This document shows, piece by piece, positions 1 through 64,000 of a DNA stretch of 64,000 nt (its first letter is position 1; each line of letters begins with the position of its first letter). Below the pieces are notes generated by a model, which worked only from the letters and a program-made list of their open reading frames with translations, was not told the DNA's origin and made no database searches. Made by a program: the position numbers and the translations under genes. Source of the stretch: Actinomycetota bacterium (GTDB lineage Bacteria; Actinomycetota; UBA4738; HRBIN12); the NCBI GenBank assembly GCA_035697485.1, contig DASSCU010000015.1, forward strand, positions 62,001-126,000, written 5' to 3'.

Positions 1-1674
1 GCGTTGCGCATCGTGCGCGCATGCCAGGAATCCGGGATCGACGCGATCGTGGCCGTCGGTCCGGGAGAGGTCGACGGTCCGGCGTCGCAGCTCGCGGATG
101 GGTGCGTCGAGGTCCCGTCCTACCTCGACGCCGACGCCCTGGTGCGAGCCGCCATGGAGATGGAGGTCGACGCGGTTCATCCCGGCTACGGATTCCTGGC
201 CGAGGATCCCGGGTTCGCCGAACGGGTGGTGGCAGCGGGGCTGCGCTGGGTCGGTCCGTCGGCGGACGCGATGCGCCTGCTCGGTGACAAGGTGAAGGCG
301 CGCTCGGTGGCTGAAGACGTGGGGGTTCCCGTCGTGCCCGGGGCGGCCGTCGGAACGGGGCCCGACGACCGGCTCGCCGAGGCGTCGGCGCTGGGGCCCC
401 CCCTGCTCGTGAAGGCCGTGTCCGGCGGCGGCGGTCGTGGCATGCGCAGGGTCGACGACCTGGCTACCCTCGCCGACGCGGTCCTGGCCGCACGCCACGA
501 GGCGGCGGCCAGCTTCGGCGACGGGCGCGTCTTCGTCGAACGCAGAATGGAGCGCGTGCACCACGTCGAGATCCAGGTGCTGCTGGACGAGCACGGACGG
601 GCGACGCACCTCGGCGAGCGCGACTGCTCCGTGCAACGGCGCCATCAGAAGATCATCGAAGAGTCACCCTCACCGAGGGTCGATGCCGGGCGGCGGGCCG
701 AGCTCGGGGAGGCCGCTCTCGCCATCGCTCGACGGGCCGGATACGTGGGCGTCGGCACGGCAGAGTTCCTCATCGGCGCCGATGGTGGATGGTGGTTCCT
801 GGAGATGAACGCGCGTCTGCAGGTCGAGCATCCTGTCACCGAGGCGGTGACTGGGATCGACATCGTGCGGACGCAGCTCTCGATCGCCGCCGGCGAGCCG
901 CTCGCCCTCGGGCCGGCGGAGCTCCGCGGACATGCGATCGAGGCCCGGGTGTATGCGGAGGACCCGGCCAACGGGTTCCTCCCGACGGGCGGACGTGTGG
1001 CGCGCCTGGACCTCCCGCATCGGCCTGGCGTGAGGATCGACACGGCGCTCCGGGCTGGGGACGAGGTCGGGCTCGGCTACGACCCGTTGCTCGCGAAGGT
1101 GATCGCCTTGGCAGAGGACCGCCCAAGGGCGATCGAGCGCCTACGGTTGGCGCTCGCCGAGGTGCACGTCGTCGGCGTCACCACGAACCTGGGCTTCCTG
1201 CTCGACGCGCTCGGCCGACCCGAGATCGCCGACGGATCGGTCGACACGGACTGGGTGGAGGGAACGTGGCTTCCGCAGGTGCCTGACCTGCCGGCAGGTG
1301 TGGTGGCGTCGAACGATCCCCACGACCCATGGGTGACCTATGGGTCGGACTCCAGCACCGCCGACGTCGTGGTCGCCGGCGACCATGCGCAATTCCGCGG
1401 CTGGGCGTACCGGCTGGGCGACAACGGGCTCGATGCGGTGTCGCTGTCACCACCGGGAGGCTCGCTCACCTCTCCGATGCCGGCAACCGTTGTCAGCGTC
1501 GACGCGACGCCAGGCGATCACGTGACGGCTGGTCAGGTCCTCGCGTTGCTGGAGGCGATGAAGATCCAGGTGCAGGTGACCGCGCCGATCGAAGGCACCG
1601 TCGGAGCGGTGCACGTGCGTTCGGGTGATGTGGTCGCGCGCGACCAGGTCCTGATCGAGCTGGAGGACTCATGA
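1..1674 (+). CDS. Biotin carboxylase/BCCP subunit of an acyl-CoA carboxylase (5' truncated)
   Basis: This is the alpha subunit of a biotin-dependent acyl-CoA carboxylase. It carboxylates biotin with ATP and bicarbonate and carries the carboxybiotin arm. The window opens inside the N-terminal Rossmann region, where family members read ANRGEIALRIVRAC, so roughly ten or more residues and the start codon lie upstream. The glycine-rich ATP-grasp loop GGGGRGMRRV is at about 425-455 and the active-site stretch EMNARLQVEHPVTE at about 804-845. The biotinyl lysine (EAMKIQV, Lys codon 1561-1563) is near the C-terminus. The stop overlaps the next start as ATGA. The HMG-CoA lyase directly downstream suggests methylcrotonyl-CoA carboxylase of leucine degradation rather than acetyl- or propionyl-CoA carboxylase; that choice is inferred from context. 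Confidence 0.9.
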   Translation, partial: ALRIVRACQESGIDAIVAVGPGEVDGPASQLADGCVEVPSYLDADALVRAAMEMEVDAVHPGYGFLAEDPGFAERVVAAGLRWVGPSADAMRLLGDKVKARSVAEDVGVPVVPGAAVGTGPDDRLAEASALGPPLLVKAVSGGGGRGMRRVDDLATLADAVLAARHEAAASFGDGRVFVERRMERVHHVEIQVLLDEHGRATHLGERDCSVQRRHQKIIEESPSPRVDAGRRAELGEAALAIARRAGYVGVGTAEFLIGADGGWWFLEMNARLQVEHPVTEAVTGIDIVRTQLSIAAGEPLALGPAELRGHAIEARVYAEDPANGFLPTGGRVARLDLPHRPGVRIDTALRAGDEVGLGYDPLLAKVIALAEDRPRAIERLRLALAEVHVVGVTTNLGFLLDALGRPEIADGSVDTDWVEGTWLPQVPDLPAGVVASNDPHDPWVTYGSDSSTADVVVAGDHAQFRGWAYRLGDNGLDAVSLSPPGGSLTSPMPATVVSVDATPGDHVTAGQVLALLEAMKIQVQVTAPIEGTVGAVHVRSGDVVARDQVLIELEDS

Positions 1675-2576
1675 GCCGATCCCTCGTAGACCACGGCGAT
1701 CGGCCGGATCGGGTCCGCATCGTGGAGGTCGGCCCCCGTGACGGCTTGCAGAACGAGGCGGCCGTCGTCCCGGCCGACGCGAAAGTGGCGTTCGTCGAGG
1801 CACTCGCAGACTCCGGCCTGCCGGTCGTCGAGGTGACGTCGTTCGTGAGTCCTCGGGCCGTGCCCCAACTCGCCGACGCCGACGAGGTCCTGCCCCGGGT
1901 GCGACGGCGCGGCGGGGTACGGTATCCGGTGCTCGTGCCGAACATGCGGGGCATGGAGCGGGCGGAGCGCGCCGGCGCGGACGCGGTTGCGGTGTTCACG
2001 GCCGCATCGGAGGCCTTCAACGAGCGGAACATCGGCATGACGATCCGGGAGTCGCTCGAGGCGTTCCAACCGGTCCTCGAGGGCGCGACCACGCTCGGCT
2101 GGTGGCGTCGGGGCTACATCTCGACCGCCTTCGGTTGCCCGTATTCGGGTGCGGTGGATCCTGCACGCGTCGCCGAGGTTGCCTCGGAGTTGTTGGACCT
2201 CGGGTGCGACGAGATCTCGGTCGGCGACACGATCGGCGTCGCGGTGCCCGACGACGTGCGCCGGGTCTGCGACGTCGTGCTCGCTCGGGTCCCGGCCGAC
2301 CGCCTCGCCCTTCACATGCACGACACGCGTGGGCGGGCGCTCGACAACGTCGTCGCTGGCCTCGAGCGTGGCGTCTGGATCTACGACGCGTCGGCAGGCG
2401 GTACCGGTGGGTGTCCGTTCGCGCCCGGCGCACCCGGCAACCTCGCGACCGAGGCCCTCTGTGACCTGTTGGACCGGCTCGGGATCGAGCACGGCGTCGA
2501 CTCCGAGCGTGTGCGCGTCGCGGCTCTCGAGCTGCGAACGGCGATGACCTCGGACCAGCACCCTTCAGTCCAGTAA
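1671..2576 (+). CDS. mvaB: Hydroxymethylglutaryl-CoA lyase
   Basis: This enzyme cleaves 3-hydroxy-3-methylglutaryl-CoA to acetyl-CoA and acetoacetate, the last step of leucine degradation. It is a DRE-TIM (HMGL-like) barrel of 301 aa, a normal length. The entry motif VGPRDGLQNE and the metal-binding HMHDTRG are present. The family signature GGTGGCPFAPGAPGN contains the catalytic cysteine. The start overlaps the upstream carboxylase stop (ATGA), so the two genes are translationally coupled. Its 3' end overlaps the convergent RidA gene by 12 nt. Confidence 0.93.
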   Translation: MSRSLVDHGDRPDRVRIVEVGPRDGLQNEAAVVPADAKVAFVEALADSGLPVVEVTSFVSPRAVPQLADADEVLPRVRRRGGVRYPVLVPNMRGMERAERAGADAVAVFTAASEAFNERNIGMTIRESLEAFQPVLEGATTLGWWRRGYISTAFGCPYSGAVDPARVAEVASELLDLGCDEISVGDTIGVAVPDDVRRVCDVVLARVPADRLALHMHDTRGRALDNVVAGLERGVWIYDASAGGTGGCPFAPGAPGNLATEALCDLLDRLGIEHGVDSERVRVAALELRTAMTSDQHPSVQ

Positions 2577-2951
2577 CGCGTCGGCCTCGATCTCGACCTT
2601 CCACGCGGGGTCGAGGAACCCGGTCACGACCACCATCGTGCTCGCCGGCCGGACCTCGCCGAACACCTCTCCGTGGGCCCGTCCGACCTCGCGCCAGTCC
2701 TGCGCGTCCACGAGGAACGTGCGGGTGCGCACGACGTGCTCAGGTCCGGCACCGGCCTCCCGCAGCGCTGACAGGATGATCTCGAGGCATCGGCGCGTCT
2801 GCTCGTACACGTCGTCGGCGACCGACCCGCCGACGGGCGGCACCGGTGCCGTTCCGGCGACATGCACGTGCCGCCCCGCCACGAGAGCGCGCGAGAACCC
2901 GATCTCGGGCTCGTACGGTGACCCCGACGAGATGCGCTGACGGTCGGACAA
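2565..2951 (-). CDS. RidA/YjgF-family protein
   Basis: A 128-aa RidA (YjgF/YER057c/UK114) family protein. Family members hydrolyse reactive enamine/imine intermediates, and some act as dedicated catabolic deaminases. The C-terminal VTGFLDPAWKVEIEADALL matches the family's end, and an Arg in the VVRTRTFLVD region fits the substrate-binding arginine. The start is TTG. No TANNNT leaderless signature lies in front of it. It is divergent from glnA, with only 73 nt between the two starts, and a GlnR-like box lies in that gap. The specific substrate cannot be told. Confidence 0.8.
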   Translation of the reverse strand: MSDRQRISSGSPYEPEIGFSRALVAGRHVHVAGTAPVPPVGGSVADDVYEQTRRCLEIILSALREAGAGPEHVVRTRTFLVDAQDWREVGRAHGEVFGEVRPASTMVVVTGFLDPAWKVEIEADALLD

Positions 2952-2975
2952 CCCGTTCCCCCCTCAACTGCTGAG

Positions 2976-2991
2976 TTAACGGCCCCGTAAC
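2976..2991 (+). promoter_or_regulatory. GlnR-like operator upstream of glnA
   Basis: Two half-sites TTAAC and GTAAC are separated by 6 nt, followed after another 6 nt by CGTTC. This fits the GTnAC-n6-GaAAC spacing of actinobacterial GlnR boxes, with one mismatch in the first half-site. It ends 33 nt before the glnA ATG. An overlapping 7-bp inverted repeat (AACGGCC/GGCCGTT, 2978-3001) is also present. Nitrogen control is inferred. Confidence 0.45.
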
Positions 2992-3012
2992 CGTGGCCGT
3001 TCGGAGGCAACC

Positions 3013-3018
3013 TACCCT
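3013..3018 (+). promoter_or_regulatory. -10 element (TACCCT) of glnA, leaderless type
   Basis: TACCCT lies 6 nt before the glnA ATG, the spacing expected if transcription begins at or next to the start codon. The GGAGG at 3003-3007 is 17 nt from ATG, too far to act as a normal ribosome binding site. Confidence 0.5.
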
Positions 3019-3024
3019 TTCCCC

Positions 3025-4353
3025 ATGGCCCTCACCGCGGAAGCCGACTACGTCCTGCGCACGATCGAGGAGCGGGGCATCCGGTTCGTCCGGCTCTGGT
3101 TCACCGACGTGCTCGGGTTCCTGAAGTCGTTCACGATCACATCCCAGGAGCTCGAGGGCGCGTTCGCCGAAGGCATGGGGTTCGACGGCTCCTCGATCGA
3201 AGGATTCAGCCGCATCCAGGAATCCGACATGATCGCGATCCCCGATCCGGCGACGTTCCAGATCATCCCCTGGAAGATGGAGGCCCCCGTCGCCCGCATG
3301 TTCTGCGACGTCTGGACCCCTGACGGCGTGCCGTTCGACGGTGACCCGCGCGGGGTGCTGAAGCGCCAGTTGCAGCGTGCGGCGGACCTCGGGTTCACCT
3401 ACTACGTCGGCCCCGAGCTCGAGTTCTTCTACTTCCGATCGCTCGAGGATCCCGCCTTCCTCGACCAGGGCGGCTACTTCGACGAGACGCCGCTCGACGT
3501 CGCGACCGATTACCGCAAGCGCACGGTGCAGTACCTCGAGGCGATGGGCATCCCCGTCGAGTACGTGCACCACGAGGTGGCGCCGAGCCAGCACGAGATC
3601 GACCTGCGCTACGCCGACGCGCTCACGATGGCCGACAACGTGATGGCCTATCGCCTCACCGTGAAGGAGGTCGCCCAGGAGTTCGGCATCTACGCGACGT
3701 TCATGCCGAAGCCCGTCGCGGGCGTGAACGGCTCGGGCATGCACACCCATCAGTCGTTGTTCGAGGGCGACCGCAACGCGTTCTTCGATGCGGCCGACGA
3801 GTACCACCTGTCGAAGACGGCGAAGCGATTCGTCGCCGGGTTGCTGCACCATGCGCCCGAGATCACCCTGCTCACGAACCAGTGGGTGAACTCCTACAAG
3901 CGGCTCGTGCCCGGCTACGAGGCGCCGGTCTACGTCTGCTGGGCCCGCCGGAACCGCAGCGCCCTCGTGCGCGTTCCCCAGTACAAGCCCGGCAAGGAAG
4001 AGGCAACGCGCATCGAGTACCGCTCTCCCGACCCGGCGTGCAACCCGTACCTCGCGTTCGCGGCGATGCTCGCGGCGGGCCTCGAGGGCATCGAGCACGA
4101 GTACGAGCTGCCACCCGAGGCGAGCAACAACATCTACGAGATGACCGACGACGAGCGCGAGACGGCCGGCATCCGGTCGCTGCCCGAGGATCTGGTCGAG
4201 GCGATCCACCTCGCCGAGAACAGCGACGTGCTGGGCGAGGCCCTCGGCGACCACGTGCACGAGTTCCTGATCCGGAACAAGCGCGAGGAGTGGGACGCCT
4301 TCAAGGCGTACGTGAGTCCCTTCGAGCTCGAGCGCTACCTGCCGATCCTTTAG
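3025..4353 (+). CDS. glnA: Type I glutamine synthetase (GlnA2-like)
   Basis: ATP-dependent ligation of ammonia to glutamate, cytosolic. The 442-aa length fits the GSI-alpha/GlnA2 group of actinobacteria. The N-terminus carries the beta-grasp segment IRFVRLWFTDVLGFLKS and the loop GFDGSSIEGF. The ATP/metal region has GPELEFFYF, the substrate loop is GVNGSGMHTHQS, and the C-terminal RIEYRSPDPACNPYLAFAA is typical. A Tyr occurs in NIYEMT near residue 370, but the context is that of GSI-alpha, so regulation by adenylylation is doubtful. The gene stands alone behind a leaderless-type promoter and a GlnR-like box. A 13-nt tandem repeat begins in its last codons. Confidence 0.95.
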   Translation: MALTAEADYVLRTIEERGIRFVRLWFTDVLGFLKSFTITSQELEGAFAEGMGFDGSSIEGFSRIQESDMIAIPDPATFQIIPWKMEAPVARMFCDVWTPDGVPFDGDPRGVLKRQLQRAADLGFTYYVGPELEFFYFRSLEDPAFLDQGGYFDETPLDVATDYRKRTVQYLEAMGIPVEYVHHEVAPSQHEIDLRYADALTMADNVMAYRLTVKEVAQEFGIYATFMPKPVAGVNGSGMHTHQSLFEGDRNAFFDAADEYHLSKTAKRFVAGLLHHAPEITLLTNQWVNSYKRLVPGYEAPVYVCWARRNRSALVRVPQYKPGKEEATRIEYRSPDPACNPYLAFAAMLAAGLEGIEHEYELPPEASNNIYEMTDDERETAGIRSLPEDLVEAIHLAENSDVLGEALGDHVHEFLIRNKREEWDAFKAYVSPFELERYLPIL

Positions 4354-4392
4354 GCCGATCCTTTAGGCCGATCCTCGAGGCCGATCCACGGC
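4341..4392. repeat. 13-bp tandem repeat across the glnA stop codon
   Basis: Four head-to-tail units of gccgatcctttag, the last two degenerate. The first unit contains the glnA terminal codons and TAG; the second repeats the same codons and stop in the same reading phase-plus-one arrangement. It looks like recent slippage duplication of the gene end. Confidence 0.85.
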
Positions 4393-4402
4393 GATCGCGG
4401 CC

Positions 4403-4738
4403 TCACACGCGGACCTTGCCGCACATGCCGGTGCAACGACCGCCGGAGACGGAACCATGGATCGAGCAGTAGAAGCGATACGTACCGCGCTGTCGGAACG
4501 TTCGTGAGACCGACTCCCCCTGGCTGATGCGCTTCGAGAAGCGCCAGTCCCCACCGAACGCCCGCACCGTGTGCGTGCCGCTCGCCGCCCGCCACCGCAC
4601 CCGGTCGCCACGATCGATGTCCACCGTCGACGGACGCCACGACGAGCCACTGCCGCGGATCGTGACCGCCGAGACCTGACCTGCGGCGGCCACCGAGATC
4701 ACCACCGTCGATGCAACGACCACACCGATCCGCCACAT
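4403..4738 (-). CDS. Secreted cupredoxin-like copper protein
   Basis: A 111-aa exported blue-copper-like domain. A Sec signal peptide spans about residues 1-24, ending QVSA. The mature domain begins VTIRGSGSSWRPSTVDI. Candidate type-1 copper ligands are the His of SGTHTVRAF, the Cys and His of FYCSIHGS, and the Met of CTGMCG; two further Cys flank that Met. The start at 4738 is chosen because GGGAGG lies 5 nt before this ATG and because it begins the signal peptide; longer readings add a charged tail. It is the downstream member of a tandem pair with the next minus-strand gene. Likely role is extracytoplasmic electron transfer or copper binding. Confidence 0.75.
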   Translation of the reverse strand: MWRIGVVVASTVVISVAAAGQVSAVTIRGSGSSWRPSTVDIDRGDRVRWRAASGTHTVRAFGGDWRFSKRISQGESVSRTFRQRGTYRFYCSIHGSVSGGRCTGMCGKVRV

Positions 4739-4802
4739 GCGCCCTCCCCTCGTCGGCGATCCCACGGCAGGGGTACGAGAGGAACCGATCGTGGGTTCAG
4801 GT

Positions 4803-5156
4803 TCAGCCGACGGTGACCACGCCGCACATGCCCGTGCACTCCCCGCCCGCGACGGAACCGTGCAGCGTGCACACGTACTTGTAGCGACCGTTCCTGTCGA
4901 AGGTGTAGCGGATCGAGTCGCCTTCGCGCACCTGGCGATGGAAGTCCCACCGGCCCTTGTACGCGCTCACGTTGTGGTCCCGCGCGATCGACCGCCACTT
5001 CACGGTGCCTCCACGGGAGATCTCGACCCGTCGGGGACGCCAGTCCTGGGCGTACCCCTTCACCACGGTGACCGCCGATGCCTGGGAGAGACCGCCCAGG
5101 AGCATGCACGCGACCGCCGCAGCGACGAAAGCGATGCGAAGGTGGCACCTCCTCAC
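4803..5156 (-). CDS. Secreted cupredoxin-like copper protein (paralogue)
   Basis: A 117-aa paralogue of the preceding minus-strand protein. It has a signal peptide to about residue 28 (GLSQASA) and a cupredoxin domain with His (RDHNVSAY), Cys-x3-His (YVCTLHGS) and Met (CTGMCG) at the copper-ligand positions. The start is a GTG at 5156 with GGGGAGG about 8 nt upstream; the longer open frame lacks a signal-peptide-like N-terminus. The 64-nt gap to its partner suggests co-transcription. Both copies keep the extra cysteines beside the Met ligand, an unusual surrounding for a type-1 site. Confidence 0.75.
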   Translation of the reverse strand: MRRCHLRIAFVAAAVACMLLGGLSQASAVTVVKGYAQDWRPRRVEISRGGTVKWRSIARDHNVSAYKGRWDFHRQVREGDSIRYTFDRNGRYKYVCTLHGSVAGGECTGMCGVVTVG

Positions 5157-5269
5157 AACGGGACCTCCCCGATACTCCAGCGGGCGGCGTCGGCGGCGTG
5201 CCGGGACGGCGGAAGTGTAGCCACCGAACCTGCCGCTCGGGCGACTTGTTCCGGCGCGCATCGCTCGGC

Positions 5270-5275
5270 TACCGT
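5270..5275 (+). promoter_or_regulatory. -10 element (TACCGT), leaderless type
   Basis: TACCGT is 6 nt before the ATG of the hemerythrin-like gene, with no Shine-Dalgarno sequence between them. Confidence 0.45.
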
Positions 5276-5281
5276 GGCGAT

Positions 5282-5755
5282 ATGGTCCCTGACCACGACG
5301 ACATCACCCCTGCGCTCTCCGAAGCGAAGCGCCGACGCGCGACCCTGCACGACGCCCTCGTGCACCTGGAGATCGCGATCTCATCGCCGGCCGCCGGACG
5401 GATCCCGGAGTGGACCGCACTGGTGACGAAGGAGATGACCGGCGTCCGTGACGCGTTCGACCAGCACGTGCTGGTGACCGAGAAGCCGGGTGGCCTCTAC
5501 GAGGAGATCATCATGCGGGCGCCCCGGCTCGACGGCACCGTCCGTCGGCTGAAGAACGAACACCCGGAGATCGCCGAGAAGATCGGGGAGATGCTGCAGC
5601 GGCTCGAACTGGCCACGATCGGCGGCCAAGAGTGGCCACTCGACGATGCGCGTGACGACCTTCAGCGGTTCATCGGCACCGTGATCCGCCATCGACAGAA
5701 GGGCGCCGACCTCGTCTGGGAGGCGTACAACGTCGACATCGGCGGCACCGAGTAA
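5282..5755 (+). CDS. Hemerythrin-like (HHE) domain protein
   Basis: A 157-aa all-helical soluble protein. The spacing of histidines and acidic residues (LHDALVHLE, FDQHVLVTE, NEHPEI, VIRHRQKGADLVWEAY) and the C-terminal end NVDIGG resemble hemerythrin-type di-iron domains that bind oxygen or sense oxygen and iron. The ATG at 5282 is chosen because it begins the helical domain and has a leaderless-type -10 in front; the longer open frame overlaps the divergent cupredoxin promoter. Whether all iron ligands are present needs a structural alignment. Confidence 0.6.
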   Translation: MVPDHDDITPALSEAKRRRATLHDALVHLEIAISSPAAGRIPEWTALVTKEMTGVRDAFDQHVLVTEKPGGLYEEIIMRAPRLDGTVRRLKNEHPEIAEKIGEMLQRLELATIGGQEWPLDDARDDLQRFIGTVIRHRQKGADLVWEAYNVDIGGTE

Positions 5756-5796
5756 CGCGTCGACCTCGCACGACCCTCCCCCGAACGTTCCTCGCG

Positions 5797-5802
5797 TAGG
5801 CT
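5797..5802 (+). promoter_or_regulatory. -10 element (TAGGCT) of nadE, leaderless type
   Basis: TAGGCT lies 7 nt before the nadE ATG and no Shine-Dalgarno sequence is present. Confidence 0.45.
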
Positions 5803-5809
5803 CTGACGC

Positions 5810-7432
5810 ATGCCGCGCATCGCACTCGGACAGGTGAACCTCACGGTCGGCGACCTCGATGGCAACGTGGCTCGCATGTCCGACGCCGCGGCTCGCGCGA
5901 CCCAGGACGGTGCCGACGTGATCGCCTTCCCCGAGCTCGCGATCACCGGCTACCCGCCCGAGGACCTCGTGCATCGCGGGGAGTTCATCCGAGAGAACCT
6001 CGAATCGCTCGACGCCCTCGCGCGCAAGACCGCGACCTCGTGCCCGGTCGTCACGGGCTTCATCGACCGGACCGACGCGGGAGCGCACAACGCCGCGGCG
6101 CTGCTGCGCAACGGCACCGTCGAGACCCGCTACCACAAGATGCAACTGCCGAACTTCGGGGTCTTCGACGAGGAGCGCTACTTCGTGCCCGGCCCCTCGG
6201 GCACCCGGATCGAGATCGGCGGGCTCACGATCGGCCTGTCGGTGTGTGAGGACGCCTGGCACGACGCCCAGCCGTTCGCGAGCTACGCCGGCCTGTCGCT
6301 GATCCTGAACATCAACGGCTCCCCGTACCACCGTGGCAAGACCGCGGAACGCGCCGAGATCCTGGCCGCGAGGGCGCGCCAGACCGGCGCGTGGATCGCG
6401 TACGTGAACGCGGTCGGCGGCCAGGACGAGCTCGTGTTCGACGGCGGCTCGATGATGGTCGCTCCCGACGGTTCGGTGCGTCACAGGGCCACGATGTTCG
6501 GCGAGGACCTCCTGATCGTCGATCTGCACGGAGACACCTCGTTCGCCGACCCGCGTCCGTCGTGGCCCACCGACGACGCCGAGGAGGTCTGGCAGGCGCT
6601 CGTGCTGGGGCTCGGCGACTACGCGAAGAAGAACGGCTTCCGCGAGGCGGTGCTCGGGTTGTCGGGGGGCATCGACTCCGCGATCACCGCATCGCTCGCG
6701 GTCGACGCGCTGGGGGCCGATGCCGTGCACGCGCTGGCGATGCCGTCGCCCTACAGCTCGCCCGAGAGCCTCGAGGACGCCGTCGACTGCGCCGCTCGGC
6801 TCGGCATGCGCATCGACACCGTGGAGATCACGAGCGTGCTCGACGCCTACCGCTACGCGCTCGCCGAGCTGTTCGCCGGCACGGCCGAGGACGTCACCGA
6901 GGAGAACCTGCAGGCCCGCATCCGCGGCAACCTGCTGATGGCGGTGTCGAACAAGTTCGGCCCGATCGTGCTCGCCACCGGGAACAAGAGCGAGTACGCG
7001 GTGGGGTACTCCACCCTGTACGGCGACATGGCGGGAGGCTTCGCGCCGATCAAGGACGTGCCGAAGACGCTCGTGTACGAGCTCGCGCGGTGGCGGAACG
7101 CGGCCGCGACGTCGCGAGGCGAGGAGCCGCCGATCCCGGAGCGGACGATCACGAAGCCCCCGAGCGCGGAGCTCCGACCCGGTCAGAAGGACACCGACTC
7201 GCTGCCGCCGTACGAGGAGCTCGATCCCGTGATCGAGGCCTACGTCGAGGACGACCTCGGTGTCGACGACATGGTGAGCGCCGGGTTCGATCGCGCGTTG
7301 GCCGAGCGGGTCGTAGGGATGATCGACCGCAACGAGTACAAGCGGCGCCAGGCGGCGCCAGGCGTGAAGATCACCCCGAAGGCGTTCGGTCGCGACCGGC
7401 GCATGCCGATCACGAACCGCTACCCGGGCTAG
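5810..7432 (+). CDS. nadE: Glutamine-dependent NAD+ synthase
   Basis: Amidates deamido-NAD to NAD using glutamine and ATP. It is a 540-aa two-domain enzyme. The N-terminal nitrilase-type glutaminase has the Glu-Lys-Cys triad at about E42 (AFPELAITGY), K110 (YHKMQLPN) and C146 (LSVCEDAW). The C-terminal synthetase has the PPi loop SGGIDS at residues 285-290 and the NKSEYAVGYSTLYGD region. The length is that of the shorter bacterial form, not the mycobacterial form of about 680 aa. It is monocistronic here. Confidence 0.95.
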   Translation: MPRIALGQVNLTVGDLDGNVARMSDAAARATQDGADVIAFPELAITGYPPEDLVHRGEFIRENLESLDALARKTATSCPVVTGFIDRTDAGAHNAAALLRNGTVETRYHKMQLPNFGVFDEERYFVPGPSGTRIEIGGLTIGLSVCEDAWHDAQPFASYAGLSLILNINGSPYHRGKTAERAEILAARARQTGAWIAYVNAVGGQDELVFDGGSMMVAPDGSVRHRATMFGEDLLIVDLHGDTSFADPRPSWPTDDAEEVWQALVLGLGDYAKKNGFREAVLGLSGGIDSAITASLAVDALGADAVHALAMPSPYSSPESLEDAVDCAARLGMRIDTVEITSVLDAYRYALAELFAGTAEDVTEENLQARIRGNLLMAVSNKFGPIVLATGNKSEYAVGYSTLYGDMAGGFAPIKDVPKTLVYELARWRNAAATSRGEEPPIPERTITKPPSAELRPGQKDTDSLPPYEELDPVIEAYVEDDLGVDDMVSAGFDRALAERVVGMIDRNEYKRRQAAPGVKITPKAFGRDRRMPITNRYPG

Positions 7433-7474
7433 CACACCAGGCCAGAGGGGAGCCGCCCGACCGAGCGCCGAAGC

Positions 7475-7690
7475 TCAGAGCGTCTGCCCGTACACCTCCA
7501 GCTCGACCTGGCGATACACGAGATGCCGGGGCGTGCCGTAGCGACCGGTGCCTCTGGTCACGATCTTCGTGGCGAGCACCTGCTCTTCGACAGGGACGAG
7601 GATCGGCGCTGGCTCGGGTCCGCTCTGGGCCGCGGCCTCCGCGGGCGACCGGATCAGTTGACCTGCGAACCAGGTCGTCAGCGACGACAC
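7475..7690 (-). CDS. Small open reading frame, function unknown
   Basis: A 71-codon frame on the strand opposite nadE. It starts with GTG and has an AGAGG a few bases upstream. The product is mixed in composition with no signal peptide, membrane segment or known motif. It is the only candidate gene in the 329 bases between nadE and tRNA-Lys. It may be non-coding. Confidence 0.3.
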   Translation of the reverse strand: MSSLTTWFAGQLIRSPAEAAAQSGPEPAPILVPVEEQVLATKIVTRGTGRYGTPRHLVYRQVELEVYGQTL

Positions 7691-7761
7691 GACCTCTGGT
7701 TAGGGCAGGAACGGTTTCGCCACTGCGGGGCCTGCGGAGAGGCCCGTAGGATGCGACGACG

Positions 7762-7836
7762 GGGCCCGTAGCTCAGTCCGGTCAGAGCAGGGGGCTTTTA
7801 ACCCTCGTGCCGCAGGTTCGAATCCTGCCGGGCCCA
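7762..7836 (+). tRNA. tRNA-Lys (anticodon TTT)
   Basis: The acceptor GGGCCCG pairs with CGGGCCC. The D arm is GCTC/GAGC, the anticodon loop CTTTTAA gives TTT, and the T arm is GCAGG-TTCGAAT-CCTGC. Discriminator A; CCA is not encoded. Confidence 0.95.
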
Positions 7837-7975
7837 CCCTGCCTGTGCGACCGCATCCGACACCACTCCGGGCCTGGACCCACCGAGATCGGGCCAAGGG
7901 AGGGTTGCCTCCCTCCGGAACGGCCGATAGCCTTACCGCATCGGCCTACGTCATTGAGACAGGAGTCCCCTCCGT

Positions 7976-9745
7976 ATGCGCGCTCCTCCCCGTTCCTCTT
8001 CGTCGGCGCTCGCCACGATCGTGATCGTGTCGGGGCTCCTCGCCGTTCCGACAGCGGCCCAAGCGGCGACACCCTCGACCGACGCCGCGACCACGTGGAT
8101 GCTCAACGCCAAGGTCTGGTCGCTGCAGGAAGCCGGAGGTTCCATGTGGGCGGGCGGCACGTTCACGAGGTACCTGACGCCGACCGGCGCGTCGGGGCCG
8201 ACGGCAACGGGCCTCGCGGCGTTCGATGCGGCCGGTGCACCCGCCGCCGTCGCGCTCCCGAACCTGGGATCGACCGCTTCGGTCGATGACCTCACCCTCG
8301 GACCGAACGGGGTGTTGTACGCCGCGGGCAAGTTCACATATACGTTCGGTGGTGCGTCGCGGAAGAACCTGGTGGGCATCGATCCCGCCACCGGCGCCAT
8401 CGTGCAAGGGTTCTCCACCCCCACGCTCAGGACCGTGCTGGCCACCTCGGATCGCGTCTACGCCGGCGGAGGCAAGCTGAGTGCCTACCGGTTCGACGGC
8501 ACGAAGGACTCGACGTTCACCGACGTGATCCCGTTGATCGACCCGGCGCTGCGGAGCCATACGACCCCGGATCAGTTCCGCGACCTCGACCTCCACGGAG
8601 GTGCGATCATCGCGACGGGGCAGTTCGACTTCATCAACGGCGCGGTTCAGAAGGTAGCCGTGAAGGTCGATCCCGTCTCCGGCGCGCCGATCCCGTGGAG
8701 CCTCGAGGGCATCGGAGCCACCAGCGCGGCCTTCGGCCTCGCGGCGCAGGTCGACGGCGATACCGTCTTTGTCGGCGCCGGCGGTTCGGATTTCGTGGGC
8801 GCCTACTCGGCGGTGACCGGCGAGGAACTCTGGAAGACCGACACGTCCGGGTCGGCGCAACAGGTCGCCCGCTACGACTCCCAAACCCTGATCGTGGGCG
8901 GACACTTCGAGTGGTCGGCCGCATCGAAGAACCAACAGTGCGGGAGCAACCAGAACCCGAACACGGCGTGCTTCTTCCAGCCCCGCCTGATCGCCGTCGA
9001 TGCCGCGACGGGCGCCGTCGACACGGGTTGGCGCCCGAACATCTGTTGCAACTACAACGGCGTCTGGGGACTCGCGGTCTCGGGGACGCAGCTCCACGTG
9101 GGGGGCCAATTCACCGAGGCAGGGAGCCGCACGCAGAAGTACTACGCCCGGTTCGACGCGGCCGGGGGGCCGCCACCGCCCCCGTCGGGCGAGGTGTTCA
9201 CCGATGGCTTCGAGAGCGGCGATCTGTCTGCGTGGACCTCGTCCAGCGGCCTGTCCGTGGGCCCGGGTTCCGCGCACACGGGTTCGTTCGGTGCGGCCGA
9301 TACGACATCGGTCGCGTGGGCCATGGCACAAACCGGATCACCGCACACCGACCTCTACGCGCGCATGTGGATCAACGTCGCCATGGGCAACCAGACCGTG
9401 CAGGTGATGCGGTTCCGCACGGACACGAACAAGACCCTCGTGACGATCTCGGTGCTGGGCAGCCGCAAGCTGCAGGTGAAGAGCAACACGACGGGGACGA
9501 CGATGTCGTCGACGCAGACGCTCGGCACCGGGTGGCACGACCTCCAGGTGCACGGGCTGGTCGACGGCTCCTCAGGGCGGATCGAGCTCTGGCTCGACGG
9601 CGCCAAGCTGATCGACCTCACCCCCACCTCGCTCGGCAGCACGGCGATCCGGAGGATCGAGATCGGCAACCGGGCGACCGGGAAGGTCTACGACGCGTCG
9701 TACGACGACGTCACGGTCGACACCGCCTTCGTGGTCGACGCCTGA
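7976..9745 (+). CDS. Secreted beta-propeller protein with C-terminal lectin-like domain
   Basis: A 589-aa exported protein. Residues 1-31 are a signal peptide ending AAQAA. About residues 35-390 hold repeated units with WAGGTFT, YAAGKFTYTFGG, YAGGGKLSAYR and HVGGQFTEAGS, typical of delta-60/WD-like propellers on bacterial cell-surface proteins. A proline-rich linker (GGPPPPPSGE) precedes a C-terminal concanavalin-like jelly roll opening FTDGFESGDLSAWTS, as in carbohydrate-binding or LamG-type domains. AGGAG 9 nt upstream supports the ATG. No catalytic motif was seen, so an adhesin or glycan-binding role is possible. Cysteines in a QQCGSNQNPNTACFFQP loop could form a disulfide. Confidence 0.7.
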   Translation: MRAPPRSSSSALATIVIVSGLLAVPTAAQAATPSTDAATTWMLNAKVWSLQEAGGSMWAGGTFTRYLTPTGASGPTATGLAAFDAAGAPAAVALPNLGSTASVDDLTLGPNGVLYAAGKFTYTFGGASRKNLVGIDPATGAIVQGFSTPTLRTVLATSDRVYAGGGKLSAYRFDGTKDSTFTDVIPLIDPALRSHTTPDQFRDLDLHGGAIIATGQFDFINGAVQKVAVKVDPVSGAPIPWSLEGIGATSAAFGLAAQVDGDTVFVGAGGSDFVGAYSAVTGEELWKTDTSGSAQQVARYDSQTLIVGGHFEWSAASKNQQCGSNQNPNTACFFQPRLIAVDAATGAVDTGWRPNICCNYNGVWGLAVSGTQLHVGGQFTEAGSRTQKYYARFDAAGGPPPPPSGEVFTDGFESGDLSAWTSSSGLSVGPGSAHTGSFGAADTTSVAWAMAQTGSPHTDLYARMWINVAMGNQTVQVMRFRTDTNKTLVTISVLGSRKLQVKSNTTGTTMSSTQTLGTGWHDLQVHGLVDGSSGRIELWLDGAKLIDLTPTSLGSTAIRRIEIGNRATGKVYDASYDDVTVDTAFVVDA

Positions 9746-9776
9746 CCGACACCTCGGTCGTGTCGTCGGAGGCGGG

Positions 9777-9782
9777 TAGCCT
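9777..9782 (+). promoter_or_regulatory. -10 element (TAGCCT) of the DUF192 gene, leaderless type
   Basis: TAGCCT lies 6 nt before a GTG at 9789, the same geometry as at glnA and nadE. This favours the GTG over the in-frame ATG at 9804. Confidence 0.45.
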
Positions 9783-9788
9783 GCGGCG

Positions 9789-10328
9789 GTGCGGCGATGC
9801 GAGATGACCGGCCCCCGGGGCCCCCGGTGGCGTGTCGATGTGCCGACGTCGCATCGCGAGCGGGTCCGTGGTCTCCGGGAGCGCGAGCGGCTCTCGGTCG
9901 ACGACGCGATGCTCTTCGAGCACTGTCGCTCCGTGCACACGATCGGCATGCGGTTTCCGATCACCGTGGCGGCGCTCGATCGGGAGTGGCGCGTCCGGCG
10001 GGTCTCAGTGGTTCGTCCGCGACGGGTGGTGCTCCCCCGCCCTCACGTCCGACACGTCCTGGAGCTCGCCGCCGACGCCGACGTGCGGCCGGGCGACCGC
10101 TTGGTGTTCGATCAGGCAGGTGTCGCCGACCCCCGCACGTCGGGACCGGGTCACCCCTGGCTATACTCTGTCGGCTGCCCTCGTGGCCGCTACCCTGCTG
10201 GAGGAGCACCTGCGCCCCCATCGTCTAGCGGCCTAGGACGCCGCCCTTTCAAGGCGGAAGCACGGGTTCGAATCCCGTTGGGGGCACGGTTCCGGCGCGG
10301 ATCCTCGGGTCTTCGCGCGGCACCGTGA
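9789..10328 (+). CDS. DUF192-family protein with a 3' end running through tRNA-Glu
   Basis: Residues up to about 113 match the small DUF192 family: RVRGLRERERLSVDDAMLF, then HTIGMRFPITVAALD, then VVRPRRVVLP and VLELAADADVRPGDRLVF. The biochemical role of the family is poorly known. Usual proteins end shortly after this point. Here no stop codon occurs and the frame continues about 65 codons through the whole of tRNA-Glu to a TGA at 10326-10328. The tail is low-complexity and probably not selected as protein. No signal peptide is seen, although many relatives are exported. A lost stop, a frameshift or genuine overlap are all possible. Confidence 0.65.
   Translation: MRRCEMTGPRGPRWRVDVPTSHRERVRGLRERERLSVDDAMLFEHCRSVHTIGMRFPITVAALDREWRVRRVSVVRPRRVVLPRPHVRHVLELAADADVRPGDRLVFDQAGVADPRTSGPGHPWLYSVGCPRGRYPAGGAPAPPSSSGLGRRPFKAEARVRIPLGARFRRGSSGLRAAP
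10214..10286 (+). tRNA. tRNA-Glu (anticodon TTC)
   Basis: The acceptor GCCCCCA pairs with TGGGGGC. The anticodon arm is CCGCC-CTTTCAA-GGCGG, giving TTC. The T arm is CGGG-TTCGAAT-CCCG. A TATACT hexamer at 10162-10167 is a possible upstream promoter element. The gene lies inside the DUF192 reading frame. Confidence 0.95.
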
Positions 10329-10345
10329 CAACAGGAACACCACGT

Positions 10346-10424
10346 GCGCCCGTAGAGGAGTCAGGCCGTCCTCACCGCCCTGTCAAGGCGGAGATCGCGG
10401 GATCGAAGCCCGTCGGGCGCGCCA
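10346..10424 (+). tRNA. tRNA-Asp (anticodon GTC), CCA encoded
   Basis: The acceptor GCGCCCG pairs with CGGGCGC, and the discriminator G is followed by CCA. The D arm is GAGG/CCTC. The anticodon arm CCGCC-CTGTCAA-GGCGG gives GTC. The T loop reads ATCGAAG, so the nearly universal T54 is A, and one T-stem closing pair is a G-T wobble. It is followed at once by a strong terminator. Confidence 0.88.
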
Positions 10425-10426
10425 TC

Positions 10427-10468
10427 GACGCCGCGCCGGCCCTCCGAGGTCGGCGCGGCGTCCGTTTT
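10427..10468 (+). terminator. Intrinsic terminator after tRNA-Asp
   Basis: A perfect 12-bp GC stem (10427-10438 with 10451-10462), a 12-nt loop, and CGTTTT directly after the stem. It also separates the tRNAs from the convergent Mth938-like gene. Confidence 0.85.
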
Positions 10469-10479
10469 CCCTGAGCTCC

Positions 10480-10827
10480 TCAGCAGGTCACATGCAGGAT
10501 CGCGTTCGTCTCCGGATCGCCAGAACGCAGGAGTTCGATCGCCTGGAGGGTCGGCGTGACGACGAGCTCGACGTGGCGTCGGGTGGCCTCCTGGCGGACC
10601 TCCTCGAGCACCGGAAGCGCCCCCGAGGCGCCACTGCCGATCACCAGCCGACGGCACGCCCACGGGATCTCCTCGGCGGCCGATAGCGGGGTATGCCCGG
10701 CCGTACGGAGCGCCTTCGAGGGACCCTTGTCCCGTCGGCCGACGCGCCCGTCCTCGATCACCACGTCGTGCTCGTACGTCACATCGTCGATCTCGATGGA
10801 CCCGAACGCGTACCGACCGAAGTGCAT
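10480..10827 (-). CDS. Mth938-like domain protein
   Basis: A 115-aa protein of the Mth938-like (DUF498/AAMDC) family, of unknown biochemical function. It opens with YAFGSIEIDDVTYEHDVVI, has the central glycine turn LVIGSGASGALPVLEEV, and ends AILHVTC, all family hallmarks. The start is leaderless: TAGCAT lies 6 nt before the ATG. It is convergent with the tRNA-Asp terminator. Confidence 0.8.
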   Translation of the reverse strand: MHFGRYAFGSIEIDDVTYEHDVVIEDGRVGRRDKGPSKALRTAGHTPLSAAEEIPWACRRLVIGSGASGALPVLEEVRQEATRRHVELVVTPTLQAIELLRSGDPETNAILHVTC

Positions 10828-10833
10828 GCCTCG

Positions 10834-10839
10834 ATGCTA
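10834..10839 (-). promoter_or_regulatory. -10 element (TAGCAT) of the Mth938-like gene, leaderless type
   Basis: On the minus strand TAGCAT is followed by 6 nt and the ATG. Confidence 0.45.
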
Positions 10840-10906
10840 GTACCGGCCCTGCACCGGACACCAGCGGGACCGCGGCAGCTCACCATCACCGCATACGACC
10901 GTTCGG

Positions 10907-11077
10907 AGTCCCGAGCCACCTCCAGTCCGTGCATTTCATCGCGCTGGTGATGACCTCGGGCGATCCCGCCGGTCGTCGATCGGCCCGGGCCAGGTTGGGG
11001 CGGCGGGGATCCCCGATCTGGCAGGTCAGCGCGTTGGCCGTCACGCCCTGGTAACGGAACCGGCCGTTCTGGTAACG
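10907..11077 (+). repeat. Structured dispersed repeat, copy 1
   Basis: A 171-nt element repeated at 12772-12943, with a 43-nt core (starting tcatcgcgctggtgatgacc) identical in both. It contains two hairpins, GCCGGTC/GATCGGC and GCCAGGTTGGGG/CCCCGATCTGGC. Positions that differ from copy 2 keep the pairing through G-T wobbles. It ends with two direct repeats of tggtaacg. No gene is seen between 11078 and the next start at 11381. Confidence 0.85.
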
Positions 11078-11380
11078 CCTCAGTCACCAGGCGGGGCCAT
11101 CGACCCCGGATGCCGCAGGTCACCTCACCTCTACTCCGTCGCCTCGACGCGGATGGCGGGTGGTCGTGGTCCGCGATGCCGTCGACGCGTCCGACGAAGC
11201 ACGGGCAGGAACTCCCCCGGATCCGCGGCATAGGCACCCATCTCGTCGGTACGGCGCCTCGCCCGAATGGCTCCATACCGTCGACCGGTCTTGGGAGCTC
11301 GACCGTTCGTTCGGCGACGTCCCCTCTGCAACACCTCTCATCGCCTTGCGCCTCGATCCCGGACCCCCGAGGATGCCTTC

Positions 11381-12751
11381 GTGGGCCCCCACCCCGAGAC
11401 TCATTACGCCAAGGCCGCCGACGGCGTGAACGTCGCCTATCAGGCGTTCGGCGACGGTCCGGTCGACATCCTGTTCGTGCTGGGTTGGGTGACGCACGTC
11501 GAGCGGATGTGGGACCAGCCGCGGATCGTGCGGTTCCTCGAGCGGCTCGCGACGTTCGGTCGGGTGATGGTCTTCGACAAGCGAGGGGTCGGGATGTCCG
11601 ACCGTGTCCCCGACGACCGGCTCCCCTCGCTCGAGGTGCGGATCGACGACGCCCGGGCCGTGATGGATGCCGTCGGGTCGAACCGCGCGGTCGTGCTCGG
11701 TCATTCCGAGGGCGGTCCGATGGCCACCCTGTTCGCGGCGACGCATCCGGAACGCTCGATCGCGTTGGTGTTGTTCGGCACCGCCGCCTGCTGGAACAAT
11801 GCCCTGGACTACCCGTTCAGGCGTCCGACCCACGAGCACGAGGCGGAGGTGGCCTCGTTCATGGAGCGTCGGGATCGGCTGTGGGGCACCGAAGAGCTTG
11901 CCCGTCAGTACCTCGAAGAGGCCTTCGCGCCGTCGTACGGGGACGACACTCAGCTGGTGGCTTGGCTCGCGGACTACATGCGGAACGCCGCGAGTCCCGG
12001 CGCGGTGAACGCCTTCTCCCGGATGAATGCCCGCATCGACGTCCGTTCGGCCCTTCCCGCCATCCACGTGCCGACCCTCGTACTGGCACGTAACGACGAC
12101 CTCGACGTTCCGATGGCGGAGACGAAGTGGATGGCCGAGCAGATCCGGGGTGCCAGGTTCCTGTCCTTCCCCGGTGACGACCACTACATCTTCATCGGGA
12201 ACCAGGGCGAGCTGCTCGATGAGATCGAGCGGTTCGTGACCGAGGTCCGCGGCGATGAAGCCGACCTCGACCGCCTGCTCGCTACCGTGCTGTTCACCGA
12301 CATCGTCGACTCGACCGTGACCGCCGCGGAGCTGGGCGACAAGGGTTGGCGAACGCTCGTCGAGCGGCACCACGGGCTGGTCCGCGCGCTGCTCGGCCGG
12401 TTCCGCGGCACCGAGGTCGACACCGCCGGGGACGGCTTCTTCGCCACCTTCGACGGTCCGGCGCGGGCCGTGCGCTGCGCGCAGGCGATCGCCCGGGCCG
12501 TGCCGGAGCTCGGGATCGAGGTGCGAGCCGGCGTTCACACCGGCGAGGTGGAGTCGATCGCCGGGAAGATCGGCGGGATCGCCGTGAACATCGGGGCGCG
12601 CATCGCGTCGCTCGCGCGGTCCTCTGAGGTACTTGTCTCACACACCGTCGAGGGACTCGTTTCCGGATCGGGTCTCGTGTTCGAGGACGCGGGAGTCCAT
12701 CCACTGAAGGGCGTCCCCGGCGATTGGCAGCTCTATCGCCTCGTACGCTGA
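11381..12751 (+). CDS. Alpha/beta hydrolase fused to a class III adenylate/guanylate cyclase
   Basis: A 456-aa fusion resembling mycobacterial Rv1900c (LipJ). Residues 1-275 form an alpha/beta hydrolase with the nucleophile elbow GHSEGG and a C-terminal His in PGDDHYIF. Residues 295-456 form a class III cyclase domain. Metal Asp residues are in FTDIVDST and TAGDGFF, and the Asn/Arg pair for ribose and phosphate is in NIGARI, so it is probably catalytically competent, although ATP versus GTP cannot be decided. The GTG at 11381 is chosen because the family starts there (GPHPETHYAKAADG); the longer frame is arginine-rich and unlike the family. Copies of the structured repeat lie on both sides. 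Confidence 0.88.
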   Translation: MGPHPETHYAKAADGVNVAYQAFGDGPVDILFVLGWVTHVERMWDQPRIVRFLERLATFGRVMVFDKRGVGMSDRVPDDRLPSLEVRIDDARAVMDAVGSNRAVVLGHSEGGPMATLFAATHPERSIALVLFGTAACWNNALDYPFRRPTHEHEAEVASFMERRDRLWGTEELARQYLEEAFAPSYGDDTQLVAWLADYMRNAASPGAVNAFSRMNARIDVRSALPAIHVPTLVLARNDDLDVPMAETKWMAEQIRGARFLSFPGDDHYIFIGNQGELLDEIERFVTEVRGDEADLDRLLATVLFTDIVDSTVTAAELGDKGWRTLVERHHGLVRALLGRFRGTEVDTAGDGFFATFDGPARAVRCAQAIARAVPELGIEVRAGVHTGEVESIAGKIGGIAVNIGARIASLARSSEVLVSHTVEGLVSGSGLVFEDAGVHPLKGVPGDWQLYRLVR

Positions 12752-12771
12752 GGGTCGCCCCGCCGTTACCG

Positions 12772-12943
12772 AGTCCCGAGCCACCTCCTGTCGCTACACT
12801 TCATCGCGCTGGTGATGACCTCGGGCGATCCCGCCGGTCGTCGACCGGCCCGGGCCAGGTCGGGGCGATAGAAATCCTCGACCTGGCAGGTCAGCGATTT
12901 GTCCCGTGCCACCGTGGTAACGGATTCGGCCAGTCTGGTAACG
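12772..12943 (+). repeat. Structured dispersed repeat, copy 2
   Basis: Same element and orientation as copy 1. Hairpins are GCCGGTC/GACCGGC (3-nt loop) and a 12-bp stem with one mismatch between 12854-12865 and 12876-12887 (approximate). It begins 20 nt after the hydrolase-cyclase stop and ends with the paired tggtaacg motifs. Confidence 0.85.
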
Positions 12944-13361
12944 GCGTAGCTACGCAGCGGCCCCACAGACGTCGCGGCGCTACGAAACGCCGCAGATCGC
13001 CACGATCTAGGCATCGGCCGCTCCCTCGTCGCCGCCAGAGGTTTCCGCCCAGGCGGCGTCGACGACGATCGCCGCACCCTCATCGAGCGCCTCGACCCTA
13101 GGTCACTGAACCCGGCGGCCGTCAAGTCGTCACGGCGACCGCGAGCGACTGGACCGTGGGCAGCTCGTCGCCGGTGACGACGCCGGCGGCGGCGTCGCGC
13201 GCGGCGAGGAGCCGTGCGGCGCGCCAGGCCTTCCGTTCCCATCGGTCATGACAGCACGTGACAGCGGTCCGGGCCTCCTCGAGTTTCAACACCGGGCTCG
13301 CTCCCGAATTCGAGGGCCACCCCTGATGCAGGCGGAAGTGTCGCGTGCGACGATTTCGCCT
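12944..13361. other. Intergenic stretch without a recognised gene
   Basis: About 420 bases between repeat copy 2 and the receiver gene. Open frames here have no convincing start, family motif or ribosome binding site. A minus-strand run near 13010-13100 reads as a plausible C-terminal tail (VEALDEGAAIVVDAAW) but has no upstream gene, so it may be a remnant. Confidence 0.4.
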
Positions 13362-13718
13362 GTGACGGCGAGGATCCTGATCGTCGATGACCACGCCGGT
13401 TTCCGGTCGTACGCCCGCGCGTTGCTCGTGGCCGAGGGGTTCGACGTCGTGGGTGAGGCGACCGATGGGGCATCGGCGCTCGAGATGGCGCGGTCGCTCG
13501 CGCCCGAACTCGTGTTGCTGGATGTGGCGTTGCCCGACATGGACGGCTTCGCCGTCTGCGACGCGCTGCTGGAGGAGAGCGCCGGCTTGGCGGTGGTTCT
13601 GACGTCGAGCCGCGACGTCTCCTCCTACCGCCGGAGACTGGAGCGAAGTCGGGCCCACGGGTTCATCCCGAAGGGCGAGCTCTCTGGCCCCGCGCTCGCC
13701 GCGTTCGCGGACGGGTAG
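13362..13718 (+). CDS. Receiver-only response regulator
   Basis: A 118-aa CheY-like single receiver domain with no output domain. The acidic pocket is in ILIVDDH, the phospho-acceptor Asp in LLDVALPDMDG, the switch Ser/Thr in VLTSS and the Lys in IPKGE, so the phosphorylation site is intact. The GTG at 13362 directly precedes the first beta strand and is preferred; an ATG at 13326 would add 12 residues. It ends 5 nt before the kinase gene, so the pair is co-transcribed. As a receiver without output it may relay phosphate or act through protein contact. Confidence 0.85.
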   Translation: MTARILIVDDHAGFRSYARALLVAEGFDVVGEATDGASALEMARSLAPELVLLDVALPDMDGFAVCDALLEESAGLAVVLTSSRDVSSYRRRLERSRAHGFIPKGELSGPALAAFADG

Positions 13719-13723
13719 AGCGC

Positions 13724-15307
13724 ATGCGGCTCCTGCGGCTCGCGCTGCTCCCGGGCGCTGCAGCCCTGGCTTTCGCGGCCGAATGGGTCTCGTACCAGAC
13801 TGGCGACCTCGCCCTTGTCGTGGCCGACGCCCTCGTCGGCCTCGTGCTCGTCACGTGCGGCGTCGTCGCCTGGGAGCGGCGCGGCGCGAGCCGCGTCGGG
13901 CCGCTGATGGCTCTCTCGGGCTACACGTGGTTCGCCGGCAACCTCTGGCCGCAGCTCCTCTACCTGCACCGCGGGCCCCTCGTTCACCTCCATATCTCGT
14001 ATCCGACGGGCCGTCTCCGGCGGAGGCTCGCGCGGGCAACGGTCGTCGCCGCCTATGTCAACGCGCTGGTCGAGCCCGTCGCGCGGAATGACGTCGTCAC
14101 GCTGGTGATCGCCGCGCTGGTCGCCGCCGCGGCCCTCGACGGCTTCCTCCGTGCCTCGGGCACCGCCCGGCGGGCCGGCGTTCCCGCTCTTGCGGCGGCG
14201 CTCACATTCGCGTCCGTGCTGGCGCTCGGCGCCGTGCAGCGGCTCGCCGGCTGGGACGCCGACCGAGAGGTGCTCTGGGCGTACGACATCGTGATCGCGT
14301 GCCTCGCGCTCGTTCTCCTCGTGGATCTCCTCCGCGGGCGGTGGGCCGAGGCCGTGGTCGCCGACCTCGTCGTCGACCTGGGGAAGCGGGCCGACACGCG
14401 GACGCTTCGGGACGAGCTCGGGCGCGCGCTCGGCGACCGCTCCCTCGTCCTCGGCTACTGGCTCCCGGAGGAAGATCGCTACGTCGACGATGCAGGTCGT
14501 CCAGTCGAGCTGCCGGAACCCGCAGCGGACAGAGCGGTGACGCCGATCGCACACGACGGGGAGCCGGTCGCGTTGCTCGTTCACGACCAGGCGGTGCTCG
14601 AGGACCCGGCCCTGGTCGATGCCGTTGCCTCGACCGCGAGCATGGCGGTCTCGAACGCCCGCCTCCAGGCGGAGGTGCGGGCACGCGTGCTCGAGCTCGC
14701 TGCCTCACGCCGGCGGATCGTCGAGGCCGCGGACGCCCAGAGGCGTCGCCTCGAGCGGGAGCTGCGCGACGGCGCCGAGCGCCGCCTCGCCCTCGTCGCA
14801 GAGCTCATCGAGGTGGCGCGAGCGGGCGCAGACGGTCCGGCCACGGCGATGCTTAGGGATGTCGAGGAGGAGGTGCGAGGTGCCCGCGCAGAGCTCCACG
14901 ACTTCGCTCAGGGCATCCACCCAAGCACGCTGACCGAGGGAGGCCTGGCCGCCGCGCTCCCGGCGCTCACGATCCGGGCTGGTCTGCCCGTCGAGCTATC
15001 GGTGGCGCTCGGTCGGCTGGCTCCGACCGCCGAAGCGGCCGTCTACTTCCTCTGCTCGGAAGCGCTTGCGAACGCGGCGAAGTATGCCGAGGCGACGCGT
15101 ATGACGATCGACGTTGACGAGTCGGAGGGGTTCGTGCTCGTGACGATCGCAGACGATGGCATCGGCGGCGCGGACGCGAGCCGCGGCTCGGGCCTGCGCG
15201 GCCTCGCCGACCGTGTGGAGGCCCTCGGCGGGCAGCTTTCCGTCCGGAGCCCGATCGGCGGCGGCACTCGGCTGGTCGCGACGATCCCGACCGACGAGCA
15301 TGTGTAA
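13724..15307 (+). CDS. NarL-type sensor kinase lacking the phospho-acceptor histidine
   Basis: A 527-aa membrane sensor. Residues 1 to about 205 hold several membrane helices, then a GAF-like segment, then a HisKA_3/HATPase_c core. In the dimerisation helix the motif normally read ERDLHDGAQQR is [11 protein letters not shown], so the phospho-acceptor His is Arg348 (codon CGC at 14765-14767, one base from CAC). The ATPase part looks intact: N box [13 protein letters not shown]1 box DDGIGGA, G2 box [11 protein letters not shown]. It should bind ATP but cannot autophosphorylate in the usual way. The homologous kinase at 17028-18746 has the opposite defect. It is co-transcribed with the receiver gene. 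Confidence 0.88.
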
Positions 15308-15355
15308 GGAACGGGTCAAGACGCGCCGTAGCTCTCGCCGTCGTGTCGTCCGGAC

Positions 15356-15395
15356 CGGGCCGGCCCCGGTCGAGCAGATCGCCGGGGCCGGCCCG
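15356..15395. terminator. Bidirectional hairpin between convergent genes
   Basis: A perfect 14-bp GC-rich inverted repeat (15356-15369 with 15382-15395) with a 12-nt loop, in the 105-nt gap between the convergent kinase and binding-protein genes. There is no clear T tract, so efficiency is uncertain. Confidence 0.6.
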
Positions 15396-15412
15396 AAGCG
15401 TCGGCTGGGTCC

Positions 15413-16864
15413 TCAGTCGGTCTTCACCCAGGGATGCGACGCGAACGTCACGGCCTCGAGCTTCGCATTGCCTCCACAGCAGTCGACGTCTGCGAACGTG
15501 AGCGTGTCGCCCTCCAGCGACCAGCGGGCGGTGATGATGTAGTCCGAGGCGAATTGGATCTCGATCTGGTCGCGGAACACGGTGTAGCTCCCTTGCCCGC
15601 CGACTTCGCCGTCCGGCCCGACCAGGGTCAACTCACCGGCATCGAAGATCATCCTGAAGACGCCGGGGACAGCGCCGTCCTCCTCGGAGACCCCTGACGT
15701 CAGCCAATCGGCCTTCGTCATCTTCTGCCAGTCGGCTTCCGTCAGCGTCGTCTCGTAGGTGCCGTCCGGGATCGGCGGCGCCGTGGTCGGAGGCTCGGTC
15801 TCCGTGCAGACAGGTGCCTCCGCCGAAGCTGCGATCTGCGTCTTGAGGTCGGTGATGGCCTCGATGTTGGACTTGGTCTCCGGGTCGGCCGTGAGCTCTG
15901 CGTACACGGGCTCGAGGGCGCCGCGAAGTGCACCGAGATCGCTCTCGGAGGCGACGGCGAAGGTCACGCCGCGACGGCAGAGCTGGAGCGTCGCCTCTTC
16001 GTCTTCCGCGCGCGCCGCGGCGAGCGCGCCCGGAACCGCGGCGGCGGCCGCCTCACGAAGGAGGGCTTGCTGGTTCGGAGCGAGCGAGTCTGAGACCTCT
16101 TTGCCCACGAAGATCACGAGCGGCCGGGGCCAGAGGTTCACGTTGGCACCGACATACTTCGCGCTCTTGTTGTACCGGTTGCCCCAGATCGCTCCGAGGT
16201 GCTGCTCTGTCGCGTCGAGACCCTTGAGAGAGCCGCCGGCGGGAAGCGCCTCGAGCGTGGCGCCAAGAGCCTGGATCGTCTGAACGGAGAGCTCGTTCTC
16301 CGCTCCTCCGATGACCTCGCCCTCGAAGTCCGACGGCTCGAGGAACGGATGGCTGACCCCGAGCAGCTTCCGCATCTGCCCGGGAAGGACGCCGATCCCG
16401 ACCACTCCGAGCTCCTCGACGCCGTCCAGCATGCTCGTGGGGATCCCGCTCTCGAACACCTTCTCCTGAAGGTCGTAGCTGTCGACGAGGAGCGGGGCAA
16501 GGAGGGCCTGAAAGCTCGTCACGTCGAGGGTGTCGAAGACACGCGCCCCGACCCAGGCCATGTCGACTTTGCCGGCTTCGACGTCCTCGATCGTCCCTCG
16601 CTCCGCGTTCGGATCACCCGCTCGCCACCCCGGCTCGAACTCGATCCGCATCGTCCCGTCCGACCGCGTCGCGACCTCCTCGGCGAAGACCTGGAGTGGC
16701 GGCTGGATGTCATCGGTGAAGCTGGCGAGCTTGAGTACGATCGGCTCTTGCTCTTCAACACCGCCGGCCTTGTCGCTGCCCGAGGCGGTGCAGGCAGCCA
16801 GAGCGATCGCCGACGCTGCGAGCACCGCGCCAACCGCACATCTTGTGATTCGGCTCATCTGCAT
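15413..16864 (-). CDS. DctP-type (TRAP) solute-binding lipoprotein with extra C-terminal domain
   Basis: A 483-aa exported lipoprotein with lipobox LAAC (Cys25). Residues 40 to about 350 form a DctP-like TRAP solute-binding domain (LKLASFTDDIQPPLQVFAEE; RIEFEPGWRAGD; GKVDMAWVGARVFDTL), which normally binds small organic acids. About residues 360-483 form an added beta-rich domain starting IPDGTYETTLTEADW. No TRAP membrane subunits are encoded nearby. It sits between two sensor kinases, so a ligand-sensing role is more likely than transport here. The ATG at 16864 has AGGAGG about 10 nt upstream. It is divergent from the second kinase, with a 163-nt gap holding both promoters. Confidence 0.82.
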   Translation of the reverse strand: MQMSRITRCAVGAVLAASAIALAACTASGSDKAGGVEEQEPIVLKLASFTDDIQPPLQVFAEEVATRSDGTMRIEFEPGWRAGDPNAERGTIEDVEAGKVDMAWVGARVFDTLDVTSFQALLAPLLVDSYDLQEKVFESGIPTSMLDGVEELGVVGIGVLPGQMRKLLGVSHPFLEPSDFEGEVIGGAENELSVQTIQALGATLEALPAGGSLKGLDATEQHLGAIWGNRYNKSAKYVGANVNLWPRPLVIFVGKEVSDSLAPNQQALLREAAAAAVPGALAAARAEDEEATLQLCRRGVTFAVASESDLGALRGALEPVYAELTADPETKSNIEAITDLKTQIAASAEAPVCTETEPPTTAPPIPDGTYETTLTEADWQKMTKADWLTSGVSEEDGAVPGVFRMIFDAGELTLVGPDGEVGGQGSYTVFRDQIEIQFASDYIITARWSLEGDTLTFADVDCCGGNAKLEAVTFASHPWVKTD

Positions 16865-17027
16865 CGTGGTGCACCTCCTCTCGTCGGTGCCACGACGCTA
16901 GGACCGGAACGCTTTGCGCGCATCGGGGCGCCCCCTCGAATGCCCGTGATCCAGCATGGGGATACCCCTCGTGCTGCGCAAGGCCAGCACCGGAGGCCTC
17001 GCTCGGCCGGTGTGCGACGATTGACAC

Positions 17028-18746
17028 ATGCGGCTTCGGCTCGTGCTCTGGGCGGCCGGCCTGGCCCTCGGTGTCTTCTCGCTCCTGATCGCGCGCGCCG
17101 ATCCGGCGTTCTCGTTCGCCGGGACGTCGTTCGGTGGTGCAGTCGCCCTGCTCGGCGCCGGTTGGGCACTGCTGACCTGCGCGCTCGCGCATTGGGGCAG
17201 GCGTCCCGGGAACGCCGTCGGCCCGCTGCTCGTCGCAGCGAGCTGCGCCTGGTTCCTCGCCGAGTGGGACAACCCTGGTGTCGGCTCACCCGCCGTCTTC
17301 ACGGTCGGCCTGGTCTTCTACGCGGCCTGTGCGCCCCTCGTAGGCTGGGCGACGCTCGCCTACCCCAGCGGCCGGTTGAGTTCGTGGGCGGAGCGCGTCG
17401 CGGTCAGCGTGGCGTTGGCGGGGGCTTTGATCGTGGTCGGGCTGCTTCCGGCGCTCTTCTTCGATCCGGCGACCCGGGGTTGCGTCCTGTGTCCGGACAA
17501 TCTCGTGCTCGTAAGCGACGAGTCGGGACTCTTCGACGATCTGAATCGTGTGGGAGTGCATCTCGGGCTTGCCTGGTCACTCCTTCTCGTCGCGGTGGCA
17601 GGCTGGAGGGTCGCACGCTCGAGTCCCGCGAGACGCCGCGTCGTCGCTCCGATCGTCCTCGCCGGAGGCATCTACCTGGCCCTTGTCGCATCTAGCTTCG
17701 GCGCGAGCCTCGATCGCGGCTTCCTCGGGAGCAGCACGTTCGATCAACGACTCTGGCTCGCGCAGGCAGCCGCCCTCGTGGCACTCGCGCTTACCGTCGC
17801 CTGGGGATTGCTGCGGACTCGCCGCATGCGCTCGTCGCTCGCCCGGCTCGTCGTCGAGCTCGGCGAGCCTGCTCCCGCGGGGGGTCTGCGCGACGGGCTC
17901 GCCCGAACGCTTGCGGATCCCGAGCTCGAGATCGTCTATCCGGTGGGCGAAGGGCACTACGCGGACGCGGGAGGGCGCACGGTCGACCTCGCCCGGGTGG
18001 AGGGTCGTGTCGCGACGCCGCTCGTTCGCGACGGTCGACCCGTGGCCGTTCTCGTACACCGGGCCGGCCTTCTCGACGATCCAGAGCTCGTCGAAGAAGT
18101 CACGTCGGCGGCCCGCCTCGCGCTCGAGAATGAGCGTCTCCAGGCCGAAGTGCACGCGCAGCTCGAGGATCTGCGCTCCTCGCGCGCCCGCATCATCGAA
18201 GCGGGCGATGCCGAGCGCCGCCGACTCGAGCGCGACCTCCACGACGGCGCTCAGCAGCGTCTCGTCGGGCTCTCACTCGCGCTCCGCCTTCTGCGAGCGC
18301 AGCTCGGGATCGATCGGGATCAGAGACTCGCGCGGCGCCTCGATGAGGCCGGCGTCGAGCTCGCTCGAGCGGTCGCCGAGCTCCGCGAGCTCGCGCACGG
18401 GATCCACCCGGTTGTCCTCAGCGACGAGGGACTCGCCGCCGCGGTCGAGGCCCTCGCCGAAGCGACGCCGGCGCCCCTTCGCATCGGGGCATTGCCGCAG
18501 GAGCGGTTTCCTGCGGTCGTCGAGACAGCCGCTTACCTGGTCGTCGCGGAAGCGACAAAGGCGGGGGCCGCCCGCGTGAGCGCGATCAGGCGCGACGGAG
18601 CGCTCCTCGTCGAAGTCGAGACCGGAGCCGAGCCCCAGGGGCTCGTCGACTTGGAGGATCGCGTCGGTGCCCTGGACGGAAGGGTCGCGGTCGAGCGCGC
18701 GTCCGGCGGCGGGGTCAGGATCCGCGCCGAGATCCCATGCGAGTAG
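17028..18746 (+). CDS. NarL-type sensor kinase with degenerate ATP-binding domain
   Basis: A 572-aa membrane sensor homologous to the kinase at 13724. The N-terminal half has about eight membrane helices, followed by a GAF-like segment (VATPLVRDGRPVAVLVHRAG) and a normal HisKA_3 helix, RRLERDLHDGAQQRL, with His405. The ATPase domain is eroded. The N box is EATKAGAARV without its Asn, the G1 box expected as DDGxGG reads ETGAEP, and the G2 box is missing. It probably cannot bind ATP, so its His405 would need to be phosphorylated in trans. The stop overlaps the LuxR regulator by 10 nt. Confidence 0.88.
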   Translation: MRLRLVLWAAGLALGVFSLLIARADPAFSFAGTSFGGAVALLGAGWALLTCALAHWGRRPGNAVGPLLVAASCAWFLAEWDNPGVGSPAVFTVGLVFYAACAPLVGWATLAYPSGRLSSWAERVAVSVALAGALIVVGLLPALFFDPATRGCVLCPDNLVLVSDESGLFDDLNRVGVHLGLAWSLLLVAVAGWRVARSSPARRRVVAPIVLAGGIYLALVASSFGASLDRGFLGSSTFDQRLWLAQAAALVALALTVAWGLLRTRRMRSSLARLVVELGEPAPAGGLRDGLARTLADPELEIVYPVGEGHYADAGGRTVDLARVEGRVATPLVRDGRPVAVLVHRAGLLDDPELVEEVTSAARLALENERLQAEVHAQLEDLRSSRARIIEAGDAERRRLERDLHDGAQQRLVGLSLALRLLRAQLGIDRDQRLARRLDEAGVELARAVAELRELAHGIHPVVLSDEGLAAAVEALAEATPAPLRIGALPQERFPAVVETAAYLVVAEATKAGAARVSAIRRDGALLVEVETGAEPQGLVDLEDRVGALDGRVAVERASGGGVRIRAEIPCE

Positions 18747-19396
18747 TCGTCGCCGACGATTCGATGCTCCTCCGCGAGGGCCTAGCGCGCCTCCTCGCAG
18801 ATGCCGGCTTCGACGTGGTAGGTACAGCCGAGAATGCGTCCGAGCTCATGCGGCGGGTCGAGCTGACGCGCCCAGACGTCGCGATCATCGACATCAAGAT
18901 GCCGCCTACGCACACGGACGAGGGGATAGCCGCGGGGAAGGAGATCCGCCGAGACCATCCGACGATCGGGGTGCTCGTCCTCTCTCAGTACCTCGAATCG
19001 CGCTACGCGATGCAGCTACTCGAGGAGGCACCCGAGCGCGTCGGGTACCTGCTCAAGGAACGCCTCTCGGACATCGCTGTACTCGCCGATGCGCTCAAGC
19101 GGATCGGCGAGGGGGAGTGCGTCATCGACCCGACGATCGTCTCGCGGCTCGTACACCGCGCGCGGGAACAGGGCCCCCTCGACGAGCTGACGGAGCGCGA
19201 GCGCGAGGTGCTGGGGCTCATGGCCGAGGGGCGTTCGAACGGAGCGATCTGCCAGACGCTGTTCCTGAGTCCAAAGACGGTCGAGGCGAACGTGCGGCAG
19301 ATCTTCCGGAAGCTCGGGTTGCAGCAGTCGCCCGACGACCACCGCCGCGTGCTGGCGGTGCTCACCTACCTGCGCGCAGGCTCCCCACCGACGTGA
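18737..19396 (+). CDS. NarL/LuxR-family response regulator
   Basis: A 219-aa transcription factor. The receiver has VVVADDSMLLREG, the phospho-acceptor Asp in AIIDIKMP and a Lys in YLLKERL. The C-terminal LuxR helix-turn-helix reads LTEREREVLGLMAEGRSNGA followed by the recognition helix SPKTVEANVRQIFRKLGLQ. It overlaps the kinase gene by 10 nt and is its likely partner. It is the only DNA-binding output in this cassette. Confidence 0.92.
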   Translation: MRVVVADDSMLLREGLARLLADAGFDVVGTAENASELMRRVELTRPDVAIIDIKMPPTHTDEGIAAGKEIRRDHPTIGVLVLSQYLESRYAMQLLEEAPERVGYLLKERLSDIAVLADALKRIGEGECVIDPTIVSRLVHRAREQGPLDELTEREREVLGLMAEGRSNGAICQTLFLSPKTVEANVRQIFRKLGLQQSPDDHRRVLAVLTYLRAGSPPT

Positions 19397-19752
19397 GCAC
19401 ATCTCGCCAGGCCGACGGCGATAGTCCTGAGCACGTTGCTTGACCTGGGCGTTGCAGCTCCGGGGGTGGGACTCGCCTCTACGGCCGCCGGAACGACGCG
19501 GAATCGCTCAACCGTTTCCTTGGAGGACACTCTGTTCCTCGGCAGGGCACACAGCCTCGGATGGCGCCGTCAGCAGGTCGAGATGCTCGGCTGGGCCGTT
19601 GATGGTCGACGCCCTCACGATGGCCCGCCACAGAGCGGCAGAGGGCCTCGAAGCGGCCGCCTGTCGGACTCCCCTTCCGGCACCACCCGGCAAGAAGATC
19701 AAGACTGCCTCGGGGGAGCCCACGAGGCCGATCGGGCGTTGCCGAGCCCGGA
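19397..19752. other. Intergenic stretch without a recognised gene
   Basis: About 355 bases between the LuxR regulator and repeat copy 3. Frames on both strands are open but lack starts with ribosome binding sites, -10 elements or recognisable domains. No terminator is evident. Confidence 0.4.
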
Positions 19753-19836
19753 CCCACCTCCACTCGCTACACTTCAACGCGCTGGTGATGACCTCGGCGG
19801 CGATTCCTGCCAGGTTTCTACCGGCCCGGGCCAGGT
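19753..19836 (+). repeat. Structured dispersed repeat, copy 3 (partial), abutting tRNA-Phe
   Basis: Matches the first half of copies 1 and 2 (cacctcc, then acttcaacgcgctggtgatgacctcgg, given here in short pieces) and the segment cggcccgggccaggt. In this copy ggccaggt forms the first 8 nt of tRNA-Phe. The second half of the element is absent and replaced by the tRNA. Confidence 0.75.
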
Positions 19837-19901
19837 AGCTCAGTTGGCAGAGCACGCGGCTGAAAACCGCGGTGTCGGCAGTTCGATTCTGCCCCTGGCC
19901 A
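19829..19901 (+). tRNA. tRNA-Phe (anticodon GAA)
   Basis: The acceptor GGCCAGG pairs with CCTGGCC. The D arm is GCTC/GAGC. The anticodon arm CGCGG-CTGAAAA-CCGCG gives GAA. The T arm is GGCAG-TTCGATT-CTGCC, discriminator A. Its 5' end is continuous with repeat copy 3. Confidence 0.95.
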
Positions 19902-19926
19902 CTCGGATACGGCCCCGTTGCCGGGC

Positions 19927-20733
19927 CTAATTCAGGATCTCGCGACTGCGCACCTCGGCCCACCTGCTGAGCACGCCCTGGTACACGTCGGCGGCCTTGG
20001 GGAACTCCCCCGCTTCCAGGGCCTGCAGCGCGTCGTGGATCTCTCGGGCGGAGTGGTCGTCGTCGAGCTCGTCCCACCGCTGGAAGTCGCACAACGACGC
20101 GTAGTCGAGCTCGAGCACCGACGCCGGATCGAACTGCACCATCCATTGGTGTAGGTCGAGGATCAGGTCGCCGATCGGGCCGAGGTCGCTGCGGCGGAGC
20201 GGTCCGATCGCCTGTTCCGCCCGGCGGATCGCACGTCGCGTCGTCGTCCGGTAACGCAGGCGCCAACGGCCGTGCGGGTCCTCGATCAGCTCTCGTTCCT
20301 CGTCACGGAAGAGCACGAACCAGCGGATCGGCACGTGCCACGGACTCTGATGGCAGAACGCCACCGCCGCGGGGTCGCGCCGGCGCAGCCGTGCCAGATC
20401 CTTCGCGGCTCGCCTCCCGTCCTTCTTCGGCACGAACTGCTCCCAGAGCTCGATCGCCTGGGATTCGCGGAACGAGACCATGGCGGCCAGCACCCGCATG
20501 CGCATGCGCCGCGGGCTGATCAACGTGCGCCCGTCGACGTGCAGCACCTCGGCGGTGTCGGCCTCGGCCGGGGCCAGTACCCCGAGCTTGCCGACCGTGT
20601 GGTGATCGGCGTAGCGAGGGCGCGGGGACATCGTCTCGGGGCCGTGCAGCAGGAAGCGTTCCCAATGCAGCTGCTCGCTCCGCTCGAACGCGTCGAGCGG
20701 CTGGTACACACGGAGGAACGCGCTGGGCACCAT
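19927..20733 (-). CDS. Conserved-looking protein of unknown function
   Basis: A 268-aa soluble protein with no signal peptide, membrane helix or motif I recognise. It opens MVPSAFLRVYQPLDAF, is rich in Arg and Trp, and has a segment WFVLFRDEERELIEDPHGRWRLRYRTT resembling an actinobacterial protein with no assigned role. The ATG at 20733 is preferred over 20739 because TAGACT lies 9 nt before it, as at purA. It is divergent from the dehydrogenase operon, with a 76-nt shared gap. Confidence 0.75.
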   Translation of the reverse strand: MVPSAFLRVYQPLDAFERSEQLHWERFLLHGPETMSPRPRYADHHTVGKLGVLAPAEADTAEVLHVDGRTLISPRRMRMRVLAAMVSFRESQAIELWEQFVPKKDGRRAAKDLARLRRRDPAAVAFCHQSPWHVPIRWFVLFRDEERELIEDPHGRWRLRYRTTTRRAIRRAEQAIGPLRRSDLGPIGDLILDLHQWMVQFDPASVLELDYASLCDFQRWDELDDDHSAREIHDALQALEAGEFPKAADVYQGVLSRWAEVRSREILN

Positions 20734-20742
20734 GGGCATCCG

Positions 20743-20748
20743 AGTCTA
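20743..20748 (-). promoter_or_regulatory. -10 element (TAGACT), leaderless type
   Basis: On the minus strand TAGACT precedes the ATG at 20733 by 9 nt. The same hexamer and spacing occur at purA. Confidence 0.4.
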
Positions 20749-20809
20749 CGAGCTGTCGGCTTCCCCTATGCTCTCGGCGTTCGATGAGCAAAGCTCGAGG
20801 GGGATCCGC

Positions 20810-21874
20810 GTGGCGTCCGAACCAGATCATTGGCGCGGCACGGAACCCCTCCGCGTGCTCGCCCCCGACGGCACGGCCGTGGGCGACATCGACGTGGGCC
20901 TCGCGCCCGACGAGCTCCGCGCGATGCTGCGCTGGATGCTGCTCGCCCGGCGCCTGGACCGGGAGTGCATCGCCCTGCAGCGTCAGGGCGAGCTGACCGT
21001 CTACCCGGGCTTCGAGGGCCAGGAAGCCGCCCAGATCGGCAGCGCGACGGCGCTCGGGCCTGAGGACTTCGTCTTCCCGACCTTCCGCGAGCTCGCGGCG
21101 GCGCTCGTGCGGGGCGTCGATCCGGTGCAGTACCTGGCCTACCACCGGGGCACCTGGCACGGGGGGCCGTACGACCCTCGCGCCACCCGGTTCGGTCCGA
21201 TCTGCATCCCCGTCGCCACCCAGATCGTGCACGCCGTCGGTTACGCGATGGGCCTCGCGCTCGACGGCACGCGGGCGTGCTCGCTCGCCTACTTCGGCGA
21301 CGGGAGCACGAGCGAGGGCGACTTCCACGAGGCCGCGAACCTCGCGGGCGTGTTCTCCGCCCCGGCGATCCTGTTCTGCCAGAACAACGGCTGGGCGATC
21401 AGCGTGCCGACCGAACGCCAAACCGCGGGAGAGATCTTCAGACGCGCCGAGGGCTACGGCTTCCCGGGGATCCGGGTCGACGGCAACGACGTGCTCGCCG
21501 TCTACCGGACAACGCGCGAGGCGGCGGCCCGCGCGTATGCAGGCGATGGGCCGACCCTGATCGAAGCTCTGACGTACCGCATCGGCGCGCACTCGACCGC
21601 CGACGACCCAGGCAGGTACCGAGTCGAGGACGAGGTCGCGGCCGCCCGTGCCTTCGACCCGATCGTGCGCTTCCGATCGTGGCTCGAGAGCGTGGGGCAT
21701 ATCGACGGCGGCGTGCTTGCGGATTGGGAGGGCGAGATCGAGTCCGAGGTGCTCGCGATCAGGGACGGGGTCATCGCCCAGCCGGCACCGCCGGTGGAGT
21801 GGATGTTCGACCACACCTACGCCGACCCGCCCGCGGCGATCGCCGAACAGCGCGCCGAGGTGCTCGGTGGCTGA
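20810..21874 (+). CDS. pdhA: 2-oxoacid (pyruvate) dehydrogenase E1 component, alpha subunit
   Basis: The TPP-dependent decarboxylase alpha subunit of an alpha2beta2-type E1, 354 aa. The motifs are YPGFEGQEAAQIG, the TPP/Mg site GDGSTSEGDFHEAANLAG ending QNNGWAIS, and the regulatory-loop region YRIGAHSTADDPGRYR. The GTG at 20810 is chosen because GAGGGGG lies about 7 nt upstream; earlier ATGs run into the divergent promoter. It is followed by E1beta and E2 in an overlapping operon. Pyruvate versus branched-chain 2-oxoacids cannot be separated from sequence alone. No E3 gene is in the window. Confidence 0.88.
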   Translation: MASEPDHWRGTEPLRVLAPDGTAVGDIDVGLAPDELRAMLRWMLLARRLDRECIALQRQGELTVYPGFEGQEAAQIGSATALGPEDFVFPTFRELAAALVRGVDPVQYLAYHRGTWHGGPYDPRATRFGPICIPVATQIVHAVGYAMGLALDGTRACSLAYFGDGSTSEGDFHEAANLAGVFSAPAILFCQNNGWAISVPTERQTAGEIFRRAEGYGFPGIRVDGNDVLAVYRTTREAAARAYAGDGPTLIEALTYRIGAHSTADDPGRYRVEDEVAAARAFDPIVRFRSWLESVGHIDGGVLADWEGEIESEVLAIRDGVIAQPAPPVEWMFDHTYADPPAAIAEQRAEVLGG

Positions 21875-22841
21875 GGTCACGATGGTGGGGGCCCTGAACG
21901 CGGCCCTGCGGGACGCACTCCGCGAGGACGACCGGGTGCTGGTCTTCGGCGAGGACGTGGGGCGCTCGGGCGGGGTCTTCCGCGTGACCGACGGGCTGCA
22001 GGCCGAGTTCGGAGACCGACGGGTGTTCGACACCCCGATCAGCGAGGCGGGCATCGCCGGGGCCGCGGTGGGGCTCGCCTTCGGCGGGTGGCGCAGCGTC
22101 GTCGAGATGCAGTTCGACGCATTCTCCTATCCGGCGCTCGAGCAGATCGTGGACCACGTCGCGAAGATGCGCGAGCGCACCCGGGGCCGCATCGACATGC
22201 CGATCACGATCCGGATGCCGGCGTTCGGGGGGATCAAGGGCAAGGAGCACCACGGAGAGAGCCCCGAGACGTTCTACGTGCACACGGCCGGACTGAAGGT
22301 GGTCGCGCCGTCCAACCCCGGCGACGCGTACCGCCTGCTGCGGCTCGCGATCGCCGACCCCGACCCCGTGATCGTGCTGGAGCCGAAGGCACGCTACTGG
22401 GCCAGGCAAGATGCCGATCTCACGACCGGCGGCTTCGGGATCGGCGAGGGCGCGCTCGTTCGCGACGGCGACGCGGCGACCGTGTTCACCTACGGCGCCA
22501 TGGTGGCCCGATGCCTCGACGCGGCGTCGGTGCTCGCGGACGAGGGGCTCGAGACTCGCGTCGTCGATCTGCGATCGCTCTCCCCGCTCGATACGCCGCT
22601 GATCGCCCGGTGCGTGCGCGAGACCGGTCGCGCGGTCGTCGTGCACGAAGCGCCCAAGACGCTCGGCCTGGGCGCCGAAGTGACCGCGCGCATCGTCGAG
22701 GAGGCGTTCGAATTCCTGGAAGCCCCCGTGCGACGCGTGACCGGCTACGACGTGCCGTACCCGCCCGCGGCGCTCGAACATCGCTACCTGCCGAGCGTCG
22801 AGCGCATCGCCGATGCCGTGCGCGAGGTGGTGGCGTACTGA
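21867..22841 (+). CDS. pdhB: 2-oxoacid (pyruvate) dehydrogenase E1 component, beta subunit
   Basis: The transketolase-like beta subunit, 324 aa. It contains VLVFGEDVGRSGGVFRVTDG, TPISEAGIAGAAVGLA and the C-terminal VDLRSLSPLDTPLI with HEAPKTLGLGAEV. The GTG at 21867 overlaps the E1alpha stop by 8 nt; an ATG at 21882 is an alternative. Together with E1alpha it forms the TPP active site at the interface. The stop TGA overlaps the E2 ATG by one base. Confidence 0.9.
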   Translation: MAEVTMVGALNAALRDALREDDRVLVFGEDVGRSGGVFRVTDGLQAEFGDRRVFDTPISEAGIAGAAVGLAFGGWRSVVEMQFDAFSYPALEQIVDHVAKMRERTRGRIDMPITIRMPAFGGIKGKEHHGESPETFYVHTAGLKVVAPSNPGDAYRLLRLAIADPDPVIVLEPKARYWARQDADLTTGGFGIGEGALVRDGDAATVFTYGAMVARCLDAASVLADEGLETRVVDLRSLSPLDTPLIARCVRETGRAVVVHEAPKTLGLGAEVTARIVEEAFEFLEAPVRRVTGYDVPYPPAALEHRYLPSVERIADAVREVVAY

Positions 22842-23917
22842 TGGCCCCGACCGAGCGGGTGTTCGCGATGCCGGACCTCGGTGAGGGCCTCGAGGAGGGC
22901 GAGATCGTCCAATGGCTCGTCGCCGAAGGTGACCCCGTCGAGCTGAACCAGCCGTTGGTGGAGGTCGAGACGGCGAAGGCCACGGTCGAGATCCCCTCGC
23001 CGTTCGCGGGGGTCGTCGCGTCGTTGCACGGTGCGGTCGGGTCCAGCGTTCCCGTCGGCGCGCCGTTGGTGACGTTCGGCGACGCCGGGAAGGCGGGCGG
23101 CGACGAGCCGACGGTGCCCCCGGGTGGCGCCGCGAGAACCACGCCCCCGGTGAGAAAGCTCGCGAAGGAACTGGGGGTCGATCTCGCCGCGGTCGTCGGG
23201 TCGGGCGCCGACGGACGCATCATGGCCGACGACGTTCGGGCGGTGGCGGCCGCGCCGGACATCGCGCCGACGGTTCCCTCGCGATCGGTCATCGCGAGCA
23301 ACATGGAGCGCCAGGCGGCGATCCCGCAGGTCACGACGTTCCGGACGCTCGACTGCGCGGCGCTGGATGCCTTCCGGGCGGAACTCGGGATGTCCCCGCT
23401 GCCCGTCGTGGTGGCCGCGCTATGTCGCACGATCGCCGCCCACCCCACGCTGAACTCGGCGTGGGGTGACGGGGGCGTGGTCGATCGCGAGGGCATCGAC
23501 GTGGGCATGGCTGCCGACACCGAGCGGGGGCTGGTCGTGCCCGTGATGCACGACGCGCACGCGCTCGGTCTGACCGCGATCGCCGGCGAGATCAAGCGGC
23601 TCGCGATGGCGGCTCGCGAGGGTTCCCTCACCCCCGCGGAGCTCACCGGAGCGACGATCGCCGTGAGCAACACGGGGAGCTACGGCAGCGAGGCGGGGAC
23701 GCCGATCCTGTCACCGGGCACGAGCGTGACGCTCGCGATCGGGGTGATCGCGCCGCGCGCGCTCGTCCTCAGCGGCGAGATCGTCGCACGTCCCGCCTGC
23801 ACGCTGAGCTGCACGTTCGACCATCGCGTGCTCGACGGGGCGACCGTCGGCCGCGCCCTCACCCACCTGGTCGACCTGCTCACGTCGACCGAGCGACTGG
23901 GAGACTTGCCGCGATGA
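22841..23917 (+). CDS. pdhC: Dihydrolipoamide acyltransferase (E2)
   Basis: The E2 core of the 2-oxoacid dehydrogenase complex, 358 aa. It has one lipoyl domain (Lys46 in EVETAKATVE), a peripheral subunit-binding domain (PVRKLAKELGVDLAAVVG) at about residues 98-130, and an acyltransferase domain with the catalytic FDHRVLDGATVGRAL near the C-terminus. The linkers and the catalytic domain are short for the family. It ends in an ATGA overlap with the BtuF-like gene. Confidence 0.9.
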   Translation: MAPTERVFAMPDLGEGLEEGEIVQWLVAEGDPVELNQPLVEVETAKATVEIPSPFAGVVASLHGAVGSSVPVGAPLVTFGDAGKAGGDEPTVPPGGAARTTPPVRKLAKELGVDLAAVVGSGADGRIMADDVRAVAAAPDIAPTVPSRSVIASNMERQAAIPQVTTFRTLDCAALDAFRAELGMSPLPVVVAALCRTIAAHPTLNSAWGDGGVVDREGIDVGMAADTERGLVVPVMHDAHALGLTAIAGEIKRLAMAAREGSLTPAELTGATIAVSNTGSYGSEAGTPILSPGTSVTLAIGVIAPRALVLSGEIVARPACTLSCTFDHRVLDGATVGRALTHLVDLLTSTERLGDLPR

Positions 23918-24828
23918 AGATCGTGTCCCTGCTGCCGTCGGCCACCGAGATCGTCTACGCCCTCGGTCTCGGCGACGACCTGATCGGCGTGACCGACGAG
24001 TGCGACTTCCCCGCCGACGCCGTGACGAAGCCCGTCGTCTCCCGCAGCGCGCTCCCGCAGGGCCGCCCGCTCACGTCGCGCGAGATCGACGCCGCGGTGC
24101 GCGAGCGCATGGACGATCGCCGTCCGCTGTACGTGCTCGACACCGACCTGATCCGCCGCGAGCAGCCCGACGTGATCCTCACCCAGGATCTCTGCCGCGT
24201 CTGCGCGGTGCCGGCCGGTCACGTCGAGGAGGCGCTCGGGATGCTCGGGCTCACCGACGCGACAGAGGTGGTCGCGCTCGATCCGCACACGCTCGACGAC
24301 GTGATCGCCCAGATCGAGGTCGTGGGCGGTCGGCTCGGGGCCGGCGAGCGCGGAGCCGAGCTCGCTGCGGGGCTCCGGGGGCGCGTCGCCGCGGTCAAGC
24401 AAACCGCGATCAGACTGCCGACCGTGAGCGTCTTCTGCATGGAGTGGGCGGAGCCCCCGTTCGCCGCCGGGCACTGGGTCCCCGAGATGGTCGAGGCGGT
24501 CGGGGCGACGAACCTGCTCGGTGCGAAGGGCGAGCCGTCCCGTACCGTGACCCATCGCGAGATCCGCGACGCCTACCCCGAGGTGCTCGTCTACATGCCC
24601 TGCGGCTACTACCTCGAGGAAGCCGAGGCCGAGGGCGAGCAAGTGATCGCGCACCCCGAGATCGCCGACACGCCGGCCGTGCGCAACGGCAACGCGTTCG
24701 CGGTCGATGCGACGTCGTTCTTCTCACGCCCGGGCCCGCGCATCGTCGATGGGCTCGAGATCCTGGCGTGGGCCGTGCATCCAGAGACCTACCCCGAGCC
24801 ACCCCCCGGCTCGATCACGCGTCTGTAG
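23914..24828 (+). CDS. BtuF-like cobalamin/metal-chelate-binding protein, cytosolic
   Basis: A 304-aa protein with the class III periplasmic-binding-protein fold (MKIVSLLPSATEIVYALGLG; EQPDVILTQDLCRVCAV; YPEVLVYMPCGYY). Proteins of this fold bind vitamin B12 or iron-siderophores. There is no signal peptide or lipobox and no ABC permease or ATPase nearby, so it is not a conventional importer component. The start overlaps the E2 stop (ATGA), placing it in the dehydrogenase operon. Its role there is unknown. Confidence 0.8.
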   Translation: MKIVSLLPSATEIVYALGLGDDLIGVTDECDFPADAVTKPVVSRSALPQGRPLTSREIDAAVRERMDDRRPLYVLDTDLIRREQPDVILTQDLCRVCAVPAGHVEEALGMLGLTDATEVVALDPHTLDDVIAQIEVVGGRLGAGERGAELAAGLRGRVAAVKQTAIRLPTVSVFCMEWAEPPFAAGHWVPEMVEAVGATNLLGAKGEPSRTVTHREIRDAYPEVLVYMPCGYYLEEAEAEGEQVIAHPEIADTPAVRNGNAFAVDATSFFSRPGPRIVDGLEILAWAVHPETYPEPPPGSITRL

Positions 24829-24941
24829 TGGGAACACGGCCCGACCGGCACGACGTTGTGACGGGAACCGTCGTGCGACCTGGGGTTTCACGAGCCCGGC
24901 GCCCACGACGTCGTTCGACACATGGCCGGGGAGAAAGGCGC

Positions 24942-25847
24942 ATGAGCCGAGGGGTGCTGTCCACCAGCGTTGGGACCCACCGGGGAACGTTCACCCCCCT
25001 CGATTGGGGTCTCTTCGCGTCGATCGGCGGGATCTGGGGCTCGTCGTTCCTGTTCATCGCGATCGGCCTCGACGCGTTCGAGCCGGGGCTCATCACGTGG
25101 CTCCGGGTGCTGTTCGGAGCCGCCACGCTCTGGCTGGTGCCCGCATCCCGAACGCCCATCGCGCGCGAGGATCGAGCCCGCATCATCGCGCTCTCCTTCC
25201 TCTGGGTGGGTGTGCCGTTCACCCTGTTCCCATTGGCCCAGCAGTGGATCAGCTCGGGACTCACTGGTCTGCTGAACGGCTCCCTGCCGATCTTCGCGAC
25301 GACGATCGGGGCGCTGATGCTCCACCGGCTGCCTGGGCGTGCGCAGACGACCGGGCTGATCGTGGGGTTCGCCGGCGTGGCAGCCATCGCCGCACCCTCG
25401 CTCGCCGAGGGTTCCAACGAGGCCCTCGGCGTCGTGCTCGTGCTGGTCGCGGTGGGGTGCTACGGGGTGGCCATCAACATCGCCGCGCCGCTCACCCAAC
25501 GCTACGGCTCGCTGCCGGTCATGAACCGCATGCTCGCCCTCGCCGTGTTGTGGACCGCGCCGCTCGGGATCGCCGGGCTCACGGGCTCGTCGTTCGCATG
25601 GGGACCCCTCGCGGCGATCGCCGCGCTCGGGTCGCTCGGCACGGGGCTCGCCTTCGTGCTGATGGGCAGGCTGGTCTCCCGGGTCGGCTCTTCGCGAGCG
25701 TCGTTCGCGACCTACCTGATCCCGGTCGTCGCGCTGGTGCTCGGGGCGGTCTTCCTCGACGAGACCGTGCAGGCGCTCTCGATCGTGGGCATCGGACTCG
25801 TGATCGCCGGTGCCCTGCTCGCATCGAGGAAGGAGCGCGTCGCGTGA
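24942..25847 (+). CDS. EamA/DMT-family transporter
   Basis: A 301-aa integral membrane protein with about ten helices and two EamA repeats (GIWGSSFLFIAIGLDAFEPG; YGVAINIAAPLTQRYGSLPV). The family exports amino acids, metabolites or drugs; the substrate is not predictable. GGAGAAAGG 7 nt before the ATG fixes the start. It overlaps the following nucleoside phosphorylase-like gene (GTGA), suggesting linked function such as export or salvage of a purine-type product. Confidence 0.88.
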   Translation: MSRGVLSTSVGTHRGTFTPLDWGLFASIGGIWGSSFLFIAIGLDAFEPGLITWLRVLFGAATLWLVPASRTPIAREDRARIIALSFLWVGVPFTLFPLAQQWISSGLTGLLNGSLPIFATTIGALMLHRLPGRAQTTGLIVGFAGVAAIAAPSLAEGSNEALGVVLVLVAVGCYGVAINIAAPLTQRYGSLPVMNRMLALAVLWTAPLGIAGLTGSSFAWGPLAAIAALGSLGTGLAFVLMGRLVSRVGSSRASFATYLIPVVALVLGAVFLDETVQALSIVGIGLVIAGALLASRKERVA

Positions 25848-26659
25848 ACGACGCCGACCCAACCGGCGACGCCGCGCCGATCCTCGAGTTCGACCCCTCC
25901 CCGACCGCGGTGATCGAACCCGCCGAGGTGGTCGAGCCGATGTCGATCGCCCCCCATGCCGTGTTCTGCTTCTTCCAGGACGTGATCGCCGACGTCGTGG
26001 AGCGGCATAACGGTCGGATCGTGGACCACGTCGTGAGCGAGATCGGCCGCAACCCGGTCTACGAGATCGACCACGGCGGGCGCCGGCTCGTGGTGATGCA
26101 TCCGGGCGTCGGGGCGCCGCTCGCTGCCGGCTTCCTTGAGGAGCTGATCGCGCGCGGCTGCCGCGCGTTCGTCGCGTGCGGGGGCGCCGGCGTGCTCGTG
26201 CCCGACGTGGCGCTCGGCCATGTGATCGTGCCGACGTCGGCCGTTCGCGACGAGGGCACCTCGTACCACTACCTGCCCGCGTCGCGCACGGTCGAGCCGT
26301 CGCCGGCGGCCGTCGACGCGATCGTCGGGACCGCGGAACGCCATGGGGTGCCGCACGTGACCGGCGCGACCTGGACCACCGACGCGCTCTACCGGGAGAC
26401 GCGGGGCAAGGTCGACGCACGCGTGAACGAGGGGTGCCTCACCGTCGAGATGGAGGCCGCGGCCTTCTTCGCGGTCGCGGCGTTCCGCGGCGTCACGTTC
26501 GGGCAGGTGCTCTACGCGGGCGACGACCTGTCCGGTGACGCGTGGGATCAGCGAGGCTGGGACGAGCACTCGACCGGGCGCGAGACGCTGTTCCGCATCG
26601 CCGCAGAGGCCGCGCTGTCCCTGCCTCCCGACCCACTGCCGGCCGCCGCCGGAGGCTGA
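25844..26659 (+). CDS. Nucleoside phosphorylase-family protein
   Basis: A 271-aa PNP/UDP-phosphorylase-fold protein. The phosphate and base-site features are HPGVGAPLAAGFLEELIARG, FVACGGAGVL and the ribose-site VEMEAAAFFAVAAFRG, where MEAA is the family hallmark. Such enzymes cleave nucleosides with phosphate or hydrolyse related N-glycosides. The exact substrate is not assignable. The GTG start overlaps the transporter stop, with GAGGAAGGAG upstream. Confidence 0.8.
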   Translation: MNDADPTGDAAPILEFDPSPTAVIEPAEVVEPMSIAPHAVFCFFQDVIADVVERHNGRIVDHVVSEIGRNPVYEIDHGGRRLVVMHPGVGAPLAAGFLEELIARGCRAFVACGGAGVLVPDVALGHVIVPTSAVRDEGTSYHYLPASRTVEPSPAAVDAIVGTAERHGVPHVTGATWTTDALYRETRGKVDARVNEGCLTVEMEAAAFFAVAAFRGVTFGQVLYAGDDLSGDAWDQRGWDEHSTGRETLFRIAAEAALSLPPDPLPAAAGG

Positions 26660-26675
26660 CGTCCGCCTCGTCCGA

Positions 26676-26681
26676 TATCCT
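26676..26681 (+). promoter_or_regulatory. -10 element (TATCCT), leaderless type
   Basis: TATCCT lies 7 nt before the ATG of the DUF4234 gene; no Shine-Dalgarno sequence is present. Confidence 0.45.
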
Positions 26682-26688
26682 GCGCGAC

Positions 26689-27444
26689 ATGGCCCACGTC
26701 GTGTCGATCGGCGGGCGTGACTACCGCGTCCGTAAGCCGCTCGGCGTCTTCGCGTTGAGCGTCGTGACCCTCGGCATGTACTGGCTGTACTGGTACTACA
26801 GCGTGAACGACGACATCCGTATGTACCTGCGCAACTACTCGATTCGTCCGCTCGTCTCGACGCTTGCGATCGTCGGGTTGTTCCTCGCCGGGCCGCTCGT
26901 CGTCGTCGCGATCCTCGCCGAGCTGTGGTGGCTGCTGGCCGTCGCCGCCGTGCTCGTGATCATGGCGCTCGTGGGCTTCTTCCACACGGGGCGTCGAGTG
27001 ATCACCGCCCAGGAGCAGGCGGGGGCCGATCCGTCGTCGGCCGGGCTCGCCTTGCTGCTCTTCGTGTTCACCGGTTTCCTCGGCGGCTCGTACCTGCAGG
27101 CGGGCCTGAACCGGGCGTGGACCGAGGCCGCAGGTGAAGAGCGGGAGCGGCTCGCGGCCGCGGCGCCTCCGCAACGCGAGTCCGTGAAGCCGTTCCCACG
27201 GCCGGGGCCGAAGGCCGGCACCAACCTCGTCACCCCCGCGGACGTGGGTTCTCGCGTCACGTTCCAGTTCGAACTGCCCAACGGGTACACGACCGAAGCC
27301 GCGGGGGTCTTGGAGCGGTGGGACCCCGCCGCGGAGACCTACTTCGTGCGGAAGAAGGACGGCACGGAGGTGCGGGTGCCGGCCCGTGGCGTGCGCCACG
27401 GGAAGGTGATCCCCGGCCGCCCGACGGCGCCCACGCCGGGCTGA
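26689..27444 (+). CDS. DUF4234 membrane protein with C-terminal soluble domain
   Basis: A 251-aa protein. The first 130 residues match DUF4234 (RKPLGVFALSVVTLGMYWLY) with about four membrane helices. Residues about 170-251 form a soluble tail with alternating strands (GSRVTFQFELPNGYTTEAAG; ETYFVRKKDGTEVRVP). Function unknown. The ATG follows a leaderless-type -10. It is separate from the upstream phosphorylase by 29 nt. Confidence 0.75.
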   Translation: MAHVVSIGGRDYRVRKPLGVFALSVVTLGMYWLYWYYSVNDDIRMYLRNYSIRPLVSTLAIVGLFLAGPLVVVAILAELWWLLAVAAVLVIMALVGFFHTGRRVITAQEQAGADPSSAGLALLLFVFTGFLGGSYLQAGLNRAWTEAAGEERERLAAAAPPQRESVKPFPRPGPKAGTNLVTPADVGSRVTFQFELPNGYTTEAAGVLERWDPAAETYFVRKKDGTEVRVPARGVRHGKVIPGRPTAPTPG

Positions 27445-27493
27445 GCTGTGCCGTCCGAGCGCGACCGAGCGATCGACCAGGAGGCGACGACCG

Positions 27494-27910
27494 ATGCCCG
27501 ACGAACTGCCCAGCTCCCTGATCCGCCTGCGCCTCGGACAGGAGGACGCCCACTACGGCGGCAACCTCGTCGCGGGCGCCACCCAGCTCAAGATCGTGGG
27601 CGACCTGATCACCGAGCTGGCGATGCGCTACGACGGTGACGAGGGCCTCTTCAGGGCGTACGAGTCCGTCGAGTTCCTCGCACCCCTCTACGCGGGTGAC
27701 TGGATCGAGGCCCGAGGGAAGATCGTGAGCGTCGGGAACACCTCACGGCGATGCGAGTTCGAGATCCGCAAGATCGCGGCCGCTCGCACCGACATCGGCG
27801 ACAGCGCGGCGGAGTTCCTCGACGAGCCCGTCCTCACGCTCACGGCGGTCGGCACCACGGTCGTGCCGGAGGAGCACCAACGCTTCGGCCACGGGTCCAT
27901 CCTGGGATAG
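27494..27910 (+). CDS. kal: 3-aminobutyryl-CoA ammonia-lyase-like hotdog protein
   Basis: A 138-aa single hotdog-fold protein. The stretch EDAHYGGNLVAGATQLKIVG, then RYDGDEGLF and VEFLAPLYAGDWIEARG closely resemble 3-aminobutyryl-CoA ammonia-lyase of lysine fermentation, which releases ammonia from L-3-aminobutyryl-CoA to give crotonyl-CoA. No other lysine-fermentation genes are in the window, so it may instead be a related CoA-thioester deaminase or dehydratase. AGGAGG lies before the ATG. Its TAG stop forms the loop of a 6-bp inverted repeat (27902-27916). Confidence 0.75.
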   Translation: MPDELPSSLIRLRLGQEDAHYGGNLVAGATQLKIVGDLITELAMRYDGDEGLFRAYESVEFLAPLYAGDWIEARGKIVSVGNTSRRCEFEIRKIAAARTDIGDSAAEFLDEPVLTLTAVGTTVVPEEHQRFGHGSILG

Positions 27911-27935
27911 TCCCAGACCCCGGGTCGCGCGGAGG

Positions 27936-28340
27936 CTACGAGGCTTCCTCGAGGCCGTGCAGCACCTGCAGCAGGTCGTCGACGTTGAACGGCTTCGGCA
28001 CGTAGGCGTCGGCCCCGAGCTCGGCCGCCTTCGCGCGGTCGCGCAGCGACGAGAGCGCGCTGACGATCACCACGCGAGGGCGCTGATCGTCGGGGAGCTT
28101 CACCATCTCCTCCAGCACCGCCCAGCCGTCCATCGTCGGCATCATGATGTCGAGGACCATCATGCTCGGGTTGTGCTCGGAGATCTCGGCGAGCGCCTCC
28201 ACACCGTTGTTCGCCGCGTAGGTCTGGTACCCCTCCGCCTCGAGGCTGAACTGCAACACCCAGACGACCTGCGGCTCGTCGTCGACGACGAGCACGCTCG
28301 GCAAGGGCGACACTGGCGCGGGCGCGGATTCGCTGTGCAT
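27936..28340 (-). CDS. Receiver-only response regulator
   Basis: A 134-aa CheY/PatA-type single receiver. It has SVLVVDDEPQVVWVL, the phospho-acceptor Asp in MMVLDIMMPTMDGW, the switch Ser in VIVSALSS and Lys in YVPKPF. There is no output domain and no kinase gene adjacent. The N-terminal 14 residues are a flexible Pro/Ser tail. Expression is leaderless-type (TAACTT 8 nt before the ATG). Its partner must lie elsewhere. Confidence 0.9.
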   Translation of the reverse strand: MHSESAPAPVSPLPSVLVVDDEPQVVWVLQFSLEAEGYQTYAANNGVEALAEISEHNPSMMVLDIMMPTMDGWAVLEEMVKLPDDQRPRVVIVSALSSLRDRAKAAELGADAYVPKPFNVDDLLQVLHGLEEAS

Positions 28341-28348
28341 CGTGTTGG

Positions 28349-28354
28349 AAGTTA
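28349..28354 (-). promoter_or_regulatory. -10 element (TAACTT), leaderless type
   Basis: On the minus strand TAACTT is followed by 8 nt and the receiver gene ATG. Confidence 0.4.
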
Positions 28355-28387
28355 CGGTCGCTCGGCCCGGCGGCTTTATCGGCCGCG

Positions 28388-28404
28388 CGGGCGGTTTCCG
28401 CCCG
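28388..28404 (-). terminator. Hairpin downstream of purM
   Basis: CGGGCGG and CCGCCCG flank a TTT loop (7-bp perfect stem) in the 165-nt gap after purM on the minus strand. A second GGCCGG palindrome follows. There is no T tract, so this is only a candidate. Confidence 0.35.
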
Positions 28405-28505
28405 GCCGGACGGCCGGACCTTCCGTCGGACGACGGTTTCGGCGGGTGATATGCGCCTAGTCAACAGGGGCCACAGGTTCGGCGTACGTCGCCGAGATCC
28501 GCAGG

Positions 28506-29507
28506 TCAGGTGATACGAACGCCGGCTCCGCGTGCGACCCGGCCGATGCGGAAGGCGGTCTCCCCGGCACGGTCGAGCACCTGCTCGGCGTCGTCGGCGT
28601 CGACCACGAGCACCATGCCGAGGCCCATGTTGAACGTGGCGAACATCTCGTCGTCGCCCGCGCCGGCGGCCGCCCGCACGAGGGAGAACACCGGCTGCTC
28701 GGGCCACGTGCCCCGCTGGATCTCAGCGCCGAGTCCTTCGGGCATCGCCCTCGGCACGTTCTCCTGGAAACCGCCACCGGTGATGTGGGCGGCGGCGTGC
28801 ACGAGATCGTCCCGAGCGAGCGACAGCACCCGGTTCACGTAGATCGCGCACGGCTCGAGCAACTCATCGGCGACCGTGCGACCGCGCAGCTCCGGAGGCG
28901 TGTCGTCCAGACCGTGGCGCGCGAGCAGGGCATGACGGACCAGGGAGTAGCCGTTGGCATGGAGCCCGCTCGAGGCGAGGCCAACCAGCACGTCGCCCTC
29001 CCGCACCCGCGATGGGCCGAGCAACGACGCCTCGTCGACCGCGCCCACGCAGAACCCGGCGAGGTCGAACCGATCGTCGGACATCGTGCCGGGGTGCTCG
29101 GCGGTCTCGCCGCCCAGGAGCGCGCACCCCGCCTGCCGACACCCCTCGGCAACCCCCTCCACGATCGCCGCCACACGCTCGGGCACGACCGCACCGACGG
29201 CCAGGTAGTCCAGGAAGAACAGCGGCTCGGCGCCCGTGCACACAACGTCGTCGGCGCACATCGCCACGAGATCGACGCCGACGGTGTCGAGACGTCCGGT
29301 CGCGCGGGCGATCTCGAGCTTGGTGCCGACGCCGTCGGTGGCCGCGGCGAGCAGCTTCCCGTCGCCGATGCGGAACAGCCCTGCGAACCCCCCGACCTCA
29401 TCGGCGACCTCCGGTCGCCGGGTCCGCGACGCGAGATCGCCGATCAGGGTGACGGCCTTCGCCGCGGCCTCGATGTCGACGCCGGCGCGTCGGTACGCGT
29501 CGGTCAC
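28506..29507 (-). CDS. purM: Phosphoribosylformylglycinamidine cyclo-ligase (AIR synthetase)
   Basis: ATP-dependent closure of FGAM to aminoimidazole ribonucleotide, the fifth step of purine synthesis. 333 aa. Motifs are FRIGDGKLLAAATDGVGTKL, VDLVAMCADDVVCTGAEPLF, LLGGETAEHPG and the C-terminal HITGGGFQENVPRAMP. The GTG start has GAGGAGG about 5 nt upstream. It lies 19 nt downstream of purF, forming a purF-purM unit. Confidence 0.95.
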   Translation of the reverse strand: MTDAYRRAGVDIEAAAKAVTLIGDLASRTRRPEVADEVGGFAGLFRIGDGKLLAAATDGVGTKLEIARATGRLDTVGVDLVAMCADDVVCTGAEPLFFLDYLAVGAVVPERVAAIVEGVAEGCRQAGCALLGGETAEHPGTMSDDRFDLAGFCVGAVDEASLLGPSRVREGDVLVGLASSGLHANGYSLVRHALLARHGLDDTPPELRGRTVADELLEPCAIYVNRVLSLARDDLVHAAAHITGGGFQENVPRAMPEGLGAEIQRGTWPEQPVFSLVRAAAGAGDDEMFATFNMGLGMVLVVDADDAEQVLDRAGETAFRIGRVARGAGVRIT

Positions 29508-29526
29508 GGCGCCTCCTCGAGGCCGC

Positions 29527-30945
<1,419 letters not shown>

Positions 30946-30954
30946 GAGACAGCC

Positions 30955-30960
30955 AGTGTA
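30955..30960 (-). promoter_or_regulatory. -10 element (TACACT) of purF, leaderless type
   Basis: On the minus strand TACACT precedes the GTG start by 9 nt. Confidence 0.4.
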
Positions 30961-31117
30961 GCGAACGAGCCGGGACGGGCCGGGGACGTCGCCCGCGATC
31001 GGCGAGGCCGGCGCACCGGTGTGGACCCGCACGTCTGAGTCGCGTCGCGAGGGCACGGTTCAGGGGCCGATGCACGCCCTGGCCCCCGATGATCGGTGAG
31101 CGAAACCCTCCTGCGAC

Positions 31118-31726
31118 CTACAGGAGGGAGCCCTCGAGGCGAAGGAGCGTCTGCTTCCTCGGGAGACCGCCCGCGTACCCGGTGAGCGAGCCGCCCGCAC
31201 CGACGACGCGGTGGCACGGGATCACGATCGGGATCGGGTTGGACCCGAGTGCCCGCCCGACGGCGCGCGCCGCCGTCGGCCGGTGGATACGCGCGGCGAT
31301 CTGGCCGTAGGTCGCGAGCTCCCCGTACCCGACCCGGCTCGTCGCTCGGAGCACGCTCCAGGCGAAGTCGCCGATCAGCCGCCGGTCGATGGACAGGTCG
31401 AAGGACCGCCGCTGCGAATGGAAGTACTGCTCGAGCTCACGCCGCACTTCGTCGGTCGGGGCGGCGACCTCCAGCACCCTCGGCGAGATCTGCCGGACGA
31501 TCCGCTCCAAGACCTCGTCTCGCGGTTCGTCCTCGAACGCGACCGACACCAGCCCAGTCGGGGTGACGGCGACGAACAGCTCGCCGATCGGCGAATCCAT
31601 CGTCGCCACCGCGACGTCCACCAGCCCCTCGGCAACCGCGCGCTCGGTGAGCTCGTCCGTCGCCCGGCGGGCGCGTGCCGAAGACGACGCAGCCGACGCG
31701 AGCCGCTTCAGATCGTTCGTGTTCAT
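31118..31726 (-). CDS. ogt: Methylated-DNA-protein-cysteine S-methyltransferase
   Basis: A suicidal repair protein that moves alkyl groups from O6-alkylguanine to its own cysteine. 202 aa. The active site is PIVIPCHRVV, the DNA-binding winged helix is around GELATYGQIAARI and ARAVGRALGSNP, and the C-terminus GYAGGLPRKQTLLRLEG is standard. The N-terminal 40 residues (NTNDLKRLASAASSSARARR onwards) are an extra helical, basic extension. The ATG overlaps the sigma factor stop (ATGA) and has GGGAG upstream, so repair protein and sigma factor are made together. Confidence 0.9.
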   Translation of the reverse strand: MNTNDLKRLASAASSSARARRATDELTERAVAEGLVDVAVATMDSPIGELFVAVTPTGLVSVAFEDEPRDEVLERIVRQISPRVLEVAAPTDEVRRELEQYFHSQRRSFDLSIDRRLIGDFAWSVLRATSRVGYGELATYGQIAARIHRPTAARAVGRALGSNPIPIVIPCHRVVGAGGSLTGYAGGLPRKQTLLRLEGSLL

Positions 31727-32184
31727 GCGATCAACTCCCTGAGTCGCTTCGTGCCTTGGTAGACGTTGGCGCGGGCGGTCTGCTCGCTGCAGCCCATCAG
31801 CTCGGCGATCTCGGCGTAGGGACGATCGAGCACATGACGATGCACGACCGCAACACGCTGACGGGGCGGCAGCGCCCGCACGGCGGACCACAGCGGATCA
31901 TCCGGATCGTGGGGCGCCGGATCGTGCACCGGCCGCTCCGGAGGCTCGTCGGTCGGCACCGCGCGGCGTCCGGCACCCCGATGGTGGTCGATCGCCTTGC
32001 GGCTCGCGATCGCGAGGATCCACCGGTCGAGCTTGTCCGGCTCGCGGACCCGCGGGTAGGCGCGCAACGCCGCGAGGAACGTCTCTTGGAACGCGTCGTC
32101 GGCGTCCTGGGGCCCGACCGCCACGGTGAGGAACCGATACACCGTCGCACGATTGGCCTCGAGGAACTGCTGGAACGGCGGCAT
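31723..32184 (-). CDS. ECF-type RNA polymerase sigma factor
   Basis: A 153-aa sigma-70 family factor with region 2 (FLEANRATVYRFLTVAVGPQ, DADDAFQETFLAALRAYP) and region 4 (LPPRQRVAVVHRHVLDRPYA, followed by a helix-turn-helix SEQTARANVYQGTKRLRE). The ATG at 32184 is preferred, GTG at 32187 being possible; both follow GAGGGGC. The longer open frame is an arginine-rich overlap with the small upstream gene. It is coupled to ogt by a 4-nt overlap, suggesting control of a DNA-damage or alkylation response. No anti-sigma factor is recognised. Confidence 0.85.
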   Translation of the reverse strand: MPPFQQFLEANRATVYRFLTVAVGPQDADDAFQETFLAALRAYPRVREPDKLDRWILAIASRKAIDHHRGAGRRAVPTDEPPERPVHDPAPHDPDDPLWSAVRALPPRQRVAVVHRHVLDRPYAEIAELMGCSEQTARANVYQGTKRLRELIA

Positions 32185-32201
32185 CACCGCCGAGCCGCCC
32201 C

Positions 32202-32357
32202 TCACCCGCGCTTCCTCGGCCGCCTGCCGGCCCGGTCGCGCCGTCGTCCCGGCCTGGCGACGAGCGCCTCGCGGGCTCGCCTCGCGCGCTCGAGCTCGTG
32301 GCGTCGACCGTGTTCGAGCATCCGTCGGACCCATACGTCGTCTGCGATCGGGCGCAT
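32202..32357 (-). CDS. Small basic protein, first gene of the sigma-ogt operon
   Basis: A 51-aa, strongly basic product (MRPIADDVWVRRMLEHGRRH, then an Arg-rich tail ending RPRKRG). The start is well supported: GGAGGGAGGAGG ends about 5 nt before the ATG. It ends 17 nt before the sigma factor start. It has no known motif. Position suggests an accessory or leader peptide for the sigma factor, but it could simply carry the ribosome binding site for the operon. Confidence 0.5.
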   Translation of the reverse strand: MRPIADDVWVRRMLEHGRRHELERARRAREALVARPGRRRDRAGRRPRKRG

Positions 32358-32434
32358 CGGCCTCCTCCCTCCTGTGGAACCGTCGAACGAACGACGGCTC
32401 AGGGGTGGGGGGTGTGAAAGGGAGCGTGCCGCGT

Positions 32435-33190
32435 TCATGCCACGCCGAGCAGCGGCGGCAACGAACGATGGTCGTCGATCACGTGATGCGCCTCCGGACC
32501 GGTCTCAGGCGCCCGGTCGTGGAACCCGGTGAATCGGACCGCGACCATGCCGAGCCCGAGCGCGCCCGCGACGTCGGTCCTGCGGTTGTCGCCGACATGC
32601 GCAGCCAGCGAGGGATCGTCGACGCCAAGACCGCCGAGCGCCGGCTCGAACGCCTCGGCGGCAGGCTTGAACCAGCCCGTCTCGTCGCTGAACGCCCATG
32701 CATCGAACCGGCGCAGCAGCCCCAGCTCCTCGAGGCGCGCGCGGAGCGTGGGGGCCGAGGTGAGGCCGACGTCGCAGACGATGCCGAGCCGCAGGCCGGC
32801 ACCTCGCAAGCGGTCGAGCGCCTCCTCGATGCCCCGCCCGGTCTCGAGGGGCACGCGCTCGCCCACCCGTCGAAACCCGTCGATCAGCCGTTCCCGTAGG
32901 CCACCGGTCACGTCGAGACCGAGCCGTTCGGCGATGAAATCGACCGAGTCGGCGGGCGTGTGCTGCCCGGCGTTGGCGACCCAGCGTTCCTCGAAGCGCG
33001 CCCAGTTCGCATCGAAGGCATCCTCGACCTCGGCCGCGGGCAGGCGCCTCCCGGCTTCGGCGGCCGTCTGCGCGAAGCGCTCGATCTGCAGCCGGCGCAT
33101 GCCGTCCCCGCTTCCCACGGTCGCGGCAACGATCGTGTCCCAGAAGTCGAACGTCACGGCCCGAATGACCGGCCGGTGTGCTCGAGGCAC
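32435..33190 (-). CDS. HAD-superfamily hydrolase
   Basis: A 251-aa haloacid-dehalogenase-type phosphatase. Motif I is VTFDFWDTIV (nucleophile Asp), motif II lies near GIVCDVG, and the motif III Lys is in GWFKPAAEAF. Motif IV is HVGDNRRTDVAGA. The helical cap spans about residues 20-110. The GTG at 33190 is 2 nt after the purL stop, so it is the last gene of the purine operon. Dephosphorylation of a nucleotide or sugar phosphate is plausible; the substrate is unknown. Confidence 0.85.
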   Translation of the reverse strand: MPRAHRPVIRAVTFDFWDTIVAATVGSGDGMRRLQIERFAQTAAEAGRRLPAAEVEDAFDANWARFEERWVANAGQHTPADSVDFIAERLGLDVTGGLRERLIDGFRRVGERVPLETGRGIEEALDRLRGAGLRLGIVCDVGLTSAPTLRARLEELGLLRRFDAWAFSDETGWFKPAAEAFEPALGGLGVDDPSLAAHVGDNRRTDVAGALGLGMVAVRFTGFHDRAPETGPEAHHVIDDHRSLPPLLGVA

Positions 33191-33192
33191 CG

Positions 33193-35403
33193 TCAGACCG
33201 CCTCTCCCAACAGCCGTGGGATCGCCGTCTCGTGGATGTCCGTCAGCTCGGCGACCGTCGTCTCGAAGATGCCGCCGAACACGACGCGTGGGCCCCCGGT
33301 CTCGCCGAGGCGCGCCGCCGGAACCCCGTGGGTCCGGGCGAGCTCGGCGAACGCCTGCTCGTGTTCCGGCGCGACACCCACCACGACCCGCGACGCGCTC
33401 TCGCTGAACAGCGCGACGTGCGCCGGCAGGTCGCTCCCGATCGTGACCGCGAACCCGTGTCCGCCCTCGATCGCCGACTCCGCGAGCGCGATCGCGAGGC
33501 CACCGTCGGAGCAGTCGTGCGCGCTCGCCAGCAGGTCGACCGCCGCGGCCTCGACCAGCAGCGCGTGCAGCGCTCGCTCCTTGACGAGGTCGAGAGCCGG
33601 AGGCCTGCCGGCGACGAGGCCGAGCACGACGTCCGCGAACTCCGACCCTCCGAGCTCGGGGAACGTCTCCCCCAGCAGGTACACGGACAACCCGGCGGCA
33701 GGAAAGCCGGCCGGCACCCGCAGTCGGTGGTCGTCGAGCAGCCCGAGCATGCCGATCACCGGGGTCGGCCAGATCGCGGAGTCCGCCGACTCGTTGTAGA
33801 AACTCACGTTGCCGCCGGTCACGGGCGTCTCGAGCGCGATGCAAGCCTCGCGCATGCCACTGATCGATTCCGCGAACTGCCACATCACGACGGGACGCTC
33901 GGGGTTCCCGAAGTTGAGGCAGTTCGTGATCGCAAGAGGACGCGCGCCGGTGACCGCGACGTTGCGGGCGGCCTCGGCCACCGCGTGCATCGCACCGAGG
34001 TACGGATCGAGGGCCCCGTACCGGCCCTTGCCGTCGGTCGACAGCGCCAGGGCCTTCATCGTGCCGGCCAGGCGGATCACCGCCGCATCGCTGCCGGCAC
34101 CGGCGATCGTCTGCCCCTGCACGAGCGAGTCGTACTGCTGCCACACCCATCGCTTCGATGCCACGTTCGGCGCGCCGAGCACGGCCCGCAGCGAGTCGAG
34201 CAGATCGCCGTCGAAAGGCACGAAGGTCGGGTCGTCGGCGACGCCGGGCGTCTCGGCGGGCGCCTCGCGCGGCCGGTCGTACTCCGGGCCCTCGTCGACG
34301 AGGGAGGTCGCCGGGACCTCGGCGACGATCTGGCCCCCGTGCGTCACGGTCAGCCGGCCGCCCTCGACCAGCTCCGCGATCACGGCGATCTGCAGGCCCC
34401 AGCGCTCACAGACCGCTCGCACCTCGTCGAGCTTGGACGGGTGCACGATCGCGAGCATCCGCTCCTGCGACTCGCTCGTGAGGATCTCCAACGTCTCCAT
34501 GCCCTCCTCGCGCAGCGGCACCGCGTCGAGGTCGAGCGCGGCCCCCATGCCCGCGCGAGCCGCGGACTCGCTCACCGCGCACGTGATGCCGGCGCCGCCC
34601 AGGTCCTGCAGTCCCTCGAGCAGGCCGAGCGAGATCAGCTCGAGCGACGCCTCGATCAGGAGCTTCTCGGCGAACGGGTCCCCGATCTGCACGCTGGGCC
34701 GGGATTCCTCGCTCGTCTCGTCGAGCGTCGCGCTCGCGAGCACGCTCACCCCGCCGATGCCGTCGCGGCCGGTGGTCGCCCCGTAGAGGACCATGAACGA
34801 CCCGACGTGGGGGGTGAGCGACGTGCCGGTCACGAGCTCGTCCGCCGGCGCCAGGCCGACGCACATCACGTCGACGGTGGGGTTGGCGGAGTGCGGCTCG
34901 GCGAACCGGATCTCGCCACCGACGGTCGGCACCCCGATGCAGTTCCCGTACCCGCCGATGCCGGCGACCACGCCCTCCAGGAGCCACCGGTTGCGCGGCT
35001 CGGTGAGCGGGCCGAACATCAGCGGATCGAGGAGCGCGACCGGCCGCGCTCCCATCGAGACGATGTCGCGCACGATGCCGCCGACCCCGGTCGCGGCTCC
35101 CTGGTAGGGCTCGATCGCGCTCGGGTGCGAATGTGACTCCATCTTGAACACCGCGGCCATGCCGTCGCCGACGTCGACCGCGCCGGCATCCTGTCCCGGC
35201 CCGACCAGCACGGCGCTCCCCTCGGTGGGCAGCGTCTTCAGGTGGATCTTCGAGGACTTGTAGCTGCAGTGCTCCGACCACATCGCCCCGTACATCGCGA
35301 GCTCGGCCCGGCGAGGCTCGCGGCCGAGCGTCTCGCGGATGCGCTCGAACTCGTCGTCGGCGAGGCCGAGCCGGCGGTGCAGGGGCTCCTCGGTCTCGGT
35401 CAC
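33193..35403 (-). CDS. purL: Phosphoribosylformylglycinamidine synthase, large subunit
   Basis: ATP-dependent conversion of FGAR to FGAM, working with PurS and PurQ. 736 aa is the size of the small three-subunit type. Motifs include MWSEHCSYKSSK, FKMESHSHPSAIEPY, GGIVRDIVSMGARP and the second half HDCSDGGLAIALAESA. The GTG start overlaps the purQ stop (GTGA). Confidence 0.96.
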   Translation of the reverse strand: MTETEEPLHRRLGLADDEFERIRETLGREPRRAELAMYGAMWSEHCSYKSSKIHLKTLPTEGSAVLVGPGQDAGAVDVGDGMAAVFKMESHSHPSAIEPYQGAATGVGGIVRDIVSMGARPVALLDPLMFGPLTEPRNRWLLEGVVAGIGGYGNCIGVPTVGGEIRFAEPHSANPTVDVMCVGLAPADELVTGTSLTPHVGSFMVLYGATTGRDGIGGVSVLASATLDETSEESRPSVQIGDPFAEKLLIEASLELISLGLLEGLQDLGGAGITCAVSESAARAGMGAALDLDAVPLREEGMETLEILTSESQERMLAIVHPSKLDEVRAVCERWGLQIAVIAELVEGGRLTVTHGGQIVAEVPATSLVDEGPEYDRPREAPAETPGVADDPTFVPFDGDLLDSLRAVLGAPNVASKRWVWQQYDSLVQGQTIAGAGSDAAVIRLAGTMKALALSTDGKGRYGALDPYLGAMHAVAEAARNVAVTGARPLAITNCLNFGNPERPVVMWQFAESISGMREACIALETPVTGGNVSFYNESADSAIWPTPVIGMLGLLDDHRLRVPAGFPAAGLSVYLLGETFPELGGSEFADVVLGLVAGRPPALDLVKERALHALLVEAAAVDLLASAHDCSDGGLAIALAESAIEGGHGFAVTIGSDLPAHVALFSESASRVVVGVAPEHEQAFAELARTHGVPAARLGETGGPRVVFGGIFETTVAELTDIHETAIPRLLGEAV

Positions 35404-36116
35404 GCCCGCGCTCCCGCCAACGCGCTCGCGAGCAGCGCGGCGAACAACGGCTGCCCACCGGTGGGACCGACGTCGGGGTCAACGGCGTGCTCGGGATGTG
35501 GCATCAGGCCGACGACGTTGCCCGCCTCGTTGCGCACCCCGGCGATCGAGTCGAGCGACCCGTTCGGGTTCGTGTCCTCGCCGACACCCCCGGATCGATC
35601 GGCGTACCGGAACACGACGAGCCCCTCGTCCTCGATGGCGCGCAGCTGCTCGGGCGTGGCCACGAACTGGCCCTCGCCGTGCTTGATCGGGATCTCGATC
35701 ACCTCGCCGGGCACCAGCTCGCTCGTGACCGGCGTCTGCGACGTCTCCACTCGCAGGAACACGTCGCGGCAGATGAACCGCAGCGATGCGTTGCGGATCA
35801 GCGCCCCCGGCAGCATCCGCGCCTCGCACAGGATCTGGAACCCGTTGCAGATGCCGAGCACCGGACCCCCGCGGCCGGCGAACGTCCGCACCTCGTCCAG
35901 GATCGGTGCATGGCCCGCGATCGCCCCGCATCGCAGGTAGTCGCCGTAGCTGAACCCTCCCGGCAGGACCACCGCGTCGACGCCCCGGAGGTCGTGCTCG
36001 GCGTGCCAGAGCGCGACGCCTTCCCCGCCCATCGTCTCGATCGCGCGTAGGGCGTCGCCGTCGTCCAGCGACCCGGGGAACGTGATCACGCCGACGCGGG
36101 GTGTCGCGGCCGTCAT
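35400..36116 (-). CDS. purQ: Phosphoribosylformylglycinamidine synthase, glutaminase subunit
   Basis: A class I glutamine amidotransferase that delivers ammonia to PurL. 238 aa. It has VLPGGFSYGDYLRCGA, the nucleophile Cys in VLGICNGFQIL, and the His/Glu pair in MPHPEHAVD. It overlaps purS upstream (ATGA) and purL downstream (GTGA). Confidence 0.96.
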   Translation of the reverse strand: MTAATPRVGVITFPGSLDDGDALRAIETMGGEGVALWHAEHDLRGVDAVVLPGGFSYGDYLRCGAIAGHAPILDEVRTFAGRGGPVLGICNGFQILCEARMLPGALIRNASLRFICRDVFLRVETSQTPVTSELVPGEVIEIPIKHGEGQFVATPEQLRAIEDEGLVVFRYADRSGGVGEDTNPNGSLDSIAGVRNEAGNVVGLMPHPEHAVDPDVGPTGGQPLFAALLASALAGARA

Positions 36117-36388
36117 CGCGCTCCCGCCCTCCCGTCCGACCCGCTCGACTCGAGGACCCGGAAGTCCTCGATCACCGGGTTCGAGAGCAGCCGCCGCGCG
36201 ATCTCCTGCACCTGGGTCCTCGCCTCGGGCTCGGTCGGCGCCTCGACGTCGAGCCGAACATGACGCCCCACGTGCACGTCGGAGACGTCGGAGAACCCGA
36301 GCGCCGGGAGGGATGCTTCCACGGCCTTGCCCTGGGGGTCGGCGAGGCCCGGCTTCAACGTGACCAACACCTCGAACGTGAACCTCAT
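36113..36388 (-). CDS. purS: Phosphoribosylformylglycinamidine synthase subunit PurS
   Basis: A 91-aa small subunit that joins PurQ to PurL. It begins MRFTFEVLVTLKPGLADPQG and contains LGFSDVSDVHVGRHVRLDV, both typical. ATG with GAGGAGC upstream. It overlaps purC and purQ by 4 nt each. Confidence 0.94.
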   Translation of the reverse strand: MRFTFEVLVTLKPGLADPQGKAVEASLPALGFSDVSDVHVGRHVRLDVEAPTEPEARTQVQEIARRLLSNPVIEDFRVLESSGSDGRAGAR

Positions 36389-37332
36389 GCGTGCTCCTCC
36401 CGGAGGCGATCCAGGGCCGCGGCGTCGGCCGCCGCAGCGCCGTCGACGCCCGCGGACCGCAGGTACGTCTCGAACGGCCGGGCGGTCACGCGCTCGTATG
36501 CCTCGCGGTAGCGGGCCGCCGTGCCGTCGACGACGTCGGCGGGCAAGGAGGGCGGCGGCGGTTCGTGGTCCCATCCGGCGGCGTCGAGCCAGTCGCGCAC
36601 GTACTGCTTGTCGAAGCTCGGCTGCGCCTGCCCGGGCCGGTACGTGTCGGCGGGCCAGAACCGGCTGGAGTCGGGCGTGCCCACCTCGTCGACGAGCACC
36701 AGCTGCCCGCCGGCGAACCCGAACTCGAACTTCGTGTCGGCAACGATCACCCCGCGCTCGATCGCCGTCGCGGCGATGCGCTCGTAGATGCCGATCGTCA
36801 GCTCCCGCAGCCGTTCGAAAAGACCGCGCCCGACGATGTCGATCGCCTGATCGGACGTCACCGGGAGGTCGTGGCCCTCCGCGGCCTTCGTGGTCGGCGT
36901 GAAGATCGGCTCGGGCAGCCGATCGGACTCGACCAACCCCGCAGGCAGGCCGACGCCGCAGATCGAGCCGGTCTCGCGGTACTGGGCCCATCCGCTTCCA
37001 CTCAGGTAGCCGCGCGCGACGCACTCGAGCGGGACGACGTCGGCGCGGCGCACGAGGAGCGCTCGTCCCGCCAGGCTCGGCTCGTGGGCGAACGGCGCCG
37101 GGAACGACCCAGGGTCGGCGCTCAGGACGTGGTTGCCGACGAGGTCGCCCGTGCGGTCGAACCAGTGCAGCGAGAGCCCCGTGAGCACCCGACCCTTGTT
37201 CGGGATCGGCTCGGACAGCACGACGTCGAACGCGCTGATGCGATCGGTAGCGACGAGCAGCAGGGCCTCGTCGCCGGCGTCGTAGACGTCGCGGACCTTG
37301 CCGCGCGCGACCAACTGCCCTGCCTCGGTCAC
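36385..37332 (-). CDS. purC: SAICAR synthase
   Basis: ATP-dependent joining of CAIR and aspartate. 315 aa, within the range of the longer form. It has ARGKVRDVYDAGDEALLLVA, TDRISAFDVVL, ECVARGYLSGSGWAQY and VIVADTKFEFGF with VDEVGTPDSSRFW. The GTG start overlaps the purB stop. Confidence 0.95.
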   Translation of the reverse strand: MTEAGQLVARGKVRDVYDAGDEALLLVATDRISAFDVVLSEPIPNKGRVLTGLSLHWFDRTGDLVGNHVLSADPGSFPAPFAHEPSLAGRALLVRRADVVPLECVARGYLSGSGWAQYRETGSICGVGLPAGLVESDRLPEPIFTPTTKAAEGHDLPVTSDQAIDIVGRGLFERLRELTIGIYERIAATAIERGVIVADTKFEFGFAGGQLVLVDEVGTPDSSRFWPADTYRPGQAQPSFDKQYVRDWLDAAGWDHEPPPPSLPADVVDGTAARYREAYERVTARPFETYLRSAGVDGAAAADAAALDRLREEHA

Positions 37333-38642
37333 GAGGGTTCCTCGACGGGGAGCTTCTCGAGCCGCTCGAACATCGGCCCCAGGTTGCGCAGGAACCGGGC
37401 CGGGTCGAACAGCCCGGCGAGCTCGGCGTCGCCGAGCGCCGCGTGCACCTCGGGGTCGGCGGTGACGGCGTCGCGGAAGCCCTCGCCCTCGTCCCACGCC
37501 GCCGCGGCCGAGCGCTGCACGATCCGGTACGCGTCGTCGCGCGCGAGCCCAGCGTCGACGAGGGCGAGCAGCACCGACTGGCTGTAGGCGATGCCGCCGT
37601 GCGCGTCGAGGTTCTCCCGCATGCGATCGGGGAAGACAGCGAGCCCGTCGACCACACGCGTGAGGTCGTCGAGCATGAAGGCCAGCAGGCCCGTCGCGTC
37701 GGGGAAGATCAGGCGCTCGGCGCTCGAGTGCGAGATGTCCCGCTCATGCCACAGGGTGACGTTCTCGAGCGCCGTGAGGGCATGGCCGCGTATCACGCGG
37801 GCGAGGCCGCTGACCCGCTCGGATGCGACGGGGTTCCGCTTGTGCGGCATCGCGCTGGAGCCCTTCTGCCCCTCGACGAAGGGCTCCTGGACCTCGCGCA
37901 CCTCGGTGCGGGCGAGATGGCGGATCTCGGTGGCGATCGCGTCGAGCGTCGACGCGGTGATCGCGAGGGTCGCCATGTACTCCGCGTGTCGGTCGCGCTG
38001 GATCACCTGGGTGCTCACCTCGGCCGGCGTCAGGCCGAGCCTGGCGCAGACGAGCTGCTCGACGCGAGGGTCCACGGCGCTGTAGGAACCCACGACCCCG
38101 CTGAGCGCGCCGACGCTCACCACCTCGCGCGCCCGGCGGAGCCGCTCGCGGTCTCGGTCGAGCTCGAACGCCCAGACGGCGACCTTGTGCCCGAACGAGG
38201 TGGGCTCGGCGTGCACGCCGTGGCTGCGGCCGATGATGGGCGTGTCCCTGTGCACGAGCGCCAGGTGCTTCACCACGGCGAGCAGCCGTTCCAGGCGCGC
38301 GAGCAACACGTCGGCGGCCGCGCGCAGCTGCAGGCCGAACGCCGTGTCGAGCACGTCGCTCGACGTGAGCCCGTAGTGGATCCACCGACCCTCCTCCCCG
38401 ACCGAGCCGGCGACGACGTCGACGAAGGCCGCGATGTCGTGGCGCGTGACCCGCTCGCGCTCGAGCACCGCCTCGACCGTGAACGACGCTCGGTCGCGAC
38501 ACGCAGCCGCGTCGGCGGCCGGCACGACACCCAGCTCCGACCACGCCTCGACGGCCAGCAGCTCGATCTCGAGCCAGTGCCCGAGCCTGGCCTCGTCGGA
38601 CCAGACCGACGAGATCTCGGGCACGTCGTAGCGTGGGATCAA
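37329..38642 (-). CDS. purB: Adenylosuccinate lyase
   Basis: Cleaves SAICAR and adenylosuccinate, releasing fumarate in both branches. 437 aa. The superfamily signature GSSAMPHKRNP contains the catalytic serine loop; IGRSHGVHAEPT and YGLTSSDVLDTA are also present. The start is TTG at 38642, fixed by the TTGA overlap with purE and by the usual N-terminus IPRYDVPEISSVW. Confidence 0.95.
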   Translation of the reverse strand: MIPRYDVPEISSVWSDEARLGHWLEIELLAVEAWSELGVVPAADAAACRDRASFTVEAVLERERVTRHDIAAFVDVVAGSVGEEGRWIHYGLTSSDVLDTAFGLQLRAAADVLLARLERLLAVVKHLALVHRDTPIIGRSHGVHAEPTSFGHKVAVWAFELDRDRERLRRAREVVSVGALSGVVGSYSAVDPRVEQLVCARLGLTPAEVSTQVIQRDRHAEYMATLAITASTLDAIATEIRHLARTEVREVQEPFVEGQKGSSAMPHKRNPVASERVSGLARVIRGHALTALENVTLWHERDISHSSAERLIFPDATGLLAFMLDDLTRVVDGLAVFPDRMRENLDAHGGIAYSQSVLLALVDAGLARDDAYRIVQRSAAAAWDEGEGFRDAVTADPEVHAALGDAELAGLFDPARFLRNLGPMFERLEKLPVEEPS

Positions 38643-39115
38643 AGCTTCAGGCCCTCCGCAAGGTCGTCCTTGAAGCGCCAGAGGGCCGCCTGCACCTCTG
38701 CGTCGCCGACCCCGACGATCTGAGCAGCCAGCACGGCCGCATTGACGGCCGCGTCGACACCCACCGTCGCCACGGGCACGCCGGTCGGCATCTGGGCGGT
38801 GATCGCGAGGGCTTCGTACCCGAGCATCTGCGGCGAGGTCGCGATCGGCACGCCGATCACGGGCAGGATCGTGCGGGCCGCGACGGCCGCGGCGAGGTGA
38901 CCGGACATGCCGGTGGAGCAGATGATCACCTTCAGGCCGCGTTCGAACGCGGTGCGGGCGTACTCGTCGACGAGATCGGGGTTCCGCGACGACGACATGA
39001 TCCGGATCTCGTGGGCGACCCCGAACTTCTCGAGGATCAGACCCGCCTGTCGCATCGTGCCCAGCTCGCTCGGTGATGCCGCCAGCACCCCGGCCCGCAT
39101 GGTCTCGTCGGTCAC
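38639..39115 (-). CDS. purE: PurE-family protein with altered active-site loop
   Basis: By position and fold this is the AIR carboxylase/N5-CAIR mutase family (158 aa): GTMRQAGLILEKFGV, RGLKVIICSTGMSGHLAA, LPVIGVPIATS and AQMPTGVPVATVGV. The usual SAHRTP loop reads SSSRNP, so the conserved histidine (His45 of E. coli PurE) is Ser43, and the GSxSD motif reads ASPSE (Asp to Glu17). The second histidine (SGHLAA, His73) is kept. It is placed between purD and purB with 4-nt overlaps on both sides, so it should act in purine synthesis. No purK is in the window. Activity may be CO2-dependent or use a different acid. Confidence 0.85.
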   Translation of the reverse strand: MTDETMRAGVLAASPSELGTMRQAGLILEKFGVAHEIRIMSSSRNPDLVDEYARTAFERGLKVIICSTGMSGHLAAAVAARTILPVIGVPIATSPQMLGYEALAITAQMPTGVPVATVGVDAAVNAAVLAAQIVGVGDAEVQAALWRFKDDLAEGLKL

Positions 39116-40401
39116 GGCAGCTCCTCCCCCGCGAGCCGGGCCGCCTGGGCCGCGATGTCTCGCCTGTACGTCTTCCCTTCGAACGTGATCCGATCGGCGG
39201 CCCGGTAGGCGACGGCTCGGGCATCGCCGATCGTGCCTCCTGTGCCCGTGATCGCCAGCACCCGGCCCCCGGCGGTCACCACTGTATCGCCGGACCGTGC
39301 CGTGCCCGCATGGAAGACGGTCGCCCCGGACGTTCCCGCCGCCGCGTCGAGACCGGTGATCGGCAGGCCCGCCGGGGACGGCCCCGGATATCCGCCGCCG
39401 GCCAACACGACCGTGACCGAGGCGTCGTCGTGCAGCGCGATCTTCACGTCGGCGAGGCGGTCGGCCGCGGTGGCCTCCAGCAGGTCGGCGAGATCGCTCA
39501 CGAGCCTCGGGATCACCACCTCGGTCTCTGGGTCGCCGAACCGGCAGTTGTACTCGAGCACCTTCGGCCCGTCGGCGGTGAGCATCAGGCCCGTGTAGAG
39601 CAAGCCCCGATACGTCACACCGCGAGCGCGAAGCGCGGCGACGGTGCGACGGACGATCGACCAGATGCGTTGCTCGGTCGCTGCTTCGACCCACGGCAGC
39701 GGCGAGTAGGCCCCCATGCCGCCCGTGTTCGGCCCGGTGTCGCCGTCCCCGACGCGCTTGTGATCCTGGCTGAGCGCCAGCGGCGCCACGGTGTTCGCGT
39801 CGACGAGCGCGAAGGCGGAGACCTCTGGCCCTTCGAGCAGCTCCTCGACCATCACCGTCGCGCCGGCGTCGCCGAATGCACGGGCCTCCAGGCAATCGCG
39901 GAGCGCCGCGACCGCGGTCGCTCGGGTGGCCGCGACCGTGACCCCCTTGCCGGCGGCCAGCCCGTCAGCCTTGACGACGGCACGACCCCCGAGCCCGTCG
40001 ACGAACGCGACCGCGGGCTCGAGCGCCGAGAAGGAACCCGATCGGGCGGTCGGGATGCCGCCCTCGACCATCAGGTCCTTGGCGTACGACTTCGAACCCT
40101 CGAGCCGGGCGGCGTCGGCCACGGGCCCGAAGACCGCGAACCCGAGGCCGAGCAGGCGATCGACGAGCCCTCCGACCAGCGGACCCTCGGGGCCGACCAC
40201 CACGAGATCCGGGTGCTCCTGCGAGATCAGGGTGACGAGTCGGTCGAGGTCGCCGACCGGCACATCCGTCATCGTTCGGGCAAGGGCACCGATGCCGGCG
40301 TTCCCGGGAGCCGCCACGATCTCGGTGACGCGGGGGCTGCGCGCGAGCCCCCAGCAGAGCGCGTGCTCGCGACCTCCCCCGCCGACGACGAGCACCTTCA
40401 T
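39112..40401 (-). CDS. purD: Phosphoribosylamine-glycine ligase
   Basis: ATP-grasp ligase joining glycine to phosphoribosylamine. 429 aa. It has VVGGGGREHALCW, LVVVGPEGPLVGGL, VVKADGLAAGKGV, TGPNTGGMGAYSP and EYNCRFGDPETEV. The ATG is preceded by GAGAGGG at a distance of about 10 nt. It is the first of seven genes linked by 4-nt overlaps. Confidence 0.96.
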   Translation of the reverse strand: MKVLVVGGGGREHALCWGLARSPRVTEIVAAPGNAGIGALARTMTDVPVGDLDRLVTLISQEHPDLVVVGPEGPLVGGLVDRLLGLGFAVFGPVADAARLEGSKSYAKDLMVEGGIPTARSGSFSALEPAVAFVDGLGGRAVVKADGLAAGKGVTVAATRATAVAALRDCLEARAFGDAGATVMVEELLEGPEVSAFALVDANTVAPLALSQDHKRVGDGDTGPNTGGMGAYSPLPWVEAATEQRIWSIVRRTVAALRARGVTYRGLLYTGLMLTADGPKVLEYNCRFGDPETEVVIPRLVSDLADLLEATAADRLADVKIALHDDASVTVVLAGGGYPGPSPAGLPITGLDAAAGTSGATVFHAGTARSGDTVVTAGGRVLAITGTGGTIGDARAVAYRAADRITFEGKTYRRDIAAQAARLAGEELP

Positions 40402-40445
40402 CGGGCAGCCCTCTCGGGTGCTCGTCCCGTCGCCATGGCTCGAGT

Positions 40446-41273
40446 CTACCGAGGGGGCCGCGCGACCCTCGCGCGATCCTCGCTCCCGGGCACCGGCGAC
40501 GCGAGCACGGCGAGGAGGCCGCCCGCGGTTGCCAGCACCACGACGACGACCTCGGAGCGCTGCGGGGCATCGAGCCAGACCGCCGGCACGACCGGCAGCG
40601 CCATGAGCACGCCCGGCACCCGGCCCGTGATCACGCACAGGACCGCGGAGGCGACGGCCAGGATCAGTCCCACCCCAAGGGCCCACGGGAACTCCGTCGC
40701 GGCCGGGAGCACCGTGCGCGTGGTCGGATCGTCGCCGCCGCCGAAGGCCGCGACCAACGCTCCCCAGCCCACGATCGCCACGGCGGCACCGACGGCGCAC
40801 AGCACCGCGAGCCGGTCGAGCACCCACGGCCCCCCGGCCGGCCGTCGGGCCGGGCCCGATCCGAGCGCCTGGGCGGTCGCGGCCCTGATCTCCCCGAAGG
40901 CCCGGCGCCAGCGTACGAGCGCGCGTTCGGGATAGCCGAAGGTCGCCACCGACGCGGCCATCTCGGCCACCGGCGCCGCGACGACGAGGGTGAGCGCCAT
41001 CGTGGCTGGGTCATCGAGCAACGCGCCGATCGCGATCGCCGGGAGTGCGACCACCGCCCCCGCGACACGGCCCGCGGCCAGGAACAGGATGCTGCCGGCG
41101 GCGAACGCGGCGGCGGAGAGCACGGCGAGGCCGGACGAGGACCCCGTCATCAGGTTCGTGCCCGTCAGCCAGGTGAAGACGATCGGAGCGGCGAGGGCCA
41201 GGCCGGCGAGCGTGAGTGTGAACGCGATCCGCAGCAGCCGGGCTCGCCGGTCCTGCCGCGGATCGTCGCTCAC
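40446..41273 (-). CDS. Membrane protein of unknown function in the purine operon
   Basis: A 275-aa protein with about seven hydrophobic helices (TLTLAGLALAAPIVFTWL; AVVALPAIAIGALL; LGVGLILAVASAVLCVITG; VVVVVLATAGGLLAVLA). There is one cytosolic, Arg-rich loop in the middle (RWRRAFGEIRAATAQALG). I recognise no family. The GTG start overlaps the purA stop (GTGA), and it ends 44 nt before purD, so it is embedded in purine biosynthesis. A transport role is possible but unsupported. Confidence 0.75.
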   Translation of the reverse strand: MSDDPRQDRRARLLRIAFTLTLAGLALAAPIVFTWLTGTNLMTGSSSGLAVLSAAAFAAGSILFLAAGRVAGAVVALPAIAIGALLDDPATMALTLVVAAPVAEMAASVATFGYPERALVRWRRAFGEIRAATAQALGSGPARRPAGGPWVLDRLAVLCAVGAAVAIVGWGALVAAFGGGDDPTTRTVLPAATEFPWALGVGLILAVASAVLCVITGRVPGVLMALPVVPAVWLDAPQRSEVVVVVLATAGGLLAVLASPVPGSEDRARVARPPR

Positions 41274-42544
41274 GCCACCGGAAGGCTCTGCTCGCGGGAG
41301 GGACCGACGCTCACGAGGCTTGCCGGCACCCCCACGAGCTCCTCCATGCGGCGGACGTATGCCTGCGCCTGCTTCGGGAGCTTCTCGAAGGCGCTGCATT
41401 CGTCGATCTCCTCGTGCCAGCCTTCGAGCTCCTCGTAGATCGGGCTGGCGTCGTGGAAGACCGACTGGTGCGGCGGCATGTCGTCGAACGTCTGGCCGTA
41501 CGCCCGATAGCCGGTGCAGATCTTCACCGTCTCGAGCCCACTCAACACGTCGAGCTTCGTGATCACGATCTCGGTGAGCCCGTTCAGCCGCGCCGCGTAC
41601 CGTCCGAGGCAGGCGTCGAACCAGCCGCACCGGCGCTGACGTCCGGTCACGGTGCCGAACTCCTTGCCGCGCGTCCCCAGCCGCTCGCCCACCTCGTCGT
41701 GGAGCTCCGTCGGGAACGGTCCCGCACCGACCCTCGTGATGTAGGCCTTCATGATGCCCACCACCCGGTCGACCCAATGCGGACCGATGCCCGCGCTCGC
41801 GAGAGCGCTGCCGGCGACCGGGTTCGACGAGGTCACGAACGGGTATGTGCCGTGGTCAAGATCGAGCAACACGCCCTGCGCGCCCTCGAACATCACATGC
41901 TTGCCGTCGCGCAGGGCCTCGTACAGCAGCGAGCCCGTGTCGACGACGTGGGGTTGGATGCGGTCGGCGAGCCCCATGTACTCGTCGACGATGCGCTCGG
42001 GGTCGAGCGGCAACCGGTTGTAGATCTTCGTGAGGATCAGGTTCTTCTCGCGCAGCACGACCTCGAGCTTCTCGCGGAAGATCTTCTCGTCGAACAGGTC
42101 CTGGATGCGCAGCCCGATCCGCGCGGCCTTGTCGCCGTAGGCCGGCCCGATGCCGCGCTTCGTCGTGCCGAGCGCGTTCTTGCCCAGGAACCGCTCCGTC
42201 ACCTTCTCGATCTCGAGGTGGTACGGCATGATCATGTGCGCGTTGCCGCTCACGATGAGCCGGGAGACGTCGACCCCCGTCTCGCGGACCTGATCCATCT
42301 CCTTCATCAGATGGCGCGGATCGACGACGACCCCGTCGGCGATCACCGAGGTGATGTGTGGGTAGAGGATGCCCGAGGGGATCAGCTGCAGCTTCAGCAG
42401 TCGGCCCTCGGCGATCACGGTGTGGCCCGCGTTGTTCCCGCCCTGGTAGCGGACCACGTAGTCCATGCGATCGGCGAGGTAGTCGACCGCCTTGCCCTTG
42501 CCCTCGTCCCCCCACTGGGTGCCGAGCACGATCGAGGCAGGCAT
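41270..42544 (-). CDS. purA: Adenylosuccinate synthetase
   Basis: GTP-dependent joining of IMP and aspartate, the first step from IMP to AMP. 424 aa. The P-loop is GTQWGDEGKGKAVD, the IMP loop GGNNAGHTV, and the C-terminal GTP-binding region ITKLDVLSGLETVKICTGY. The ATG is 9 nt after a TAGACT -10. It is the first gene of the long purine operon. Confidence 0.96.
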   Translation of the reverse strand: MPASIVLGTQWGDEGKGKAVDYLADRMDYVVRYQGGNNAGHTVIAEGRLLKLQLIPSGILYPHITSVIADGVVVDPRHLMKEMDQVRETGVDVSRLIVSGNAHMIMPYHLEIEKVTERFLGKNALGTTKRGIGPAYGDKAARIGLRIQDLFDEKIFREKLEVVLREKNLILTKIYNRLPLDPERIVDEYMGLADRIQPHVVDTGSLLYEALRDGKHVMFEGAQGVLLDLDHGTYPFVTSSNPVAGSALASAGIGPHWVDRVVGIMKAYITRVGAGPFPTELHDEVGERLGTRGKEFGTVTGRQRRCGWFDACLGRYAARLNGLTEIVITKLDVLSGLETVKICTGYRAYGQTFDDMPPHQSVFHDASPIYEELEGWHEEIDECSAFEKLPKQAQAYVRRMEELVGVPASLVSVGPSREQSLPVA

Positions 42545-42553
42545 GACGGGGTG

Positions 42554-42559
42554 AGTCTA
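42554..42559 (-). promoter_or_regulatory. -10 element (TAGACT) of purA, leaderless type
   Basis: On the minus strand TAGACT precedes the purA ATG by 9 nt. It is a likely promoter for the purA-to-HAD operon. Confidence 0.4.
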
Positions 42560-42587
42560 CCGGTGGGAGCGGAGCATCCGGCCAGAC

Positions 42588-42758
42588 ATGCGCACGATCA
42601 CCGAGGCCGAAGTCGCCTACGGCCTGTGCGGCGACACCGTGAACCTGGCGAGCCGCCTCGAGGCCTACGGTGGACCAGGGCGCATCCTGGCTCACAGGCG
42701 ACGGCGGGAGAATCTCGCCGGACGCTACCCGCTGGCATCAGTCGTGACGACGGTGTGA
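42588..42758 (+). pseudogene. Fragment of a class III adenylate/guanylate cyclase
   Basis: A 56-codon frame reading EVAYGLCGDTVNLASRLEAY then GGPGRIL. This matches the C-terminal half of class III cyclase domains (usually AYDLWGDTVNxASRMES, then GVPGRI), including the Asn/Arg pair. The catalytic Asp residues and the rest of the domain are missing. Nothing upstream continues it; purA lies divergent 43 nt away. A decayed remnant is the simplest reading. Confidence 0.75.
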
Positions 42759-42821
42759 CGCTGATGTGAAATGGGGCTCGGATACGTGGCAACGCTGCCG
42801 TGTGGGGGTACAACTCCCCTC

Positions 42822-43007
42822 ATGGATCGCAACGACCTTCTCCGCGCGCTGACGTCCGCGGCCACCCCGCACCAGACGTCGAGCGCGATGTCAGAGGCCC
42901 GCTCATGGCTGGCCGACAACCCCGACGACGAGGCCGTCCGTGAGGCCGTGCAGCACCTGGCCCGCATGGAGCGCGAGCGCTGGGGGCTGAGCAGCGCCCA
43001 CCGCTGA
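42822..43007 (+). CDS. Small protein, function unknown
   Basis: A 61-aa helical product (MDRNDLLRALTSAATPHQTS; DDEAVREAVQHLARMERERW) with no signal peptide or known motif. The ATG at 42822 is chosen because the upstream part of the frame is not helix-like. No clear Shine-Dalgarno sequence precedes it; TACAAC 7 nt upstream is a weak -10-like match for a leaderless start. Composition looks like a real small soluble protein. Confidence 0.5.
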   Translation: MDRNDLLRALTSAATPHQTSSAMSEARSWLADNPDDEAVREAVQHLARMERERWGLSSAHR

Positions 43008-43424
43008 CCGAGCAGCGGTGCACACCGCTCAGAGCGTTCGCTGAACGGGACGGTCCTCGCGCCGTCACGGTTGTTCCGCCACGGCGACCCTCCGGTCGTC
43101 GACCTTGACCGGCGGATCGGCGGGCTCCGAACCCCGGTCGGCTCCGAACGCGTATGTCGGGGCATGGTCGGGCTGCAGGCGTTGGGGCGAGGATCCCCGA
43201 CCCATGTTCCGGACCCACCTGCTGAGCACGAACGTCCCTGCCTTGACGTCGATTCGATATTGTGCACTAAATGCTATCTGCATGTGCCCGTCACGGATCG
43301 GATCGAGGCGAGGGGGTGATGGATCGACAGGCACCTGCGCTGAGTGAGGGGTCCGCGAAGCTTGGCCTCGCTCACGCCGCGAGGGAAGCGGCGGGGCGGG
43401 CGACCACCCGATGAGGGGGACAGG
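43008..43424. promoter_or_regulatory. Upstream region of ABC operon 1
   Basis: About 417 bases with no firm gene. An AT-rich patch at 43249-43283 stands out in this GC-rich DNA. A TTGACG at 43243-43248 is followed 17 nt later by ACTAAA, a weak sigma-70-like pair, and GTGCAC is centred nearby. A 72-codon minus-strand frame (43065-43283) starts inside the patch but has no ribosome binding site and was not called. Confidence 0.4.
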
Positions 43425-44492
43425 ATGCAGAAGAGTGGTTGGCTGAGATCGATCGCGTTGCTCGGCGCGCTCGCTCTCGTCGCGGTTGCGTGTGGCGATG
43501 ACTCCGGCGGTGGATCGGGAGAGAGCACCGAGCGATCCATCGTGCGGTTCGCGTTCTCGCCCGACCCGGTGATCGACTGGATGAACGACCAGGGGATCAT
43601 CCCCGAGTACGAGGAGAAGTGGAACGTCCGGCTCGTGACGACCTCCACCTGGGACGAATTCGCGTTCTTCGCCGGGGGGCACGGCGACATCGTCTCGATG
43701 GCGACGTACGAGACGCCGCTCCTCGAGGAGGAGACTGGCGTCGACACCGTGACCTTCGGTGCCTACAACAACCTGCGCGTCCCCGTCTTCGTGCGCTCCG
43801 ACAGCGACTACGAGACGCTCGACGACCTGAAGGGTCAGGTCGTCGCCGTGCCCGGTCCGGTCTCCTCCACGATCGTGTGGGGCATGTTCACCGAGGATTG
43901 GTACGGCAGCGACTTCTGCATCGAGCGGCCCGACGGCAGCGACTGCGCGGACTACGACCTGCGCGAAGGCGATCACTTCGCCAACATGGACCTGCTGCTG
44001 CGTGGCGACATCGAGGCGTGTGTGTGCATCCCCGAGGCAGGCTTCCCGTACTGGCGTACCGGTGAGATCCGGGCGCTGTACGAGCCGACCAACGCCCCGT
44101 GGGAGATCTACGAGGAGCAGTACGCGCCCGGCCACAAGGGCCTGAACGGCAACAACTTCGTCGCGCGCAAGGACTGGTACGACACCCATCCGAACGAGGT
44201 CGCCTTCTTCCTCGACCTATGGGAGCGCGGCATCAAGGAGTGGCAGGAGAACAAGGAAGAGATCATCAGGACCTACCCGCAACACTTCGCGGTCGAAGAG
44301 GACGCCGACGTCGACTTCGCGGTGGAGTACATGAACGAGCACGACTTCTTCACCGACACCGTCTACCTCGACCAGGAGTGGGTGGACAACGAGACCGCCG
44401 TCTACGACCTGATGAAGCAGACCGGCTGGATGAACGAGGACTCGGAGATCCCCGAGTTCGTGGTCACCGAGCCGAGCGAACCCGCAGCATGA
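43425..44492 (+). CDS. NitT/TauT-type ABC transporter solute-binding lipoprotein (system 1)
   Basis: A 355-aa lipoprotein with lipobox VAVAC (Cys23) and an acidic Gly/Ser linker. The mature part has the NMT1/SsuA-like periplasmic-binding fold: VRFAFSPDPVIDWMNDQG, STWDEFAFFAGGHGDIVSMA, YETPLLEEETG and DLKGQVVAVPGPVSSTIVWG. The second SBP in this window keeps the same blocks. The ATG has AGGGGGACAGG upstream. The gene is separated from its permease by a 13-bp hairpin, which would allow higher expression of the binding protein. Substrate unknown; relatives bind sulfonates, nitrate or pyrimidine precursors. Confidence 0.88.
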   Translation: MQKSGWLRSIALLGALALVAVACGDDSGGGSGESTERSIVRFAFSPDPVIDWMNDQGIIPEYEEKWNVRLVTTSTWDEFAFFAGGHGDIVSMATYETPLLEEETGVDTVTFGAYNNLRVPVFVRSDSDYETLDDLKGQVVAVPGPVSSTIVWGMFTEDWYGSDFCIERPDGSDCADYDLREGDHFANMDLLLRGDIEACVCIPEAGFPYWRTGEIRALYEPTNAPWEIYEEQYAPGHKGLNGNNFVARKDWYDTHPNEVAFFLDLWERGIKEWQENKEEIIRTYPQHFAVEEDADVDFAVEYMNEHDFFTDTVYLDQEWVDNETAVYDLMKQTGWMNEDSEIPEFVVTEPSEPAA

Positions 44493-44531
44493 TCGGATAA
44501 CGACTCGAACCCCATCATCCCGTATGCCCAC

Positions 44532-44561
44532 GAGCACGGGGCCGCTCGCGGCCCCGTGCTC
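44532..44561 (+). terminator. Intercistronic hairpin between binding protein and permease
   Basis: A perfect 13-bp stem (GAGCACGGGGCCG with its complement) and a CTCG loop, 39 nt after the SBP stop and 27 nt before the permease. There is no T tract, so it probably stabilises the 3' end of the SBP message or partly attenuates rather than ending transcription. Confidence 0.7.
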
Positions 44562-44587
44562 CTACGGAGGATCGGAGCGAGCCAGAC

Positions 44588-45418
44588 GTGGCGACACAGA
44601 GCGTTCGAACCGCACCGCGCAAGCTGCTCCCTCGTGGCTGGCTGGGTGGGGACCACCTCGCTCCGAAGTACCGCCTCTGGCGACTTGCCGGCTACGTCGT
44701 CTTCATCGGCATCTGGGCCGTGCTCGCCGCGTACTTCTTCGAGCCCTTCGTGCTGCCGTCACCGACGGAAGTGATCCGGGAGATGTGGGAGATCGTTCGG
44801 TCGGGGGACTTCTGGGTGACGGTCTGGGCGACGATCAAGCATCTTGCGATCGGCTTCTCGATCGCGTTCGTGCTCGGGACCACGGTCGGGATCATGATGG
44901 GACGCAGCGCGTACTGGGACGGGTTCTTCCGGGACTACGTGATGCTCACGCTCACCACCCCGGGCCTCGTGTTCGCGCTGATCGCGGTGATGATCTTCGG
45001 CCTCTCCGCCTGGGGCCCGATCGTCGCGATCGTGCTCACCACGTTGCCCCACGTGACGATCAACGTGGTCGAGGGCGTGCGAGCGATCCCACGGGATCTG
45101 AGCGACATGGCCACCGCGTTCGGCGTGTCTCGGAGCACACAGGTCCGCTCCATCATCCTGCCCGCCGTGGCGCCCTTCCTGTTCACCGCGGCCCGATACG
45201 GGTTCGCGATCGCCTGGAAGATCACTGCGCTCACGGAGCTGTTCGGCGGCGCAGACGGCATCGGCATCCAGATCCGCGTGCAGTTCCAGTTCTTCAACAT
45301 CGCCGGGGTACTGGCCTGGGCCTTCTTCCTCGTGGGCTTCTCGCTGATCACGGAGCGGTTGGTGCTGCAGCGCATCGAGGACCACTTCTTCCGCTGGCGT
45401 CCGAAGGCGTTCGTGTGA
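44588..45418 (+). CDS. ABC transporter permease (system 1, first)
   Basis: A 276-aa inner-membrane permease of the BPD_transp_1 family with about six helices (YVVFIGIWAVLAAYFFEPFV; LAIGFSIAFVLGTTVGIMMG). The EAA loop that contacts the ATPase is NVVEGVRAIPRDLSDMATAF. The GTG has GGAGGATCGGAG upstream. It pairs with the next permease in a heterodimeric channel. Confidence 0.9.
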   Translation: MATQSVRTAPRKLLPRGWLGGDHLAPKYRLWRLAGYVVFIGIWAVLAAYFFEPFVLPSPTEVIREMWEIVRSGDFWVTVWATIKHLAIGFSIAFVLGTTVGIMMGRSAYWDGFFRDYVMLTLTTPGLVFALIAVMIFGLSAWGPIVAIVLTTLPHVTINVVEGVRAIPRDLSDMATAFGVSRSTQVRSIILPAVAPFLFTAARYGFAIAWKITALTELFGGADGIGIQIRVQFQFFNIAGVLAWAFFLVGFSLITERLVLQRIEDHFFRWRPKAFV

Positions 45419-45428
45419 GGGGATGACG

Positions 45429-46301
45429 ATGCAGACGACCACACGGACCACGACACCCGCCGCAGCACCGTCGTCGGCGCGCCCCCCGCTGCGTACCCGT
45501 CTCGCACGAGCGCTCACGACGCCGCGTGCCGCACGGATCACCTTCCCATTCGTGTTCGTCCTCCTGTGGGCGCTGATCGTCCCGTTGCTCCCGTCGCGCA
45601 TCCTCCCGACGCCGTTGGAGGTGGCCGAGGAGATGTGGCAGATCCTGATCGACGGCACGGTGCTGGAAGCGTTCTCGATCAGCCTCCTCCGACTGTTGCT
45701 CGGCTTCATGCTCGCCCTCGTCATCGGCGGCATCCTGGGCCTGGCGATGGGGATCTCACCCCGGATCAACGCGATGCTGCACGACTTCGTCGTCGTCGGG
45801 CTCACGTTCCCCTACCTGATCTGGGGCCTGCTCGTCGCGATGTGGTTCGGGTTCGAGCCGTACGGACCGGTGATCGTGGTCATCATCGCTGCGCTGCCGT
45901 ACGTGATGCTCAACATCTCCGAGGGCGTCCGAGATGTCTCGAAGGATCTCCGCGACATGGCTGGCGCCTACGATGTGCCACAGAAGCGGGTGATGCGTCA
46001 CCTCGTGTTGCCCTCGCTCAGCCCGTTCTTCTTCGCCTCGCTCCGATACGGACTGGCCAACGGGTGGAAGGGACTCGTGCTCGCCGAGGTGTTCGCAGCG
46101 GTGTCGGGTGCCGGATACGTGATCAACGAGTTCCGCGACTACGGGAACTTCGCCGGCATCATCTCGATGGCGCTCTACTTCGCGATCTTCTCCATCATCG
46201 TCGAACGCCTCGTCTTCGGGCGACTCTCTACCCGGGTGTTCCGCTGGCGCCCCACGATCGCCGCCGAGGTGACCGAGCCGCCCGAAGTGGCGACACCTTG
46301 A
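45429..46301 (+). CDS. ABC transporter permease (system 1, second)
   Basis: A 290-aa permease with a variable Thr-rich cytosolic N-terminus, about six helices and an EAA loop NISEGVRDVSKDLRDMAGAY. The ATG at 45429 is chosen because GAGGGG then sits at normal spacing; an in-frame ATG at 45423 directly abuts it. The gene starts 10 nt after the first permease. Confidence 0.9.
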   Translation: MQTTTRTTTPAAAPSSARPPLRTRLARALTTPRAARITFPFVFVLLWALIVPLLPSRILPTPLEVAEEMWQILIDGTVLEAFSISLLRLLLGFMLALVIGGILGLAMGISPRINAMLHDFVVVGLTFPYLIWGLLVAMWFGFEPYGPVIVVIIAALPYVMLNISEGVRDVSKDLRDMAGAYDVPQKRVMRHLVLPSLSPFFFASLRYGLANGWKGLVLAEVFAAVSGAGYVINEFRDYGNFAGIISMALYFAIFSIIVERLVFGRLSTRVFRWRPTIAAEVTEPPEVATP

Positions 46302-46344
46302 TGTCCCGACCCCCGCCCAACCCGACCCCAGGAGGTACGCCAGC

Positions 46345-47085
46345 GTGGCCACGGTGAAGGTGACGAACCTGCGGAAGGTCTTCGACGGCCAGGAACGACA
46401 AGTCGTGGCGCTCGACGACGTCACGTTCGAGGCATCCGGGCACACGTTCGTCTCGATCGTCGGACCCTCGGGGTGCGGCAAATCGACCCTGCTGAACATC
46501 CTGGCCGGCGTCGAGACGCCGACCTCCGGGCAGGTCGAGATCACCGCCAACGGCGCCCGTGCTCGCGTCGGATATGTCTTCCAGGCCCCGCGGCTGCTCC
46601 CCTGGCGGTCGGTGATCGACAATATGCTCTTCGTGCAATCGGACCGCTCCAACGAGACGACGGCGCGAGCCGCGCGGTACCTCGAGATGGTCGGCCTCGC
46701 CGACTACCAGAAGGCGTGGCCCGCCCAGCTGTCCGGCGGCATGCAGCAGCGGGTCGGCATCGCCCGCGCGTTCTCGATCGAGCCCGACGCCCTGCTGATG
46801 GACGAGCCGTTCAGCCACCTCGATGCGATCACGGCCCGCGGGCTCCGCCGCGAGCTCTACGCCATGTGGCAGGAGACGAAGAAGACCGTGCTGTTCGTCA
46901 CCCACGACGTCGGTGAGGCGGTCGAGCTGTCGAACCGCATCGTGATCCTCGCCAAGGGCGGGAAGCTCCGCCAGGACGTCGAGGTCGACCTGCCCTACCC
47001 GCGCGACCCCGCCGACGACAAGGTCGCGCTCATGAAGGCCGACGTGCTGCGGCAGTTCGAGGAGCTGGACCTGATCGCCACGTAG
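46345..47085 (+). CDS. ABC transporter ATP-binding protein (system 1)
   Basis: A 246-aa SsuB/TauB-type ATPase. Walker A is GPSGCGKST, the signature LSGGMQQR, Walker B LLMDEPFSHLD and the switch His is in VTHDVGEA. The Q loop is GYVFQAPRLLPW. The GTG follows AGGAGG by about 9 nt. Confidence 0.95.
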   Translation: MATVKVTNLRKVFDGQERQVVALDDVTFEASGHTFVSIVGPSGCGKSTLLNILAGVETPTSGQVEITANGARARVGYVFQAPRLLPWRSVIDNMLFVQSDRSNETTARAARYLEMVGLADYQKAWPAQLSGGMQQRVGIARAFSIEPDALLMDEPFSHLDAITARGLRRELYAMWQETKKTVLFVTHDVGEAVELSNRIVILAKGGKLRQDVEVDLPYPRDPADDKVALMKADVLRQFEELDLIAT

Positions 47086-47159
47086 AGGAGGCAGTCGGAC
47101 GGCGGGTCGCCGCCGAGCTGTCGGAGCCCGTAAGACACGAAGAGAGAGAGGAGATCCGA

Positions 47160-47507
47160 GTGGGCAAGATCACGTTCGATCGAGACGACGACAACGCCGT
47201 CACTCCCCAGTATTCCGAGGCACGAGGACCGGTGCTCCGGAGCGATCGCATCGAGGTCACGAAGGCGATGTTCGATGCGGGGAAGGGTGCGAAGACGCAC
47301 GCGCACGCGGAGGAGCAGGTCTTCTACATCGTGAAGGGGCGCCTGCGCGTCACCTGCAACGGGGAGACCTACGAGGTGGGGCCAGGCGAGGGAAGCTTTC
47401 ACCCATCGAACGCCGAGCACACGGTGCAGGCCCTCGAGGACACCGTGGCGATCAGCTTCAAGAACCTCGTCGACCCGATCTACGAGAAGACCGGCGAGCT
47501 GCGCTGA
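47160..47507 (+). CDS. Small cupin protein 1
   Basis: A 115-aa single-domain cupin. Metal ligands fit motif 1, THAHAEEQVFYIVKG, and motif 2, FHPSNAEHTVQ. GTG start with GAGAGGAGAT upstream. It lies 74 nt after the ATPase and is followed by a second cupin, suggesting related metal-dependent steps (isomerase, dioxygenase or binding) on the transported compound. Confidence 0.82.
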   Translation: MGKITFDRDDDNAVTPQYSEARGPVLRSDRIEVTKAMFDAGKGAKTHAHAEEQVFYIVKGRLRVTCNGETYEVGPGEGSFHPSNAEHTVQALEDTVAISFKNLVDPIYEKTGELR

Positions 47508-47550
47508 CCTCGGACGCGCGAACGCCCGCTGACAGAAGGGAGCACCGATC

Positions 47551-47886
47551 ATGCCATTCCTCGTCTTCGACGAGATCGAGAAGGAGACCGTGACGCCGAA
47601 GTACTCGACCGCCTACGGTGAGCTCGTCACCGGCGAGTACATCGAGGTCGGGCGTCTGAACTTCAAGGCCGGCGAGGGCGCCGTGGAACACGCGCACCCG
47701 CACGAGCAAGTGATGTACATCATCTCCGGCAAACTCGCGGTCGACCTCGAGGGCGAACACGCCGAGCTCGGCCCGGGCATGGGCTTCCACGCGAAGCCGA
47801 ACCAGAAGCACAAGGTGCAGGCGATCGAGGACACCCAGGTCCTCAGTACGAAGCACGTGATCGAAGGGGTCGGTCACAAGATCTGA
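47551..47886 (+). CDS. Small cupin protein 2
   Basis: A 111-aa single-domain cupin, paralogous to the gene before it: EHAHPHEQVMYIISGKLAV carries the motif 1 histidines and Glu, and AKPNQKHKVQ motif 2. GAAGGGAG precedes the ATG. A 12-bp terminator-type hairpin follows 43 nt after the stop. Confidence 0.82.
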   Translation: MPFLVFDEIEKETVTPKYSTAYGELVTGEYIEVGRLNFKAGEGAVEHAHPHEQVMYIISGKLAVDLEGEHAELGPGMGFHAKPNQKHKVQAIEDTQVLSTKHVIEGVGHKI

Positions 47887-47929
47887 GCACACCGTCGGCT
47901 CGACCGGACCCGGCGTCGGCCGGGGAACA

Positions 47930-47958
47930 GGCGCACGTCCCTCCGGGACGTGCGCCTT
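47930..47958 (+). terminator. Terminator-type hairpin after cupin 2
   Basis: GGCGCACGTCCC and its perfect complement with a TCC loop (12-bp stem) followed by TT. It should end the ABC-cupin operon and lies upstream of the annotated MFS start. Confidence 0.65.
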
Positions 47959-48005
47959 CCGCGTGGCCGACCTCCGAACTCGTCGTCGCCGGCCTCTCCG
48001 GCACC

Positions 48006-49334
48006 GTGGTGAACACGTCGGTGACCGTCGCAGTCGCGGCGATCGCCGAGTCGTTCGACGCATCGATCGCGGTCGTCGCGGCGGTCGTCGTGCTCTTGAA
48101 CGTCGCGATGGCGTTCACGATGCCGCTCGCCGGCGCGGCATCGGCCTGGCTCGGGCCACGTCGGCTGATCGTCACCGCGGGGTTCCTCGTGTTCGGGGCC
48201 TCGGTGATGCTTTCGCTCGCGCCCAACCTGGCGGTGCTCGCCGTCGCACGGCTCGCGCAGGGCGTCGGGCTTGCCGCCGTCGTCCCGGTGTCCGTGCAGG
48301 CGGTCGGGCTGCTGCTCCACGGCGACCGGCAGGCCAAGGCGCTGGGGTGGTGGGGCGCGTCGAACGGCATCGGCCTCGCCTTCGCGCCGCTCGTGGGCGG
48401 CGCCCTCGTGGACCTCGCCGGGTGGCGGTGGGTCACGGTGCCGTCGTGCCTGTTGGGCGTCGGCCTCGTGGTCACTTCGCTCCGGGCGTTCCCTCCCGGC
48501 CTGCGGCCGGCCCACGGCATCCCGCTCCGGGGGGTCGGGGTCGTCTCGCTCCTGACGGGCACGGCGATGACAGCGCTCGCCGCGGGTGCGGCCACCGCCT
48601 GGCCGCTCGCCGTGGTGGCGGGGATCGCCTCTCTCGGGACGTTCGCCGTCGCGGTCCGTCTCAGCCGACCGGGCGGCGACCTGTCGGAGCCCCGTCGCTG
48701 GCTGCACGACCGTGTCGTGCGCCGCTCCAGCCTCGGCGCCACCCTCCAGATGGTCGCGAACGGACTCGTGCAGGTGGCGATGCCGGCGTGGCTGATCGTC
48801 GACGGCCACCTCGGCGCGGGGGCGGCGGCCGCGATCCTGATGGGCATGACGCTGACGATGGCGGCGATGGGGCCTGTGACCGGCCGGCGAGGGTCGGTCC
48901 CCTACTCGAACCGCCTGTGGCGCGGCCTCAGCGGCTGCACCGCCGGGCTCGTCGGCCTCGGCGTGGCGGCGATCGTCGGGCCCTGGTGGCTCAGCGCACC
49001 GTCGCTCGTGGTGCTCGGCCTCGGGGCGGGGTCGTTGCTGTCCCCGTCGCTCACCGCGTTCAGCCGGACCCAAGCCGGCGACAACGCGGTCGGACTCTCG
49101 ATCTTCAACGTGCTGCGGTTGGGATCGTTCGGGATCGGCGGCATGATCGGCGGCACGGCGGTGGATCTGGGGGTCCCGGGCACCGCGTTCCTCTCGATCG
49201 CCGGCCTCTGTGGCGGTGCCGCCATCTGGGTCGTCGCGAGCTCCGGACGCCCGAGCACCACCGCCGACGACCGCACGGACCACGCACCACACGAGGCGCC
49301 GCTGGGCGCGAGAGGAGGCAGCGATGGAGGTTGA
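48006..49334 (+). CDS. MFS transporter with uncertain N-terminus
   Basis: A major facilitator protein of about 442 aa with 11-12 helices. TM1 should include LVVAGLSGTVVNTSVTVAVA, but the first ATG/GTG/TTG in frame is the GTG at 48006, in the middle of that helix. The frame stays open upstream to a CTG at 47883 that overlaps the cupin 2 stop (CTGA), which would require translation through the terminator-type hairpin. Either a non-standard start or a start lost by mutation is possible. There are no sugar-specific motifs. The 3' end overlaps the enoyl-CoA hydratase-family gene by 11 nt. Confidence 0.7.
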   Translation: MVNTSVTVAVAAIAESFDASIAVVAAVVVLLNVAMAFTMPLAGAASAWLGPRRLIVTAGFLVFGASVMLSLAPNLAVLAVARLAQGVGLAAVVPVSVQAVGLLLHGDRQAKALGWWGASNGIGLAFAPLVGGALVDLAGWRWVTVPSCLLGVGLVVTSLRAFPPGLRPAHGIPLRGVGVVSLLTGTAMTALAAGAATAWPLAVVAGIASLGTFAVAVRLSRPGGDLSEPRRWLHDRVVRRSSLGATLQMVANGLVQVAMPAWLIVDGHLGAGAAAAILMGMTLTMAAMGPVTGRRGSVPYSNRLWRGLSGCTAGLVGLGVAAIVGPWWLSAPSLVVLGLGAGSLLSPSLTAFSRTQAGDNAVGLSIFNVLRLGSFGIGGMIGGTAVDLGVPGTAFLSIAGLCGGAAIWVVASSGRPSTTADDRTDHAPHEAPLGARGGSDGG

Positions 49335-50040
49335 GGGACTGCGGCTCGAACCGTCCGCGTCGACGCTCACGGTCACGATCGACTCGGGTGAAGGGAACCT
49401 GTTCACCGCGCAGATGATGGACGCGCTCGTCGACGCCGTGATCCAGGCGGGCCGCGACGAGCAGACGCGGTTCGTCCGCATCCGCGCCGAGGGCGAGACG
49501 TTCTGCAAGGGCCGGGGGAAGGGAGGTACGAACCCCGACGAGATGCGGGCGATGGCGACCAGGATCTCGACCGTCAACGAAACCCTCCGGTCGACCCCGC
49601 TGACCGTGATCACCGAGGTCAACGGCGCCGCCGCCGGATTCGGCGTGGGCATGGTGGGCGCAAGCGACATCGCCGTCGCGGCGGAGGGCGCCACGTTCCA
49701 GTTCCCCGAGATCCTCGCGGGGTTCGCGCCTGCGGTCGTGATCAGCTGGGCGCGCTACATGCTGCCGCCGCGGCTGCTCTACGACATGGTGTCGACGGGC
49801 GAGGCGATCGACGCCCCGCGCGCGCTCGACGCCGGCCTCGTGACCGAGGTCGTCCCGGCGGCCGCGCTCGGCGACCGGATCGACGAGCGCATCGCCCGCC
49901 TCGAGGAGATCGACGCGTTCGCGCTTCGGGAGATGAAGCGGTTCCTCGTGTACACGAGGGCGATGGATCCCGCGACCGCGTCGAAGGCCTCGGTGGATGC
50001 GCTCGTGTTCAGCGGCCTGCGCGTCATCGGGAAGTTCTGA
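49324..50040 (+). CDS. Enoyl-CoA hydratase/isomerase family protein
   Basis: A 238-aa crotonase-fold protein. Oxyanion-hole segments are RAEGETFCKGRG and NGAAAGFGVGMVGASDI; the catalytic-region Glu fits FQFPEILAGFAP. The N-terminus is short. It may hydrate, isomerise or cleave a CoA-linked intermediate of the local pathway. The ATG has GAGAGGAGG upstream and lies inside the MFS 3' end. Confidence 0.82.
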   Translation: MEVEGLRLEPSASTLTVTIDSGEGNLFTAQMMDALVDAVIQAGRDEQTRFVRIRAEGETFCKGRGKGGTNPDEMRAMATRISTVNETLRSTPLTVITEVNGAAAGFGVGMVGASDIAVAAEGATFQFPEILAGFAPAVVISWARYMLPPRLLYDMVSTGEAIDAPRALDAGLVTEVVPAAALGDRIDERIARLEEIDAFALREMKRFLVYTRAMDPATASKASVDALVFSGLRVIGKF

Positions 50041-50407
50041 CCTCGACCCGAGAGCCCCCGCCCGGGCGAGGCCGGCCAGAGTCGGCCCCGCCCGGGCGAG
50101 CGAGACGCAGGACCGAGACGGCCAACGCCCACGCGACCCCGATCGCGTCGGTCACCCGGCCGGCCGGCACGGAGCACACCGCCACCGCGACGAAGATCGT
50201 CGCGGTGGCGAGCCCCACCTGGCTCCGCTGCAGCCCGTATTCCTCACGCAGGATCGGGGCGAGCGCACCCACGCCGAAGGGCACGACGGCGGTCGCGAAC
50301 TGGGCGGTGACGAGGGCGGCGATCGCAACGGGGAGCCGCCAGGACCGCTCCCCCGAAGGAGGCGCCGTCGCTCGAGATCGCTCCGGAGCCGGTGGCGGGG
50401 ATCGCAC
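50024..50407 (-). pseudogene. N-terminal fragment of an MFS transporter
   Basis: A 127-codon frame with an MFS start: PVAIAALVTAQFATAVVPFG, LAPILREEYGLQRSQVGLAT and VPAGRVTDAIGVAWAL cover TM1 to TM3 and the loop 2-3 motif. It then turns into a Gly/Pro/Arg tail and stops, so about 70 percent of the transporter is missing. Its end overlaps the enoyl-CoA hydratase-family gene by 17 nt. Deletion during arrival of the neighbouring operon is a likely cause. Confidence 0.6.
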
Positions 50408-50459
50408 GTGTCGACCTGCCTTGACGAAGACCGTGGAACCCGTCAGGCTCCAGATTCAC

Positions 50460-50473
50460 ACATTATATACAGT
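50460..50473. promoter_or_regulatory. AT-rich imperfect palindrome upstream of ABC operon 2
   Basis: ACATTATATACAGT, imperfectly symmetric around TATATA (10 of 14 positions), 79 nt before the SBP 2 start. Its reverse strand contains TGTA, like the TGTA-n3-TACA site at 59494. It could be a GntR-type operator and/or promoter. Confidence 0.4.
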
Positions 50474-50552
50474 ACGCGACCATGGCTGGAACCGAGACGG
50501 GACCCGTCTCGGGCGACTGTCCGGGAACGGACGGAAGGAGGACGCCGAGCCG

Positions 50553-51608
50553 ATGAGGGGGATGAGGGGGTTCAAGGCGCTGACCCTCGTGTTCGCGATG
50601 GGACTCGTCGCGATGGCCTGCTCCGATGACGGAGGCGGCTCCGAAGGCAGCGAGACCGCAGCGACGGACACGGGCGAGGACGGTGTCATCCGCTTCACGT
50701 TCGCACCGGATCCGGTGTGGGATTACCTGAAGGACTCCGGCATCCGGGAGGAGATGGAGGCCGAGTCGGGCATCCGGATCATCGAGCAGGCGAGCTGGGA
50801 CGAGTTCGGTCTGTACGCGGGCGGCCACGCCGACGTGGTCTCGATCGCGTCGTTCGAGGTGCCACTGCTCGAGGAGGAGACCGGCAACCCGGCGACCGTC
50901 TTCGGCAAGTACAACATCGACCGGAGCATCCTGACGGTCCGCCCTGACTCCGACGCCGAGACGCTCGAGGATCTGAAGGGTGCGAAGATCGCGGTCTGGG
51001 ACACCGTGTCCTCGACGGTGATCTGGGGGATCCTCGCGAACGAGCTCTACGGTCTCGACTTCCGCACCGGAGGGGGGGACTTCGAGCTCGTGCTGACCGA
51101 CCTCACGAACACCGGCGCGCTGCTCGCGAACGGCGAGGTCGACGCGGCGCTCGTGCTGCCCGACTTCAACGTCCCGCCGCTCGTGAACGGCGAGATCGTC
51201 CCGCTGTACGACGGTCGCACCGCGGCGGACCTGTACGCCGAGGAGGTCGTGTCCCAGCCGGACCACGAGGGCCCGATGATCAACATCTTCATGGCTCCCA
51301 CGGACTGGTACGAGGCACACCCCGAGGAGGTCGCGTTCTTCCTCGAGCTGTGGGACCGGGGCATCCAGGAGTGGCAAGCGAACCAGGACACGATCATCGA
51401 GAGCTATCCGCAGCACTTCGCGGTCGAGACCGACGAGGAGATCAAGTTCATGAAGGACTACCTCGCCGAACATGACTGGTTCGTGGAGTCGATCTACCTC
51501 GACGATACGTGGGTGGAGACCGAATCGCAGCTCTTCCCGATGCTGAACGAGGCGGGCCTGTCGGAGAGCTCCGAACCACCGGCGTTCGACGTGGTCGCGG
51601 CGCCGTAA
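50553..51608 (+). CDS. NitT/TauT-type ABC transporter solute-binding lipoprotein (system 2)
   Basis: A 351-aa lipoprotein (lipobox VAMAC, Cys23), paralogous to the binding protein at 43425: IRFTFAPDPVWDYLKDSG, ASWDEFGLYAGGHADVVSIA, FEVPLLEEETG and the C-terminal GIQEWQANQDTIIESYPQHF. The paralogy covers the whole mature protein, but ligand-region residues differ (VLPDFNVPPLVNGE here, CIPEAGFPYWRTGE in system 1), so different substrates are likely. GGAAGGAGG precedes the ATG; a second ATG 9 nt later is possible. Confidence 0.88.
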   Translation: MRGMRGFKALTLVFAMGLVAMACSDDGGGSEGSETAATDTGEDGVIRFTFAPDPVWDYLKDSGIREEMEAESGIRIIEQASWDEFGLYAGGHADVVSIASFEVPLLEEETGNPATVFGKYNIDRSILTVRPDSDAETLEDLKGAKIAVWDTVSSTVIWGILANELYGLDFRTGGGDFELVLTDLTNTGALLANGEVDAALVLPDFNVPPLVNGEIVPLYDGRTAADLYAEEVVSQPDHEGPMINIFMAPTDWYEAHPEEVAFFLELWDRGIQEWQANQDTIIESYPQHFAVETDEEIKFMKDYLAEHDWFVESIYLDDTWVETESQLFPMLNEAGLSESSEPPAFDVVAAP

Positions 51609-51652
51609 CGGGCACCGACCGAACCGAGAGCGAGCGACGGGTGCGCTGAGAG

Positions 51653-52486
51653 GTGGCCGAGTCCACGACCTCTGCCGCAGGGCACGGCCCGCGCGGGAGT
51701 GCGCACCTGTCGCTCGCCGCCCGCCGTCGGATCCGCGGCGTCACCGGTCTGCTCCTCGGCGCCGGCGGGTTTCTGGCGCTCTGGGCGGTTCTTTCGCGGT
51801 TCGTCTTCGGCGAGTTCATCCTGCCGCCGCCGATCGAGATCGGCCGGGAGATGTGGGCGATCGTCGAGTCGGGCGCCTTCGCGACGAACTTCTGGGCGAC
51901 GATCGAGCGCCTGCTCTACGGCTTCGGACTCGCCCTGGCGATCGGCTTCCCCGTCGGGTACCTGATGGGGACGAGCCGGTGGTGGCGCGCCTTCTTCCAC
52001 GACATGGTGATGGTGGCGGGGAGCATCCCGGGGATCACGTACGCCGTGCTCGCCCTCGTCCTGTTCGGCATCTCGATCCTCGGACCCGTCGTCTCGGTGG
52101 CGCTCGTCTCGATGCCGTACATCGCGATCAACGTCGCGGAGGGCCTCGACTCGGTCGACCGCAAACTCGTCACGATGAGCGACGCGTTCGGACGACAGCG
52201 GTCGGCGGTCGTCCGGCACGTGCTCATCCCGACGATCGCCCCCTTCGCGTTCGCGGGGGTGCGGCTGTCTTTCGCGCTCGCATGGAAGGTCGAGCAGCTG
52301 ACCGAGGTCTTCGGCTCGTCGAGCGGCATCGGGTTCCAGATCCGCCGTGAGTTCGAGGACTTCTCGATCCCCGGCACGCTCGCATGGGTGTTCCTGTTCA
52401 TCCTGTTCATGCTGCTCGTCGAGCGCTTCATCCTCGTGCGGCTCGAGCGGTACCTGTTCCGGTGGCGGATCGAGGACCAGGCATGA
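51653..52486 (+). CDS. ABC transporter permease (system 2, first)
   Basis: A 277-aa BPD_transp_1 permease with about six helices (GLLLGAGGFLALWAVLSRFV; AIGFPVGYLMGTSRWWRAFF) and an EAA loop NVAEGLDSVDRKLVTMSDAF. The GTG start is 44 nt after the SBP stop; no strong hairpin separates them, unlike system 1. It overlaps the next permease as ATGA. Confidence 0.9.
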   Translation: MAESTTSAAGHGPRGSAHLSLAARRRIRGVTGLLLGAGGFLALWAVLSRFVFGEFILPPPIEIGREMWAIVESGAFATNFWATIERLLYGFGLALAIGFPVGYLMGTSRWWRAFFHDMVMVAGSIPGITYAVLALVLFGISILGPVVSVALVSMPYIAINVAEGLDSVDRKLVTMSDAFGRQRSAVVRHVLIPTIAPFAFAGVRLSFALAWKVEQLTEVFGSSSGIGFQIRREFEDFSIPGTLAWVFLFILFMLLVERFILVRLERYLFRWRIEDQA

Positions 52487-53376
52487 GCATCGCGGTCGAG
52501 CGGAGTCGGACCACCGGGTCGGGCGGCGGCGCGGCCGACGCCATCCGGCGGTTCATCCTCTCCGAGCGATTCGCGCGCGTGGCGAGCTACCTGTTCCTGC
52601 TGTTGATCTGGTGGCTCGCATCCGTGTACGAGGATCGGTTCCCCGCGCCGCTCGAGACCTTCCAGTTCTTGTGGATCGAGGTGACGGGCGGCTCGCACGG
52701 CGGCATCGTCAGGGGCGAGTTCCTCGAGCACTTCGCCTCGACGCTCCCCCGCTTCGGTCTCGGGATCGCGATCTCGATGGTGCTCGGGATCGCCGTGGGC
52801 GTCCTGATCGGTGGTTCGAAGTGGGCGGAGGCGCTCCTGAAGGACACGCTGCTCGTCCTGCTCGCGCTCCCCGCGATCATCTGGGCGTTCCTCACGCAGA
52901 TGTGGTTCGGACTCGGCGACGACGCGGTCGTGATCACCACGTTCCTCTCCGCGTTCCCGTTCGTCGCGGTGAACGTGGTGCAGGGCATCCAGGCGATCCC
53001 GCGCGAGCTGCGTCGGATGTCGCGGGCGTTCCACGTGCCGCGCATCAAACGCCTGCGACACATGCAGGTCCCGGCCGTCACTGGGTACATCTTCGCGGGG
53101 TTCCGGTTCGCGGTGATCGTCGGGTGGAACGCCGTCCTGCTGTCCGAGTGGTTCTCCTCGAGCGAAGGGGTCGGCTGGCGGAGCCGCTACTGGTACGACG
53201 CGAACCGCTACCGTGGGTTCGTGGCGTGGGTGATCCTGTTCATCGGATTCATCGTCCTGCTCGACCGGCTGGTGCTCGTGCGGCTGCAGCGGCGGGCCTT
53301 CCGCTGGCGTGACGCGCAGCTCACCCCGATCGAGCGTGAGACGGAAGAGATCGACGTGGGCGTCAAGGGCGCGTGA
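52483..53376 (+). CDS. ABC transporter permease (system 2, second)
   Basis: A 297-aa permease with about six helices (YLFLLLIWWLASVYEDRFPA; GIAISMVLGIAVGVLIGG) and an EAA loop NVVQGIQAIPRELRRMSRAF. The ATG at 52483 overlaps the previous stop. The longer open frame is a Pro/Arg-rich shadow. Confidence 0.9.
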   Translation: MSIAVERSRTTGSGGGAADAIRRFILSERFARVASYLFLLLIWWLASVYEDRFPAPLETFQFLWIEVTGGSHGGIVRGEFLEHFASTLPRFGLGIAISMVLGIAVGVLIGGSKWAEALLKDTLLVLLALPAIIWAFLTQMWFGLGDDAVVITTFLSAFPFVAVNVVQGIQAIPRELRRMSRAFHVPRIKRLRHMQVPAVTGYIFAGFRFAVIVGWNAVLLSEWFSSSEGVGWRSRYWYDANRYRGFVAWVILFIGFIVLLDRLVLVRLQRRAFRWRDAQLTPIERETEEIDVGVKGA

Positions 53377-53398
53377 GGCCCGAGGGAGGAGCGAGCGA

Positions 53399-54175
53399 GT
53401 GGCCACGCTGACGGTGGACCATCTGGAGAAGACGTTCCCGGCGATCGAGCGCGGCTCGACATCGACGAGGGCGATCGACGACCTCAGCTTCACGGTGGAG
53501 GGTCACGTGTTCGTCTCGGTCGTGGGGCCGTCGGGATGCGGGAAGAGCACCCTGCTGAACATCCTGTCGGGCGTCGAGACGGCGAGCGCGGGCACGGTCA
53601 CCGTTGCCGAGGGCGACCGGCCTGCGCGGCTCGGGTACGTCTTCCAGGATCCACGGCTCCTCCCATGGCGGACCGTGATGCGGAACATGCTCTACGTGAT
53701 CGATGACACGGGGAGCGAGGCCCGTGCGCGCGCCGAGCGGTACCTCGACATGGTCGGGCTCGACGGCGCCGGCGACAAGTTCCCCGCGCAGCTGTCGGGC
53801 GGCATGCAGCAGCGCGTCGGGATCGCCCGCGCGTTCGCGGTCGAACCCGACCTCCTGCTGATGGACGAGCCGTTCAGCCACCTCGACGCGATCACCGCAC
53901 GCAGCCTGCGCGAGCAGCTCCAGGACATCTGGACGCAGACCAAGAAGACGGTGCTCTTCGTCACGCACGACGTCGCCGAGGCGGTGCAGCTCGCCGACCG
54001 CATCATCGTGCTGGCGCCCGGCGGCCGACTCTACGCCGATGTCGACGTCGACCTGCCGCGACCCCGCAAGGCTTCCGACACGAACGTCGCCACGATGCAG
54101 GCGGAGCTCCTCGGGCGGTTCGAGACGATGCAGGCCGAGACGGCGGCCGCGAAGGCATCGTCGATCGCGAGTTGA
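53399..54175 (+). CDS. ABC transporter ATP-binding protein (system 2)
   Basis: A 258-aa ATPase with Walker A GPSGCGKST, Q loop GYVFQDPRLLPW, signature LSGGMQQR, Walker B LLMDEPFSHLD and VTHDVAEA. The GTG follows GGGAGGAG. It completes the second transporter; the aldehyde dehydrogenase starts 13 nt after its stop. Confidence 0.95.
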   Translation: MATLTVDHLEKTFPAIERGSTSTRAIDDLSFTVEGHVFVSVVGPSGCGKSTLLNILSGVETASAGTVTVAEGDRPARLGYVFQDPRLLPWRTVMRNMLYVIDDTGSEARARAERYLDMVGLDGAGDKFPAQLSGGMQQRVGIARAFAVEPDLLLMDEPFSHLDAITARSLREQLQDIWTQTKKTVLFVTHDVAEAVQLADRIIVLAPGGRLYADVDVDLPRPRKASDTNVATMQAELLGRFETMQAETAAAKASSIAS

Positions 54176-54188
54176 GGAGGACGGGCCA

Positions 54189-55739
54189 ATGGTGGTCGAA
54201 CATGCACGCGAGCCCGCCACGCGCGGGGAAGAGGTCCTCTCGTCGATCGACGTCCCCCGCGAGCTGCTGATCGGCGGGGAATGGGTCGGGGCCGCGTCCG
54301 GCGAGCGGATCCCCGTCACCGACCCGTCGACCGGTCGCCAGGTGGTCGATGTGGCGGGCGCCGGCGAGCACGAGGTCGATGCGGCGGTCGCCGCCGGCCA
54401 GCATGTCTTCGACGGCGGCGCCTGGAGCCGCATGACGCCGGCGGCGCGCGCGCGGGCGGTCAACGTGTTCGCCGACGCGATCGAGGCGCGCATCGACGAC
54501 CTGTACCAGCTCGAGACCCTGTGCAACGGCCGGCCGATCGGCGAGACGAAGGCGCAGCTCGGCCGCCTGCCGGAGTGGTACCGCTACAACGCCGCCCTGC
54601 TGATGGCAGACCGGACCGATGTGATCCAGATGCCTGGCCCCTACCACACGTACACGACGAGGTTTCCCATCGGCGTGGTGGGCATCCTCAGCTCGTTCAA
54701 CCACCCGATGATGATCGGCTCGAAGAGCCTCGCCCCGGCGCTCGCCACCGGGAACAGCGTCGTGCTGAAGCCCTCGGAGCTCACACCGCTCACGAGCCTG
54801 TTGCTCGGACGGATCGCCCTGGAGTCCGGCATCCCCGCCGGGGTGATGAACGTGATCCCAGGCATCGGCGCCGTGGCCGGCGCGCGCCTCGCGTCGCACC
54901 CGAGCGTGGGGAAGGTGACCTTCACGGGCGGCACGGCCGCGGGTCGCGCGGTCGCACGAGCCGCCTCGGAGCACTTCGCGAAGGTGACGGTCGAGCTCGG
55001 CGGCAAGACCCCGGTGATGGTCTTCGACGACGTCGACGTCGAGGAGGCGGCGAAGGGTGTCGCGTTCGGGGCGTTCGTCGCCGCCGGACAGACGTGCATC
55101 TGCGGCAGCCGGCTGTTGGTGCAGCGCACGATCCACGACGAGTTCGTCCGGGCGTTGGTCGAGATCGCACGCTCGATCCGCATCGGCGATCCATTCGATC
55201 CCGCGACGCAACTCGGGCCGCTGATCTCCCAGGCCGCACGCGATCGGGTGCTGGGCTACGTGGAACTCGGCGCGGCGGAAGGCGGTGAGGTGCTGACCGG
55301 TGGAGGCATCCCGGTCGTCGAGGGGCTCGAGGGGGGGTTCTTCGTGGAGCCGACGGTGATCGCCGGGCTCACGAACGACACGCGATGTGCGCGGGAAGAG
55401 ATCTTCGGTCCCGTGGCGGTCGTCGTGCCGTTCGACGACGAGGACGATGCCGTCAGCCAGGCCAACGACTCGCCGTACGGACTCGGGTCGTCGATCTGGA
55501 CCAAGGACGTCGCACGGGCGCTGCGGGTCGCGGAACGATCCTCGCACGGACTCGTCTGGGTGAACGACCACCATCGTCTCGACCCGGCCGCGCCGTGGGG
55601 CGGCGTCCGGGACAGCGGGACCGGCCGGGAGGGCGGCTGGGAGTCGTTCCACGACTTCACGAACATCCGCACGATCACGGTCCGGACCGCTCCCGAAGGC
55701 GTCGACTGGTACGGCGGCGATACCCAGCGCCTCAACTAG
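54189..55739 (+). CDS. NAD(P)-dependent aldehyde dehydrogenase
   Basis: A 516-aa enzyme of the ALDH superfamily that oxidises an aldehyde to the acid. The general base Glu is in VTVELGGKTP, the catalytic Cys in AGQTCICGSR, and the Asn/Lys cofactor site in LSSFNHPMM and VLKPSELTP. The C-terminal EEIFGPVAVVVPF is typical. GAGGAGG precedes the ATG. It belongs to the ABC operon 2, so the aldehyde probably derives from the imported compound. It is convergent with, and overlaps by 8 nt, the flavoprotein gene. Confidence 0.93.
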   Translation: MVVEHAREPATRGEEVLSSIDVPRELLIGGEWVGAASGERIPVTDPSTGRQVVDVAGAGEHEVDAAVAAGQHVFDGGAWSRMTPAARARAVNVFADAIEARIDDLYQLETLCNGRPIGETKAQLGRLPEWYRYNAALLMADRTDVIQMPGPYHTYTTRFPIGVVGILSSFNHPMMIGSKSLAPALATGNSVVLKPSELTPLTSLLLGRIALESGIPAGVMNVIPGIGAVAGARLASHPSVGKVTFTGGTAAGRAVARAASEHFAKVTVELGGKTPVMVFDDVDVEEAAKGVAFGAFVAAGQTCICGSRLLVQRTIHDEFVRALVEIARSIRIGDPFDPATQLGPLISQAARDRVLGYVELGAAEGGEVLTGGGIPVVEGLEGGFFVEPTVIAGLTNDTRCAREEIFGPVAVVVPFDDEDDAVSQANDSPYGLGSSIWTKDVARALRVAERSSHGLVWVNDHHRLDPAAPWGGVRDSGTGREGGWESFHDFTNIRTITVRTAPEGVDWYGGDTQRLN

Positions 55740-56946
55740 CGGGCGGCACGTCGGGGAAGTTGCCGTCCTTCGGCGCGCGGAGTCCGAACGCGACCGTCGG
55801 GTCTCCCGGTTCGAACGATCCCGTGACCTGCGCGCGCTCCCCCACCTCGCGCGTGCGTCGGGTTGCGGCGCGGCCGAGCTCGAGCTGATCCGGTTCCCAC
55901 CTGCGGAGTGCGGCATCGATCTCCCCGTCGGCCTCGCGCAGGGCGTCGGCGAGTGCGCGCGCGTCGGCGGCCGCCTTCGCCGTGCCGGCCGCGACGTGCG
56001 GACGGAGCGCGAAGGCCGCGTCGCCGACGATGCAGACCCGGCCGACCACCATCGACGGCACCTCGATGTCGACGATCACCTGCACGAACGGCTCCTCGGT
56101 CGCACGCACGACATCCCGGAAGGGCGGCGGCAGCACCGTGGCCGCCGACGAGAGCGCTCCCACGTGCTCGGCGCGAGCCGCTCCCGGCGGCAGGGAGAGG
56201 TCGTGGCGGACCCCCTCGCGGTCGGTGAGGAGCGCCACGAGCGGCGGACCCGGGGCGACGTTGCGGTACCAGACCCAGTTCATCGACCGGCCGTCGCGCG
56301 TCTCGGGGTCGGGGATCTCGTACGAGAGGACGTGCGTGCGATCACCGACGTGGTAGGCGAGGACCCCGCCGAGCGCCTCGCGCGCCGACGCGGGCAGCCG
56401 ATCGGTCGCCAGCGTGCCACGCCATCCGACGTAGCCGGCGTACCCGGGTCGGACGTCGGGGAAGAGCAGCGAACGCACGGTCGAGCGGACCCCGTCGGCG
56501 CCGACCACCAGATCGGCGTCTTCCGTCGCCCCGTCGCGGAACGACATCCGCACGCCGTCACCGCGGTCGTCGACGCCGGTCAGTTCCCGGCCCAGGTGGT
56601 ATCGGCCGGGCTCGAGGAAGCCGACGAGCGCGGCGTAGAGCGTGGCGTAGGAGGTGAACCGATAGGCGATCGGCTCCTCGAGCTGCACGTCGCCGGCGGC
56701 CGTCAAGTATCGAAGCACGCGAGCAGAAGAGCTCACCTGCCCGAGGTCGATCAGGCCGTGCTGCTCGAAGTACGCCGTGGTGACGGGGTGCAGGACGATC
56801 CCCGCTCCCCGGCCCTCGAGCGGGGTGGGCGAGCGTTCGAACACCTGGACGTCGCACGAGGCGTCGCGCAGCTGCAGCGCGGTGATCAAGCCGCCGAGCG
56901 AACCGCCGACGACCGCGACCTTCGGCCCGCTCGTGGGCCCCACCAT
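55732..56946 (-). CDS. FAD-dependent aromatic monooxygenase, 2,6-dihydroxypyridine hydroxylase-like
   Basis: A 404-aa class A flavoprotein monooxygenase. The dinucleotide fold is VAVVGGSLGGLITALQL, the DG motif DLVVGADGVRSTVRSLL and the GD motif CIVGDAAFALRPHVAAG. FERSPTPLEGRGAGIVLHP, RFTSYATLYAAL and YAGYVGWRG resemble 2,6-dihydroxypyridine 3-hydroxylase of nicotine degradation. That suggests hydroxylation of an N-heterocyclic or similar ring. It is the last gene of a GntR-led operon, 2 nt after the cupin gene. Confidence 0.82.
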   Translation of the reverse strand: MVGPTSGPKVAVVGGSLGGLITALQLRDASCDVQVFERSPTPLEGRGAGIVLHPVTTAYFEQHGLIDLGQVSSSARVLRYLTAAGDVQLEEPIAYRFTSYATLYAALVGFLEPGRYHLGRELTGVDDRGDGVRMSFRDGATEDADLVVGADGVRSTVRSLLFPDVRPGYAGYVGWRGTLATDRLPASAREALGGVLAYHVGDRTHVLSYEIPDPETRDGRSMNWVWYRNVAPGPPLVALLTDREGVRHDLSLPPGAARAEHVGALSSAATVLPPPFRDVVRATEEPFVQVIVDIEVPSMVVGRVCIVGDAAFALRPHVAAGTAKAAADARALADALREADGEIDAALRRWEPDQLELGRAATRRTREVGERAQVTGSFEPGDPTVAFGLRAPKDGNFPDVPPAS

Positions 56947-56948
56947 GC

Positions 56949-57353
56949 CTAGCCCTTCAGCTCGACCGTGACGAAGCGCAACGTCGTCGCGCCGACGTTC
57001 TCCAGGTCGTGGACGAGCGCGTCCTCGGGGGAATGCACCAGATACTTCGTCTCCCCGAGCTCGTAGTCGCGGACGACGAACCTGCCGTCGGCGAAGCGCT
57101 GCAGCCCTCTCCCCGGTTCCACCACGGTCCAGAAGTAGGTTCGGTCGTGGACGTGAAAGGGGCCGCGCTGACCCGGCTCGAGACGGACCTCGAACACCCG
57201 GATCCGCTCGTTCTCGAACCAGAGCGACGTGCCCAGCTCGTGGTTGTCCGGCGCCGCGGCGAGCTCATCCGCGTACGCGGCGGGATCGAACGAGCTCTCC
57301 CCCGGGTCCGGCACCTCGGCGGGTCCCGTCCCGATCGTGCCCTGTTCCATCAT
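56949..57353 (-). CDS. Cupin-domain protein
   Basis: A 134-aa cupin-like protein: RVFEVRLEPGQRGPFHVHDR supplies His ligands and HSPEDALVHDLENVG the second motif. The N-terminal 40 residues are acidic and variable. ATG with GAGGAACCG upstream. It is placed between RidA and the flavoprotein monooxygenase, so it probably acts in the same pathway. Confidence 0.75.
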   Translation of the reverse strand: MMEQGTIGTGPAEVPDPGESSFDPAAYADELAAAPDNHELGTSLWFENERIRVFEVRLEPGQRGPFHVHDRTYFWTVVEPGRGLQRFADGRFVVRDYELGETKYLVHSPEDALVHDLENVGATTLRFVTVELKG

Positions 57354-57402
57354 CGGTTCCTCCTCTGCGCGTGAGCATCCGTGCGATGTCGCGGCGACCG
57401 GC

Positions 57403-57789
57403 TCATCGTGGCGCCGCGGCGACGAAGTCGATCTCGATCAGCCACCGCGGGTTCGCGAGACCGTTCACGTAGATGAGGGTCGACGCGGGCCGATGCTCGC
57501 CCAGGGCTCGTTCGCGCACCTCCCGGGCGGCCGCATAGTCTTCGCGATGCAGCAGCAGCATCGTGAGCTGCACGATGTGGTCGATGCGCATGTCGGCGTC
57601 GCCGAGGACCGTCTCGATGTTCCGCCAGACGAGCGTGGCCTGTTCCTCGATACCCTCGCCGATCCTGCCCTGTGCGTCGACGCCGACCTGGCCGGCGCCG
57701 AACAGGAACCGCACCGGCTCGTCGAGCTCGATCCCGTGCGAGTAACTCGCGAACGGACCGGCGACACCGTCCGGATCATGGCGCTTCAT
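57403..57789 (-). CDS. RidA-family protein (catabolic operon)
   Basis: A 128-aa RidA/YjgF protein (FLFGAGQVGVDAQGRIGEG; STLIYVNGLANPRWLIEIDF). It is shorter and more divergent than the copy at 2565. In ring-degradation operons such proteins often deaminate an enamine or aminoacrylate intermediate. It sits between the Gfo/Idh dehydrogenase (10 nt upstream) and a cupin. Confidence 0.8.
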   Translation of the reverse strand: MKRHDPDGVAGPFASYSHGIELDEPVRFLFGAGQVGVDAQGRIGEGIEEQATLVWRNIETVLGDADMRIDHIVQLTMLLLHREDYAAAREVRERALGEHRPASTLIYVNGLANPRWLIEIDFVAAAPR

Positions 57790-57799
57790 ACGATCCCCT

Positions 57800-58813
57800 T
57801 CACGGGATCGCCCGCAGGTCGTCGAGCTCGACCGCGCACCCTGAGGAGGCGCTGCGCACGATGCCCTCGAGGACGGCGGCGACCTCGAGCCCGGCCGGAC
57901 CGCCCGTCTCCGGTACGTCACCGTCGGTGATGCAGCGAGCGAACTCCGCGATCTCGTCCGTGATGGTGTCGAGGGTCTCGACCGGCTGCTCGGTCCGCGA
58001 CGGTTCCCCTCGGGCCTGCACGAACAGCCGCGTGCCGTCCTCTTCGTTCCAGACCGCCCGCTCGGTGCCGAACACGGCGACGGTGTTCATCGCCGGCGTG
58101 AAGTACGACGTGCTGATCGTGCCGAGCTGGCCCGAGGCGTACTCGATCATCACGGTGGTCGCCTCGTCGAGGGGCGTCATCGCGGCGATCCGCGCCGTGA
58201 AGGCCGCGACCCGCGACGCCCGGCCGACCCATGCGGCGAACGTGTCGACGGTATGGACCCCGAGCGCCGTCATGCTGCCGGCGGGGCATTCAGCCGGGTC
58301 GCTCCGCCAGGCCGGCAGATCGGGCTTGTGGCCGCCGGGCACCGAGTACGTGCCCTCGAGATGCAGGACCGTGCCGAGTTCCCCCCGCTCGATCATCGAG
58401 GCGATCGCTCGATTGGCCGGCTGCCGCCGGCGATTGTGTCCCACCTGAAGCACGACGCCCGCCGCCGCGGTGGCGGCGACCGCCCGCTCGGCATCGGCGA
58501 CCGTCAGCGCGAGGGGCTTCTCGACGAAGACATGCTTCCCGGCGTCGGCAGCTCGCTCGATCATGTCGGCGTGGGTCGAATGCGGGGTCGCGAGCATGAC
58601 CGCGTCGACGTCCGGGGCCCCGAGCAGCGCCTCGTCGCTCTCTGCCTCGCGACAGCCGTGCGCGCGTGCGAACGTGGCCCGCGCCTCGGGTGAGCGTGCG
58701 AAGCAGGCGACCACCTCGGCCACGCCGGTCGCGCGGGCGCTCTCGGCCAGCACGCCGCCGAACCATCCGAGGCCGACGACGCCCAGGCGCACGGGCGCAG
58801 ATGCCGCGGTCAA
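57800..58813 (-). CDS. Gfo/Idh/MocA-family oxidoreductase
   Basis: A 337-aa NAD(P)-dependent dehydrogenase. The Rossmann loop is LGVVGLGWFGGVLAESA, the conserved EKPLALT motif supplies the catalytic lysine, and the C-terminal domain is a standard alpha/beta sheet. The start is TTG overlapping the GntR stop (TTGA). The substrate in this family is usually a sugar or polyol; here it is unknown. Confidence 0.88.
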   Translation of the reverse strand: MTAASAPVRLGVVGLGWFGGVLAESARATGVAEVVACFARSPEARATFARAHGCREAESDEALLGAPDVDAVMLATPHSTHADMIERAADAGKHVFVEKPLALTVADAERAVAATAAAGVVLQVGHNRRRQPANRAIASMIERGELGTVLHLEGTYSVPGGHKPDLPAWRSDPAECPAGSMTALGVHTVDTFAAWVGRASRVAAFTARIAAMTPLDEATTVMIEYASGQLGTISTSYFTPAMNTVAVFGTERAVWNEEDGTRLFVQARGEPSRTEQPVETLDTITDEIAEFARCITDGDVPETGGPAGLEVAAVLEGIVRSASSGCAVELDDLRAIP

Positions 58814-59484
58814 CGAACCGGCCGCTCGGCGTGTTCGGTCATCTCGATCGGCATCCCGACGTGTTCCACCATCACCTGCACCGCCCGGTCGATGTCGCGG
58901 GCGCGGACCGCCTCCACGAGCGCGGCGTGCCCAGCGTCGGCCAGGCGGCGCATCTCCGGATGCGTGCGCTGGGCCTGCGCCACGTACACCGCGACGGACT
59001 CCTCGAGCCCCTTCATGATCGCGGTCAGCCGTGCGTTGCCGGTGGCCTCGTGGAACACGAGATGGAACGCCCGGTTCAGCTCGACCCAGTCACCGACGTC
59101 GCGTTCCTTCGACATGCGTTGCAGCAGGCGCTCCGCCTCGCGGATCTGAGCCTCGTCGATCCGCTCGATCACGAGCCTCATCGCGAGCGGCTCCAGCTGA
59201 CGACGGATCTGCCCGATCTCGTCCATGTCGTCCCAGTTGAGCTCGCGCACGACACCGCCGCGATGGCGATCGAGGGTGATGAGGCCCTCGGTGGCCAGAT
59301 CGCGGAGGGCCTCTCGCACCGGCGTCGTGCTGACGTGGAGCATCTCGGCGAGGTCGGCCTGGATCAGCCGCTCCCCGCCCGAAAGATCGCCGCGCAGGAT
59401 CGCGCGTCGGAGCCGTTCACGAACGAATTCGTGGGCGGTATGCCGCTCCAGGTCCTCACCAGCATCTACCCACGTGCTCGTCAT
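58810..59484 (-). CDS. GntR-family (FCD) transcriptional regulator
   Basis: A 224-aa regulator. The N-terminal winged helix (ADLAEMLHVSTTPVREALRD) is followed by an all-helical FCD ligand domain with metal-type residues (FHEATGN, GHAALVEAVRARD). The ATG at 59484 is 26 nt from the divergent M24 gene, and that gap contains TGTAGGATACA, a perfect palindrome fit for a GntR operator. It heads the minus-strand operon and probably represses both directions until the inducer binds. Confidence 0.92.
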   Translation of the reverse strand: MTSTWVDAGEDLERHTAHEFVRERLRRAILRGDLSGGERLIQADLAEMLHVSTTPVREALRDLATEGLITLDRHRGGVVRELNWDDMDEIGQIRRQLEPLAMRLVIERIDEAQIREAERLLQRMSKERDVGDWVELNRAFHLVFHEATGNARLTAIMKGLEESVAVYVAQAQRTHPEMRRLADAGHAALVEAVRARDIDRAVQVMVEHVGMPIEMTEHAERPVR

Positions 59485-59493
59485 CAGACAAGA

Positions 59494-59504
59494 TGTAGGA
59501 TACA
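59494..59504. promoter_or_regulatory. Probable GntR operator TGTA-GGA-TACA
   Basis: A perfect inverted repeat TGTA/TACA with a 3-nt centre, in the 26-nt gap between the divergent gntR and M24 genes. It overlaps a TAGGAT -10 (plus strand, 59496-59501, 9 nt before the M24 ATG) and TATCCT on the minus strand (12 nt before the gntR ATG), so a bound repressor would block both. Confidence 0.65.
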
Positions 59505-59510
59505 GGACCC

Positions 59511-60731
59511 ATGGGGGGCTACGCGAGGGGCACGTCGGCGGTCGACTGGGAAGACCGGATCGACTTCGACCGGCTCCGGCGTCACCGAGTCGCATCGGTG
59601 CAGGAAGCGCTGCGATCCTCCGACCTCGACGCGCTCCTGCTGTGGAAGGACGAGAACGTCCGCTACCTGACGTCGCTCCGCGCCCAGCTGATCGCGGGGA
59701 AGATGACGTCCCTCAACGGGGTGCTCCTGGTGAACGGCGCCGACCCGGTGCTGCTGTGTTCGGGCGGCGAGATCGACAAGGCGTCGATGGGCATGTCCTG
59801 GCTGGCTGCCGCGCATCCGATCCCGATCATGGAGCAACGCGAGCTCGTCGACGGCTTCGTCACCTCGGTACTTGCGCCGCTGTTGGCCGAGCACGGGGTC
59901 ACCTCGGCCCGCATGGGCGTCGACCAGGTGAACTGGTCGCTCGTCGAGTCGATGGCCGCCCACCTGCCCGACATCGAACCGGCCGACGGCGATCTCCTGA
60001 TGCAGCGGGTCCGCCTGATCAAGTCGGACGATGAGATCTCGATCATCGAGGAAGCCTGCGCGATCGGCGATTCGGTGACCCAGCGCGCACTCGACGGGGC
60101 ACACGCCGGACGGCGTGAGAACGAGCTCGCTGGCGATGCGATGCAGACCCTGTACCACCTCGGCGGGGAGATGGCCCACGTCATCACCCCCTTCGTCGCC
60201 TCCGGGGAGCACATGTCGCCACCCCACCGCATCTGCACGGACAAGATCGTGCGCAACGGGGATCTCTGCTTCATCGACATCGGCGCGATGTGGAACGGGT
60301 ACTTCGCGGACATCGGCCGAACGACGATCGTGGGGAAGCCGACCGCGATGCAGCGCCGCGTGTATCGCGCCGTCTACGAGGGCCTCATGGCCGGCATCGA
60401 GCGGATGCGCCCCGGCCGGACGAACCAGGAGGTCGCCGACGCGGTCATCGAGAAGGTCGCGGAGCACGGGTTCGCCGAGCACATGTTCAGCCTGTTCATC
60501 GGCCATGGCATCGGCATGGGCGCGAACGAGCCGCCCTACGTCGGCGAGACGATGCCCGGTTCGACCGTGATCGAGCTGCGTCCCGGCATGGTCTTCGCCG
60601 TGGAACCCCTCGTGTGGGTGCCCGACGTGCGGGGCGGGGGCGGCGTGCGGATCGAGGACATGGTCCTGGTCACCGACGACGCCCCCCGGATCCTGTCGCG
60701 CGTCGAGTACGACGAGCGCCTGCTCGAGTAG
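59511..60731 (+). CDS. M24-family metallopeptidase (Xaa-Pro aminopeptidase/creatinase-like)
   Basis: A 406-aa pita-bread-fold protein with an N-terminal creatinase-type domain (about 1-170) and a catalytic domain. Metal ligands are in LCFIDIGAMWNGYFADIGRT (two Asp), FIGHGIGMGAN (His), MVFAVEPLV and VRIEDMVLV (two Glu), so it should be an active dimetal hydrolase. It may remove Pro-linked residues or hydrolyse a small amide like creatine. It is divergent from gntR and shares its operator. Confidence 0.88.
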   Translation: MGGYARGTSAVDWEDRIDFDRLRRHRVASVQEALRSSDLDALLLWKDENVRYLTSLRAQLIAGKMTSLNGVLLVNGADPVLLCSGGEIDKASMGMSWLAAAHPIPIMEQRELVDGFVTSVLAPLLAEHGVTSARMGVDQVNWSLVESMAAHLPDIEPADGDLLMQRVRLIKSDDEISIIEEACAIGDSVTQRALDGAHAGRRENELAGDAMQTLYHLGGEMAHVITPFVASGEHMSPPHRICTDKIVRNGDLCFIDIGAMWNGYFADIGRTTIVGKPTAMQRRVYRAVYEGLMAGIERMRPGRTNQEVADAVIEKVAEHGFAEHMFSLFIGHGIGMGANEPPYVGETMPGSTVIELRPGMVFAVEPLVWVPDVRGGGGVRIEDMVLVTDDAPRILSRVEYDERLLE

Positions 60732-60734
60732 CGG

Positions 60735-61700
60735 GTGACGACCGTCCGCGACTGGGCCTGGGGTACGCACCGGCGGCCGACCGAGCCCCCCGTGATGCGG
60801 CGTCCGGCCGTCTATCTCGTGGCCGCCGCCACGGTGCTCGCGCTCGGTGCCAACTGGCCGATCATGGCCGCAGGCGTCGAGCTCGTGCCGCCCCTGTGGC
60901 TCGCGGCGATGAGGGTTGCGGGCGCCGCGGCGGTGGTCACCATCGTGCTCGGACTCGCACGCGGCATGCAGCGCCCGGCGAGGCAGGATCGGCCAGTGGT
61001 CCTGAGCGTCGGACTGGCCCACCTCGCCCTCGTGACGGGTCTCGTCTTCCTCGCGCTGGAGATCGTGGCGCCCGGCCGGTCGGCGATCGTCGTGTACACG
61101 TCGGCGCTCTGGGCCGTGCCGATGGCGGCCGTCGTCCTCCACGAGCATCCCACGCCCCGCAGGATCGCCGGCGTCGCCCTGGGGTGCGCCGGTCTCGTGC
61201 TGCTGCTCGAGCCGTGGTCGCTCGCCTGGCGCGACGCCCGCACCATCGCCGGCATCGCGATGCTCCTCCTCGCGGCGGTGGCCAACGCGGGGACCTCGGT
61301 GCACGTGCGGGCCCATCGGTGGGCCGGCTCGCCGCTCGCGTTGATGCCGTGGCAGCTGATCGTCGCCGCCGTGCCGCTCACGCTCCTCGCGTGGGCGATC
61401 GAGGGGCCACCCCGGGTGCCATGGGAACCGACGACCATCGCGATCGTCGCCTACCAGGTCGTCCTGGGTTCGGCCTTCGGGCTGTGGGGCCTGCTCACGG
61501 TCGGGCGGAGCATGCCCGCGGTCACCACGAACCTCGCGTTCATGGCCGTGCCGGTCGTCGGGCTCGCCACGTCGGTCGCGTTCACTGAGGAGCCGCTGAC
61601 CGTAACGGTCCTCGCGGCGCTCGTGCTGGTGCTCGTGGGCGTCGGGATCGGATTGTGGTCGGACCGGACAACGGTGCCACAGGTCACAGCGACGCCATGA
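60735..61700 (+). CDS. EamA/DMT-family transporter
   Basis: A 321-aa protein with ten predicted helices and two EamA units (ALGANWPIMAAGVELVPPLW; GSAFGLWGLLTVGRSMPAVT). The GTG at 60735 is 3 nt after the M24 stop; an ATG at 60795 would remove a 20-residue non-helical tail. Operon position suggests export of a product of the M24 enzyme. The 3' end overlaps the convergent peroxiredoxin by 17 nt. Confidence 0.82.
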   Translation: MTTVRDWAWGTHRRPTEPPVMRRPAVYLVAAATVLALGANWPIMAAGVELVPPLWLAAMRVAGAAAVVTIVLGLARGMQRPARQDRPVVLSVGLAHLALVTGLVFLALEIVAPGRSAIVVYTSALWAVPMAAVVLHEHPTPRRIAGVALGCAGLVLLLEPWSLAWRDARTIAGIAMLLLAAVANAGTSVHVRAHRWAGSPLALMPWQLIVAAVPLTLLAWAIEGPPRVPWEPTTIAIVAYQVVLGSAFGLWGLLTVGRSMPAVTTNLAFMAVPVVGLATSVAFTEEPLTVTVLAALVLVLVGVGIGLWSDRTTVPQVTATP

Positions 61701-62163
61701 CGTCGATCGCTTCCTGCTCGTCGGGGGTCACGAGGGCGTCCTCGCTCACCCATCGATAACGGATCACCCCCCCACGATCGATCACGAACAGCGACCGCTT
61801 CGCGAGCCCCTCGTGCTCCTTCCACACGTCGTACCGGACGCCGTAGGCTCCGCACGTCTCCCGGCTCCAGTCGGACAGCAACGGGAACGACACGCCGAGG
61901 TGCTTCGCGAACGCCATCTGCGAGAAGGTCGCAGTGACCGCCACGGCCGCGATCGACCCACCCACCGCCTCGACCCGAGGCGCAGCCTGCCCCAACTGGG
62001 ACAGCTCGGTGCTTCAGACGGAGCCGAAGTCGAAGACGTAGAACGCCAGCAGCAGCGGTCCTCCCTCGAGGAGGTGCTCGAGCGAGACCTTCTCCTCGAA
62101 CGTCTTGCGGAGCGTGAACGTCGGCGCCCGATCGCCGACCCCGGGTCGACCGGCGTCAGTCAT
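61684..62163 (-). CDS. Peroxiredoxin (AhpC/TSA), probable selenoprotein with in-frame TGA
   Basis: The frame from the ATG at 62163 to the stop at 61684 codes for 159 residues of a thioredoxin-fold peroxiredoxin, interrupted by a single TGA (62016-62014). Before it: DRAPTFTLRKTFEEKVSLEH and LLLAFYVFDFGSV. After it: STELSQLGQAAPRVEAVGG, MAFAKHLGVSFPLLSDWS and RSLFVIDRGGVIRYRWVSED. The TGA is residue 50, exactly where the peroxidatic Cys follows FDFxxV, so selenocysteine is the natural reading. A SECIS-like hairpin follows 16 nt later. The PxxxT part of the family motif reads VxxxG. The ATG overlaps the cyclase-family stop (ATGACTGA). A nonsense mutation is the alternative. Confidence 0.85.
61975..62016 (-). 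promoter_or_regulatory. Bacterial SECIS-like element after the in-frame TGA
   Basis: On the minus strand, after TGA come 16 nt, then the loop AGTT closed by a 7-bp stem (CTGTCCC with GGGGCAG, one U-G pair). A lower stem CCGAG/CTCGG lies outside. The UGA-to-loop distance and a G in the first two loop bases fit the known bacterial SECIS pattern. Confidence 0.65.
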
Positions 62164-62848
62164 CCAGCACCGCCACCGCACGGGTCGGGCCGCCGTGCGC
62201 GCCCTTGAGCTTCAACGGCAGGCCGATGAAGGTGAACCGGCGCCCCACCACGCGATCGAGGTTCGTGAGGTTCTCGTAGTGGGTGATGTGGTGGGCGCGT
62301 CCCATCATGTGGATCGGGTAGACGCGGCTCGAAGGGTTGTCGGGCGTACACGTATCGATGCCGAACGACTTCACACCTCGCGCCACGATCCAGTCGGCGA
62401 CATCGGCCCCCAGGCCCGGGAACTCCCTGACGTACTCGGGGGTGCCCCCGTACTTCGTGGCCGTGCCCGTGTGGAAGAGCACGATGTCGCCACGTCGCAC
62501 CTCCTGCTCCGCATCGGTCAGACCCTGCTCCACGCGCTCGACGCCGATGTCGGTGCGCGGCTCGGCGCCGGTGACGTCGATGCAGACCGCCTCGCCGTAG
62601 AACAGGTCGAGCGGCATCTCGTCGATCGTCTGGGCCGACGGGTCGGGGTCGAGGTGGCTGAACGAATCGACGTGGGTCGGACCGTTGTCGTTCATCAGGA
62701 ACCCCTTGGTCTGGAACGAGAACCCACTGTCGAACCGAGGCGCCGTCTCTTCGTGCGACGCGTGGTCGAAGAGCACGGTCTTCAGGTGCCCGGGGTAGAC
62801 CATCATCCCCGTGTAGATCTCCTGTGAAAGATCGACGATCCTCGACAT
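62156..62848 (-). CDS. Cyclase-family metal hydrolase (kynurenine formamidase-like)
   Basis: A 230-aa protein of the cyclase/KynB/isatin-hydrolase fold. It begins SRIVDLSQEIYTGMMVYPG, and the metal-binding motif HxGTHxD appears as NDNGPTHVDSFSHLDP. Other conserved parts are GDIVLFHTGTATKYG and KSFGIDTCTPDNPSSRVYPI. Family members hydrolyse amides, imides or lactams, which fits a nitrogen-ring pathway. GGGAG precedes the ATG. It lies 11 nt after the SDR gene and overlaps the peroxiredoxin start. Confidence 0.85.
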   Translation of the reverse strand: MSRIVDLSQEIYTGMMVYPGHLKTVLFDHASHEETAPRFDSGFSFQTKGFLMNDNGPTHVDSFSHLDPDPSAQTIDEMPLDLFYGEAVCIDVTGAEPRTDIGVERVEQGLTDAEQEVRRGDIVLFHTGTATKYGGTPEYVREFPGLGADVADWIVARGVKSFGIDTCTPDNPSSRVYPIHMMGRAHHITHYENLTNLDRVVGRRFTFIGLPLKLKGAHGGPTRAVAVLDD

Positions 62849-62859
62849 CGGAACTCCCT

Positions 62860-63639
62860 TCAGTAGGTCACCATGCCGCCGCTCACGTTCAGGTCGATCC
62901 CCGTGATCGCCGCGTTGCCCCCGATCGTCAACGAGACCACGGCCTGCGCCACCTCGTCGGGTTCCACCAGCCGACCGATCGGGATCTGCTCGACCATCTC
63001 CCGGCGCGCCTGGTCGACCGAGACACCCCTGCCCTTCGCCTGGGCTTCGAACGCCCACTCCATGCGCTCGCCCGCCACGGGACCCGGCGACACGAGGTTC
63101 ACGCGCACGCCCAACGATCCAGTCTCCAGCGCGAGGGTGCGCACGAGGCCGACGAGGGCCAGCTTGCTGGCGGCGTACGGGGTCCGACCCCAGAGCGGTC
63201 GCTTCCCGGTCATCGAGCCGATCACGACGATCGCACCCGACCCCCGCTCGAGCATCGAGGGCAGGAACGCTCGCGCGCACAGGAATACCCCGGTGACGTT
63301 CACGGCGAACGTCGCATCCCACTCGTCACGGCCGAGCTCCCAGAGTGGCCCCGAGGGCCCTCCCACGCCGCTGTTGGCGACCAACGCATCGACCCTGCCG
63401 AAACGTTCCAGCGATCGACGGGCGAGCTCGTCCACCTGCGCCTCGTCGGTGACGTCGGTGGGCACGCACGACGACCCGGCTCCGATCTCCTCGAGCGACG
63501 CCGCGGTGGCCTCGAGGCCATCGGCGTCGCGCCCGGCCAGCACCACGTCGGCCCCTGCACGCCCGTGCGCGAGTGCGGTCGCTCGACCGATGCCCCTGGT
63601 CGCACCCGTCACGACGACGACCGGACGACCCACCGTCAT
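62860..63639 (-). CDS. Short-chain dehydrogenase/reductase
   Basis: A 259-aa classical SDR. The cofactor loop is TGATRGIGRATALAHGRAG, NSGVGG replaces NNAG, and the catalytic Ser-Tyr-Lys are in VVIGSMTG and TPYAASKLALVG. The end GIDLNVSGGMVTY is typical. An Arg-rich cofactor pocket (AGRDADG) suggests NADP. It starts 3 nt after the HisD-like stop. Confidence 0.92.
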   Translation of the reverse strand: MTVGRPVVVVTGATRGIGRATALAHGRAGADVVLAGRDADGLEATAASLEEIGAGSSCVPTDVTDEAQVDELARRSLERFGRVDALVANSGVGGPSGPLWELGRDEWDATFAVNVTGVFLCARAFLPSMLERGSGAIVVIGSMTGKRPLWGRTPYAASKLALVGLVRTLALETGSLGVRVNLVSPGPVAGERMEWAFEAQAKGRGVSVDQARREMVEQIPIGRLVEPDEVAQAVVSLTIGGNAAITGIDLNVSGGMVTY

Positions 63640-63642
63640 GGG

Positions 63643-64000
63643 CTACCGGATCGACTCGTCCGGTGGGATCGCCGGCATCGCGTCGGGGAACCGCTCGGGA
63701 TCGAGGCGGAGCCTCGCGGTGAGCGCGTGGCCGAACATCAGCTCCGCATCTGAGATCGCCGCGGCCGTCGCCGCGACCCGCGCGGAACCCTCGGCCGAGA
63801 CCCGTTGATAGGTGACCGTCTTCAGGAACTTCCCGACCCACAGACCGCCCGTGTAGCGGGCTGCCCGGCGGGTCGGCAGCACGTGGTTCGTACCGATCGA
63901 CTTGTCGGAATACGCCACGGTCGCATGGGTGCCGAGGAACAGGGTGCCGTAGGAGCCCAGCCGCTTCAGGTACTGATCGGGGTCCTCGGTGTGGATCTCC
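63643..64000 (-). CDS. Histidinol-dehydrogenase-family protein (N-terminal part outside window)
   Basis: Only the last 118 codons are in the window; the gene continues past 64000. The segment SIGTNHVLPTRRAARYTGG followed by LWVGKFLKTVTYQRV and EGLxxHALTARLRL-type end matches HisD-like NAD-dependent alcohol dehydrogenases, including sulfopropanediol dehydrogenase relatives that are not in histidine synthesis. No his genes are near, and it leads an SDR/cyclase/peroxiredoxin operon, so a catabolic role is more likely. Confidence 0.85.
   Translation of the reverse strand, partial: EIHTEDPDQYLKRLGSYGTLFLGTHATVAYSDKSIGTNHVLPTRRAARYTGGLWVGKFLKTVTYQRVSAEGSARVAATAAAISDAELMFGHALTARLRLDPERFPDAMPAIPPDESIR

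Follow-up and report, generated by a model that had tools for sequence, protein, structure and literature searches.

Histidine kinases normally act as homodimers in which each chain carries out the whole reaction. The locus described here lies in a window of 64,000 nucleotides (the whole stretch of DNA that was analysed) from an Actinomycetota bacterium. It encodes two membrane kinases, one without the phospho-acceptor histidine (kinase A) and one without an ATP site (kinase B), and a TRAP-type solute-binding lipoprotein between them. This raises the question of whether the two kinases work as one enzyme, and what the lipoprotein does for them. Our answer is that the two likely form a heteromeric, split sensor kinase of the HisKA_3 type, under the control of a solute-binding lipoprotein dedicated to it. 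Considering their complementary losses and their recurrence beside the same lipoprotein in actinobacteria only distantly related to one another, A and B very probably function only as a two-part switch.

Table 1 Features of the locus, numbered from the first nucleotide of the window.
Feature	Position	Strand	Remarks
Receiver-only protein	13248..13718	+	Longest ORF, 156 aa; true start possibly later, e.g. near 13362; Pfam Response_reg E 8.5e-21
Kinase A	13724..15307	+	527 aa; multi-helix membrane N-terminus without extracytoplasmic loop; HisKA_3 with Arg348; intact HATPase_c
Arg348 codon CGC, phospho-acceptor position of kinase A	14765..14767	+	His in intact relatives
Arg353 codon of kinase A, His+5, the phosphatase Gln site of HisKA_3 kinases	14780..14782	+	Non-Gln in 16/16 A
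DctP-family (TRAP-type) solute-binding lipoprotein, without permease	15413..16864	-	483 aa; sits between A and B
Divergent intergenic region, common to the DctP gene and kinase B	16865..17027	.	Sequence
Kinase B	17028..18746	+	572 aa; multi-helix membrane N-terminus; C-x2-C loop; HisKA_3 with His405; degenerate CA without N, G1 and G2 boxes
CVLC (Cys152-Cys155), predicted extracytoplasmic loop of B	17481..17492	+	Outside placement inferred from the positive-inside rule and model helix order
His405 codon CAC, predicted phospho-acceptor of B	18240..18242	+	Within DLHDGAQQRL
Gln410 codon of B (His+5), phosphatase Gln of HDxxxQ	18255..18257	+	Kept in 17/17 B
NarL/LuxR-type response regulator	18737..19396	+	Pfam Response_reg E 7.9e-17, GerE E 5.5e-14; 10-base overlap with the end of B

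In kinase A, Pfam matched HATPase_c (E 6e-9), and HisKA_3 reached 16.9 bits against a cut-off of 24, below the threshold by which A would be classed as a HisKA_3 sensor kinase. Relatives read DLHDGAQQRL at the site where Arg348 replaces the His. A also falls in none of the NCBIfam equivalogs MctS, MadS and NarX, scoring 77.9 bits against a cut-off of 700 for MctS and lower still for the other two. In kinase B, HisKA_3 was matched (E 4e-10) with DLHDGAQQRL intact, and Pfam returned no HATPase_c match at E<=1; the N box is shrunk to VAEATK-AGA, the DDGxGGAD and GSGL regions are gone, and a single-chain model of B has a plausible reduced CA fold. In the receiver-only protein the phospho-acceptor Asp and the Thr/Ser and Lys motifs appear intact on reading the sequence, and relatives with 52-57% identity are present in most of the other cassettes. 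The LuxR regulator is probably the output of the cassette.

A preliminary description, made from the window alone, had given A an intact ATP-binding domain with Arg348 for the acceptor, and B an acceptor His405 with its N, G1 and G2 boxes lost. By alignment, Pfam and the conserved boxes, both statements are correct to the residue. Gene positions, Pfam matches and the genome-wide absence of DctM also bear out its account of a receiver-only protein next to A, a LuxR regulator overlapping B and a DctP-type lipoprotein without a TRAP permease. Its claim of a shared architecture held for the multi-helix N-termini; Pfam finds no GAF in the segment described as GAF-like, though AlphaFold models, made solely from sequences of the window and of related loci, place a small alpha/beta domain there.

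Relatives were sought in a genome-contig collection, where a single-protein query with A gave no matches and an alignment query recovered them. A second cassette is present in the window's own genome (L022, contig C23) with the same orientations, namely receiver, A', inverted DctP, B' and LuxR. Its A' is about 44-45% identical to A and reads HRLQEGAERR, with Gln for His and the ATP boxes intact; its B' (38% identity to B) reads DLHDGAQQRL and has lost the N-box Asn. The two LuxR regulators are 65% identical. Since identities between corresponding parts of the two cassettes range from 34-65%, the pattern is both old and maintained.

Altogether, A and B are encoded together on a single contig in 15 cases, spread over several actinobacterial lineages and including cultured Terrabacter. 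One genome (G066) carries two cassettes (L171, L172) that are orthologous to both of those in the window's genome, and Terrabacter sp. Root181 also carries two (L068, L188). Close copies occur in four further genomes of the Root181 family (L200-L203) and distant ones in two more (L204, L205), and single cassettes were found in a Solirubrobacterales MAG (L074), in G706 (L233) and in G938 (L232). Some copies (L172, L068) have frameshifts or assembly gaps. Beyond the 15 pairs, the receiver-A and B-LuxR parts of G026 lie at two different contig ends, and in G024 B-LuxR adjoins four tandem DctP genes up to the contig end.

A DctP gene stands beside or between both kinases in 15/15 pairs, and the LuxR gene follows B in nearly all. 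The divergent DctP/B arrangement recurs in L022, L171, L232, L068 and others. The Terrabacter order is LuxR-B diverging from DctP-receiver-A, and in L074 and L233 LuxR-B diverges from receiver-A-DctP. Because gene order varies in this way, the linkage is not mere passive conservation of one layout.

The complementary defects seen in the window extend across the family. In all 16 A proteins the ATP-site residues E446, N450, K453, D477, D478, G479, G481, G482, G488 and G490 are kept, which predicts that A binds ATP. The acceptor position of these proteins reads R, Q, Y, Q, A, A, A, A, D, G, R, R and, in four, H; the His has thus been lost in 12/16, with no substitute His in helix 1, and is retained in both A of G066 and in those of G398 and G938. 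The Gln at His+5 is absent from every A, the His-retaining ones included, and the docking surface flanking the acceptor site is degraded in all of them. On the other side, 17/17 B keep the His, Asp(+1) and Gln(+5) of HDxxxQ and 17/17 have lost the N-box Asn, and no B was found to carry an ATP site. Pfam gives the same division member by member: HATPase_c in 14/15 A and HisKA_3 in 4/15 at E<=0.1, and for B HisKA_3 in 15/15 and HATPase_c, with its N, G1 and G2 boxes, in 0/15. The phosphatase Gln, present in 74/83 intact relatives, is found on the acceptor half only (17/17 B, 0/16 A).

Conservation follows these lines, with DHp values around the His of 0.86 in B vs 0.63 in A, this being the best-kept part of B, and CA values of 0.64 in A vs 0.51 in B. 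A scan of 192 distinct HisKA_3 cores found 163 intact, and outside the cassettes one such defect turned up in only two. Fisher tests gave p of about 6e-21 for the N-box loss in B and about 1e-14 for the His loss in A, values that ignore sequence kinship and serve as a rough guide only. From the defect counts and these tests, the complementary defects are not a product of chance. The family thus supplies, at the level of motifs, the acceptor-less protein and the ATP-binding-less protein by which a split histidine kinase is recognised.

The two kinases also differ in the membrane part. The segment between the YPxGR and RR motifs, which should face outside if judged by the positive-inside rule and by how the helices are ordered in the model, has 87-91 residues in B and 81-97 in intact relatives. 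In A it has about 55, apart from two Terrabacter A at 69 and 78 residues, one of them at an assembly gap. A C-x2/3-C pair lies in this segment in 17/17 B and in no A. Since the Gln and the loop are lost in A and kept in B, A appears stripped down to an ATP engine, leaving sensing, acceptor, phosphatase and docking functions with B.

HMM and alignment comparison therefore confirmed the two defects and extended their complementarity to the family, and a DctP gene accompanies all 15 same-contig A/B pairs. The preliminary description had gone further and called the pair a split, obligately two-part kinase. Its division of labour, A for ATP and B for the His, is strongly supported; the word obligate suits the window and most members, and does not suit the four A that keep His, which in their lineages may still autophosphorylate alone. 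It had named a functional A or B occurring alone, or an ATP site in B, as evidence that would overturn it. Functional-looking A proteins do exist, yet none of them was found without a B, and the search yielded no B with an ATP site.

We then considered the lipoprotein. The window protein was matched by Pfam DctP (E 6.8e-25) and NCBIfam TRAP_S1, which places it among the TRAP solute-binding proteins; it has the lipobox LAAC, DKAGG after the lipid Cys and an extra C-terminal region of ~130 aa. Most cassette DctPs carry [DNS][KR]AGG shortly past the lipidated Cys, and by sequence they have the TRAP binding-protein fold, their best matches being TRAP binding proteins of solved structure. In the alignment their second conserved Arg is absent, and ITFAGF-like residues stand in for the KIRV motif. 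In SiaP-type proteins it is this Arg that touches the carboxylate, and the cassette DctPs may therefore bind an unusual ligand.

The window's genome encodes two DctP proteins only, one per cassette, and in most cassette genomes all DctP matches lie within cassettes; G437 has two extra DctP genes, and G026 has seven DctP matches on contigs without A or B. No DctM (TRAP permease) gene, and hence no DctPQM set, was found in the window's genome, and DctM is missing from 12/14 cassette genomes. The invariant linkage and the lack of TRAP permeases suggest that DctP is probably a ligand reporter or gate of the kinase pair.

The kinase pair could also be split while DctP is its co-regulated output, scavenging or buffering a ligand instead of serving as input. 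DctP diverges from B, a common site for a regulated target gene, and the four tandem DctP genes at one locus and the seven matches in a sister genome might represent an expanded output. We nevertheless regard this explanation as unlikely, because uptake is improbable without a TRAP permease in 12/14 genomes, DctP is present in every complete cassette despite the changing gene order, and conserved residues right past the lipid Cys would be odd for a mere scavenger. DctP may also bind something unrelated to A and B.

For the split kinase gated by DctP, we propose the following mechanism. A would serve as the ATP engine, its CA domain binding ATP and its own DHp lacking both the acceptor His and the phosphatase Gln. 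B would be the sensor and output half, joining the C-x2-C loop, His405, HDxxxQ and an almost invariant DHp helix to a CA domain predicted to be unable to bind ATP. The two would associate via their DHp helices, a heterodimer being the simplest form, with A phosphorylating His405 of B in trans. Phosphorylated B would then be the phosphoryl donor of the LuxR regulator whose gene overlaps its own, and the receiver-only protein might serve as a second recipient, a sink. In HisKA_3 kinases the Gln at His+5 is used to dephosphorylate the regulator (HDxxxQ; NarX, DesK Gln193) (PMC5231405, PMC3510030), and B would act as a phosphatase when unengaged by A. DctP, bound or ligand-free, would contact the membrane part, most likely that of B, where the loop is retained, and set the balance between kinase and phosphatase. 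HisKA_3 kinases of this type may react in cis or in trans; if the reaction is strictly cis within a dimer, transfer would have to run between dimers.

B might instead do no more than dephosphorylate the LuxR regulator or offer it a docking platform, with A as its allosteric pseudokinase partner in the style of RetS-GacS or DivL-CckA and the phosphoryl group coming from an intact paralogue. The HDxxxQ motif is kept in B, intact relatives are present in the genome, including one that is similarly coupled to a LuxR gene on contig C56, and pseudokinases that steer partner kinases are known, DivL among them (PMC4211667). A or B could in fact have such an intact paralogue (e.g. L008) as its true partner. 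Yet a pure phosphatase would have no need of a His405 that is invariant in 17/17 B, nor an allosteric partner of ATP-site residues invariant in 16/16 A; moreover, the co-inheritance of A and B is strict, and intact kinases do not belong to the cassette as a rule. We consider this explanation quite improbable, somewhat more so than DctP as output.

It is more doubtful still, to the point of being very improbable, that A is an ordinary kinase using another phospho-acceptor, with B as a decoy or modulator. Four A do have a His at the normal place, and helix 2 of the window A contains an LHD triplet (392-394, His393). We rejected this triplet as an alternative acceptor, a possibility that the preliminary description had allowed for, because it is not conserved across relatives. 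The remaining 12/16 A have R, Q, Y, A, D or G at the acceptor position, and no other His of helix 1 takes over; in every A, the phosphatase Gln and the adjoining docking surface have degraded. Finally, we give practically no credence to decaying pseudogenes or assembly or sequencing errors, which would fit the damaged copies L172 and L068, because the window and other genomes have uninterrupted reading frames for both kinases, and the defects are partner-specific and complementary, with conserved motifs, in 15 same-contig pairs separated by large sequence distances.

The order of the losses supports a split kinase as well. In a tree of 75 cores, all B formed one clade (SH-aLRT 99) and all A another, among the intact kinases of receiver-HK-LuxR operons; one row labelled intact in that tree (L074_7878) is the A_G398 sequence, which accounts for two changes in group A. 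These separate clades lead us to reject an origin of A and B by recent tandem duplication from a single kinase, and imply that the pair is old or was assembled from two paralogues. When the acceptor column was masked in a more careful tree, A again formed one clade (100/99), within which the His state changes at least five times, or about four times when well-supported branches alone are counted. Since His is present in all intact outgroups, these changes are losses. The ATP-binding loss is common to all B and therefore came first; the His of A then became dispensable and disappeared several times, the order that one-way phosphorylation from A to B predicts. Furthermore, the distance matrices of A and B are correlated (Mantel r 0.945; 0/5000 permutations as high), also with the Terrabacter clade collapsed (r 0.90; 0/5000 permutations as high), indicating that A and B are co-inherited. 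The single-kinase receiver-HK-LuxR layout is probably ancestral: these operons (L114, L123, L101, L235) contain the nearest homologues and the three gene types in the same order, and unlike the cassettes they have one complete kinase and no DctP.

Split kinases are already known, and by sequence-level criteria this locus would count as one. The closest parallel is CheA3/CheA4 of Rhodobacter sphaeroides, neither of which autophosphorylates alone, with ATP catalysis and phospho-acceptor on two proteins and phosphatase activity on the acceptor half (PMC3591291); the likeness here is one of motifs. Modelling of that system indicated that a phosphatase on the acceptor half permits ultrasensitivity and bistability, and the same study put the share of kinases that might be split at up to 1.7% (PMC3591291). 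Unlike the present pair, CheA3 and CheA4 are CheA-type chemotaxis proteins missing whole domains, whereas A and B are full-length membrane HisKA_3 paralogues with point or box losses and a DctP partner. In Synechocystis, Hik36-Hik43 (PilL-N/PilL-C) is likewise a kinase spread over two genes with a response regulator, as judged from two-hybrid assays and mutants (PMC7656254); in contrast to A and B, it is a CheA homologue cut in two instead of complementary paralogues, and has no binding protein.

In DesK and NarX the DHp-CA fold and HDxxxQ recur, and DesK is the solved sequence that A matches best and one of the proteins matched by the fold of B, but both are complete homodimeric kinases. In RetS-GacS and DivL-CckA a degenerate histidine kinase acts on another kinase, as may happen here, but there one partner is a full kinase, whereas here both halves are incomplete and complementary. 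Rv0600c and Rv0601c of Mycobacterium tuberculosis, one with the ATP domain and the other with the His, are short proteins of another kinase family without DctP, derived from a gene split and not from complementary loss in paralogues. They resemble the present pair as two histidine kinases that serve one regulator, TcrA (PMC9274095).

The open-access papers searched contained no account of this HisKA_3 pair and none of a DctP-linked split kinase. Whether the cassettes constitute an undescribed, widespread actinobacterial receptor class is a question on which we are evenly divided; it would be an obligate heteromeric kinase of two membrane paralogues, with the kinase function in A, sensing, acceptor and phosphatase functions in B, and a captive, non-transport TRAP lipoprotein. 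If so, it would provide a naturally occurring example of the bifunctional split kinases for which ultrasensitive or bistable responses are predicted, and a natural series of intermediates, from A with His to A without. The heteromeric kinase has apparently been fixed by complementary loss across a family, and because intermediates are still living, sequences can reveal, and experiments test, the steps from homodimer to obligate heteromer. Kinase and phosphatase motifs lie on separate proteins, which according to modelling gives switch-like signalling (PMC3591291), and DctP is a clear candidate for a TRAP-type binding protein diverted from uptake to signalling. With two cassettes in Terrabacter sp. 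Root181, the idea of a split kinase is directly testable in a named isolate.

As a minor observation on regulation, an operator-like repeat sought in the DctP-B intergenic region was not clear in the window; GTGGC..GCAC-like words in this region are common to some type-2 cassettes.

In most of the DctP lipoproteins encoded by the cassettes, we found the motif [DNS][KR]AGG shortly after the lipidated cysteine. This applied to the window protein (15413-16864), to the second cassette of the same genome (L022), to both Terrabacter sp. Root181 cassettes (L068 and L188) and to the cassettes at L057, L171, L200-L205 and L232. The stretch behind the lipidated cysteine of a lipoprotein is usually variable. 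[DNS][KR]AGG may serve as a contact or sorting motif. At the other end of the protein, approximately 130 residues C-terminal to the DctP domain (window 15413-15800) matched no Pfam family, and in one Terrabacter protein (L068 7770-9629) the C-terminal part of DctP was seemingly present as two repeats.

The number of DctP genes also varied. In genome G024, four tandem DctP-like lipoprotein genes adjoined the pair of kinase B and LuxR regulator (L057 6182-12279), and its sister genome G026 contained seven DctP matches on contigs C114 and C67, as if a single kinase pair responded to several binding proteins.

In type-2 cassettes (L022, L171, L057, L232 and L205), the stretch upstream of B that separates it from the DctP gene has words in common, such as CACATCG.GGC and TGTGG(C/T)(C/T)A(G/C)CAC(GG), which are candidates for an operator or promoter element. 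Among proteins encoded near type-2 cassettes (L057 4383-4946 and 5145-6185; L022 2862-3722), look-alikes of the BTAD (transcriptional-activator) domain were recognized by eye and, in L057, an NHL-repeat-like lipoprotein, likewise a by-eye call. These proteins are possible further components. Other features around the window cassette are listed below.

Features surrounding the cassette in the window
Feature	Position	Remark
Alpha/beta-hydrolase and adenylate/guanylate cyclase domain fusion protein	11267-12751	
tRNA-Glu	10214-10287	flanks the region
tRNA-Asp	10346-10424	flanks the region
tRNA-Phe	19829-19902	immediately downstream of the cassette

Outside the cassettes, the acceptor position of a kinase of genome G207 (L162 1495-3468) was occupied by Asp and not by His (RIGRDLDDEVQRHL). 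The N box of this kinase was intact, and no B partner was seen for it within the 3.9 kb examined. The genome of the window encodes a small kinase-like protein of 229 aa on contig C51 (L013 1489-2178), which retains the His, lacks the N box and adjoins a LuxR regulator, with no relation to the cassettes. LuxR regulators and multiple intact HisKA_3 kinases lie clustered on contig C56 of this genome (L024, 111000-130000), and cross-talk with A or B could arise from them.
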